Part shown: positions 1 to 38,774 of the stretch, in pieces
Layout: each line of letters opens with the position of its first letter
How positions within the stretch are numbered: position 1 is the first letter of the stretch
Origin: an uncultured Cetobacterium sp.
GTDB lineage: Bacteria > Fusobacteriota > Fusobacteriia > Fusobacteriales > Fusobacteriaceae
Assembly (NCBI RefSeq): GCF_945952365.1
Contig: NZ_CAMFHX010000024.1
Coordinates: 1 to 38,774 of the forward strand
Length of the DNA stretch: 38,774 bases
Direction: 5' to 3'
Translations under genes and position numbers: made by a program
The notes under the pieces: generated by a model
What the model was told of the DNA's origin: nothing
The model's input: the letters and a program-made list of their open reading frames with translations, nothing else
The model's database searches: none

Positions 1-62
1 GACTTTATATATTTTATTAAAATAATTATAGAGTTTTATAAGTATTTGGTAACGGGGGAAAA

Positions 63-611
63 GTGTCTACAATGAAAAATCAAACTAATTATATTTTCTC
101 ACATGTGGTATTAAAAAGTAGTTTTTTTGAAGAGGAAAAGGGATTTACTGATATCTTCTTTAAAGGAGAGGATAAAGAGGTAAAAAAATTACTAGAAATT
201 ATGTGGGATAAATCTTATGAGATGATGGGAGAAGAAAATACAAAAGATAAGATAGTGAAGCAAGAGTTTAACTGTAAAATAGCGAGAGGAGAAATCGAAA
301 ATGATTTTTTATATTGGGCGTTAGAGGTTCCAAATTCAGAGTATCTCGCAGACTCTAAATATGTAGGAGTTTTATATAAATTGGATACTAAGGAAATTGA
401 ATATATAACTTTTGAAAAATCTTGTAGTTTTGGTGGAGGTTTATGGATTAAAAATTTGATAAATAAACTTAAAAGGAAACCGAAAGAGGAGCCAAAAGAA
501 CAGTTTTTCATAGGTGGTTGGACACCTGAGATGCATCTTAACTATGGGATGGAAAATGATTGTAATTTTGAAGAGTTTGTAGAACTTTTAACAAAAAGAT
601 TGAGCAAATAA
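63..611 (+). CDS. Hypothetical protein, 182 aa, family not recognised
   Basis: I do not recognise this protein. It is soluble-looking, with no signal peptide or membrane segment, and is rich in Lys and Glu. There is a basic stretch near residues 135-145 (LKRKPKEEPKE) and a C-terminal acidic/aromatic part (NCNFEEFVELL-like). The start is uncertain. A G-run (54-58) lies only 4 bases before the GTG at 63 and 13 bases before an in-frame ATG at 72, so the protein could be 179 aa. It is followed at once by a strong hairpin terminator, so it is a real 3'-end of a transcript. Its upstream context is cut by the window edge. Coding status is supported by length and by codon use like its neighbours. Confidence 0.75.
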   Translation: MSTMKNQTNYIFSHVVLKSSFFEEEKGFTDIFFKGEDKEVKKLLEIMWDKSYEMMGEENTKDKIVKQEFNCKIARGEIENDFLYWALEVPNSEYLADSKYVGVLYKLDTKEIEYITFEKSCSFGGGLWIKNLINKLKRKPKEEPKEQFFIGGWTPEMHLNYGMENDCNFEEFVELLTKRLSK

Positions 612-612
612 A

Positions 613-650
613 ATAGGCTTCCACCAAAGTGGAAGCCTATTTTATTTTTC
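613..650 (+). terminator. Rho-independent terminator, probably bidirectional
   Basis: Inverted repeat AATAGGCTTCCA / TGGAAGCCTATT with a short loop, then a T-rich tract. The A-run on the left arm means it can also work on the minus strand, ending the convergent tauE/GIY-YIG transcript. Confidence 0.85.
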
Positions 651-654
651 ATCC

Positions 655-912
655 TTACCTATAATTTTGACACAATAGCTCTTTTTCACTCTTCTTCAGA
701 GATTTTATTCTTATCTCCTCTTTAGATGCCTCAGAGCGATTTTCTTTTTCGAAAATAGCCTCAATTTTTATAGGTTTGTGAACTTTTGTATATTTGGCAC
801 CTTTGCCATTGCAATGCTGTTCAAATCTTCGCTCAACATCTGTGGTTATTCCTGTATAGAGTGAATTATTTTCACATCTTAAAATATAGACATACCACTT
901 TTTAGCTTCCAT
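655..912 (-). CDS. GIY-YIG nuclease superfamily protein (UPF0213/YhbQ type)
   Basis: An 85-aa single-domain protein of the UPF0213/YhbQ family, the usual length for that family. Visible motifs are the N-terminal WYVYILRC strand (the GIY element), SLYTGITTDVERRFEQH (the YIG element followed by the conserved Arg), and the SEASKEEIRIKSLKK helix that carries the family's Glu and Lys. Members are small DNA-binding or DNA-cleaving proteins of poorly defined cellular role; YhbQ has been linked to DNA repair. The ATG lies 2 bases beyond the stop of the upstream tauE-like gene on the same strand, so the two are almost certainly co-transcribed and translationally coupled. Family assignment is firm, function is not. 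Confidence 0.9.
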   Translation of the reverse strand: MEAKKWYVYILRCENNSLYTGITTDVERRFEQHCNGKGAKYTKVHKPIKIEAIFEKENRSEASKEEIRIKSLKKSEKELLCQNYR

Positions 913-914
913 TT

Positions 915-1703
915 TTATAAACTCTGTAAAAATGTGATAGCCATTTTTGCAGTTACGATAGTTGTGATGATAAGGAAAACAGGACGAATAAACCCAGTTC
1001 CTTTAGTCACAGCAACTTTCGCTCCAGTACTAGCTCCAAATAACATAACCGCTCCAACTGCTAAAGCATATATATAAGCTATCTTTCCATAGTATATGAA
1101 AGTTATAACACTAGCTACATTACTAGCTAAGTTTAAAAACTTTGAATTTCCACTACTTCTAATAAAATCAAATTTAAATATTCTAATAAGTCCAAATATT
1201 ATAAATGAACCTGTACCTGGACCAAAGAAACCATCATAAAACCCTAGAGAGAATGCCAGAAGAATTCCAAGTTTCAAATTAGATGATGTAACTCCTGTGA
1301 AGTTGTCACAACTTCCAAGATTTTTATTTTTTAATGTGTAAATTAATACCGCCACTAAAAGTCCAAAAGCGATAGGATAAAGATATTTAGAATCTATCAG
1401 CATAACTGATTTTACTCCTAAAATAGCTCCAATAAATGAGAAAGGAACCAGATATTTAATCAAATCCCAATTTATCTTTCCTGAACGAGCAAATTTTAAA
1501 GCACTTCCACTACTTGAGAAAAAAGCAGCTAATTTGTTTGTTCCAAGTGCCATATGTGGATCTAGTCCAGCAGCTAAAAAGGCAGGTAGACTTATAAGTC
1601 CTCCACCGCCAGCGATGGCATCAACAAAAGCAGCACAAAAGCAAGCTGATGCTAAAAACATAAAATTAATAATTGAAATCTCTGAAAAAAATAGTTCTAA
1701 CAT
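915..1703 (-). CDS. TauE/SafE (TSUP) family anion exporter
   Basis: A 262-aa polytopic inner-membrane protein with about eight hydrophobic segments. It carries the family's glycine-rich first repeat (DAIAGGGGLISLPAFLAAG near residues 28-46, then LGTNKLAA) and its second-repeat counterpart (GFYDGFFGPGTGSFI near 154-168). This is the YfcA-like branch of the sulfite exporter TauE/SafE family, which exports small organic or sulfur oxyanions. The substrate cannot be read from sequence. A well-spaced promoter precedes it on the minus strand, and the GIY-YIG gene follows after 2 bases. A sulfite reductase operon lies 22 kb away in this window, but nothing here ties the two together. Confidence 0.9.
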   Translation of the reverse strand: MLELFFSEISIINFMFLASACFCAAFVDAIAGGGGLISLPAFLAAGLDPHMALGTNKLAAFFSSSGSALKFARSGKINWDLIKYLVPFSFIGAILGVKSVMLIDSKYLYPIAFGLLVAVLIYTLKNKNLGSCDNFTGVTSSNLKLGILLAFSLGFYDGFFGPGTGSFIIFGLIRIFKFDFIRSSGNSKFLNLASNVASVITFIYYGKIAYIYALAVGAVMLFGASTGAKVAVTKGTGFIRPVFLIITTIVTAKMAITFLQSL

Positions 1704-1735
1704 GTAAAGTCCCCCGAATGATTTATTTACTTTTT

Positions 1736-1764
1736 AGTATATCATCTAAAGAATTTTTACACAA
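1736..1764 (-). promoter_or_regulatory. Predicted sigma-70 promoter for the TauE-like gene
   Basis: On the minus strand: TTGTGT (1764-1759), 17-base spacer, TATACT (1741-1736). A GGGGGA ribosome site follows just before the ATG at 1703. Confidence 0.65.
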
Positions 1765-1768
1765 TAGT

Positions 1769-3256
1769 TTATAAGCTGTTCATGAACTTTTGGAAAGCTT
1801 CTTTTCCAAGGGTATCTCGTTTAAATACTCCAGCATGCTCTAGAACAGTATTGAAAGTTCTTCCAATCTCCTCTTTTAAAACTTCATTATCTATCACCTC
1901 ATCTCTTCTAGAAGAGATTTCATTTATCCAATCAAAATGCTTTCCAAGAGTTGGGTCATTTTTTAAATTCTCTTTCCAATTTTGATTTTTTAAAGCTATT
2001 TCTAAAAGTTTCATCTCTTCTGCCAATCTCCCGGGTAGAATAGCAAGCCCCATAACTTCAATAAGACCGATATTCTCCTTTTTTATATTGTGAACCTCAG
2101 AGTGTGGATGGAAGATTCCCATAGGATGCTCATCGGATGTTCTATTGTTTCTTAAAGCTAAATCCATTTGGAATTTTTTACCAACTCTTCTAGCGATAGG
2201 AGTTACAGTATTATGTGGTATATCCCCTGAATGTGAATGTAGCTGCACACTTTCATCACTGTAATTTTTCCAAGAGTTAAAAATGTGCTCAGCAGCTTTT
2301 GCTAAAGTTTCTTTATCATCGGCTGTGATTCTGATAACAGATATAGGCCATTTCACAATTCCACACTCTATCTCTGGGAAACTTTTAAGAGTGAAACTAT
2401 TTTCAATGTTAGATTTCTCCATAGGGAAAGTATGTTTTCCAGCTTGATAGTGATCATGAGATAGAATCGATCCACCAACTATTGGAAGATCAGCGTTTGA
2501 TCCAATGCAGTAGTGTGGAAACTGCTCTACAAACTCTAAAAGACGATCGAAAGTATCTTTACTCATCTTCATAGGTCTATGCTCTTCACAGAAAACTATA
2601 GAATGTTCGTTATAATAAACGTATGGTGAAAATTGTAAGTGCCAATTTTCAGATTTTAAAGTCATTGGAATAACTCTGTGTGTACTTCTAGCTGGATGAT
2701 TTAAACGACCTGCATATCCAACGTTATCTAGACAAAGTAAGCAGCTAGGATATGAAGATTTTGGCATAGTTTTCTCTCTTTCAATATCCTTTGGATCCTT
2801 CTCGGGCTTAGCTAGATTTATTGTAATCTCTAAATCTCCGTAAGGAGTTGGTGAATACCAGTGTAGATTTCTTTTTATTCTAGCATCTCTGATATAGTTT
2901 GTAGCTTTAGAGAAGTTGTAATAGTTTAAAGTTGCAACTTCTGGTGAAACTGCATAGTCGGCTTTGAATTTATCTATAACAGTTTTTGGTCTAGGAGTTA
3001 TACAGTTCATAATCTTTGTATCTAAAAGTTCCATCTCTGCTGGAGAGTTACTTATAAGATTATTTTTTATAGCCCAGTCACAGATATCTAAAAGTATAAT
3101 CTCTATATCTCTTTCGGTTTTAGGAGTTTCATCTTTCCAATCGTTCAGATTTAAACTGTCTAAAATTAGATTTCTAGAGTAGATAACTTCATCTTTTTCA
3201 ATTAGGTTGTTTTCAATTCCATAGTTTAAAAGTTCATTTATAAGTGAAAATATCAT
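1769..3256 (-). CDS. galT: UDP-glucose--hexose-1-phosphate uridylyltransferase (class II GalT)
   Basis: Leloir-pathway enzyme that swaps UMP between UDP-glucose and galactose-1-phosphate. At 495 aa it is the long Firmicutes-type (class II) form, not the roughly 350-aa E. coli type. Supporting motifs are SYPSCLLCLDNVGYAGR near residue 167, the active-site region GGSILSHDHYQAGKH near 260, and LHSHSGDIPHNTVTPIARR near 340. The ATG overlaps the galK stop by one base (TAATG), so translation is coupled and the order is galK-galT. galE is not in the window, so UDP-galactose recycling must be encoded elsewhere. Cytoplasmic; expected to be controlled with galK by the divergent ROK protein. Confidence 0.96.
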   Translation of the reverse strand: MIFSLINELLNYGIENNLIEKDEVIYSRNLILDSLNLNDWKDETPKTERDIEIILLDICDWAIKNNLISNSPAEMELLDTKIMNCITPRPKTVIDKFKADYAVSPEVATLNYYNFSKATNYIRDARIKRNLHWYSPTPYGDLEITINLAKPEKDPKDIEREKTMPKSSYPSCLLCLDNVGYAGRLNHPARSTHRVIPMTLKSENWHLQFSPYVYYNEHSIVFCEEHRPMKMSKDTFDRLLEFVEQFPHYCIGSNADLPIVGGSILSHDHYQAGKHTFPMEKSNIENSFTLKSFPEIECGIVKWPISVIRITADDKETLAKAAEHIFNSWKNYSDESVQLHSHSGDIPHNTVTPIARRVGKKFQMDLALRNNRTSDEHPMGIFHPHSEVHNIKKENIGLIEVMGLAILPGRLAEEMKLLEIALKNQNWKENLKNDPTLGKHFDWINEISSRRDEVIDNEVLKEEIGRTFNTVLEHAGVFKRDTLGKEAFQKFMNSL

Positions 3257-4443
3257 TAGAAATCACCTAACTTTCTAGCTCCATCGCCTGGATTGCCTAT
3301 ATAAAAGGCTGCTTCTAAACCAGTCTTTTCAAAATATTTTTTTCCAACGTGAGCTATAAAATCTTCAAGAGCTTCATTTTTAACAAGAGAAACAGTACAT
3401 CCTCCAAATCCAGCTCCAGTCATTCTAGAACCGATTGTTCCCTTCTCCTCTAGTGCAGCTTCAACTAAGCTATCAAGTTCAAATCCAGTAACTTCGTAGT
3501 CATCTCTAAGTGAGTTGTGAGATTCTATCATCAGCTCACCAAATTTATTGATATCTCCAGCTTTTAAAGCTGCCATAGCATCTAACACTCTAACGTTTTC
3601 AGTGACAGCATGTCTCACTCTAGAAATAGCTTCATCTGATTTTATATGGTGTTTAACATTTTCGAAAAGTTGTATATCCATATCACAAAGTGAATTGATT
3701 TCGACTTTGGCATCTTTTAAATCTTTTAAAGCACCATCACACGAAGCTCTTCTTTCGTTGTATTTAGATTCTCCAAGCCCTCTTCTTTTGTTTGTATTTG
3801 CAATAACGATAGAGATATCGTTTAGCATAAATGGAGCGTATGTATAATTTAAAGTGTTGCAATCTAAAAGTATGGCGTGGTCTTTTTTACCCATTCCGAT
3901 AGAGAATTGATCCATAATACCGCAGTTAACTCCGATAAATTCATTTTCAGTTTTTTGACATAGTTTTACCATTTCGACCATATCTACATCTAAGTTGAAA
4001 AGATTTTTTATGATAACTGATGTTAAAACTTCAATTGAAGCTGATGAAGATAATCCAGCTCCGTTTGGAATATTTCCGTAGAATAAAACATCAAAACCAG
4101 AATCGATTTTAAATCCAGCATCTAAGAAAGTTTTTATAACCCCTTTTGGATAATTAGCCCAGTCATCTTTTTTATCATATATTAAAGAGTCTAAAGAGAA
4201 CTCGATTGTCCCTAACTCTTTGAAGTTTTCAGAGAACATTCTAAAGTTTTTATCCTCTCTTTTAGTTACAACAGCGTATGTTCCAAAGTCTAAAGCACAA
4301 GGGAAAACTTTCCCACCGTTATAGTCTATATGTTCTCCTATTAGATTAACTCTTCCAGGTGCGAAGAAAACTTCTGTAGGGGTTGTAGTATCTTTTTTAA
4401 ATTCGTTTTTAAAGTTTTGCACTAAGTTTTTTACAAGTTCCAT
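3256..4443 (-). CDS. galK: Galactokinase
   Basis: Phosphorylates alpha-D-galactose at C1 with ATP. The 395-aa length is typical. GHMP kinase motifs are all present: the galactokinase signature PGRVNLIGEHIDYNGG (residues 29-44), the ATP-binding loop PNGAGLSSSASIE (126-138), the catalytic-base Asp178 in GVNCGIMDQFSIG, and the C-terminal MTGAGFGGCTVSL loop. It is the first gene of a minus-strand operon with galT. A weak TATACT -10 box (4492-4487) sits upstream within the control region shared with the ROK regulator. The product feeds GalT. Confidence 0.97.
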   Translation of the reverse strand: MELVKNLVQNFKNEFKKDTTTPTEVFFAPGRVNLIGEHIDYNGGKVFPCALDFGTYAVVTKREDKNFRMFSENFKELGTIEFSLDSLIYDKKDDWANYPKGVIKTFLDAGFKIDSGFDVLFYGNIPNGAGLSSSASIEVLTSVIIKNLFNLDVDMVEMVKLCQKTENEFIGVNCGIMDQFSIGMGKKDHAILLDCNTLNYTYAPFMLNDISIVIANTNKRRGLGESKYNERRASCDGALKDLKDAKVEINSLCDMDIQLFENVKHHIKSDEAISRVRHAVTENVRVLDAMAALKAGDINKFGELMIESHNSLRDDYEVTGFELDSLVEAALEEKGTIGSRMTGAGFGGCTVSLVKNEALEDFIAHVGKKYFEKTGLEAAFYIGNPGDGARKLGDF

Positions 4444-4635
4444 AAATAATCTCTCCTTTTTTAGCTCTTTTGTTAGTTTTGATTTGAGTATACTGTAAAA
4501 AAAAATGTTTTAAAAGATAAAAATGTTATTTTGAAACAAACTTACTTAAAAAAGTAAAAAAAGTAGTTCTTAAATACATTGACTAAAATATAAAATAAAG
4601 GTTATTATTGAAGTATAGAGTTGATGGAGGGGAAT
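4444..4635. promoter_or_regulatory. Divergent gal control region (galK / ROK regulator)
   Basis: A 192-base AT-rich region. Plus-strand promoter toward the ROK gene: TTGACT (4579-4584), 18 bases, TATTAT (4603-4608). Minus-strand -10 TATACT (4492-4487) toward galK with a poor -35. Between them is a small inverted repeat, TACTT-AAAA-AAGTA (4543-4556), and an A-tract element AAAAAGTAAAAAAAGT (4549-4564) that recurs before the sugar ABC ATPase gene at 6815-6830. These are candidate operator sequences for the ROK protein; binding is inferred. Confidence 0.5.
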
Positions 4636-5802
4636 ATGAAATTTACACAGTCTCAATTGAGAATATTAGAGATGATTAAAAATAAAAATAGAATATGTAG
4701 AAAGAAAATAGCAGAAGAGCTAGAGCTTACACCAGCAGCGATAACAAAATCTATTGATCCACTTCTTCAATGTGGAGTCGTTTTAGAGGCTGCTCAAAGA
4801 GAGTCAACTGGTGGAAGACGGGCAATTGACTTATCCTTAAATAAATATTGGGTAGGAAAAATATTGGGGATATCTTTAACTCCAACCTCGGTTATAACAT
4901 CTGTTGGAAATATAGAGGGAGAGATTTTTAGAACTAATAGATATAAAATCGATGAAAGCGAGGAGCTTATATCCTATCTAGAGGAGATAATTGAGATTGA
5001 GTTAGAAAAAGAATCGGAAATTAAAGTGATTTCAATGGCTATAACAGGGCTTATCAATTCTGAAAATGGAGTTATTCTGTTTTCACCGCACTATAAAAGA
5101 AAAAAAATCAATATAAAAGAGAGAGTAGAGAAAAAATTTGGAATTTCAGTATTGGTTGAAAATGATGTTAGAGCGATGGCTTTAACAGAGAGATATTTTG
5201 GTACAGCAAAAGATAGTGAAAATTATGTTGTTTTAAATGTTTCAGAGGGAATAGGAAGCTCTATTTTTATGAATGGAGATTTGTTATCAGGACATGGCTT
5301 TATTTCTGGTGAGATAGGGCATGTTGTTATGGATAGAAGTAGTTTAAGAAGATGTTCGTGTGGGAAAAGAGGCTGTTTAGAAGCAGAAGCATCAAACGCA
5401 GCTATTATAAATAGATTGGTATCAATGATAAAGTTAAATAACTATAGCTCTTTGAAGGAAAAATTGAAAGCAGAGGGGTCGATAGATATTTTAGATGTTT
5501 TAAAAGGTGTGAAAGAGAGAGATTTTTTAAGTACAAAGGTTAGTACTGAAGCTATGGTTATAATAGCTCACAGCATAGATATGATTATATCTCTTGTAAA
5601 TCCAGAGAAGATAGTTTTAGTTGGTGAAATTTTTAAAGAAAATTTGTTATTAAATACTTTGAAGTTAGAATTACAAAAGGTCACGTTAGAAGAGCAGAAA
5701 TATGATTTGGTGGTCTCAGAAACTTTAAATGAGATGCATGTTTACAATCCTATCTCGGTTGTAAGACATAATCTTTTTAGAAAAAATATATGGAGGGGAT
5801 AG
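4636..5802 (+). CDS. ROK-family transcriptional regulator (NagC/XylR type), likely gal repressor
   Basis: A 388-aa regulator. An N-terminal winged helix (residues 1-65, with KKIAEELELTPAAITKSI as the HTH) joins a ROK sugar-kinase-like domain. The kinase-like part shows VLVENDVRAMALTERYFG, GIGSSIFMNGDLLSGHGFISGEIGHVV, and the zinc motif CSCGKRGCLEAEAS. The start is set at ATG 4636 because GGAGGGG (4626-4632) lies just upstream; upstream in-frame TTG/ATG codons (4621, 4624) have no ribosome site and would place the SD inside the gene. It is divergent from galKT and immediately precedes galM, so a galactose-responsive repressor role is the natural inference. The inducer is not proven by sequence. 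Confidence 0.93.
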   Translation: MKFTQSQLRILEMIKNKNRICRKKIAEELELTPAAITKSIDPLLQCGVVLEAAQRESTGGRRAIDLSLNKYWVGKILGISLTPTSVITSVGNIEGEIFRTNRYKIDESEELISYLEEIIEIELEKESEIKVISMAITGLINSENGVILFSPHYKRKKINIKERVEKKFGISVLVENDVRAMALTERYFGTAKDSENYVVLNVSEGIGSSIFMNGDLLSGHGFISGEIGHVVMDRSSLRRCSCGKRGCLEAEASNAAIINRLVSMIKLNNYSSLKEKLKAEGSIDILDVLKGVKERDFLSTKVSTEAMVIIAHSIDMIISLVNPEKIVLVGEIFKENLLLNTLKLELQKVTLEEQKYDLVVSETLNEMHVYNPISVVRHNLFRKNIWRG

Positions 5803-5804
5803 TT

Positions 5805-6806
5805 ATGATATTGAAGGTTTCAGAATTTGGAAAAACTGATGATGGGCAAGAGGTTTTACTTTATAACTTCCAAAATGAGTTTATAGAGTTAGAGATTATC
5901 TCTTATGGAGGGATTATAAAATCTTTAAAAACAGCCGATAAAAACAGAAAATTTGAAAATATTGTACTCGGGTATGAAACTTTAAAAGAGTATAAAAAAG
6001 ATGATTGTTATCTTGGAGCTATAACAGGAAGAGTTGCTGGAAGAATAAAAGATGGCATTTTAAAAATTAAAAATGATGTATATAGTTTAGAAAAAAACAA
6101 CAGTGGAAATAATTTGCATGGAGGACCCGTAGGCTTAAATAGTAGAGTTTGGAAAGGTCATGCAGAGGTTGTAGGAGAAAAGGGTATTTTAACCTTAACT
6201 TATAAAAGTTTACATCTAGAATCTGGATTTCCTGGGGAAGTAGATTTTAAAGTTCAATATACTTTAGAAAAAAATAGATTAGAGATAGATTATTTAGGTG
6301 AAAGCGACAGAGATACATATATAAATTTAACAAATCATAGTTATTTTAATTTGAGTGGAGATGCTAAAAGGGATATAAGAGGAAGTGATGTAAAAATAAA
6401 TGCTTCGGCTTATGGAGTTGTTGATGAAAGAACATTGCCGATATCTTTAGACAAAACAGCTGATTTTATAAAATTTAATTGTTTTGAAAACTTGGGTGAG
6501 GTTTTAGAAAAAGATAGTTCACAAATTGCAGTTGTAGGAGGGGGGCTAGATCATCCTTTCGAAATGAGTAAAGAATATGAGTATGATATAGAGTTTAAAG
6601 ATGAAATTTCAGGAAGAAGTATGAAAGTTAAAAGTAGTGAGCCTGTAGCTGTTATATACACAGGAAATTATTTGAATAAAAAACATAATGGAATCTGCTT
6701 TGAAATGCAAGATTATCCAGATGTAATTAATTTTTTACCTGAGAAAGTTAAAATCTATAATAAAAATATGGTATATAAAACTAAAACTATTTTTATTTTT
6801 AACTAA
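5805..6806 (+). CDS. galM: Aldose 1-epimerase (galactose mutarotase)
   Basis: Interconverts alpha and beta anomers of hexoses, supplying alpha-galactose to GalK. The 333-aa length and motifs fit the GalM family: NNLHGGPVGLNSRVW (substrate loop with His), YLGESDRDTYINLTNHSYFNL split around the catalytic His in TNHSYFNLSG, GGGLDHPF, and the C-terminal GICFEMQDYPD with the catalytic Glu. ATG 5805 is chosen because GGAGGGG at 5792-5798 is at good spacing. An earlier in-frame ATG at 5790 overlaps that SD. The gene begins 2 bases after the ROK stop, so the two form one operon. Confidence 0.95.
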   Translation: MILKVSEFGKTDDGQEVLLYNFQNEFIELEIISYGGIIKSLKTADKNRKFENIVLGYETLKEYKKDDCYLGAITGRVAGRIKDGILKIKNDVYSLEKNNSGNNLHGGPVGLNSRVWKGHAEVVGEKGILTLTYKSLHLESGFPGEVDFKVQYTLEKNRLEIDYLGESDRDTYINLTNHSYFNLSGDAKRDIRGSDVKINASAYGVVDERTLPISLDKTADFIKFNCFENLGEVLEKDSSQIAVVGGGLDHPFEMSKEYEYDIEFKDEISGRSMKVKSSEPVAVIYTGNYLNKKHNGICFEMQDYPDVINFLPEKVKIYNKNMVYKTKTIFIFN

Positions 6807-6851
6807 TTGTTAATAAAAAGTAAAAAAAGTGTTAAAAATAAACAAAAAAAC

Positions 6852-6880
6852 TTGATTTTTGAAAAAAGTTGCTATATAAT
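6852..6880 (+). promoter_or_regulatory. Predicted promoter of the sugar ABC ATPase gene
   Basis: TTGATT (6852-6857), 17 bases, TATAAT (6875-6880). Just upstream, at 6815-6830, is a 16-base A-rich element identical to one in the gal control region. Confidence 0.75.
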
Positions 6881-6919
6881 GACCTCAGATTTAGTAAATA
6901 AAGAGGAGGAAGAATTAAT

Positions 6920-8044
6920 ATGGCAGAAGTAGTGTTAAAAAAAGTTGAGAAACAATATCCAAATGGGTTTAAGGCAGTTCATGGAATCGATCTTGAGATT
7001 AAAGATGGGGAGTTTATGGTTTTCGTTGGACCATCTGGTTGTGCAAAATCAACTACTCTAAGAATGGTTGCAGGATTAGAGGAGATAACAGGTGGAGAAA
7101 TCTACATAGGAGAGAAGCTAGTTAATGACTTACCTCCTAAAGATAGAGGAATTGCAATGGTTTTCCAAAACTATGCACTTTACCCTCATATGACAGTTTA
7201 TGATAATATGGCATTCGGTCTTAAAATGGCAAAGGTACCTAAAGGTGAGATTGATAAAAGAGTTAAAGAAGCAGCAGAAAAATTGGAGATAACAGATCTT
7301 TTAGATAGAAAACCAAAAGAGATGTCTGGAGGACAAAGGCAAAGGGTTGCAGTAGGAAGAGCGATTGTTAGAAAACCAGAAGTTTTCCTATTCGATGAGC
7401 CACTTTCTAATCTAGATGCAAAATTAAGAGTATCTATGAGAGTTAGAATTACTCAACTTCATAAGCAGTTAAAAGAAGAGGGACAAAATGCAACTATGAT
7501 TTATGTTACTCATGACCAAGTTGAAGCGATGACAATGGGAGATAGAATCTGTGTATTAAACTACGGTAAAATAATGCAAGTTGATACTCCATTAAATCTA
7601 TATAATAGTCCGGCAAATAAATTCGTTGCAGGATTTATCGGTTCACCTGCTATGAATATTGTAAAAGCTTCTTTAATTACAGAAGGAGAAAATGTTTTGG
7701 TGAAGTTAGCTAATGGAGATAAGTTAGTATTGCCAAAAGCTAAAGCTGAAAAGGTAAAAGGGCAAATTGGAAAAGATGTTTGGTTTGGAATTAGACCAGA
7801 AAATGTAGGAAATAAAAATACAGCTAAAGTTGGAGATGCTTCTTTAGTTGGAAAAGTAAATATAGTAGAGCAAATGGGTAACGAAGAGTTTATATATTTC
7901 TTTATTGGGGATGCTCAATATACTGCTAGAATTCCTGCTGAAAAATCAACAGGAGCAAACTTTAATCAGAAAGATGAGTTTTATTTTGAAATGGATAAAT
8001 GTCATATATTTGATATAGAATCTGAGAAAAATTTAACAATTTAA
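6920..8044 (+). CDS. Sugar ABC transporter ATP-binding protein (MsmX/UgpC/MalK type)
   Basis: A 374-aa ATPase of the CUT1 carbohydrate-importer family. It has the nucleotide-binding domain in residues 1-235 and the C-terminal regulatory OB/TOBE domain typical of MalK/UgpC/MsmX (FGIRPENV near 290). Motifs: Walker A GPSGCAKST (37-45), Q-loop VFQNYALYPHMTV, signature MSGGQRQRV (135-143), Walker B VFLFDEPLSNLD, and H-loop YVTHDQVEAMTMGD. Ala42 replaces the normally invariant Gly before the P-loop Lys (GCAKST rather than GCGKST). No permease or binding protein is adjacent, so it probably energises several sugar importers encoded elsewhere, as MsmX does in Bacillus. It has its own promoter and terminator, so it is monocistronic. 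Confidence 0.94.
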   Translation: MAEVVLKKVEKQYPNGFKAVHGIDLEIKDGEFMVFVGPSGCAKSTTLRMVAGLEEITGGEIYIGEKLVNDLPPKDRGIAMVFQNYALYPHMTVYDNMAFGLKMAKVPKGEIDKRVKEAAEKLEITDLLDRKPKEMSGGQRQRVAVGRAIVRKPEVFLFDEPLSNLDAKLRVSMRVRITQLHKQLKEEGQNATMIYVTHDQVEAMTMGDRICVLNYGKIMQVDTPLNLYNSPANKFVAGFIGSPAMNIVKASLITEGENVLVKLANGDKLVLPKAKAEKVKGQIGKDVWFGIRPENVGNKNTAKVGDASLVGKVNIVEQMGNEEFIYFFIGDAQYTARIPAEKSTGANFNQKDEFYFEMDKCHIFDIESEKNLTI

Positions 8045-8056
8045 CATAGAGAAAAT

Positions 8057-8087
8057 GGGCCCCGAAAAAAGGGCTCGTTTTTTTTGT
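8057..8087 (+). terminator. Rho-independent terminator of the ABC ATPase gene
   Basis: Stem GGGCCC / GGGCTC (with one G-U pair) around an A-rich loop, then T8. Confidence 0.85.
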
Positions 8088-8115
8088 ATAAAAAAACTAT
8101 AAATTGATAAATTGA

Positions 8116-8144
8116 TTGAAGTTTGAACATAAAAGTGCTATAAT
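8116..8144 (+). promoter_or_regulatory. Predicted minCDE promoter
   Basis: TTGAAG (8116-8121), 17 bases, TATAAT (8139-8144), about 40 bases before the minC start. Confidence 0.75.
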
Positions 8145-8183
8145 TTGATGATATGTAAAAAATAAAATTAGGAGCGTACAAAT

Positions 8184-8879
8184 ATGAACGACTGTGTAAT
8201 TTTAAAAGGAAAAAAGGACAGATTGGTTGTACAATTAGATAGTAATATCGATTTTAGTTCTTTAAAAGATAAATTTTCTGAAAAGATTAAACAGGCAGAA
8301 GCATTTATTGGTGATACAAAAATAGCCATTGAATTTACAAATAGAAAACTTACAGAAATAGAGGAAAATATATTAATCGGAGTGATTACTAAAGAAACAA
8401 AAATAAAAATAGCTTTTATTTTTTCAGAGAAATCAATATTTTCACAATTACCAGTAGGAGAATTTAAGCTTCCTTTTAACAATATAAAAGATGTAACAGA
8501 TGAAGGAGTTACGAAATTTCATAAAGGGACTTTACGTTCAGGTCATAACTTAGAGTTTGATGGAAACGTAGTCGTTTTAGGAGATGTAAATCCTGGAGCT
8601 GTAATAAAAGCAAAAGGAAATGTAGTTGTATTAGGTTATCTAAATGGAACTGTATATGCAGGTGAAGATGATGGATCTGAAGCATTTGTAGGTGCTTTTT
8701 CACTGAATCCTATTCAAATAAAAATTGGGCAGGTTATTGCAAAAAATCCAAGTACAAATGTGTTAGATGTCAACAAGGTTAAGAAAACTTTAGATTTTGA
8801 AGTAGCCTATTTAAAAGATGGAAATATATTTATTGAAAAGTTCAATAAAGCTACCTTAGAACATATGATAAAAATATAG
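8184..8879 (+). CDS. minC: Septum site-determining protein MinC
   Basis: Inhibitor of FtsZ ring assembly, recruited to the membrane by MinD. At 231 aa it has the usual two-domain layout: an N-terminal FtsZ-inhibiting domain (about 1-105) and a C-terminal beta-helix dimerisation and MinD-binding domain. The latter is visible as TLRSGHNLEFDGNVVVLGDVNPGAVIKAKGNVVVLGYLNGTVYAG broken into regular repeats, ending in the family's AGEDDGSEAFVGAFSLNPIQIKIG. It is the first gene of minCDE with its own promoter; minD follows 20 bases later. Confidence 0.96.
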   Translation: MNDCVILKGKKDRLVVQLDSNIDFSSLKDKFSEKIKQAEAFIGDTKIAIEFTNRKLTEIEENILIGVITKETKIKIAFIFSEKSIFSQLPVGEFKLPFNNIKDVTDEGVTKFHKGTLRSGHNLEFDGNVVVLGDVNPGAVIKAKGNVVVLGYLNGTVYAGEDDGSEAFVGAFSLNPIQIKIGQVIAKNPSTNVLDVNKVKKTLDFEVAYLKDGNIFIEKFNKATLEHMIKI

Positions 8880-8899
8880 TAAAAAAAACAGGAGGAATT

Positions 8900-9691
8900 A
8901 TGGGAAAAGTTATAGTAATTACTTCAGGTAAAGGTGGAGTAGGAAAGACGACGAGTAGTGCAAATTTAGGGGCTGCACTAGCTATGGAAAATCAAAAGAC
9001 CCTGCTAATTGATACGGATATTGGACTTAGAAATTTAGATGTTGTAATGGGGTTAGAAAATAGAATTGTTTATGATTTGATAGATGTGATAGAGGGGACT
9101 TGTAAACCAAAGCAAGCTATTATAAAGGATAAGAGAAATGACAATTTACATCTTTTACCAGCGGCTCAATCTAGAGATAAAAATGCAGTTACCCCAGAAC
9201 AAATGAGAGAGTTAATTGATACACTGAAAACTGAATATGATTTTATATTAGTTGATTGTCCTGCAGGAATAGAGCAAGGATTTAAAAATGCTATTGCAGG
9301 TGCAGAGGAAGCGTATGTTGTAACAACTCCAGAAATTTCTGCTGTAAGAGATGCAGATCGTATTATTGGATTATTAGAAGCTAATGAGATTAGAAATCCT
9401 AAGCTTATTGTAAATCGTCTTAGAGTAGAGATGGTTAAAGATGGAAATATGTTAAGTGTAGAGGACGTAACAGATATTTTAGGAATAAAGCCTATCGGAA
9501 TTGTTCCAGATGATGAAAATATAGTTATATCTACAAATAAAGGAGAGCCTTTAGTTTATAAAGGTGAATCTTTAGCAGCAAAGGCATACATGAATATAGC
9601 AAGCAGAACTCTTGGACAGAACGTAGAATTTTTAGATTTAGATCCAAAAGTTGGTTTCTTTGACAAAATAAAAGAGATATTTAAGAAATAA
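8900..9691 (+). CDS. minD: Septum site-determining protein MinD
   Basis: Membrane-cycling ATPase of the ParA/MinD family that positions MinC. The deviant Walker A KGGVGKTTS (residues 11-19) carries the signature Lys11, and LLIDTDIGLRNLDVVMG and FILVDCPAGIEQG are the switch regions. The C-terminal FFDKIKEIFKK is the amphipathic membrane-targeting helix. The 263-aa length is typical. It is preceded by AGGAGG and lies between minC and minE, with 14 bases to minE. Confidence 0.98.
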   Translation: MGKVIVITSGKGGVGKTTSSANLGAALAMENQKTLLIDTDIGLRNLDVVMGLENRIVYDLIDVIEGTCKPKQAIIKDKRNDNLHLLPAAQSRDKNAVTPEQMRELIDTLKTEYDFILVDCPAGIEQGFKNAIAGAEEAYVVTTPEISAVRDADRIIGLLEANEIRNPKLIVNRLRVEMVKDGNMLSVEDVTDILGIKPIGIVPDDENIVISTNKGEPLVYKGESLAAKAYMNIASRTLGQNVEFLDLDPKVGFFDKIKEIFKK

Positions 9692-9705
9692 AAGGAGGAT
9701 AGACT

Positions 9706-9960
9706 ATGGGATTTTTTAACTTTTTAACTAAAGAAAAATCTAGTTCAGTAGCAAAGGATCGTCTAAAGTTGGTACTGATTCATGATAGAGCTATGCTTTC
9801 TCCAAAAACATTAGAGGCATTAAAAAATGAGATTATATCTGTAATCTCAAAATATGTAGATATAGATAAGGATGCCTTAAATATCGAGGTTTCACAAGAG
9901 TCTGAAACTGGAAGGGAAACAGCGTTAATAGCGAACATACCTATAAAAATAAAGAAATAG
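9706..9960 (+). CDS. minE: Cell division topological specificity factor MinE
   Basis: An 84-aa partner that stimulates MinD ATPase and drives Min oscillation. The N-terminal amphipathic part (MGFFNFL) is followed by the anti-MinCD segment AKDRLKLVLIHDRA, and the C-terminal half (LKNEIISVISKYVDID) is the dimerisation/topological domain. It is the last gene of minCDE; its stop codon lies inside the terminator hairpin. Confidence 0.96.
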   Translation: MGFFNFLTKEKSSSVAKDRLKLVLIHDRAMLSPKTLEALKNEIISVISKYVDIDKDALNIEVSQESETGRETALIANIPIKIKK

Positions 9961-9983
9961 TACTTTGAGTGCTATTTTTTTTT
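9957..9983 (+). terminator. Terminator of minCDE
   Basis: Stem ATAGTACT / AGTGCTAT with a TTG loop, then T9. The left arm overlaps the minE stop codon. Confidence 0.8.
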
Positions 9984-10019
9984 ATTATTATTAAAAGAGA
10001 CGAGAAAAGGGGGATTAAA

Positions 10020-10883
10020 ATGAAAAAAGAAAATTTAAGTAAAGTGTTATTGATTTTAGTTGCGATGATTTGGGGAAGTGGATTTCCAGCTACAAAAATA
10101 ATTTTAGATACAGGGATTCAACCCTATGAGTTTTTAGCTATTAGATTTTTTATAACAGCTGTTGTAATGTTTTTGATTATGAGAGTAAAAAAAGTAGAAA
10201 TAGAAAAAGAAGCGATTAAACTAGGGTTGGTTGCAGGGATAGTTTTATTTTTAGCTTTTGCTTTTCAGACGGTTGGATTGGTTTATACAACAGCATCTAA
10301 AAATGCATTTATAACTGGTGCTAATGTAATTTTTGTTCCTTATATAGCGTGGATATTTACTAAAGAAAAACCTAAATTTATATATGTAATCTCATCTCTT
10401 ATCTGTTTTTTAGGACTTGGGATACTATCGTTTGAAAGAGATTTTAGAATTAATTTTGGGGATTTTTTAACTTTTATTTCAGCTATTTGTTTTGCTTTAC
10501 AGATTGTTGTAATTGGAAGTCGTATAAAAAATAGAAATCCATTTATAGTTAATGGATTTCAAATGTTTTCAGCAGGAATTGTAGCGATTTTGATGAATAT
10601 ATTATTTGAAGGTGGATCAATTTTAAGTAGAAGCTATGATTTAAAACAAGTTTTGGCATTAGGATATATAATAGCATTTAATACATTTATATGTTATTCG
10701 ATTCAGACTTATGCACAGAGAGAGATAAATCCGAGTCAAGTTTCTCTTATTTTGACAACTGAGATTATTTTCGGTGCTTTATTTTCAATTTTGGTTTTAG
10801 GGGATAAGATGACACTTCAAGTTATAATTGGAGGAATTTTAATATTTGGATCAGTACTTTTAACAGAGATAAAAAAGAAGTAA
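10020..10883 (+). CDS. EamA/DMT-family transporter
   Basis: A 287-aa inner-membrane protein with two tandem EamA halves and ten hydrophobic segments. The first half opens with KVLLILVAMIWGSGFPATKI, the DMT hallmark (WG-G-F). The second half ends in LILTTEIIFGALFSILVLGD, another family motif. Substrates of this group are metabolites or amino acids; none can be assigned. ATG 10020 is chosen because AAAAGGGGG lies just upstream. An earlier in-frame ATG (9969) would place the terminator T-tract of minCDE inside the gene. No clear terminator follows. Confidence 0.92.
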   Translation: MKKENLSKVLLILVAMIWGSGFPATKIILDTGIQPYEFLAIRFFITAVVMFLIMRVKKVEIEKEAIKLGLVAGIVLFLAFAFQTVGLVYTTASKNAFITGANVIFVPYIAWIFTKEKPKFIYVISSLICFLGLGILSFERDFRINFGDFLTFISAICFALQIVVIGSRIKNRNPFIVNGFQMFSAGIVAILMNILFEGGSILSRSYDLKQVLALGYIIAFNTFICYSIQTYAQREINPSQVSLILTTEIIFGALFSILVLGDKMTLQVIIGGILIFGSVLLTEIKKK

Positions 10884-10937
10884 AGATTAGGAGGCTCTAT
10901 CAATTTGAATATATATTTTGAAAATAAGGTGAAAATA

Positions 10938-10966
10938 TTGATAAATAGCTGAATATATGGTATTAT
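10938..10966 (+). promoter_or_regulatory. Predicted promoter of the flavin reductase gene
   Basis: TTGATA (10938-10943), 17 bases, TATTAT (10961-10966). The predicted transcription start falls inside the inverted repeat that follows. Confidence 0.7.
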
Positions 10967-10990
10967 TTCTTTGAATATTTATTCAAAGAA
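10967..10990. promoter_or_regulatory. Perfect 10-bp inverted repeat at the predicted start site
   Basis: Arms TTCTTTGAAT and ATTCAAAGAA around a 4-base ATTT centre, between the -10 box and the ribosome site of the flavin reductase gene. The core TTGA-N8-TCAA resembles, but is two bases wider than, a Crp/Fnr-type site. It could be an operator or a 5'-UTR hairpin. There is no T-run, so it is not a terminator. Confidence 0.55.
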
Positions 10991-11007
10991 AATTTAAAGG
11001 GGTAATA

Positions 11008-12687
11008 ATGAAAGTAAATAGGTGTAAATTAGCAATTCTTTTGGCGAGTTTAATGTTAGTAGCTTGCGGAACAAAAGAGAAATCTGTAATTGGAAAGGGA
11101 AATGGATTCTCTGGAGAGATTAAAGTAAATGTTGTGACAAAGGGAGATAAAATTGAAAATCTTGAGTTAGTTTCAGACAATGAGACATCTCATATTATTT
11201 CAAGATCATTCCCAATTCTAAAAGATAGAATTTTAAAAGCACAATCTCCAATAGTTGATAGTGTATCAGGGGCAACATACACATCTTTAGGGGTTAAAAG
11301 AGCGGTAGCAGCAGCACTTAAAGAGGGTGGAAAAGATTTCGGTAGAGTAACTATCAACACAAAAGGGCCAGAAAAACCAGTGGCATTTTTAGAACCAATT
11401 GCAACAGATTTAGTTATTGTTGGTGGAGGACCAGCAGGTCTTGCAGCAGCGATATCTGCTAAAGAAGCCGGATTAAATAATATAGTATTGATTGAAAAGC
11501 TAGATATATTAAGTGGAAATGGAAAGTACGATATGAACTTCTATGACTTAATAAACTCTGAAGCTGAGAAAAAAGCGGGAGTAGAGGATTCAGTAGAAAA
11601 GTTAATAGCTGATAATGCAAATTGGATGGATACTCCAGAAAGAACAAGAGCTCAAGCAGAAGGGGCTTCTAAGTTAGATGTATGGCTTAGATCTATGGGA
11701 ATAAAATTAGAACATTACTATGGAAAAAGAGGGCATATGGCTAAGAGTGATGCTTATGCTGGAGAAGAGGTTCAAGATGGAATGGAAGCAAAAGCTAAGA
11801 GTCTTGGAATCGATATAAGAACTGGAACTAAGGGAACAGACTTAATTATAGAAAATGGTATCGTAAAAGGAATTAAAGTTCAAAACGAAAATAACTTCTA
11901 TGATATAAATGCTAAAGCTGTTGTTATAGCAACAGGAGGATTCTCAGCAAATAAAGAGTTATTAGCAAAATATTCTCCAGGAACAGAGAAGTTACAAACT
12001 TCAAACCAACTTGGAGCAACAGGAGATTTCATTCCTGTATTCGAAGAAAATGGAATAGCGTTAGCTAACTTAGAGGAACTGAATCTATTCCCGTTCATAG
12101 TTAGAACTACTAGAGATTTAACAGGTGGCGGAGATGGATTTATGCTTGTTAACAGCAATGGAGAGAGATTCATGAATGAAAATATCTCTAAAGATGAGAG
12201 ATTTAAAGCAGCTCAAACAATCTTAGCTCAACCAGCTGGAAAGGCTTTCTATATCTATGATGAGGCTCTATATGCCTCAAGCTACCGTTTACAAAAGCAT
12301 ACTGCTAAAGGGTATCATGTAAAAGCGGATACGTTAGAGGAGTTAGCAAAGAAATTGGGAGTTCCAGCAGAGAAGTTAGTAGAGACAAGAGATTCATTTA
12401 ATAAAGCTATTCGTGGAGAAGCTGAAGATCAATTTAGAGCTAAGCCATTTAAAAGAGAGTTTAGAACAGAGGGGCCATTCTACGGTGTTCAAGTTGAGTC
12501 AGCAGTTCATATGACAAGAGGTGGAGTTGTAGCAAACGAGGAAACTGAAGTTTTAAATACAAATGGTGAAGTCGTTTCTGGATTATTTGCTGCAGGAGAG
12601 GTTACAAATAGTAGTGCGGCTTATAGTGCTGCAGTAATATTTGGACGTATAGCAGGAGAAAACGCAGTTAAATTTATTAATAAATAA
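11008..12687 (+). CDS. Secreted flavin reductase lipoprotein (FMN_bind + FAD_binding_2, FccA/UrdA-like)
   Basis: A 559-aa extracytoplasmic flavoprotein. A lipoprotein signal peptide ends at Cys20 (LVAC). Residues about 30-110 form an FMN-binding domain whose DSVSGAT motif (84-90) marks Thr90 as the site of covalent FMN attachment by ApbE. From 132 on is a FAD-dependent reductase domain (DLVIVGGGPAGLAAAI). This layout is that of fumarate, urocanate and related respiratory reductases. The active-site landmarks are mixed: Arg387 in NGERFMNE is kept and His501 is in HMTRGG. The usual HGANRLGG segment near the C terminus is replaced by NSSAAYSAAVIFGRIAGENA, lacking the substrate Arg seen in FccA. 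The electron acceptor is therefore uncertain. Monocistronic, with promoter and terminator. Confidence 0.9.
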   Translation: MKVNRCKLAILLASLMLVACGTKEKSVIGKGNGFSGEIKVNVVTKGDKIENLELVSDNETSHIISRSFPILKDRILKAQSPIVDSVSGATYTSLGVKRAVAAALKEGGKDFGRVTINTKGPEKPVAFLEPIATDLVIVGGGPAGLAAAISAKEAGLNNIVLIEKLDILSGNGKYDMNFYDLINSEAEKKAGVEDSVEKLIADNANWMDTPERTRAQAEGASKLDVWLRSMGIKLEHYYGKRGHMAKSDAYAGEEVQDGMEAKAKSLGIDIRTGTKGTDLIIENGIVKGIKVQNENNFYDINAKAVVIATGGFSANKELLAKYSPGTEKLQTSNQLGATGDFIPVFEENGIALANLEELNLFPFIVRTTRDLTGGGDGFMLVNSNGERFMNENISKDERFKAAQTILAQPAGKAFYIYDEALYASSYRLQKHTAKGYHVKADTLEELAKKLGVPAEKLVETRDSFNKAIRGEAEDQFRAKPFKREFRTEGPFYGVQVESAVHMTRGGVVANEETEVLNTNGEVVSGLFAAGEVTNSSAAYSAAVIFGRIAGENAVKFINK

Positions 12688-12706
12688 TTTTTATCAAACA
12701 AAGTGA

Positions 12707-12747
12707 CAGAGAAAAGGAAATTAATTTTCATTTCTCTGTTTTTTTTA
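12707..12747 (+). terminator. Terminator of the flavin reductase gene
   Basis: Outer stem CAGAGAAA (12707-12714) / TTTCTCTG (12731-12738) with a further A/T-rich inner stem, then T8. Confidence 0.85.
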
Positions 12748-12804
12748 TTGAAAATGTGTTACAATACTACACGGAAGATTAAAAAAACATTAAAGAGGTA
12801 TTGA

Positions 12805-13914
12805 ATGTTTAAAAATTTATTATTAGATAACTTAACAATAGGAATATTAGTATTAAATCAAGAGTTTGAAGTAAAATACCTAAATAAATACATGAAAGAA
12901 ATTTTAAAACAATATTTTAAAAATATAGATATGAAATATTTTAAAATCAGTGATACATTAAAGAATAAATTAGGAAAATTACATTTAGAAGTAAAAGAAT
13001 GTGAAATAGAGATAGATAAAGAAAAATATATTCAAATAGAGTTTCATGATGTGAGTCGTTTGAAAAATCTGGAAAAAGATTTAGAGGAGAAATCGAAGCA
13101 TAAAAATAAATTAGTTGCGATGTTAGATACAGTTCAAGATTTTATTTTTTATTTGGACTCAGAAGGGCGATTAGAGTATTATAATAAAGCCTATGCAGAG
13201 TATTTAAATATCCCCTATGAGGATCTGTATGGAAGAAAAGAGATTGAATTCTTTTCAGAAGAGATGACCAAAAAATGTTTAGAAAATAATAGAATAGCTT
13301 TTGAAGAGGGAAACTTCTATGAAGAGGAGTATCTCGATGGCAGATGGTATCAAACTTTTAAATCAAGAGTTGACTTAGATAATAATGAGTATGGTATTTT
13401 AGCTATGGTTAAAGAGGTCACAGAATATAAGAGAAAAAGTTTAGATTTAAGAGAAAAGGTTTATAAAGATCTATTAACTGGGATTTATAATAGAAACTTT
13501 TATGAGGAAAAAATCAGAGAAATTTTTAAAGAAAATACAGAAAAAATATTTTCAATGATGCTTATAGATATTGATAAATTTAAAGAGATAAACGATTCTA
13601 GAGGCCATGATATAGGAGATTTAGTATTAAAGAAGTTAGCAGATATTCTAAAAAGTAGTATTAGAAAAAATAGTGATTATATAATAAGAATGGGTGGAGA
13701 TGAATTTTGTCTAGTCATTGAAGCTGATTTAGAGGATTTAAAAAGAATCTATTGCAGAGTTGAAAAAGAAATAGAGAAGCAAAATAGCATTAGAGAGTTT
13801 TGTTTTGGAATTAGTACTGGATTAGTTCAAAGAAAGAGCGGGGAAAAGTTAGATAATTTCTATAAAAGAGCTGATATTGAATTATATAAGAAGAAAAAAA
13901 ATAAATTTAATTAA
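12805..13914 (+). CDS. PAS-GGDEF diguanylate cyclase
   Basis: A 369-aa soluble signalling protein. A short N-terminal PAS-like segment (about 10-90) and a coiled linker precede a PAS domain (about 106-205, DFIFYLDSEGRLEYYNKAY). The GGDEF domain is about 215-365. The catalytic loop MGGDEF (296-301) is intact, and IDIDKFKEINDSRGHDIGD carries the metal/base-binding residues, so it should make cyclic di-GMP. The product-inhibition I-site RxxD reads KNSD (288-291), with an Arg only at 287, so feedback control may be weak or lost. No transmembrane segment, hence a cytoplasmic sensor. A terminator follows directly; neighbours are unrelated. Confidence 0.93.
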   Translation: MFKNLLLDNLTIGILVLNQEFEVKYLNKYMKEILKQYFKNIDMKYFKISDTLKNKLGKLHLEVKECEIEIDKEKYIQIEFHDVSRLKNLEKDLEEKSKHKNKLVAMLDTVQDFIFYLDSEGRLEYYNKAYAEYLNIPYEDLYGRKEIEFFSEEMTKKCLENNRIAFEEGNFYEEEYLDGRWYQTFKSRVDLDNNEYGILAMVKEVTEYKRKSLDLREKVYKDLLTGIYNRNFYEEKIREIFKENTEKIFSMMLIDIDKFKEINDSRGHDIGDLVLKKLADILKSSIRKNSDYIIRMGGDEFCLVIEADLEDLKRIYCRVEKEIEKQNSIREFCFGISTGLVQRKSGEKLDNFYKRADIELYKKKKNKFN

Positions 13915-13930
13915 TAATAATAAAAACCTT

Positions 13931-13957
13931 AAAAACCCTTTAAATAGGGTTTTTTTT
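13931..13957 (+). terminator. Terminator of the diguanylate cyclase gene
   Basis: Stem AAAAACCCT (13931-13939) / AGGGTTTTT (13946-13954) with a 6-base loop and a continuing T-run. Confidence 0.85.
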
Positions 13958-14018
13958 AAGATAAAAAAATTCTTGATAAAAAAAATAAAGAAAATAGTTT
14001 GAAATTGTAAGTTTATTG

Positions 14019-14046
14019 TTGACAAAGCATAATCTTTTGCTATAAT
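14019..14046 (+). promoter_or_regulatory. Promoter of the siderophore ABC operon
   Basis: TTGACA (14019-14024), 16 bases, TATAAT (14041-14046): a near-consensus promoter. I could not find a convincing Fur box here. Confidence 0.8.
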
Positions 14047-14083
14047 TTAATTTGTAAAACAAAATATCGAAAGAGGAGATTAA

Positions 14084-15037
14084 ATGAAAAACTTTACAAT
14101 AACAGCATTTATCATTTTTCTATCAATAGCCTCTATTTTTTTAGGTGTAGCAACAGTTAATTTATCGGATATTTTTGTTGTAGGGACGAACAGTAACAAT
14201 ATAATATTTCTAAGTAGAATCCCAAGAACAATAAGTATCATAACAGCAGGATTTGGAATGAGTATTTGTGGTTTAATTATGCAACAACTTACTATGAATA
14301 AGTTTGTGTCTCCGACAACTGCTGGAACAGCTGACTCTTCAAAATTAGGGATTTTGATAGCTTTACTATTTTTTCCAACAGAATCGATTATATTTAAAAT
14401 GTTAATCGCAACAATGTTCTCAATAGCAGGAACATTCCTTTTCTTAGGAATAGTAAGAAAAATAAAAATAAAGGACAATGCCTTAGTACCACTAATCGGG
14501 ATGATGATAAGTGGAATACTGAGTTCAATAACGATGTTCTTTGCCTATAAGGGTGATTTGATTCAAAGTATTAACAGTTGGCTTTTTGGTGATTTTTCAG
14601 GTGTATTAAAAGGGAATTATGAACTATTATATATAACAATTCCTTTAGTTTTAACTGCTTTCTTTTATTCAAAGCAGTTCACAATCTCAGGAATGGGAGA
14701 GGAGTTTGCAATAAATCTGGGAATAAATTATAAATTTATTGTAAATATTGGTTTAATTTTAGTTTGTTTTATATCTTCGTTAGTGATGATAACAATAGGT
14801 GGAATACCATTTTTAGGATTGATAATTCCAAATATAGTTTCAATGTTCTTTGGGGACAATTTATCAAAAAATCTTTATATAACAGGGGCTTTGGGAAGCT
14901 TATTTCTTCTGTTATGTGATATTTTAGGAAGATTGATTATATATCCTCATGAAATTCCAATAGGAATGATAACAGGAGTATTCGGAAGTGGAATATTCTT
15001 AATCATGATAATTAGGAGGTTGAACTTTGAGGAATAA
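14084..15037 (+). CDS. Iron-siderophore ABC transporter permease (FecCD family), first subunit
   Basis: A 317-aa inner-membrane permease of the BtuC/FecCD family. Visible are the first-segment SIASIFLGVATVNLSDIF, the RIPRTISIITAGFGMSICGLIMQ core typical of FecCD proteins, and the coupling region GIPFLGLIIPNIVSMFFGDN. It most resembles the FatD/YclN/CeuB branch, which handles petrobactin- or catecholate-type ferric siderophores. It leads a four-gene operon: the second permease overlaps by 11 bases, then an ATPase and a binding protein follow. AGAGGAG lies 5 bases before the ATG. Confidence 0.93.
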   Translation: MKNFTITAFIIFLSIASIFLGVATVNLSDIFVVGTNSNNIIFLSRIPRTISIITAGFGMSICGLIMQQLTMNKFVSPTTAGTADSSKLGILIALLFFPTESIIFKMLIATMFSIAGTFLFLGIVRKIKIKDNALVPLIGMMISGILSSITMFFAYKGDLIQSINSWLFGDFSGVLKGNYELLYITIPLVLTAFFYSKQFTISGMGEEFAINLGINYKFIVNIGLILVCFISSLVMITIGGIPFLGLIIPNIVSMFFGDNLSKNLYITGALGSLFLLLCDILGRLIIYPHEIPIGMITGVFGSGIFLIMIIRRLNFEE

Positions 15038-15995
15038 AGATAAAAAGATAGAAAATATATTACTGCTTCTTTTAGTAGGAGTACTTATAGCAATTGCACT
15101 TTTCCTGTTTATAGGTGTAAATAAAAATAATTTTAGGTACTTAATAGAAACAAGAGGTATAAAAATCTTAGCAATAATTTTAAGTGGAACATGTGTGGCA
15201 GTATCAACGTTGATATTTCAGACAGTTACAGACAGTAGAATATTAACTCCAAGTGTTATGGGGCTAGATGCTATGTATGGATTCTTACAAACAATGACAA
15301 TTTTTATGTTTAGAAAAATGATTCCAAGTTTAACAGCACCAATTCCAAAGTTTTTTATAACTATTGGACTTATGGCAGCGGTAAGTATCTTCCTTCAACA
15401 ATTTTTTACAGGAAAAAGTAAAGGTAAACTACTCTATATGATTCTGATAGGAATGGTAGTTGGAACATTCTTGGATAGTTTATCAAATGGAATTCAAATG
15501 ATTATGGACCCTGATGAGTTCTTAGTGTTACAAAGCAGTTTATTTGCAAGTTATAATAGAGTTAATACAACACTATTACTAATAGCGTATATAATTGTTG
15601 GTGCTATATTTGTATGGTTAAGAAAAGATACAAGAACATTAGATGTTATGAGTTTAGGATATAGTCAATCTATAAACTTAGGTTTAGATTATAAAAAGTT
15701 ATTAAGAAAAAATCTGACTATAGTTGGAATATTAGTTTCTATCTCAACTGCACTAGTAGGACCAGTGGTTTTCTTAGGACTTTTAACAGTTAATATATCA
15801 AAAGAGCTACTAAAAACATATAAGCATAAATATTTAGTTGTAGCTTCTATTTTTATGAGTATCTTGTCTTTATTAGTTGGACAGATGATAGTTGAAAGAA
15901 TATTCAATAATAGTTTCCCAGTAGGAACAATAATCAACTTTGTTGGTGGAATGTATCTATTATGGATTCTATTAAAAGAAAGGAAGGTTGGTTAA
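15027..15995 (+). CDS. Iron-siderophore ABC transporter permease (FecCD family), second subunit
   Basis: A 322-aa FecCD permease and partner of the preceding gene, in the FatC/YclO/CeuC branch. Landmarks are GIKILAIILSGTCVAVSTLIFQTVTDSRILTPSVMG split across the core helix, LDVMSLGYSQSINLGLDYK, and VGPVVFLGLLTVNISKELL. The start is TTG at 15027, supported by AGGAGG (15014-15019) 7 bases upstream; no ATG fits better. The 11-base overlap with the first permease implies translational coupling. The heterodimeric permease pair is the normal design of this importer group. Confidence 0.92.
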   Translation: MRNKDKKIENILLLLLVGVLIAIALFLFIGVNKNNFRYLIETRGIKILAIILSGTCVAVSTLIFQTVTDSRILTPSVMGLDAMYGFLQTMTIFMFRKMIPSLTAPIPKFFITIGLMAAVSIFLQQFFTGKSKGKLLYMILIGMVVGTFLDSLSNGIQMIMDPDEFLVLQSSLFASYNRVNTTLLLIAYIIVGAIFVWLRKDTRTLDVMSLGYSQSINLGLDYKKLLRKNLTIVGILVSISTALVGPVVFLGLLTVNISKELLKTYKHKYLVVASIFMSILSLLVGQMIVERIFNNSFPVGTIINFVGGMYLLWILLKERKVG

Positions 15996-15997
15996 AG

Positions 15998-16753
15998 ATG
16001 ATTGAAATAAAAAATGTCAGTAAAAGTTATAGATCAAAACATGTTGTAAATAGTGTAACTACAGATATTCCCGAGGGAAAGATAACATGTATAATAGGAC
16101 CAAACGGAGCTGGGAAAAGTACGCTATTAAATATGATAAGTCGTTTGACACCTTTAGATTCGGGTGAGATAAAAATTGATGGAAAAGCGATTGGAGATTG
16201 GGATAAAGCAGAACTTGCTAAAACAATAGCAACACTGAAGCAAGAGAATAGTACAAATGTAAGACTTACGGTTTATGAGTTGATTTCATTTGGAAGATTC
16301 CCTCACAGTGGTGGAAGATTGAATGATGAGGATAAAAGAGTTATAGAAGAAGCGATTGAATATATGAACTTAGGAGAGTTTAGAGATAAGTACTTGGATG
16401 AATTGAGTGGAGGGCAAAGACAAAGAGCTTATATAGCTATGACAATTGCTCAAAACACAAAGTATATATTACTAGATGAACCTCTAAATAACTTAGATAT
16501 GAAGAGTTCAGTAGCTATGATGAAAATTTTAGATAAGCTTGTAAAAGATTTTAATAAAACAATAGTTATAGTAATGCATGATATAAACTTTACATCAGTT
16601 TATTCAGATTATATTTTAGCAATGAAAAATGGAAAATTAAAACATATGGATAAAACTCAAAATGTTGTTGTAAAAGAAACTTTAGAAAAACTTTATGAGA
16701 TGCCGTTCCATATTCAAGAGATTAACAATAAAAATATCTGTGTTTACTTCTAG
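15998..16753 (+). CDS. Iron-siderophore ABC transporter ATP-binding protein (FepC/YclP type)
   Basis: A 251-aa ATPase with Walker A GPNGAGKST (about residues 32-40), the family's LTPLDSGEIKIDG, LKQENSTNVRLTVYELISFGRFPHSGGR (Q-loop and the FGRFP motif of siderophore ATPases), signature LSGGQRQRAYIAMTIAQ, and Walker B YILLDEPLNNLD. The start is ATG 15998, after AGGAAGG; an upstream ATG (15962) lies inside the preceding permease. It begins 2 bases after that gene's stop. Confidence 0.95.
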   Translation: MIEIKNVSKSYRSKHVVNSVTTDIPEGKITCIIGPNGAGKSTLLNMISRLTPLDSGEIKIDGKAIGDWDKAELAKTIATLKQENSTNVRLTVYELISFGRFPHSGGRLNDEDKRVIEEAIEYMNLGEFRDKYLDELSGGQRQRAYIAMTIAQNTKYILLDEPLNNLDMKSSVAMMKILDKLVKDFNKTIVIVMHDINFTSVYSDYILAMKNGKLKHMDKTQNVVVKETLEKLYEMPFHIQEINNKNICVYF

Positions 16754-16762
16754 GAGGAGAAA

Positions 16763-17692
16763 ATGAAAAAAATATTAGCTTTATTAGCAGTAGTTATAGC
16801 GGTTTGTATAGGAGCATTTTTCTATTTATCAGGTGGAACAGAGGAAACTACGCCTGTAGAAAAAATAACAATTAACCATGTGATGGGAACTACTGAGGTT
16901 CCAAAAAATCCAACAAGAGTAATTGTGTTTGATTACGGAATTGTAGAGATGTTAGATACTGTAGGTGTTGAGGTTATAGGATTACCAAAAGATAGTTTAC
17001 CTAAATTCTTAGAAAAGTTTAAGGATGAAAAATATGTAAATGTTGGAGGATTAAAAGATCCTAATTTAGAAAAAATATATGAGTTAAAGCCAGATTTAAT
17101 AATTGTAGCGGGAAGACAAGAACCTTTCTACGATCAATTATCTAAAATAGCTCCAACAGTTGGATTAACAACAACAGGAGATGACTATTTAGATACTTTA
17201 AAAGTAAATGTAAAAATGATGGGAGAAATATTCTCTAAGCAAGTTGAATTAAATAAAGAGTTAGCAACTTTAGAAACTAACTTAAAAGAGGTTAAAGATA
17301 AAGTAGAATCTCAAAATTTAAATGCTTTAGTGGTTCTTTCAAACAACGGAAAGTTATCAGCTTATGGATTAAAATCAAGATTTGCAATTATTCATGATCA
17401 CTTTGGATTTAAAACAGTAGAGGATATCGCTGCTTCAACTCATGGAAGTAAAGTTAACTTTGAATATCTTTTAGAAAAAAATCCAAACTACATCTTTGTA
17501 GTAGATAGAAATGCTGTAAATGGTGGAGAAGTATCAGCAAATAAAGCTTTCGATAACGATATTGTAAAAGCAACAGATGCTTATAAAAATGGAAATATTA
17601 TATTCTTAGATGCAGAGACTTGGTACACTGCAACTGGTGGGATAAAAACAACTCAAAAAATGATTGATGAAGTTAAAGCTGGATTAAAGTAA
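16763..17692 (+). CDS. Siderophore-binding protein of the ABC importer (FatB/YclQ type)
   Basis: A 309-aa periplasmic binding protein of the helical-backbone (type III) class. A hydrophobic N-terminal segment (residues 3-20) is followed by NPTRVIVFDYGIVEMLDTVGVEVIGLP, LEKIYELKPDLIIVAGRQEP and FVVDRNAVNG, which are characteristic of FatB/YclQ/CeuE proteins. The N-terminal Cys (IAVC) has Val at -1, which is a poor lipobox, so the protein may be membrane-anchored by an uncleaved helix or be released by signal peptidase I. It starts 9 bases after the ATPase stop with AGGAGG and ends the operon at a strong terminator. The ligand is inferred from family only. Confidence 0.93.
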   Translation: MKKILALLAVVIAVCIGAFFYLSGGTEETTPVEKITINHVMGTTEVPKNPTRVIVFDYGIVEMLDTVGVEVIGLPKDSLPKFLEKFKDEKYVNVGGLKDPNLEKIYELKPDLIIVAGRQEPFYDQLSKIAPTVGLTTTGDDYLDTLKVNVKMMGEIFSKQVELNKELATLETNLKEVKDKVESQNLNALVVLSNNGKLSAYGLKSRFAIIHDHFGFKTVEDIAASTHGSKVNFEYLLEKNPNYIFVVDRNAVNGGEVSANKAFDNDIVKATDAYKNGNIIFLDAETWYTATGGIKTTQKMIDEVKAGLK

Positions 17693-17707
17693 TTAAAATG
17701 AAAAATA

Positions 17708-17749
17708 AAAAGCACAGTTGGATTAAATAAATCTTCCTGTGCTTTTTTT
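17708..17749 (+). terminator. Terminator of the siderophore operon
   Basis: Stem AAAAGCACAG (17708-17717) / CTGTGCTTTT (17737-17746) continuing into T7. The adjacent T-tract end TTTAT (17747-17751) is where the transposon's left end appears to begin. Confidence 0.85.
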
Positions 17750-17757
17750 ATCAAAAC

Positions 17758-17804
17758 GCCCCGAGAAAACCTCTTCCTCTATTAGGGAGAGGATGAATCG
17801 GGGC
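17758..17804. repeat. IS left-end double hairpin
   Basis: Outer stem GCCCCGA (17758-17764) / TCGGGGC (17798-17804) encloses an inner stem CCTCTTCCT (17770-17778) / AGGGAGAGG (17784-17792) with loop CTATT. The loop is identical to that of the right-end hairpin, so it is the likely TnpA recognition structure. Confidence 0.75.
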
Positions 17805-17811
17805 AATCTTT

Positions 17812-18073
17812 TTAGTTTTCAGTTCCTTGCGATTCAATATACCGCTTGATAGTTTCAATTGTTGCTCCACCAGTGCTTAATATGCAAATGGTCTTCTTCT
17901 CCATTTACCTCTAAAACACTACCGCCTTTGACACTTAATAATCTCTTTGATATTTCTTTTAAATCTTCCAAAACATCCTCATTAATACATTTTCTACGAT
18001 ATTTTGTAATTACAACTAAATGATAAGTTAAATTGTAGATAGAATGTCTATTCTTTTTAAATTCAGTATTCAT
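17812..18073 (-). pseudogene. tnpA: tnpA, IS200/IS605 Y1 (HUH) transposase, internally deleted and frameshifted
   Basis: The start is at ATG 18073: MNTEFKKNRHSIYNLTYHLV, then VITKYRRK and VNGEEDHLHI, whose His-hydrophobic-His is the HUH metal site (17879-17890). Immediately after, the frame breaks at 17878. A different frame continues with STGGATIETIKRYIES to a TAA at 17812, which is the C-terminal helix carrying the catalytic Tyr (RYIES). The middle of the protein, roughly 50 residues compared with a normal 150-aa TnpA, is missing. Both catalytic parts survive but not in one frame, so the element cannot move by its own transposase. The start is divergent from tnpB with about 80 bases between them. 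Confidence 0.88.
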
Positions 18074-18151
18074 AACCACGCACTCCTTTACAACTAATTT
18101 TAAATATGGTATTATCATAGCATATAAAATTTAAAAATGGAGGTGAAAACT

Positions 18152-19267
18152 ATGAAGACATATAATTTAGCTTTTAAATATAGAATCTATCCTAATGAAA
18201 CTCAAGCGAATACAATTAATCAAACTTTTGGTTGCACTAGACTTGTGTATAATAGATTTTTGGGTCAAAGAAAAGAATTGTATGAGACAGAGAAAAAATC
18301 TGTAACTTACAATACCCAAGCTAAAGAGCTTGTACCGCTTAAACTTGAACTACCATTCTTGAAAGAGGTTGATTCAATCGCATTACAGCAAGCACTTAAA
18401 AATTTAGAAACTGCATATAAGAATTTCTTTCAAAAGAGAACTAGCTTTCCTAAGTTTAAATCTAAAAGGTCAACTAGAAAATCGTACAATACAGTATCTA
18501 CAAGTAATAATATTAGAGTTGAAGGAAATTTTCTGAAACTTCCAAAGCTAGGTTTAGTTAAAATTAAACTTCATAGACAGATACCTCAAAATTATGTGAT
18601 TAAATCAGCTACCATTAGCCAAGAGCCTAACGGTGCTTACTACGTTTCTTTACTAACTGAATTTGAAAAGGATATTAAAGAAGTTCCAAGCGATAATAAT
18701 ATTGTTGGGCTTGATTTTGCTATGTCTGAACTTTTTGTTAGCTCCGATAACCAAAGGGCTGACTATCCTAGATTTTTTAGAAAGTTAGAAGCTAAACTCG
18801 TTAAAGCTCAAAGAGAATTATCAAGAAAAGTTAAGTTCTCCCAAAATTGGTATAAAGCAAAATTAAAAGTTGCTAAAATTCATAACCTTATCAAAAACAA
18901 TAGAAAAGATTTTTTACACAAATTATCAACTGAACTTGTAACTAAGTATAACGCGATAATACTTGAAGACCTTAACATGAAAGGCATGAGTCAAGCGTTG
19001 AATTTTGGTAAATCTGTCGCTGATAACGGCTGGGGAATATTTACAACTATGCTCCAATACAAATCAATGTTTTTAGGAAAACAAGTAATTAAAATTGACA
19101 AGTGGTTTCCATCGTCAAAAACTTGTTCATTTTGTGGTTCAGTAAAAACTGAACTGCCACTATCTTCAAGAGTTTACAAATGCAATGAATGTAACTCAGA
19201 GATAGATAGAGACTTAAACGCAAGTATAAATATTCGTGAGGTTGGTAGAGAGCTACTAGCCTATTAA
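18152..19267 (+). CDS. tnpB: TnpB, RNA-guided nuclease of the IS605 element
   Basis: A 371-aa TnpB, full length. The RuvC-like nuclease residues are all present: Asp188 in NIVGLDFAMSE, Glu272 in AIILEDLNMKG, and Asp354 in EIDRDLNASINI. The zinc finger has Cys325/328 (TCSFCG) and Cys344/347 (KCNEC). The N-terminal helix-turn region (YRIYPNETQANTINQTFGC) and the WED-like part with NFFQKRTSFPKFKSK are typical. ATG 18152 is chosen with GGAGGTG upstream; an earlier ATG (18137) overlaps that SD. By family, TnpB uses an omega-RNA made from the element's right end to cut the re-closed donor site. Here it outlives a dead tnpA. Confidence 0.95.
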   Translation: MKTYNLAFKYRIYPNETQANTINQTFGCTRLVYNRFLGQRKELYETEKKSVTYNTQAKELVPLKLELPFLKEVDSIALQQALKNLETAYKNFFQKRTSFPKFKSKRSTRKSYNTVSTSNNIRVEGNFLKLPKLGLVKIKLHRQIPQNYVIKSATISQEPNGAYYVSLLTEFEKDIKEVPSDNNIVGLDFAMSELFVSSDNQRADYPRFFRKLEAKLVKAQRELSRKVKFSQNWYKAKLKVAKIHNLIKNNRKDFLHKLSTELVTKYNAIILEDLNMKGMSQALNFGKSVADNGWGIFTTMLQYKSMFLGKQVIKIDKWFPSSKTCSFCGSVKTELPLSSRVYKCNECNSEIDRDLNASINIREVGRELLAY

Positions 19268-19392
19268 AACATATAACAGGGTAGGAACTACCCACAGAGC
19301 GTGATTAATATATCTGACATGAGTCAGATACTTCCCACGAAGCCCCGCCCTCTATTAGGGCGGTGGTAGTTCACAACTTCATCATACAAACC
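19150..19392 (+). ncRNA. Predicted omega-RNA (reRNA) with guide
   Basis: By analogy with other IS605 elements, the omega-RNA covers the 3' end of tnpB and the right end. Hairpins seen: GGGTAG/CTACCC (19279-19293), TATCTGAC/GTCAGATA (19311-19330) and CCGCCCT/AGGGCGG (19345-19363). The scaffold should end at TTCAC (19374), and the guide would be the flanking sequence from 19375 on. That flank is the antisense strand of the truncated dehydrogenase gene. The 5' end is only approximate. Confidence 0.55.
19345..19374. repeat. IS right-end hairpin and cleavage site
   Basis: Stem CCGCCCT (19345-19351) / AGGGCGG (19357-19363), loop CTATT, then TGGTAGTTCAC. The TTCAC at 19370-19374 is the probable cleavage tetrad/pentad. 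Confidence 0.75.
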
Positions 19393-19527
19393 ATTTTTTT
19401 TAATACTATTTTTTCCGTAAAGAAGTAAAACTTTTGAAGCGTGTTTTTTAACCTCTTTTCCTACATTTGAAACCTGATTTTCTCCAAATAAAATTCTAGT
19501 TGGAACATCATAAATAAAATTTTTCAT
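19375..19527 (-). pseudogene. 5' fragment of an iron-containing alcohol dehydrogenase (butanol dehydrogenase type)
   Basis: The first 51 codons resemble the N terminus of group III (iron-type) alcohol dehydrogenases of the YugJ/Bdh kind: MKNFIYDVPTRILFGENQV, then a Rossmann-like KVLLLYGKNSIKKNGLYDEV. At 19374 the frame runs into the transposon right end and reads junk (VNYHRPNRGRG...) to a stop at 19324. A full enzyme is about 385 aa, so over 330 codons including all metal and NAD-binding parts are gone and are not seen on the other side of the element. The Crp/Fnr gene 11 bases upstream on the same strand was probably its operon partner. Confidence 0.85.
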
Positions 19528-19538
19528 AAACCCCTCCT

Positions 19539-20147
19539 CTATAAAATTTTGATAGAATTTCTATCTTTAGAAATAGTTTTATTTTTAACGTAAAAGGCTA
19601 TTATTCTAGTTAGGTTTCTATAACTTATATTCAATCTAGCTGAAAGTTCATCAAGGGATTTAAAGTTTATCTCTCCATCACTATCTTGAATATATTTTAG
19701 AAAAATATCTTTAGCTTTTAAAGTACTTTTATAAAATATAGCTTTATTGGTATTTAATAATTTTTTATTTCCTTCAATAGCTAAAAATTTCCAGAAATTT
19801 ATATTTTCATTTAAAAATTCTCTAGCGACAACAAAAGGAAGAAGGATTACACTCACATCATTTTTAGCAACAACATCAAATAATACCTCTTGCTTATTAA
19901 TAAATTCAATATCTCCAAAAATTTCTAAAGGTTTTAAGATATTTAAACAAACTTGATTTCCATTATCTAATATACACGAAACTTCAACAGTTCCTTCAAC
20001 AACGAAGTAAATACTGTTCGTTCCTTTGTGAGCTTCTAAAATATACTCTCCTTTTTTATAATGTCTGAGAAGCAGTTTTTCTTGAACTTCTTTAACTAAA
20101 ATTTCGTCTAATTTAAATAGACTTATATAATTAAGTATTTTATTCAT
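19539..20147 (-). CDS. Crp/Fnr-family transcriptional regulator (202 aa)
   Basis: An N-terminal cyclic-nucleotide-binding-like domain (residues about 8-120; YKKGEYILEAHKGTNSIYFVVEGTVEV and PLEIFGDIEF) joins a C-terminal helix-turn-helix (LDELSARLNISYRNLTRII, about 163-181). The recognition helix has SYRNLTR, unlike the RETVGR of E. coli CRP, so it should bind a different site. No Cys cluster for an Fe-S sensor is visible. It lies just upstream of, and in the same direction as, the truncated alcohol dehydrogenase. This suggests it once controlled, and was co-transcribed with, that gene. A near-palindrome GGCCATATGTCC lies 16 bases upstream of its start codon. Confidence 0.9.
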   Translation of the reverse strand: MNKILNYISLFKLDEILVKEVQEKLLLRHYKKGEYILEAHKGTNSIYFVVEGTVEVSCILDNGNQVCLNILKPLEIFGDIEFINKQEVLFDVVAKNDVSVILLPFVVAREFLNENINFWKFLAIEGNKKLLNTNKAIFYKSTLKAKDIFLKYIQDSDGEINFKSLDELSARLNISYRNLTRIIAFYVKNKTISKDRNSIKIL

Positions 20148-20162
20148 AAATTCTCCTTATTG

Positions 20163-20174
20163 GGCCATATGTCC
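20163..20174. promoter_or_regulatory. Near-palindrome upstream of the Crp/Fnr gene
   Basis: GGCCATATGTCC matches its reverse complement at 10 of 12 positions and sits in the short leader of the regulator gene. It is a weak candidate for an autoregulatory operator. Confidence 0.3.
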
Positions 20175-20263
20175 TATCTATTGTATAAGAATTTATATAT
20201 CATAAAAATAGAAAAAATGCTAGAAAAATATATAAAATATGAAAATAAAACGAGGTGGAGTAT

Positions 20264-21577
20264 ATGAGAGCGGTAGATATTATTCAAAAAAAGAGAGACA
20301 ATATTGAACTTACATCAGAAGAGATGAGTTTTTTACTGGGAGAATATTTACAAAATAGAGTTCCTGATTACCAGATGTCATCATTTTTAATGGCTGTTTA
20401 TTTCAATGGAATGACTAAACCTGAGCTTAAAGTTTTTACAGAGCTTATGATGAATAGTGGTGAGATTATAAAATTTGATGGAATAGAAAAGTTCTTAATA
20501 GATAAACACTCTACAGGTGGAGTAGGAGATAAAACTACAATAGCTCTTGCAGGTCTTTTTGCAGCGTTCCACATAGGAACGGCAAAACTATCAGGAAGAG
20601 GTTTAGGGCACACAGGTGGAACGATAGATAAGTTTGAGGCTATTGATGGATTCCATTTCCCTGAAACTAGAGAAGAGTTAGTAAAAATGGTAAATAGTGT
20701 TGGAACAGGTATTATGGGATACTCTGATACAATTGTTCCTTTAGATAAAAAATTATACTCTCTAAGAGATGTAACCGCTACGGTATCGAGCATACCACTA
20801 ATAGCAAGTTCAATAATGAGTAAAAAGTTAGCTGTTTATGCAGATGGAATTATATTAGACGTTAAAGTTGGTTCTGGAGCTTTCATGAAAAACTTAGAAA
20901 CAGCTAAAGAGTTAGCAAGAACAATGATAGATATTGGAGATTCGTTTGATAGAAAAGTTGTAACTCTTCTAACGGATATGGATCAACCTTTAGGATATGC
21001 AGTTGGAAATAGTAATGAAATTATTGAGGCTATTGAAACTTTAAAAGGAAGAGGACCAGAGGATTTCACAGAACTTGTAGAAACTATAGTAGCGACAGCT
21101 CTTCAAATTAAGGGTGATGTAAAAACTTTAGAAGAGGGTAAAACTCTTGTTCATAAAGCTATCAAAAGTGGAGCTGCAATTCAGCACTTAAAAGATTTTA
21201 TAGAAGCTGCAGGGGGAAATCCAGCATTAGTTGATGATTACACACTTCTTCCAAGCTTTAAATCAGAATACTTCTTTAAAGCCAAAAAATCAGGATGGAT
21301 ATCTAAGATAGAAGCTGAAGAGATTGGAAAATCAGCTATGGTTTTAGGAGCTGGAAGAGCTACGAAAGAGGATGTAATAGATCATTCAGTTGGTGTTTTA
21401 TTGACGAAAAAAGTTGGAGATTATGTTGAAGCTGGAGAAATTTTAGCAATAGTTCAACATAATGATAAAAACTTAGAATCATCTATAAAGTTTTTAGAGG
21501 GTGCATATACAATAGTAGATGAAAAAGTAGAAAAAAATAAAGTTATTCTAGAAATTTTATCTAATATTGGGTTATAA
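20264..21577 (+). CDS. deoA: Pyrimidine-nucleoside phosphorylase
   Basis: Phosphorolysis of thymidine/uridine-type nucleosides to base and (deoxy)ribose-1-phosphate. The 437-aa length fits the family. Motifs: IDKHSTGGVGDKTT (phosphate-binding, near residues 80-93), the family signature SGRGLGHTGGTIDKFEAI (about 109-126), and the ADGIILDVKVGSGAFMK lid region. The C-terminal domain (SVGVLLTKKVGDYVEAGE) is the usual swivelling biotin-like fold. ATG 20264 is used because GAGGTGG lies 5 bases before it; GTG 20255 lies inside that SD. It may be Pdp (broad) rather than strict thymidine phosphorylase. Followed by deoC after 44 bases. Confidence 0.94.
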   Translation: MRAVDIIQKKRDNIELTSEEMSFLLGEYLQNRVPDYQMSSFLMAVYFNGMTKPELKVFTELMMNSGEIIKFDGIEKFLIDKHSTGGVGDKTTIALAGLFAAFHIGTAKLSGRGLGHTGGTIDKFEAIDGFHFPETREELVKMVNSVGTGIMGYSDTIVPLDKKLYSLRDVTATVSSIPLIASSIMSKKLAVYADGIILDVKVGSGAFMKNLETAKELARTMIDIGDSFDRKVVTLLTDMDQPLGYAVGNSNEIIEAIETLKGRGPEDFTELVETIVATALQIKGDVKTLEEGKTLVHKAIKSGAAIQHLKDFIEAAGGNPALVDDYTLLPSFKSEYFFKAKKSGWISKIEAEEIGKSAMVLGAGRATKEDVIDHSVGVLLTKKVGDYVEAGEILAIVQHNDKNLESSIKFLEGAYTIVDEKVEKNKVILEILSNIGL

Positions 21578-21621
21578 TAGGGTAATTAAATTTATAAAAA
21601 ATTTAGGAGGAAAGATAAAGA

Positions 21622-22287
21622 ATGAATTTAAGCAGATATATTGATCATACAGTATTAAAGGCTACAACAGAACCAAAGGATATTTTAAAGTTATGTAAGG
21701 AAGCTAAAGAGCACAACTTTTTCTCAGTTTGTGTAAATGGATCTTACGTTGCATTAGCAGCAAAAGAGTTAGAAGGATCAGAGGTTAAAGTTTGTTCTGT
21801 GATAGGATTCCCGCTAGGAGCAATGTCAACGGCTTCAAAAGTTTTCGAAGCAAAAACTGCTATAGAGGATGGAGCATCTGAGATTGATATGGTTATCAAT
21901 ATTGGAATGTTAAAAGCTGGAGAAACTGAGTATGTAAAAAATGAAATAGCAGCTATAAAAGAAGCTATTGGAAGTAACGTTTTAAAAGTTATAATTGAAA
22001 ACTGTTACCTTACAGATAACGAGAAAAAAGTTGCTACTGCACTTTGCTTAGATGCAAAGGCTGATTTTGTAAAAACATCTACAGGGTTTGGAACAGGTGG
22101 AGCTACATTTGAAGATATCGCACTAATGAAAGAGATTGTTGGAGATAAAGCTGAACTAAAAGCTGCAGGTGGAGTTAGAGATTTAGCTACTGCAGAAAAG
22201 TTTATATCTTTAGGTGTAACAAGATTAGGGACAAGTTCTGGAGTTGAATTGGTGACTACAGGAACTGCAGATCCAAACAAATACTAA
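21622..22287 (+). CDS. deoC: Deoxyribose-phosphate aldolase
   Basis: Class I aldolase splitting 2-deoxyribose-5-phosphate to glyceraldehyde-3-phosphate and acetaldehyde, the last step of deoxynucleoside use. At 221 aa it has IDHTVLKA at the N terminus, the catalytic Asp in EIDMVINIG (about residue 89), and Schiff-base Lys151 in DFVKTSTGFGTGGAT. Another conserved Lys lies in ELKAAGGVRD. It is in an operon with deoA; AGGAGG precedes it, and the next gene starts 2 bases after the stop. No phosphopentomutase gene (deoB) is in the window. Confidence 0.97.
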   Translation: MNLSRYIDHTVLKATTEPKDILKLCKEAKEHNFFSVCVNGSYVALAAKELEGSEVKVCSVIGFPLGAMSTASKVFEAKTAIEDGASEIDMVINIGMLKAGETEYVKNEIAAIKEAIGSNVLKVIIENCYLTDNEKKVATALCLDAKADFVKTSTGFGTGGATFEDIALMKEIVGDKAELKAAGGVRDLATAEKFISLGVTRLGTSSGVELVTTGTADPNKY

Positions 22288-22288
22288 T

Positions 22289-22954
22289 ATGAATACAGAC
22301 TATTTAAACAGTTTTTTAGGAAAAGAGTGTTTGAATGATTTATTAAGAGTTTCTCACTGCCAAGAATATAAAGTAGGGGAAACTCTTTTTTTAGAACACT
22401 CTTTTTGTGAAAATGTATATTTTGTAATCAGTGGAAATGTTACAGTTTATAAAGATAATTCAGATGGAAAAAGAAAAATAATCTATCTTTTAGGAGAGGA
22501 TTCATTTTTAAATGATACGATGGTATATGATGAGAGTGAAAAAACTAGTGTGAGTTGTGATGCTTTTACAGATGTAAAAACTTTAGTCATTCCAGTTAAA
22601 GAGCTTAGAAGATTGATTGTAAAACATCCTGATTTAGCGATATTAATAATAAAATCTCTTTCAAAAAAAACAAAACGTTTGTATAGACAACTAAAAAATA
22701 CAACAACAATCTCTATGGATAAAAAAATTGCAGCAAAATTGTGGAAACTTGCAAAAGATTTTGGCTATGAAGCAAATGAGTATCATGGATTTACAGTAAA
22801 AGTAAATAACACATATCTAGCAGATATGCTTGGAACAAATAGAGAGACTGTTTCAAGAGGAGTAAAAAAGTTAAAAGAGTTAGGATTAGTAAAAGTTGAA
22901 AACAACTCAATTTTTATTTTAAAATCTAAAATAAAAGATTTCTACAGAGAGTAG
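22289..22954 (+). CDS. Crp/Fnr-family regulator co-transcribed with deoAC (221 aa)
   Basis: A cNMP-binding-like sensor domain (residues about 10-120; CENVYFVISGNVTVYKDNSDGKRKIIYLLGEDSF) is followed by a dimer helix and a winged HTH (NTYLADMLGTNRETVSRGVKKLKELGLV, 174-201). The recognition helix RETVSR (185-190) matches the Arg-Glu-x-x-x-Arg pattern with which E. coli CRP reads GTGA half-sites. Only isolated Cys residues occur, so an Fnr-type Fe-S cluster is unlikely. It starts 2 bases after deoC with no SD of its own, so it depends on deoC translation. A perfect TGTGA-N6-TCACA site occurs about 620 bases downstream, before asrABC. Confidence 0.92.
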   Translation: MNTDYLNSFLGKECLNDLLRVSHCQEYKVGETLFLEHSFCENVYFVISGNVTVYKDNSDGKRKIIYLLGEDSFLNDTMVYDESEKTSVSCDAFTDVKTLVIPVKELRRLIVKHPDLAILIIKSLSKKTKRLYRQLKNTTTISMDKKIAAKLWKLAKDFGYEANEYHGFTVKVNNTYLADMLGTNRETVSRGVKKLKELGLVKVENNSIFILKSKIKDFYRE

Positions 22955-23006
22955 GATATGAGGTAAAGAAAGCGTAAAAGTAAAGGTAGGAATACTTTCA
23001 AAATTA

Positions 23007-23015
23007 TGCTATAAT
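23007..23015 (+). promoter_or_regulatory. Extended -10 promoter for the DUF1456 gene
   Basis: TGCTATAAT, a TGn-extended consensus -10 box, with a poor -35. AGGAGG precedes the ATG at 23048. Confidence 0.55.
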
Positions 23016-23047
23016 TATGAGTAAATTTAAAATATCAGGAGGAATAA

Positions 23048-23527
23048 ATGACAAATAATGACGTTCTAAGAAGAGTTAGATACGCTTTAAGAATAAATGA
23101 TAAAGCTATGCTAGAAGTTTTCAAATTAGGAGGGGTAAAACTTTCTTTAGAGGAGTTAACAGCTTTTTTAAGTAAGCCTGAAGATGATAACTTCAAAACT
23201 TGTAATAATCAAACTTTAGATATGTTCTTAACTGGACTTATCACTTATAAGAGAGGACCACAAAAAGTTGGAACTCCAAGAGTTGAAGAACCTGTAGTAA
23301 ATAACAAGAACATAAACAACCACATTTTAAGAAAGTTAAAAATAGCTTTAGCTTTCAGAAGTGAGGATATGATAGATGCATTCGAAACAGGTGGACTTAA
23401 GATGTCTGAATCAGAATTAAGTGCTATTTTCAGAAGACCAGATCACAAAAATTATAGAGAAGCTGGAGATAAATATGTTAGAGTATTTATAAAGGGAATC
23501 ACTGAACTTTTCAGAGGAGAAAAATAA
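23048..23527 (+). CDS. DUF1456 (YehS-like) protein
   Basis: A 159-aa cytoplasmic protein made of two DUF1456 repeats. Repeat 1 (residues about 3-70) starts NDVLRRVRYALRINDKAMLEVFKLGG, and repeat 2 (about 91-156) starts NHILRKLKIALAFRSEDMIDAFETGG. Each ends in a segment like FLSKPEDDNFK / FRRPDHKNYR before a helix. E. coli YehS has the same two-repeat form. No biochemical role is established. It is monocistronic, between the deo operon and the asr genes, and runs up to a hairpin-plus-T-tract that probably ends its transcript. Confidence 0.93.
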   Translation: MTNNDVLRRVRYALRINDKAMLEVFKLGGVKLSLEELTAFLSKPEDDNFKTCNNQTLDMFLTGLITYKRGPQKVGTPRVEEPVVNNKNINNHILRKLKIALAFRSEDMIDAFETGGLKMSESELSAIFRRPDHKNYREAGDKYVRVFIKGITELFRGEK

Positions 23528-23576
23528 TAAGATTACAAATTGATCTTAAAAAAATTTATTTTTTGTCAATATAGAG

Positions 23577-23605
23577 ATGTGTGACTAGAGTCACACATTT
23601 TTTTC
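23577..23605 (+). terminator. Hairpin plus T-run that also contains a perfect CRP-consensus palindrome
   Basis: A 9-bp inverted repeat with 4-base loop (23577-23598) followed by T7 acts as a terminator for the DUF1456 gene. Its core TGTGACTAGAGTCACA (23580-23595) is exactly TGTGA-N6-TCACA, the CRP half-site layout. A TAGAAT -10 box at 23618-23623 places the palindrome centre near -42 relative to the expected asrABC start, close to a class II activator position. Terminator function is well supported; operator function is inferred. Confidence 0.75.
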
Positions 23606-23657
23606 TATATAAAGTAATAGAATGAAATATAAAAAATACTCAATAAGAGGTGAAGAG

Positions 23658-24665
23658 ATGAAAAAATTATTAACAAATGATGAGTTTAATAGCGTACTAT
23701 CGAACTTATCTAAGGAGTATGATATATATGCTCCAGTTACACTTCCTTTTAAGGGAACTTTCTCAGATACTGATCTAGTTAAATATGAAAAGATAACTAC
23801 ATTAGAAGAGATTAATTTAAAAGATAAGAGTTATTATTCAGCTAAAGAGATTCTACTACCTATCAGACAAACAATATTTTATTTCAATGAAAATGAATTT
23901 AAAAAGCCAGAGGGAAGAACAAAAAAAGCTTTAGTAATACTTAGAAGCTGTGATTTACATGCTATAAATAGAGTGGATAATATCTACCTAAACAACAAGT
24001 TTAGTGATGAGTATTATGCAGACGCTAAGAAAATGGTAAAATTTGCAGTTATGGGCTGCCCAGGACAAGGTTGGGAAAGTTGTTTCTGCGCTTCTATGGG
24101 AACGAATAGCACTGAGGATTATAACTTAGGATTGACGTTCAAAGATGGAGAGGTTTACACAGATGTTAAAGACGAAGAGTTATTAAACTTCTTTGATGCA
24201 GGAAAAGAGGAAGAGTTCGAAATGGAATTCGTAAAAGAAAACGTTGAGAAGGTAACTGTTCCTGAAAATATCGTATTAGATGATATAATAAATGATGAGA
24301 TGTGGAGAGACTACGATAGATGTATAAAGTGTGGAAGATGTAACTTTGTATGTCCAACTTGTACTTGTTTTACTAGCCAAGATATCTTTAATAGAGATAA
24401 CGCTAAAACTGGAGAGAGAAGAAGAGTTTGGGCTTCTTGCCATGTAGATGGATTTACAACTATGGCTGGAGGACATGAATTCAGACAAAAATCTGGAGAT
24501 AGAATGAGATTTAAAGTTATGCATAAAATTTCAGACTATAAGAAGAGATTTGGAACTCATATGTGTATAGGATGTGGAAGATGTGACGACGCTTGTCCAG
24601 AATACATTTCATACATAAACTGTATAAACAAACTATCAAAAAAGTTAGGTGATAAAGATGAATAA
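23658..24665 (+). CDS. asrA: Anaerobic sulfite reductase subunit A
   Basis: Electron-transfer subunit of the dissimilatory-type NADH-dependent sulfite reductase AsrABC. At 335 aa it carries two [4Fe-4S] ferredoxin clusters: Cys222/225/228/232 (CIKCGRCNFVCP) and Cys303/306/309/313 (CIGCGRCDDACP). Additional Cys occur in RSCDLHAI and CPGQGWESCFC, as in related hydrogenase/sulfite reductase beta subunits. The ATG at 23658 follows AGAGGTG; an earlier in-frame ATG (23622) has no SD. It overlaps asrB by 8 bases, so coupling is tight. The upstream CRP-like palindrome is the likely control site. Confidence 0.96.
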   Translation: MKKLLTNDEFNSVLSNLSKEYDIYAPVTLPFKGTFSDTDLVKYEKITTLEEINLKDKSYYSAKEILLPIRQTIFYFNENEFKKPEGRTKKALVILRSCDLHAINRVDNIYLNNKFSDEYYADAKKMVKFAVMGCPGQGWESCFCASMGTNSTEDYNLGLTFKDGEVYTDVKDEELLNFFDAGKEEEFEMEFVKENVEKVTVPENIVLDDIINDEMWRDYDRCIKCGRCNFVCPTCTCFTSQDIFNRDNAKTGERRRVWASCHVDGFTTMAGGHEFRQKSGDRMRFKVMHKISDYKKRFGTHMCIGCGRCDDACPEYISYINCINKLSKKLGDKDE

Positions 24666-25452
24666 TATATATATGCCTGAAAGAGGAGAGATATTATCAA
24701 TAGTTCAAGAAAGTTCAATTGAGTGGTTATTCAAAGTTAAAACAACGATTAAGCCATTAGCTGGACAATTTATACAGTTATCTATACCTATGGTAGGAGA
24801 GGCGCCTATATCGGTTGCTGACTGTAACCATGAAGAGGGATGGATAGAGTTCTTAATAAGAAAAGTTGGAAAGGTTACAGATGCTGTATTCAACTTAAAA
24901 CCAGGAGACTCTATATTTTTAAGAGGAGCATATGGAAATTCTTTCCCTATGGATACTTATAAAGGTAAAAGAGTTATCGTTGTTGCAGGAGGAAGTGGAA
25001 CTGCTCCAGTTAGACCATTAATAAAACAACTTATAGATGATAAAGAAACTGATATCGAGCTAATTTTTGGATTTAAAGATCAAGATTCTATTTTATTTAA
25101 AAATGAGATAGATGTATGGAGAAAGAAAGCTCCTATGATTTTAACTGTAGATAAAGGTTGTGGAATTGATGGAGAGTGTGTTGGATTAGTTACTGAGTAT
25201 ATTCCTCACCTAAGATTACATGATGGATTTGATAACTTAGAAGTTGTTATAGTTGGACCACCAATGATGATGAAGTTCTCTGCATTAGAGTTTTTAAAGT
25301 TAGGAATTCCTGAAGAGAAAATTTGGGTTTCATTCGAAAGAAATATGTCTTGTGCTGTTGGTAAGTGTGGACACTGTAAAATTGATGAAACATATGTTTG
25401 TTTAGAAGGACCTATATTTAATTATGTAAAAGCTAAGAAGCTTTTAGATTAG
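24658..25452 (+). CDS. asrB: Anaerobic sulfite reductase subunit B (FAD/NAD-binding)
   Basis: Flavoprotein subunit that takes electrons from NADH. At 264 aa it has the ferredoxin-NADP reductase fold: FAD-binding barrel (AGQFIQLSIP and FLIRKVGKVTDAVFNLKPGD), NAD-binding Rossmann part (VIVVAGGSGTAPVRPLIKQL, VVIVGPPMMMKF), and a C-terminal [2Fe-2S] motif CAVGKCGHCKI ... YVCLEGP as in dihydroorotate dehydrogenase electron-transfer subunits. ATG 24658 overlaps the asrA 3' end; a GTG at 24649 is possible but sits within the AGGTG ribosome site. asrC follows 8 bases after the stop. Confidence 0.95.
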   Translation: MNNIYMPERGEILSIVQESSIEWLFKVKTTIKPLAGQFIQLSIPMVGEAPISVADCNHEEGWIEFLIRKVGKVTDAVFNLKPGDSIFLRGAYGNSFPMDTYKGKRVIVVAGGSGTAPVRPLIKQLIDDKETDIELIFGFKDQDSILFKNEIDVWRKKAPMILTVDKGCGIDGECVGLVTEYIPHLRLHDGFDNLEVVIVGPPMMMKFSALEFLKLGIPEEKIWVSFERNMSCAVGKCGHCKIDETYVCLEGPIFNYVKAKKLLD

Positions 25453-25460
25453 GAGGAAAG

Positions 25461-26453
25461 ATGGCTTTAGAATTAAGTAGAAAAAGTTTTACGAAAAATG
25501 CATTTAGAGTTACAAAAGAGAGAAAAAAGACAGCTTTAAGAGTTAGAGTTCCAGGTGGAGAGATAACAGCTGAGTTACTACTTAAAGTTTCTGAAATCGC
25601 TTCGAAATATGGAAATGGAAAAGTACATATAACAACTCGTCAAGGTTTTGAGATAAAAGGTATCGATATAACTATGATCGATGAAGTAAATAAAGAGATT
25701 CAAGTACTAATAGATGGATTTGAAATCAACCAACCAAATGGAGTTGGAAATGGATATCCAGCAGCTGGAACTAGAAATATAACAGCTTGTATAGGAAATG
25801 GTGTTTGTCCTAAGGCTCAATATAATACAACTGAGTTTGCTAGAAAGATAGAGAAAGAGGTTTTCCCTCATGATTTCCACTTTAAGATAGCTTTAACTGG
25901 TTGTCCAAACGATTGTATCAAAGCTAGAATGCATGACTTTGGTATTGTTGGAATGGCTATGCCTCTTTATGAGAAAGAGAGATGTGTATCTTGTGGAGCT
26001 TGCGTAAAGAAATGTAAGGGATTATCTACAGGTGCTTTAAGTGCAGAGAACTACACTGTTGTTAGAGAGCACAGTAAATGTATCGGGTGTGGAGAGTGTG
26101 TTTTAAACTGTCCTACATCAGCTTGGGTTAGAGATGAGAAGAAATACTATAGATTAGCTATCATGGGAAGAACTGGAAAGAAAAATCCAAGACTTGCTGA
26201 AGATTGGTTACTATGGGCTGACGAAGAGAGCATCATAAAAATAATCAAAAATACATATAAATATGTTGATACGTATATCAACAGAGCATTACCAAAAGAG
26301 CATATCGGATATATTGTGGATAGAACAGGATTCCATGAGTTCAAGAAGTTCGCTCTTGAGGGTGTAAACTTAGAGAATGTAACTATTGAAAGAAATATGG
26401 TTCATTGGAATGGAATTATCTATTCTGGTGCTGAAAACGATATTGGAAAATAG
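25461..26453 (+). CDS. asrC: Anaerobic sulfite reductase subunit C (sirohaem)
   Basis: Catalytic subunit reducing sulfite to sulfide. At 330 aa, the sirohaem/[4Fe-4S] ligands are Cys110 and Cys116 (C-x5-C) and Cys148 and Cys152 (C-x3-C, TGCPNDC). An inserted ferredoxin domain holds two [4Fe-4S] clusters: Cys175/178/181/185 and Cys207/210/213/217. The N-terminal ferrodoxin-like half has HITTRQGFEIKG, the sirohaem-binding basic motif. It ends the asrABC operon at a terminator. All cluster ligands are intact, so the enzyme should be active and produce H2S. Confidence 0.97.
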   Translation: MALELSRKSFTKNAFRVTKERKKTALRVRVPGGEITAELLLKVSEIASKYGNGKVHITTRQGFEIKGIDITMIDEVNKEIQVLIDGFEINQPNGVGNGYPAAGTRNITACIGNGVCPKAQYNTTEFARKIEKEVFPHDFHFKIALTGCPNDCIKARMHDFGIVGMAMPLYEKERCVSCGACVKKCKGLSTGALSAENYTVVREHSKCIGCGECVLNCPTSAWVRDEKKYYRLAIMGRTGKKNPRLAEDWLLWADEESIIKIIKNTYKYVDTYINRALPKEHIGYIVDRTGFHEFKKFALEGVNLENVTIERNMVHWNGIIYSGAENDIGK

Positions 26454-26463
26454 ATAAAAATTT

Positions 26464-26502
26464 AAACCAGCTGTAGTTTTTAAAACTATACTGGTTTTTT
26501 TT
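26464..26502 (+). terminator. Terminator of asrABC
   Basis: Long stem AAACCAG...TAGTTT / AAACTA...CTGGTTT with one bulged C and a G-U pair, followed by T8. Confidence 0.85.
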
Positions 26503-26530
26503 ATTATCTCAGGAGAAATTGAATGAATTA

Positions 26531-26539
26531 TGTTATAAT
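26531..26539 (+). promoter_or_regulatory. Extended -10 promoter for the PBP4-like gene
   Basis: TGTTATAAT, a TGn-extended -10 box, 36 bases before the start codon; no good -35. Confidence 0.5.
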
Positions 26540-26574
26540 AACTGTAGAATATTTTATGATATGAGGGGTGAGTT

Positions 26575-28101
26575 ATGAAAAGAAAATTTTTATATTTAGC
26601 ATTGATTACAGCTTTTTTAACAGCATGTAGCACTGCGGATAGAAAAAATATTTTAGAAAATCAACAAATAGTAGTACCAGATGTAATAGAGTCACCAATT
26701 TTATTCACAGAAGAGAAAGAGATAAGTACAGAAGAAAATATAGAGCCAATAAATATAGTGAATACAGATGTTCAAAAGGAATCGAAAGCTTTAGCACAAT
26801 TTGTAAACTCTAAAGTCTTAGAGCATGGAAACATAGGGGTTTATGCAGTGGAATTAAAAAGTGGAAAAGTAGTAGATGGTTATAGAGAAGACGCTGCTTT
26901 AGTTCCAGCTTCGGTATTAAAAATTGTAACTGCAGCAACAGCTTTAGAAGTTTTAGGAGCAAATAGTGTTTTAGAAACAAAAGTTCTATATGATGGAACT
27001 ATATCTAAAGAGGGCGTTTTAAAAGGAAATATATACATTCAAGGTGGTGGAGACCCCACACTAGGGTCGGATGGAATCTCAATTGATAGAGAGGCCTTTT
27101 TAAGAGATTGGGTAAGTGAAGTTAAAAGAGCTGGAATAAAATCAATAGATGGAAATATAATTGTTTTAGATGATCTTTTTGGATATGAAGGGATTCCAGG
27201 GAAATGGTTATGGGAAGATATGGGAACTAACTATGGACAAGGGACATATGGAATAAGTGTATTTGATAATCTGTATACTTTATATTTAAAAGCAGAGGTT
27301 ACAGGAAAAAAACCTGAAATAATTAAAACAAAGCCAGAGATAACAGGATTAGCATTTGATAATCAAGGGTTAGTTACAACAGGTGGAAAAAGAGAGTTGT
27401 CAGTCAGAGGTCTACCTTTAGATAACAAGAGAAGAATTTTTGGAGCAGTTCCACAAAATAAAAATGGAGTTGTGATTCAAAGTGATATCCCTGATCCGGG
27501 ATTATTTTTAGGTCAATATTTCTCATATCATTTGAAAAAAGAAAGTGTTGATTTTAAAGGAAGAGTAACTACAGCGAGATTGACATCACAAAGACCGAAA
27601 AATCCAAAAATTATAGCTGTTACAAAATCTCCACCAATTTCTGAAATAGTTAAGGTACTTTTAACAAGAAGTGACAATCACTATACAGAGCATCTATTCC
27701 AATTGATTCAGAAAACAAAAGGTGTGGACATAGAAAAGTTCTGGAAAAGTAAAGGAATGGATATCCACTCTTTAATTTTAAGAGATGGAAGTGGTCTATC
27801 GAGAGGAAATGTAATCTCTGCAAAACTTTTAACAGAGATATTAGCATACTCTGAATCAGGATTACAAAACCTACTTCCAGTAGCTGGTAAAGATGGAACA
27901 GTTGCAATCTTTTTAAAGAATACACCTTTAGAGGGAAAAGTAAAGGTGAAGAGTGGAAGTATGAGTGGAATTCAATCATATGCTGGATATGCTGAAAAAA
28001 ATGGTAAAAAATATGCATTTACAATTATTGTAAACCATTGGAATGGAGATAGAGCTACTTTAAGAAAAGAGATGGAAAAGCTGTTAAATAATATTTTATA
28101 A
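26575..28101 (+). CDS. dacB: D-Ala-D-Ala carboxypeptidase/endopeptidase lipoprotein (PBP4, S13 family)
   Basis: Peptidoglycan-trimming enzyme outside the cytoplasm. The 508-aa protein has a lipoprotein signal ending at Cys18 (LTAC) and a linker to about residue 70, then the S13 domain. Penicillin-binding motifs: SxxK at Ser113-Val-Leu-Lys116 (PASVLKIVTAATALE), SxN as SDN in LLTRSDNHYTEHLF, and KTG as KSG in KVKSGSMSGIQSYAGY. The insert domain typical of PBP4 lies between the first and second motifs (GNIYIQGGGDPTL). E. coli PBP4 is periplasmic rather than lipid-anchored, so the lipobox is a variation. It is monocistronic, convergent with the efflux operon. Confidence 0.94.
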   Translation: MKRKFLYLALITAFLTACSTADRKNILENQQIVVPDVIESPILFTEEKEISTEENIEPINIVNTDVQKESKALAQFVNSKVLEHGNIGVYAVELKSGKVVDGYREDAALVPASVLKIVTAATALEVLGANSVLETKVLYDGTISKEGVLKGNIYIQGGGDPTLGSDGISIDREAFLRDWVSEVKRAGIKSIDGNIIVLDDLFGYEGIPGKWLWEDMGTNYGQGTYGISVFDNLYTLYLKAEVTGKKPEIIKTKPEITGLAFDNQGLVTTGGKRELSVRGLPLDNKRRIFGAVPQNKNGVVIQSDIPDPGLFLGQYFSYHLKKESVDFKGRVTTARLTSQRPKNPKIIAVTKSPPISEIVKVLLTRSDNHYTEHLFQLIQKTKGVDIEKFWKSKGMDIHSLILRDGSGLSRGNVISAKLLTEILAYSESGLQNLLPVAGKDGTVAIFLKNTPLEGKVKVKSGSMSGIQSYAGYAEKNGKKYAFTIIVNHWNGDRATLRKEMEKLLNNIL

Positions 28102-28139
28102 AAAAAGGTTGTGAGATTTAATATTCTCACAACCTTTTT
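28102..28139. terminator. Bidirectional terminator between dacB and the RND gene
   Basis: 15-bp arms: left 28102-28116 (A5 then GGTTGTGAGA), right 28125-28139 (TCTCACAACC then T5), 8-base loop. The A- and T-runs serve both convergent transcripts. Confidence 0.9.
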
Positions 28140-28154
28140 ATTTTTCAAATATAT

Positions 28155-31100
28155 TTATTGTTTTTCAATTAAACGAGCTTCATCATAAACATAGTCTTTA
28201 AACTTAGTTTTATAGAATGTTGCATATATAACCGGTATAACAGCAAGAGCTAAGACAGTATCTGAAGCTAAACCAAATATTAGTACTACAGCTAGAGGTT
28301 GGAATAGTGGTCCACCAAAGAAATATAATGGCATTAATCCAACAAGGGTTGTAGCAACTGTTAAAAATATAGGTCTAAGTCTTGATTGACATCCAAATAC
28401 GATAGCATCTTGGTCAGTACGCCCACTATCTTTTTCAAGAGTCATCTTATCAACCAAGATTATAGCATGATTCAATACAACTCCAGCAAGAGATATAATA
28501 CCAACCATAGCCATAAATCCAAGCTCTGTATTTGTAACTAATAAACCGATTGCAATTCCTAAAAGTGATAAAGGAATAACAAGCATAATTGTAAGACCTT
28601 TTTTTAGTGAGTTAAATTGCCCAACTACAAGAACAAACATCATAAGTATAGCCACTGGAACTTGAGCAAATAGTGCACTTTGATTTTCAGATGAAGTTTT
28701 CATTATTCCAGCAGGATAGTATTTGATACTTGGTCCCCACTCTTTTAACTTCTCTTTTATCCAAGGTTCAATATTTTTATTTACTTCAAGTGGAGTTGTA
28801 GCTGGATCGACAGCTGCATCAACTTGAATTGAGTAAGCCAAGTTTCTAGTAGATACATAGAAAGGACGATAATCTAGTTTTATATCAGCAATCTGTCTTA
28901 AAGGAACAGCTTCTCCTTTTGAGTTAATAAGCTCGATAGATTCAATAGACTTTATATCATCTTTATATGTATGCTTTCCTTTTACTATAACAGGGATTAT
29001 TGTACTTTGAGCAGGAGCATTAAAATCTCTAAATGTAGTAGCAGTATATCCTTGTAAAACAAACTGTAAAACTTTACCGATTGTATCATTGTTGAAACCA
29101 GCAAGCTGGGCTTTCTCTTGGTTTATTTCGATTTTGATATCTGGAACTTCATTTCCCCAAGCATCAGATACAGAAAGTGCTCCTGGAGTTTCCGATAACT
29201 TCTCTTTTAATTCAGCAGCAGCAGCTTTTAATTTTGGAATATCGTTAGACGCTAAAACATATCCTAAATCTTTTTCAAGAGTAACTCCACTTGCTAATCC
29301 TTTAGAAACAACATCAATACTTGGATATTTAGATTTTAAATATTCGTTTACTTCTGTTGAGATTTTAGGGATTAATCTATAGTCACTTAAGTTATACATG
29401 ATATAAGCATATTCAGTCAACCTAGTTTCAGGAGTATACCCTGTTGCAAATTTAGCAGCTCCACCACCAATAAATGATCCCCAACTTAAAACTCCTTGTT
29501 TTTCATACACAGAAGTTGTACCACCTGTAGTTATGTAATCCCAAAGTGTAGGAGGGAGAGCTTCTTGTTCTCCAGTTGCATAATTGTCTTTTATAAATTG
29601 ATTTGCATCTTTTACAACTTCACGAGTGTAGTTTATATCTGTTCCCTTAGGTAAACGTATAAATGTTGACATTATAGGGTCAGTAGAAGCAGGCATAAAG
29701 TTACTTGGAACACGTCCTAAAAGAATTAAACCTAAAAACAGTGAAGCTACAGCTGTAAGTAAAGTCATTTTTTGATTTTTTAGTACAAATAAAAGAACAT
29801 TTCTATAGGTAATATAAGCTTTACTATTCAGATTTTGTTTTGCTCCCTCTTTTATTTTTATAAAATCGAAACATAATAAAGGTATTAAAGTTTGATTTAT
29901 AATCCAAGAACCAAAAAGAGCAAGCATAACAACAATAGTTAGTGGCCCAACATATTCTCCCATATCCTCTTTATTTAAAATAATTGGGGAGAATGCCATA
30001 ATTGTTGTAATTGAACTAACTAAAAGAGGGATAGAAAGCGATTGAGCTGATTTCAAACAAGCACTTAAACGATCCTCACCATTTTCCATAAGAACAATTA
30101 TATTTTCTGACATAACAACAGCATTATCAACAAGCATTCCAAGAGCAATTATAAGTCCCGCTAGAGTTATTTGATTTATTCCATAACCCATATAGTAAAG
30201 ACCGATTAAAGTAAAAGCTATTGATGTAGGAGTAAGAGCAGCAACAATAAGTCCAGATCTTAAACCTAAAAATATAAGCATAACAATTATGATTATAGAT
30301 ATAGCTTGAATTAGATTTACAATAAATGATGTAACTTTAACTTGAACTAAATCAGGTTGATAATAAATCTCTCCAATCTCTAAACCTATGGGTAGATTTT
30401 TTTTGAATTCAGCTAAAGTTGATTTTATCCCATCACTCATAACTAAAATATCTTGACCAGCTCCAAGAGAAACTCCTAAAGTGATAGCGTTATGCCCATT
30501 AAAATCTATCGAGTAATTAGAAGGTTCTTGATAACCGTTATAGATATTGGCAATCTCTTTTAAATAGATATTTGATTTCCCATCACTACTAGTAATAACT
30601 GTGTTTTTGATATCTTCAAGATTTTCAAAGTTTCCCGAAGGATTCAGTTTTAATCTATCATTATCAATAACTAAATCTCCACCTTTGATAATAACATTCA
30701 AGTTAGATAGAGTCGAAAGAATATTTTCTAATGTCACTCCAGTTTGAGAAAGAAGTTTATTGTCTATATCAATATAGATTGCTTCTCCTTGAACTCCACT
30801 TATATCAATTCTTCCAATTTCAGGAACAGAAAAAAGAAGAGAATCTTTTAAATTAGCAGCAGTTTCATAAAGTTCCTCGTTTGTATATCCATCTCCACCG
30901 ATAGCTAAAAGAGTTCCATACACATCACCGAAATATGTATTGATTTGAGGTGCTTGTACACCTTGTGGAAGAGCTGGGACAACGAATGTATTTATTCTAT
31001 CTCTTAACTCTTGCCACACGGGTTTTAAGTCTTTATATCCACTTTTAATATTTACATATACATTTGACTGTCCGTCTATATTTTTAGATTCTACATATTT

Positions 31101-31331
31101 TAAAGCATCCATATTTTGGACTTGGTCAGTAATTCTTTTACTGACTAAGTCAGCCATCTGTTTAGCTGTTGCACCAGGCCAATTGGTAGTAATAAGAGCA
31201 ACTTTTATAGTAAAACCAGGGTCTTCAGCTTTTTCAGAGTTATTATATGACATATATCCAAAAATAAGAAGTAGAGTAAAAAGCATATAGGCGGTAACCT
31301 TATTTTTAATAGCTAGTTCTGTTAGCTTCAT
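28155..31331 (-). CDS. RND-family efflux pump inner-membrane transporter (HAE-1-like)
   Basis: A 1058-aa RND permease: two halves each with TM1, a large periplasmic loop and TM2-6. Evidence: N-terminal AYMLFTLLLIFGYMSY, periplasmic ALITTNWPGATAKQMADLVSKRI split by family spacing, TM4 GMLVDNAVVMSENI (one Asp of the AcrB Asp-Asp pair kept, the second is Asn), and TM10 LAGVVLNHAIILVDK. The AcrB TM10 Lys is absent there, as I recall for many HAE-1-like relatives. C-terminal LRPIFLTVATTLVGLMPLYFFGGP is typical. It is the third gene of a tolC-MFP-RND operon, starting 1 base after the MFP stop. Substrates are unknown. Confidence 0.95.
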   Translation of the reverse strand: MKLTELAIKNKVTAYMLFTLLLIFGYMSYNNSEKAEDPGFTIKVALITTNWPGATAKQMADLVSKRITDQVQNMDALKYVESKNIDGQSNVYVNIKSGYKDLKPVWQELRDRINTFVVPALPQGVQAPQINTYFGDVYGTLLAIGGDGYTNEELYETAANLKDSLLFSVPEIGRIDISGVQGEAIYIDIDNKLLSQTGVTLENILSTLSNLNVIIKGGDLVIDNDRLKLNPSGNFENLEDIKNTVITSSDGKSNIYLKEIANIYNGYQEPSNYSIDFNGHNAITLGVSLGAGQDILVMSDGIKSTLAEFKKNLPIGLEIGEIYYQPDLVQVKVTSFIVNLIQAISIIIIVMLIFLGLRSGLIVAALTPTSIAFTLIGLYYMGYGINQITLAGLIIALGMLVDNAVVMSENIIVLMENGEDRLSACLKSAQSLSIPLLVSSITTIMAFSPIILNKEDMGEYVGPLTIVVMLALFGSWIINQTLIPLLCFDFIKIKEGAKQNLNSKAYITYRNVLLFVLKNQKMTLLTAVASLFLGLILLGRVPSNFMPASTDPIMSTFIRLPKGTDINYTREVVKDANQFIKDNYATGEQEALPPTLWDYITTGGTTSVYEKQGVLSWGSFIGGGAAKFATGYTPETRLTEYAYIMYNLSDYRLIPKISTEVNEYLKSKYPSIDVVSKGLASGVTLEKDLGYVLASNDIPKLKAAAAELKEKLSETPGALSVSDAWGNEVPDIKIEINQEKAQLAGFNNDTIGKVLQFVLQGYTATTFRDFNAPAQSTIIPVIVKGKHTYKDDIKSIESIELINSKGEAVPLRQIADIKLDYRPFYVSTRNLAYSIQVDAAVDPATTPLEVNKNIEPWIKEKLKEWGPSIKYYPAGIMKTSSENQSALFAQVPVAILMMFVLVVGQFNSLKKGLTIMLVIPLSLLGIAIGLLVTNTELGFMAMVGIISLAGVVLNHAIILVDKMTLEKDSGRTDQDAIVFGCQSRLRPIFLTVATTLVGLMPLYFFGGPLFQPLAVVLIFGLASDTVLALAVIPVIYATFYKTKFKDYVYDEARLIEKQ

Positions 31332-31332
31332 A

Positions 31333-32427
31333 CTAAATCTCCCCTTTTATAAGAGAAACCTTCTGATTCTCTTTCACTGCATTACTTCCTTTTGTGATAA
31401 CAATATCTCCTTTAGATAATCCATTTAAAATTATGATTCCATCACTTGCAGGAGATGAAGATATCTCAATTTTTTGTTTCTGTGCTACTCCGATATTATT
31501 TTCGATATTTTTAACAACATAAACATATTTTTGGTTATCTGCTCCAGTCACAATAGAACTTAAAGGAAGAGATATTATAGGTTCATTTCCTTCAATTGTA
31601 TCAATAATTATATTTGCAATCATACCAACTTTAACTTCAGGAGCTATCTCTGTTATTTTAGCTTTTACTGGATATGTACTACCATAACCGACAGATAAAG
31701 TTCCAATATTTGTAATAACACCCTTAACTTTTTTATTATTTAGAGATGTTATTAAAATGTCTACAGGTTGACCAGCAGATAAAGAACCAATAACAGATTG
31801 AGATACATTAAACTCTACATTTCTATCTCCATCACTACTTAAAACAAAAACAACAGTTTCAGGGCTAACAACTTGATTAACCTCACTTTTTACTTGACCG
31901 ATAGTTCCATCTTGTGGGGCTTTTAAATATGTATAATCCACTTTTAGTTTTGATAAATTAGAAGCATCTTTCAAAGCTTTAACACTAGAAAGAGCTGACT
32001 TATATTGAGCAATGGCACTATCGTAAGAAGCTTTAGAAATACTATTTTCTAAATAAAGAGCTTCAGATCTTTTAAAGTTAGCTTCAGCTTCAGCAAAAAC
32101 AGCGTTTCCTTTAGCTAAATCAGATAAAGATTTTTCATAATTTAGATTGTATTCTGCGGGGTCTAGTGTAGCTAAGATTTGTCCTTTTTTAACACTATCA
32201 CCAAGCTGAGCGATTCTTTTATCAATTGTTCCAGAAACTCTAAAACTTAGGTTTGAAAGAGCTTCAGAACTAATTGTACCAGAATATGTTCTGATAACAC
32301 TATTTTCTTTTGATTCTACAACCTCATAAACAACAGGTTTTATTTCTAGAGCTTCTTCTGGTAGTTTTTCTTTTCCACAACTAAGAAGTAAAAGTAAACT
32401 TATAGCAATAAAGATTTTATTTTTCAT
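31333..32427 (-). CDS. RND efflux periplasmic adaptor (membrane fusion protein), lipoprotein
   Basis: A 364-aa adaptor linking the RND permease to TolC. A lipoprotein signal peptide ends at Cys17 (LLLLSC). The order is membrane-proximal/barrel, lipoyl half (GTIDKRIAQLGDSVKKGQILATLDP), alpha-helical hairpin (about 95-160), second lipoyl half (YTYLKAPQDGTIGQVKSEVNQVV), beta-barrel (VDILITSLNNKKVKGVI), and a C-terminal domain (GLSKGDIVITKGSNAVKENQKV). ATG 32427 is preceded by AGGAGG (32439-32434). An upstream in-frame ATG at 32448 lies inside the tolC gene. It lies between tolC (10 bases upstream) and the RND gene. Confidence 0.95.
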   Translation of the reverse strand: MKNKIFIAISLLLLLSCGKEKLPEEALEIKPVVYEVVESKENSVIRTYSGTISSEALSNLSFRVSGTIDKRIAQLGDSVKKGQILATLDPAEYNLNYEKSLSDLAKGNAVFAEAEANFKRSEALYLENSISKASYDSAIAQYKSALSSVKALKDASNLSKLKVDYTYLKAPQDGTIGQVKSEVNQVVSPETVVFVLSSDGDRNVEFNVSQSVIGSLSAGQPVDILITSLNNKKVKGVITNIGTLSVGYGSTYPVKAKITEIAPEVKVGMIANIIIDTIEGNEPIISLPLSSIVTGADNQKYVYVVKNIENNIGVAQKQKIEISSSPASDGIIILNGLSKGDIVITKGSNAVKENQKVSLIKGEI

Positions 32428-32437
32428 AGTTATCCTC

Positions 32438-34630
32438 CTAATTTTCAATCTCTTTTTGAAGTTTTAAAAGCAGATATTGCTTTTCTGGGTCTGTAAGTAT
32501 AATTGAAGATTTTCCATAAAGATTTTCAAGCTTTAAAGTAGAATTAATTAAGTTAAAGTTTTCAATAACATGATTTAATTCTTGGCTTAAAGCGTTATTT
32601 TGTGCAGATAGGAAATCAGTTATACTAATACTTCCTTCAGCATAAAGATTTTTAACAATATCTAAATTTTTCTTTGCTACATCAGAAGATATTTGAGTAG
32701 TGTAGCTTTGAACATAATTTGTTAAAAGTTCAGTATAAATTTGTAAAACTTCTTTTGTAAGATTGTTAGTAAGAGAAAGCTTATTATATTCTAAAGATTT
32801 CAGTTCGCTTTTTATTTTTTCAGCGTTATAATGAATCTCACCACCACTGATTATTGGAAGAGATACTCCTACTCCAGCTTCCCAATATTCATCAGGGAAG
32901 TTTCTATTTGAATTTTTCCCCCAAGGTGTTACGATATTATTTTTATTATAGTTACCAAAAGCTTTAACAGTTGGTATATATCTTTCTCGACTGTTAGATG
33001 TATATTCTCTTTCCTTCCCTTTTATAGTATTGTCTAGTTGTTGTAGGGCGTTAGAGTTTGAGAGAGTTTCTCTAACCAAGAAGTTTTCTATTTTTTTTGA
33101 TTTTTCAGAACCAAACGTAAAGTTTTTACCTAAATTATTACTTAAAAGAAAATATGGAGCAATATCATCTATATTTTCATAAGAGTATCTATTGTCTTGT
33201 GAATAATTTAATAGATCGTTTAAATAAATCTCTTGAGAACGAAGCTCACCTTTTACATTTGAAATATTAGAAAGAGCGCTTGCAACATCAGATTCTAATC
33301 TATATACATCTTGCAATCCTCCAGCTCCAACATCATAGTTTATTTTAGCTACATCTAAAGTTTCTCGTAAAAGACTGTAGTTACTCATTTGAATCTTTAG
33401 TTGAGCATTCAATTGAAGAATATTTACATAAGTAGAAGCTACGTAGTAGATAGTATTTAATTTTTCTTGTTCATAAGCCTTTCTACTTGAATCTAAAGCT
33501 AGTTTTTCTATGAATACACTAGCATTGATCTGATCGCTAAAAATAACCTGTGATAGCTGTAGATAAGACGTCACACTATTAGTTGCTGCTCCTTGCATAA
33601 ATGTAGGAGATCTATCATCTAAGGCATTATAATTCATGTTAGCAGTAAGCTGAGGCAATCTTTTAGAGTTAGCAACTTTTGAACTATAATAACTAGTGAA
33701 TACATTTTGTTTAGTTCTTAATAAATCTAAGTTTTCATTTAATGCTCTATCAACAGCTGTTTTTAAAGATAGCTTAGGATTTTGAAGTCGAGATTCATTC
33801 AGATGTGAAATCTCTTGTAAAAAAATAAGATTAGGATATAATCCTATTTTACTTGCTACAGGAGAGTTAACAAATATATCTTTTCTAGGTTCATTTACTT
33901 CAATAATTTGTCCCATATCTCTTTTAGTTTTGAAAAACATATAATTTAATGAAGCTGCTCTTAATCTTTTTCTTAACTCCTTGTTAAGAGTTAATCCCGA
34001 GTAAGCATAAGAATCAAGATCGTCGTTAAAATCTATAAGAAAAGATGGAACACCTCTATTTGAAGCTTTGAAAAGATTTTCTTTTGAAGATCTCATAATA
34101 TTAACCTTTATTCCAGCTAAATCTGTTTTCTTTTCTAAAGCTTTTAAATTATTCTCATCCATATTAGATATTAGAACATCAATTTCATTTATTCCAGAAA
34201 GATTTTTAAAAGGTGATAAAAGTTCATTCAAATTTAGATTGCTATAAATATAGTTTATATTTTTAGATATATTTTTAGATATATTTTTAGCTTTATTTCC
34301 AAATCCAAGTGGAACAGAATAGAATTTATCTGATTTCAAATTTTTAATATCTTCTAATGGTGCACAAGTTAGTATAAAGATACTATCAATTTTAGAGTTA
34401 GCATTAAGCTTATTAACTCCTTCTTGTATATTATGATCCGTCAGATAAAATATCTCAGATATTTGTGGTGTAAATTCAGTCCCTGCAAAATTTTTGCTCA
34501 GTTCCTCTTTTAGAATCTCTAGGGTAACTTTAGATGACTCTGAATGGTGTTCTAAAACTACACCAACATTGAGAACTTTTGCAAACACAGAGAAATTAAT
34601 AAGAAAAAGTAACAAAAGTATTTTTGTCAT
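32438..34630 (-). CDS. TolC-family outer-membrane efflux protein with long N-terminal extension
   Basis: A 730-aa protein whose C-terminal 430 or so residues (from about 290, LKTAVDRALNENLDLLRTKQN) are a TolC/OEP channel with two OEP repeats (LASxxNL-type helices and PIISGGEIHYNAEKIKSEL). Usual TolC proteins are 420-500 aa. The extra part, after a signal peptide (residues 1-17), runs 18-280. It looks like a periplasmic binding protein (alpha/beta, beginning KVLNVGVVLEHHSE, later DSIFILTCAPLEDI and IDVLISNMDENNL), so it may be a periplasmic sensing or docking domain. It contains a three-copy KNIS repeat. It is first in the efflux operon. TolC part is firm; the N-terminal role is inferred. Confidence 0.9.
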   Translation of the reverse strand: MTKILLLLFLINFSVFAKVLNVGVVLEHHSESSKVTLEILKEELSKNFAGTEFTPQISEIFYLTDHNIQEGVNKLNANSKIDSIFILTCAPLEDIKNLKSDKFYSVPLGFGNKAKNISKNISKNINYIYSNLNLNELLSPFKNLSGINEIDVLISNMDENNLKALEKKTDLAGIKVNIMRSSKENLFKASNRGVPSFLIDFNDDLDSYAYSGLTLNKELRKRLRAASLNYMFFKTKRDMGQIIEVNEPRKDIFVNSPVASKIGLYPNLIFLQEISHLNESRLQNPKLSLKTAVDRALNENLDLLRTKQNVFTSYYSSKVANSKRLPQLTANMNYNALDDRSPTFMQGAATNSVTSYLQLSQVIFSDQINASVFIEKLALDSSRKAYEQEKLNTIYYVASTYVNILQLNAQLKIQMSNYSLLRETLDVAKINYDVGAGGLQDVYRLESDVASALSNISNVKGELRSQEIYLNDLLNYSQDNRYSYENIDDIAPYFLLSNNLGKNFTFGSEKSKKIENFLVRETLSNSNALQQLDNTIKGKEREYTSNSRERYIPTVKAFGNYNKNNIVTPWGKNSNRNFPDEYWEAGVGVSLPIISGGEIHYNAEKIKSELKSLEYNKLSLTNNLTKEVLQIYTELLTNYVQSYTTQISSDVAKKNLDIVKNLYAEGSISITDFLSAQNNALSQELNHVIENFNLINSTLKLENLYGKSSIILTDPEKQYLLLKLQKEIEN
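34255..34290. repeat. Triplicated 12-bp tandem repeat inside the tolC-like gene
   Basis: Unit ATATATTTTTAG twice (34267-34278 and 34279-34290), preceded by one copy with one mismatch (34255-34266). It encodes KNIS-KNIS-KNIN in the N-terminal domain. The 12-bp unit keeps the reading frame if copy number changes. Confidence 0.8.
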
Positions 34631-34653
34631 AAATTAATCCTCCCTTTAAAGTT

Positions 34654-34682
34654 AATGTATCAACAAAAGGATATTCAACCAA
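34654..34682 (-). promoter_or_regulatory. Predicted promoter of the efflux operon
   Basis: On the minus strand: TTGGTT (34682-34677), 17 bases, TACATT (34659-34654), then GGAGG before the ATG at 34630. Confidence 0.45.
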
Positions 34683-34719
34683 TATGGAAAAAATCCTTTA
34701 AAAATAAATAAAGGAAACA

Positions 34720-34747
34720 AAAAAAACGATAACATTTGTTATCGTTT
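34720..34747 (-). terminator. Terminator of the M3 peptidase gene
   Basis: Minus strand: arms AAACGATAACA / TGTTATCGTTT, then T-run, 20 bases after the stop codon. Confidence 0.85.
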
Positions 34748-34766
34748 ACAATTTGACCTATAATAC

Positions 34767-36452
34767 TTAGATAGAAAACTTATCTAAATAATTTTTTACA
34801 GACTCTATAATCTCTTCTACACATCCATCTTCAAAAGGAGATTTTAATTTTGCAACTTCTAAAAGTTTTAAGAATGATTTTGTTCCACCTTCATGACAAA
34901 GATTTAGATAGTTATCCCAAGCTTCAGAATAATTTTCGTTCATCTTTTTCCAGAACTGTAATGCACAGATTTGAGCAAGAGTATAATCTATATAATAGAA
35001 TGGAACTTCAAAAATATGTGCTTGTTGGAACCACCAACCACCTCTTTCTAAAAATGGATTTTCAGAGTAATCAGAGTGAGGTTTATAAATTTTCTCCAAA
35101 TCCCTCCACACTTTTTTTCTTTGGGCAGGTGTAAGCTCTGGATTTTCATATATTTTATGCTGGAAGTGATCTACAAGAACTCCATAAGGAATAAATTTAA
35201 TTGCAGCTCCTAAGTGAGAGAACTTATATTTCATAGTATCCTCTTTAAAGAAGTTCTCCATCCAATTCCAAGTAAAGAACTCCATACTCATAGAGTGAAT
35301 CTCAGAACTTTCATATGTTGCCCAAAGAAGTTCAGGTACTTCTATCCAACTAGATTTATAAACTTGGAATGCGTGTCCAGCTTCATGAGTTAAAACATCA
35401 ATATCTCCACTTGTTCCATTGAAATTCGAGAAAATAAATGGTGATTTATAATCAGGAATAAACGTACAGTATCCACCACCAGCTTTTCCTTTTTTAGTAG
35501 TTAAATCCATAAGATCATTCTTTATCATAAAATCAATAAACTCACCAGTTTCAGATGACATCTCATGATACATCTTTTTTCCTTGCTCAATAATCCAGTT
35601 TGCATCACCTTTTGGAGTTGGGTTACCATCGTTGAATTCAAATTTTTCATCATAGTATTTAAGAGTGTCTAATCCTAATCTAAGCTTTTGTTTTTCATAT
35701 AATGAACTAGCTAATGGAACAATACTATCAACAACTTGTTTTCTAAAGTTTTCAACCATTTTAGCATTATAATCAACTCTATTCATTCTAAGATACCCTA
35801 ACTCAATAAAGTTTTCAAACCCTAATTTTTTTGCAATATTAACTCTTATTTTTACAAGATTATCAAAAATCTCATCGAATTTTTTTTCATTATTTATAAA
35901 GAAAGTAGATTTTGCTTCTTGAGCAGCTTTTCTAATAACTCTATCTTTTGAAAGAAGATACGGAGTCATCCCAGAAAGGTTTCTTTCTTTTCCATCGAAT
36001 AAAATTTTAGCAGAAGCTAAAAGTTTTACGTATTTTGATGTTTCTTTATTTTCCTCTTGGAGGTCTTCAATTATATCGGGAGAGAATGTTTTTAAACTAT
36101 TTTCCATAAGTTTAAAGAACTGTTCTCCAAACTCCTCTATTAATTGGTGCTTATTTGAAAGATTGACCATAACCTCATAAAATTGAGAATCTAACTCTTG
36201 GTATAAAGGCGAAACTTCATCCCAGTATTCGTTTTCATCATCATAAAATTTATCCTCTGTGTTTATTGTATGTCTTATATTTGCGATACTAGACATAGAA
36301 GATATTGTATTTCTAATCGAATTTATTTTTTTGATAATTTCAATTTGTATTTTTAGATTTGTAGAATCTTTTAAGTCAGACATTAATTCTGTGAACTCAA
36401 TTTTTACTTCATCATAATTCGGTCTACTGTATTTAAAATCACTGAATTTCAT
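34767..36452 (-). CDS. pepF: M3-family oligoendopeptidase (PepF-like)
   Basis: Zinc metallopeptidase cleaving short peptides in the cytoplasm. The 561-aa length fits the M3 oligoendopeptidase group. The zinc motif HEAGH is at residues 356-360 (DVLTHEAGHAFQVYKS), and the third ligand Glu is in ATYESSEIHSMSMEFFTW. The C-terminal FEVPFYYIDYTLAQICALQFW, a substrate-pocket tyrosine segment, is characteristic of this family. No signal peptide. It is a single-gene transcript with a near-consensus promoter and its own terminator. The PepF name is by family; specificity is not known. Confidence 0.94.
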   Translation of the reverse strand: MKFSDFKYSRPNYDEVKIEFTELMSDLKDSTNLKIQIEIIKKINSIRNTISSMSSIANIRHTINTEDKFYDDENEYWDEVSPLYQELDSQFYEVMVNLSNKHQLIEEFGEQFFKLMENSLKTFSPDIIEDLQEENKETSKYVKLLASAKILFDGKERNLSGMTPYLLSKDRVIRKAAQEAKSTFFINNEKKFDEIFDNLVKIRVNIAKKLGFENFIELGYLRMNRVDYNAKMVENFRKQVVDSIVPLASSLYEKQKLRLGLDTLKYYDEKFEFNDGNPTPKGDANWIIEQGKKMYHEMSSETGEFIDFMIKNDLMDLTTKKGKAGGGYCTFIPDYKSPFIFSNFNGTSGDIDVLTHEAGHAFQVYKSSWIEVPELLWATYESSEIHSMSMEFFTWNWMENFFKEDTMKYKFSHLGAAIKFIPYGVLVDHFQHKIYENPELTPAQRKKVWRDLEKIYKPHSDYSENPFLERGGWWFQQAHIFEVPFYYIDYTLAQICALQFWKKMNENYSEAWDNYLNLCHEGGTKSFLKLLEVAKLKSPFEDGCVEEIIESVKNYLDKFSI

Positions 36453-36488
36453 GAAAATCCTCCTAAAATTATTATTTAAAATAACCCT

Positions 36489-36517
36489 ATTATAGAATAA
36501 AATCTATATTTCATCAA
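36489..36517 (-). promoter_or_regulatory. Promoter of the M3 peptidase gene
   Basis: Minus strand: TTGATG (36517-36512), 17 bases, TATAAT (36494-36489). The rest of the 154-base divergent region is A/T-rich, with no clear promoter seen for the aldehyde dehydrogenase. Confidence 0.8.
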
Positions 36518-36606
36518 CTAAAAAAAATTAAAAATAAAAATAAAGGAAAGACTCGAAGAAATAGTATTAATAATAATGAAATATTTATTGAAAGGAGAAC
36601 TCTCAT

Positions 36607-37878
36607 ATGACAAACGTTGAAAAATTAGAAAAGCTAAAAAGATCTTTTGAAAAGAATAAAGATTCAATAATAGATGCATTATATAAAGATTTAGGAAAGA
36701 GTTTTGAAGAAAGTAGATTATCAGAATATTATCCCGTTATTTCTGAATTTGATTTTTTTATAAAAAATTTAGAAAAGTGGAGTGAGCCTGAAAAAATAAA
36801 AAGTTTTTTTAATTTTATAGGAGGAGGAATCGTTCTTCAGCCAGAACCCTACGGAAGAGTACTTATATTTTCTCCTTGGAACTATCCTTTTAATTTGACA
36901 TTTTTACCACTTATAGGAGCGATAGCCGCAGGAAATGAAGTTGTATTAAAGCCATCTGAAAACTCTGTAAATTGTAGTGAAGTTATAAAAAAGATAATTG
37001 ATGAGAGCGGAGTTGAAGGTGTAAGTGTAGAGTTAGGTGATGCAGCAGTTGCTAAAAAATTATTGGACGAAAAAAATGATTATATATTTTTTACTGGAAG
37101 TACAAAAGTTGGAAAAGAGATATATTTGAAAGCAGCAGAAACTTTAACTCCAGTAACTTTAGAACTAGGAGGAAAATCTCCAGTCATAATAGAGGATGAA
37201 GCCATATTAAATGAAAGTGTGGATAAAATAATTTGGGGAAAGTTTTTCAATAGAGGGCAAACATGTGTTGCACCAGATCATGTTTACATTCCTAGAGGCA
37301 GTGCAGAAAAGTTTGTAGAGCTCACAAGAGAATATATCAGAAAAAATGGTGATATTGGTGGTAAGATTATAAATAGAAATCATTTTGAAAGATTGGAAAG
37401 TTATTTAGAGAATGTAGAGATTATATATCAAAATGGAAAGATTGATGAATCTTCTAAAGATAAAGGAAAGTTTCCGTTTACCATAGTTTTAAATCCAAAA
37501 GATGATGATTTAATCTCAAAAGAGGAGATATTTGGACCGATACTACCTCTAATAGAGTATGATAGTTTAGAAAAAGTTTATTGGGATTTGAGACAAAAAC
37601 CATCGCCATTAGCACTATATATATTTAGAAGTCAGAAAGGTGATTTATCAACAAAAGATATAAAAGCTGGAGGAGTTTGTATAAATGCAACGATACTTCA
37701 AATTGTAGATAAAAAGGTTCCTTTTGGAGGAGTAGGAGAGAGTGGAATAGGAAGATATCATGGAAAATATTCGTTTGATACCTTCACTCATTATAAACCT
37801 ATTTTTGAAGGAAGTAGTATAAAAATATCGATGTTACAAAAAGTTGTCTCAGTAGTTTTAAATAGAATAAAAAAATAA
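36607..37878 (+). CDS. Aldehyde dehydrogenase (class 3-like, NAD(P)-dependent)
   Basis: A 423-aa ALDH, about 30 residues shorter than the usual 455-aa class-3 enzymes. Motifs: SPWNYPFNLTFLPLIGAIAAGN (Asn92 of the oxyanion hole; split here by position 88-110), FFTGSTKVGK (161-170), LELGGKSP with the general base Glu186, and NRGQTCVAPDHV with catalytic Cys220. The C-terminal FGPILPLIEY and PFGGVGESGIGRYHG are also present. No membrane tail is seen, but the C terminus (SMLQKVVSVVLNRIKK) is amphipathic/hydrophobic and could associate with membrane. The SD AAAGGAG precedes ATG 36607. Catalysis looks intact; substrate unknown (fatty or short aldehydes). Confidence 0.93.
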   Translation: MTNVEKLEKLKRSFEKNKDSIIDALYKDLGKSFEESRLSEYYPVISEFDFFIKNLEKWSEPEKIKSFFNFIGGGIVLQPEPYGRVLIFSPWNYPFNLTFLPLIGAIAAGNEVVLKPSENSVNCSEVIKKIIDESGVEGVSVELGDAAVAKKLLDEKNDYIFFTGSTKVGKEIYLKAAETLTPVTLELGGKSPVIIEDEAILNESVDKIIWGKFFNRGQTCVAPDHVYIPRGSAEKFVELTREYIRKNGDIGGKIINRNHFERLESYLENVEIIYQNGKIDESSKDKGKFPFTIVLNPKDDDLISKEEIFGPILPLIEYDSLEKVYWDLRQKPSPLALYIFRSQKGDLSTKDIKAGGVCINATILQIVDKKVPFGGVGESGIGRYHGKYSFDTFTHYKPIFEGSSIKISMLQKVVSVVLNRIKK

Positions 37879-37944
37879 AACTAGAGCTTCTTTTAAAAAT
37901 ATTATACAATATACTTATTACAAAAACTTTAAAAGGAGAACAGA

Positions 37945-38448
37945 ATGAAAAAAGGATTAATTGCTGCATTTTTAATGCTAAGCACAGCTGCATTTTCAAT
38001 GGATGCACATCTAAGATTAGGAGCTATAACAGATGCAAGCTCTTACAACAAAGAGGATAAAAGCTTTGAAAGTTATGCACCTACTATGAGTTTAGAAGTA
38101 ACTCAAACATTACTTTTAGCAGATATTGGAGTGGGAATAGCTTATAATGGGAAAACAAGTGGAACAGAGATTGAAACAGTTCCAGCATACGGATTAATAA
38201 AGATGAATTTATTCCCTATAGGTGTAAAACCATACTTAGTAGGAAAGTTAGGAAAAGTTTTATACACAAGAGATAGCGTATCAAACTCTAAACCAGATGG
38301 AAAATATTTCTATGGAGCTGGAGTAGGAATGGATCTATTCTCTTTACAAGCTGAAGTATTATACTCTGTGACAGAGATAGATGGAGATAGAAGAGGAAAC
38401 GATAACTTAGAGCAAGTAAGCTTTACTTTAGGGTATAACTTCTTCTAA
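37945..38448 (+). CDS. Small outer-membrane beta-barrel protein, 167 aa
   Basis: A signal peptide (MKKGLIAAFLMLSTAAFS, cleaved near residue 18-20) is followed by alternating hydrophobic/polar strands (HLRLGAI, APTMSLEVTQTLLLADIGVGIAYN, YGLIKMNLFPIG, YFYGAGVGMDLFSLQAEVLYSV). It ends in VSFTLGYNFF, a C-terminal aromatic that fits insertion by the Bam complex. Size suits an eight-stranded barrel of the OmpX/OmpW-like size class; no specific family is recognised. A possible TATACT -10 box lies at 37910-37915. GGAGA precedes the ATG. The function is unknown, and it is likely a separate transcript from the aldehyde dehydrogenase. Confidence 0.88.
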   Translation: MKKGLIAAFLMLSTAAFSMDAHLRLGAITDASSYNKEDKSFESYAPTMSLEVTQTLLLADIGVGIAYNGKTSGTEIETVPAYGLIKMNLFPIGVKPYLVGKLGKVLYTRDSVSNSKPDGKYFYGAGVGMDLFSLQAEVLYSVTEIDGDRRGNDNLEQVSFTLGYNFF

Positions 38449-38491
38449 AAATAAATTTCTATAGTAAAATAAAATTTTTATAAAAAAATAA

Positions 38492-38520
38492 TTGAAAAAT
38501 AATTTTCGGTATGTTATAGT
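38492..38520 (+). promoter_or_regulatory. Promoter of the leader-attenuator transcript
   Basis: TTGAAA (38492-38497), 17 bases, TATAGT (38515-38520). The -10 lies inside a 15-bp palindrome. Confidence 0.75.
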
Positions 38521-38526
38521 ATAACA
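38512..38526. promoter_or_regulatory. 15-bp palindrome over the -10 box, candidate operator
   Basis: TGTTATAGTATAACA is a perfect 7-1-7 inverted repeat, the arm layout used by Fur-family regulators, though the sequence is not a standard Fur or PerR box. Its position would block RNA polymerase if bound. Confidence 0.55.
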
Positions 38527-38550
38527 AAATATTTTATAGGAGTGGTTAGT

Positions 38551-38619
38551 ATGTTTAATAAGACAATAAAAACTACAATGATGAATATGATGCCTTTGGG
38601 AGTTTGTACCAAAAATTAA
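38551..38619 (+). CDS. 22-codon leader peptide with a Met codon cluster
   Basis: Reads MFNKTIKTTMMNMMPLGVC then TKN and TAA. AGGAG (38538-38542) lies 8 bases before the ATG. Residues 10, 11, 13 and 14 are Met (ATG ATG AAT ATG ATG, 38578-38592). Residues 3-14 are all aspartate-family amino acids (Asn, Lys, Thr, Ile, Met), though all of these codons begin with A, which the A-rich composition favours. The last codons and stop lie inside a hairpin (38609-38633). A promoter, good SD, short ORF and downstream terminator/antiterminator pair together match a ribosome-mediated attenuator. It is too short for ordinary gene callers. The amino acid or drug sensed is not proven. Confidence 0.65.
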   Translation: MFNKTIKTTMMNMMPLGVCTKN

Positions 38620-38725
38620 TTTTTTAATTTTGGGACGAGCTCATTTTGATTTTCTTAAATGAGATCTCCCGAAGAAATAGCTTTTAAAACATGGCTTGGG
38701 AGATTTTATCTCTCAGGCTTTTTTT
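38609..38725 (+). promoter_or_regulatory. Attenuator: competing hairpins and terminator downstream of the leader ORF
   Basis: Hairpin 1, CCAAAA(A)TTAA / TTAATTTTGG (38609-38633), overlaps the leader stop. Hairpin 2 is CTCATTT / AAATGAG (38640-38663). The terminator stem is GCTTGGGAGAT (38694-38704) / ATCTCTCAGGC (38708-38718), loop TTT, then T7. The left terminator arm can instead pair ATCTCCC (38664-38670) with GGGAGAT (38698-38704), a 7-bp antiterminator that excludes the terminator. The regulated gene must begin beyond 38774, since no start is seen up to the window edge. Confidence 0.7.
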
Positions 38726-38774
38726 ATTATATAAGGAAACTATAGAAAAAATTTATCCAAAAAATATTGAAAAA

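Follow-up and report, generated by a model that had tools for sequence, protein, structure and literature searches.

A putative methionine-specific leader-peptide attenuator family in Fusobacteriota

We analyzed a 38,774-nucleotide window, which is the entire contig C24 of a Cetobacterium genome (G000) and ends inside an inserted mobile element. Close to its right end lies a leader that very probably acts as a ribosome-mediated transcription attenuator responding to shortage of methionine (Met), that is, of charged elongator Met-tRNA, within a regulon of Fusobacteriota. We observed its sequence parts, their conservation, a coding signature, covariation and the genes downstream of its homologues. 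This comparative evidence supports well that the leader family, which has no Rfam entry, is real, and suggests that it functions as a Met-specific leader-peptide attenuator. The predicted regulon would comprise metY-metF-metA-hom-metH, metNIQ, aspartokinase and metG. The parts of the locus in the window are as follows.

38492–38520, + strand: promoter-like site of sigma-70 type, TTGAAA-17-TATAGT, with TG ahead of the −10 (consensus match only)
38538–38542, + strand: Shine-Dalgarno (SD) sequence AGGAG, 8 nt upstream of the ATG (kept in every Cetobacterium homologue)
38551–38619, + strand: leader ORF of 22 codons, MFNKTIKTTMMNMMPLGVCTKN and stop (direct reading; indels in multiples of 3 across 15 homologues)
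38578–38592, + strand: regulatory codons ATG ATG AAT ATG ATG, Met-Met-Asn-Met-Met (Met cluster persists in diverged families)
38593–38602, + strand: segment 1, CCUUUGGGAG, in the ORF directly 3′ of the Met codons; partner, segment 2 (folding, covariation)
38608–38635, + strand: hairpin Pa round the stop codon, ACCAAAAAUUAA : UUAAUUUUGGGA (folding, covariation)
38640–38663, + strand: hairpin Pb, CUCAUUU : AAAUGAG (folding, covariation)
38664–38672, + strand: segment 2, AUCUCCCGA; partner, segment 1 or segment 3 (folding)
38695–38704, + strand: segment 3, CUUGGGAGAU; antiterminator with segment 2, or terminator 5′ arm (folding)
38693–38725, + strand: intrinsic terminator, 12-bp stem at 38693–38719, then T7 (scan; terminator pairs covary between genera)
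38729–38774, no strand assigned: terminal part of a repeated IS91-like mobile element that has inserted into the T-tract of the terminator (repeats at contig ends)

Direct reading and a scan located the SD, the 22-codon ORF with its Met-Met-Asn-Met-Met cluster, the stems and the terminator exactly where the initial annotation had drawn them, as well as the promoter boxes (TTGAAA at 38492–38497 and TATAGT at 38515–38520, with a 17-nt spacer). The promoter that it called near-consensus is present, but the match by itself is not significant (1 found versus 3.0 expected); for the terminator, 1 was found versus 0.1 expected. Its proposal of two alternative partners for 38698–38704 was borne out: GGGAGAU at these positions can pair either with AUCUCCC at 38664–38670 as an antiterminator or with the terminator 3′ arm, and the computed antiterminator excludes the terminator stem. 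What it had overlooked, apart from the mobile element starting at about 38729, is a third competing stem, in which GGGAG at 38598–38602, within the ORF just past the Met codons, also pairs with CUCCC. Folding of the leader RNA, which it had suggested as a check, gave −43 kcal/mol with z = −4.26, a value equalled by 0 of 200 shuffles. In 220,868 bases (the window plus Cetobacterium and comparison loci), 21 short SD-preceded ORFs had at least 4 ATG in 6 codons, all of them leader homologues, and none appeared in 1.16 Mb of order-1 Markov sequence. Since the fold beats its shuffles and such Met-cluster ORFs are absent from Markov sequence, the leader is not a product of chance. As in known leader-peptide attenuators, an SD-preceded ORF, whose translation is predicted from the 3-nt indels, lies between a promoter and the first gene, and its control codons match the pathway encoded downstream (Met biosynthesis, transport or MetRS). 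In homologues the regulated gene follows directly, while in the window strain an IS apparently lies between.

In the proposed mechanism, for which we infer a ribosome stall, a folding order and Met as its signal, the leading ribosome would clear the Met codons and depart when Met is sufficient, so that segment 1 would pair with segment 2, and segment 3, left free, would form its terminator and halt RNA polymerase ahead of the met genes. When Met is scarce, the ribosome would stall at the clustered AUG codons and cover segment 1; segments 2 and 3 would then form the antiterminator and transcription would run on. Hairpin Pa may refine this switch, because a ribosome at the stop codon would open it and free a second GGGA to capture segment 2. 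Masked folding of the metN clade is consistent with these steps: masking segment 1, as by a stalled ribosome, lowered 1:2 pairing from 0.66–0.78 to about 0 and raised 2:3 pairing from about 0.2 to about 0.75, and placing the ribosome at Met codons three to five removed 1:2 and favoured 2:3 until the terminator 3′ arm was made. With the ribosome masked at the stop codon, Pa opened and its 3′ arm GGGA (38632–38635) could pair with segment 2 as an alternative partner. For the metY clade, to which the window copy belongs, equilibrium folding of intermediate lengths yielded the 2:3 stem even when no ribosome was present, and at full length all states ended in the terminator. Because equilibrium folding was not clear-cut here, the metY-clade switch must be kinetic, depending on co-transcriptional timing.

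The Cetobacterium genomes hold about 17 leader copies, in two clades. The clade A peptide, MF....KTTMMNMMPLGV.TKN, precedes metY-metF-metA-hom-metH (identities backed by protein family matches), aspartokinase (L160) or a peptide-type ABC binding protein (L161, L177), and the clade B peptide, MT..NLISKTTMMNMM(M)PMGVGTKN, stands ahead of metN-metI-metQ, which come with an M20 peptidase or, in a single genome, with an msrA-like gene; the window genome also has a clade B copy, upstream of metN on contig C23. We count the peptide-type binding protein against the attenuator model. It was found as a lone 468-aa ABC substrate-binding protein behind a Met leader at three loci (L161, L177, L178) and possibly binds a Met-peptide or a Met derivative. 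Among 15 Cetobacterium copies, pairwise indels within the ORF were of 3 or 6 nt in 122 of 122 cases, and those outside it were mostly of 1, 2 or 4 nt.

A covariance model searched across 98 Fusobacteriota genomes recovered all Cetobacterium copies and a second genus of the same family (g12), with E of about 1e-6 to 1e-5 and at most 3 copies per genome. In g12, the peptide M(K/R)NFEFRQLNMMMMLWKGL is found upstream of metN and metG (methionyl-tRNA synthetase) and MVNSRIGQLNMLMMMLW upstream of metY or hom, each ending at a stop codon, with Met clusters of MMMM (LNMMMMLW form) or MLMMM. In Sebaldella-like genomes (g21), MINYKYINDNMMMYMRYRV and stop (NDNMMMYM form) lies upstream of metY, and the model matched these leaders at E of 1e-4 to 3e-4 in a small search. 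The Met-codon cluster was kept in every leader, with 4–5 Met codons in 5–6, while the rest of the peptide differed. An exact DNA pattern run over the genome contigs gave, apart from one Cetobacterium, essentially nothing but chance matches to coding sequence, and a phage collection gave no leader match; low-scoring blastn matches in other genera (L174–L176 and similar) were discarded as unrelated sequence. We also observed long Met- and Cys-rich leaders (e.g. MYMMLMCMSMMMYTF, GCMCMMDMCMEMHMIF) that share a common terminator, AATACTTTGGA...GAAGTATTTTTTTT, and precede metN in g21 (L250, L274, L278) and metY in g11 (L259, L260); with this different terminator they were treated as a separate, second class.

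Pairing was evaluated in alignment A5, whose 27 sequences represent three genera. Here 95% of cells pair and 23 of 39 pairs show two-sided changes, which amount to 119 cells versus 38.5 in shuffles (above all 500) and at most 27 in slid controls, in an alignment that was fitted to the model structure by covariance model and thereby favours the model's own pairs. A5 was chosen because the MAFFT two-genus alignment A3 misaligns segment 2. The letters of segments 1 and 2 diverge widely, from CCUUUGGGAG/CUCCCGAAG in Cetobacterium to CUUUGGAAGGGUUUG/CAAACAUCUUUCAAG in g12. Within Cetobacterium alone, the 1:2, Pa and Pb pairs hardly vary, so covariation inside the genus is not strong enough for a decision. 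When nearly all members of each family were folded independently, a 1:2 stem enclosed two hairpins and the terminator came next; somewhat different minima were obtained for the lysC copy and for the hom-metY copy of g12.

The initial annotation had pointed to the gene just past the right edge of the window. In the two closest genomes (G011 and G008), whose flanks are 87–88% identical to the window over 2.2 kb, the leader directly precedes metY, the first gene of a metY-metF-metA-hom-metH operon. In the window strain, the sequence past the edge is probably the mobile element, with metY beyond it, because the window ends in that element. Its last 46–55 bases or so are found again where contigs C41, C38 and C16 of the same genome end, each time directly after a T-tract that is twice clearly that of a terminator. 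In the window genome, the distance between the metY start and the contig C33 end is 88 nt, and the gene is preceded by a different sequence, AGCAGCTCAC...GTGAGCTGCTATTTTTTATT, similar to an IS91-like element of L188 on its transposase side (the IS91 label is our own reading of the transposase protein rather than a profile search). On the simplest reading, drawn from synteny rather than read through, the order in the window strain is apparently leader, IS and metY, and the insertion has probably uncoupled this leader copy from metY. With an element at this position, the operon may escape Met control or fall silent. The IS91-like element sits repeatedly right behind terminator T-tracts, including that of enolase (window 38729–38774; L003, L004, L005, L181, L188, L195), and looks terminator-targeting; its other end has a terminator-like hairpin of its own.

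Rfam models gave nothing at gathering score in the window. A permissive search yielded sub-threshold matches only, among them a weak His_leader match (E 0.32) that is not evidence. SAM-I (RF00162) above gathering score was absent from the window and from L157, L160, L161, L171, L208 and L225, and no T-box (RF00230) covariance model match was found in the Met-leader loci or in genomes G000, G002 and G010; T-box-like matches below threshold (73–76 bits, cut-off 93) occur in Sebaldella-like and g12 genomes (L289, L290). By our own tally of 50 regions upstream of metN or metY, taken from other genera and from second metN copies of Cetobacterium, 29 had SAM-I, 8 a Met-rich leader, 0 both and 13 neither, and at no gene were SAM-I and the Met leader found together. 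The closest orthologues of leader-controlled metN (g13, 72–73% identity) have SAM-I (L235, L236, L270), and in the window genome SAM-I occurs only upstream of metK and a second metN/MetNIQ (L263, L287; contigs C14, C8), with the Met leader assigned to the Met pathway. This distribution indicates that, within one phylum, the same genes are governed by a SAM aptamer or else by a Met leader, a natural comparison of two sensors on orthologous genes, one a SAM aptamer and the other Met-tRNA stalling.

The same RNA switching could be driven by the nascent peptide itself, if the conserved K-T-T-M-M-N-M-M-P arrested the ribosome, perhaps with a ligand such as Met or SAM. Conservation in Cetobacterium does reach past the Met codons, with the residues and codons of KTTMMNMM(M)P invariant in every copy, but the residues flanking the Met cluster are wholly different in other families (RQLNMMMMLWKGL, NDNMMMYMRYRV), as expected if the Met codons alone matter, and we consider peptide arrest improbable. 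Even less probable is an undescribed metabolite riboswitch for Met, SAM or SAH, closed by the 1:2 stem and containing the ORF only incidentally. It would account for the multi-hairpin junction, for the SAM-I control of orthologous genes elsewhere and for the strong nucleotide conservation, which extends to the non-coding GGGACGA; however, the ORF indels are all multiples of three, the SD, the start codon and the Met codons persist where the putative junction sequence diverges, and Rfam gave no match. Both AAAACUACAAUGAUGAAUAUGAUG and GGGACGA are more conserved than attenuation would require, which counts against the attenuator model.

The initial annotation had left two functions side by side, a Met sensor and a drug-inducible stall peptide for a resistance gene. 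Leader designs of erm and ABC-F genes are generally similar to this one. The drug-resistance reading was nevertheless rejected as hardly credible, since every homologue with a readable downstream gene precedes amino-acid metabolism or transport, mostly of methionine, and none precedes a resistance gene. Met sensing by attenuation, on the other hand, gained support from downstream genes that lie on the same strand and are mostly methionine genes, from an ORF and Met cluster kept in the homologues, and from stems that covary across genera. A wider proposal, which we put forward tentatively and rate as somewhat doubtful, is that Fusobacteriota repeatedly use Met-codon leaders instead of SAM riboswitches, splitting the signals so that SAM-I would serve metK and one metNIQ, and Met-tRNA charging the Met pathway; the switch might then distinguish three situations, a ribosome at the Met codons, one at the stop codon and none at all, and turn off again under extreme Met starvation, as would be expected since Met-tRNA is needed for initiation as well. 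These leaders raise the question of how translation can serve as a sensor for the one amino acid required at every initiation.

Leader-peptide attenuation is textbook knowledge for Trp, His, Leu, Ile, Thr and Phe, and a regulon-wide Met version fills a gap in this series as well as adding a new RNA family for annotation. With trp/his-type attenuators (E. coli trpL, Salmonella hisL; also thr, leu, ilv and phe), the Met leader shares an SD-preceded ORF in which codons of the pathway amino acid are clustered, a set of three competing stems, and an intrinsic terminator upstream of a biosynthetic operon, and its proposed logic is that of the trp and his attenuators (PMC1183508). It differs from them in its amino acid, whose codon doubles as the start codon, in its phylum, Fusobacteriota, and in a protector segment that lies in the ORF just past the control codons and encloses two extra hairpins. 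In most of the other Fusobacteriota examined, orthologous metN and metY are under the control of SAM-I (S-box, RF00162), whereas the Met-leader loci have a coding ORF in place of the aptamer. The Met-specific T-box of Lactobacillaceae senses Met-tRNA charging and controls met genes, as described together with SAM riboswitches (PMC4239095), but it binds tRNA, whereas the leader needs translation. A survey of Actinobacteria found no Met attenuator (PMC1262725), and the literature searched, with subscription papers mostly outside its scope and absence hence not proof, contained no Met-leader attenuator of Fusobacteriota. Its only Met case is a weak Streptomyces candidate, so the Met leader appears not to have been clearly described before. 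That candidate, metL, proposed upstream of metNIQ in Streptomyces lividans (PMC8079986), likewise has a Met-containing leader peptide ahead of metNIQ, but with three scattered Met (MSTTSDRTPATEATTTPGARCMCRRMCAF), a leaderless start, no typical terminator and a single species, whereas the Fusobacteriota leader combines clustered Met, a terminator and competing stems across several genera and operons.
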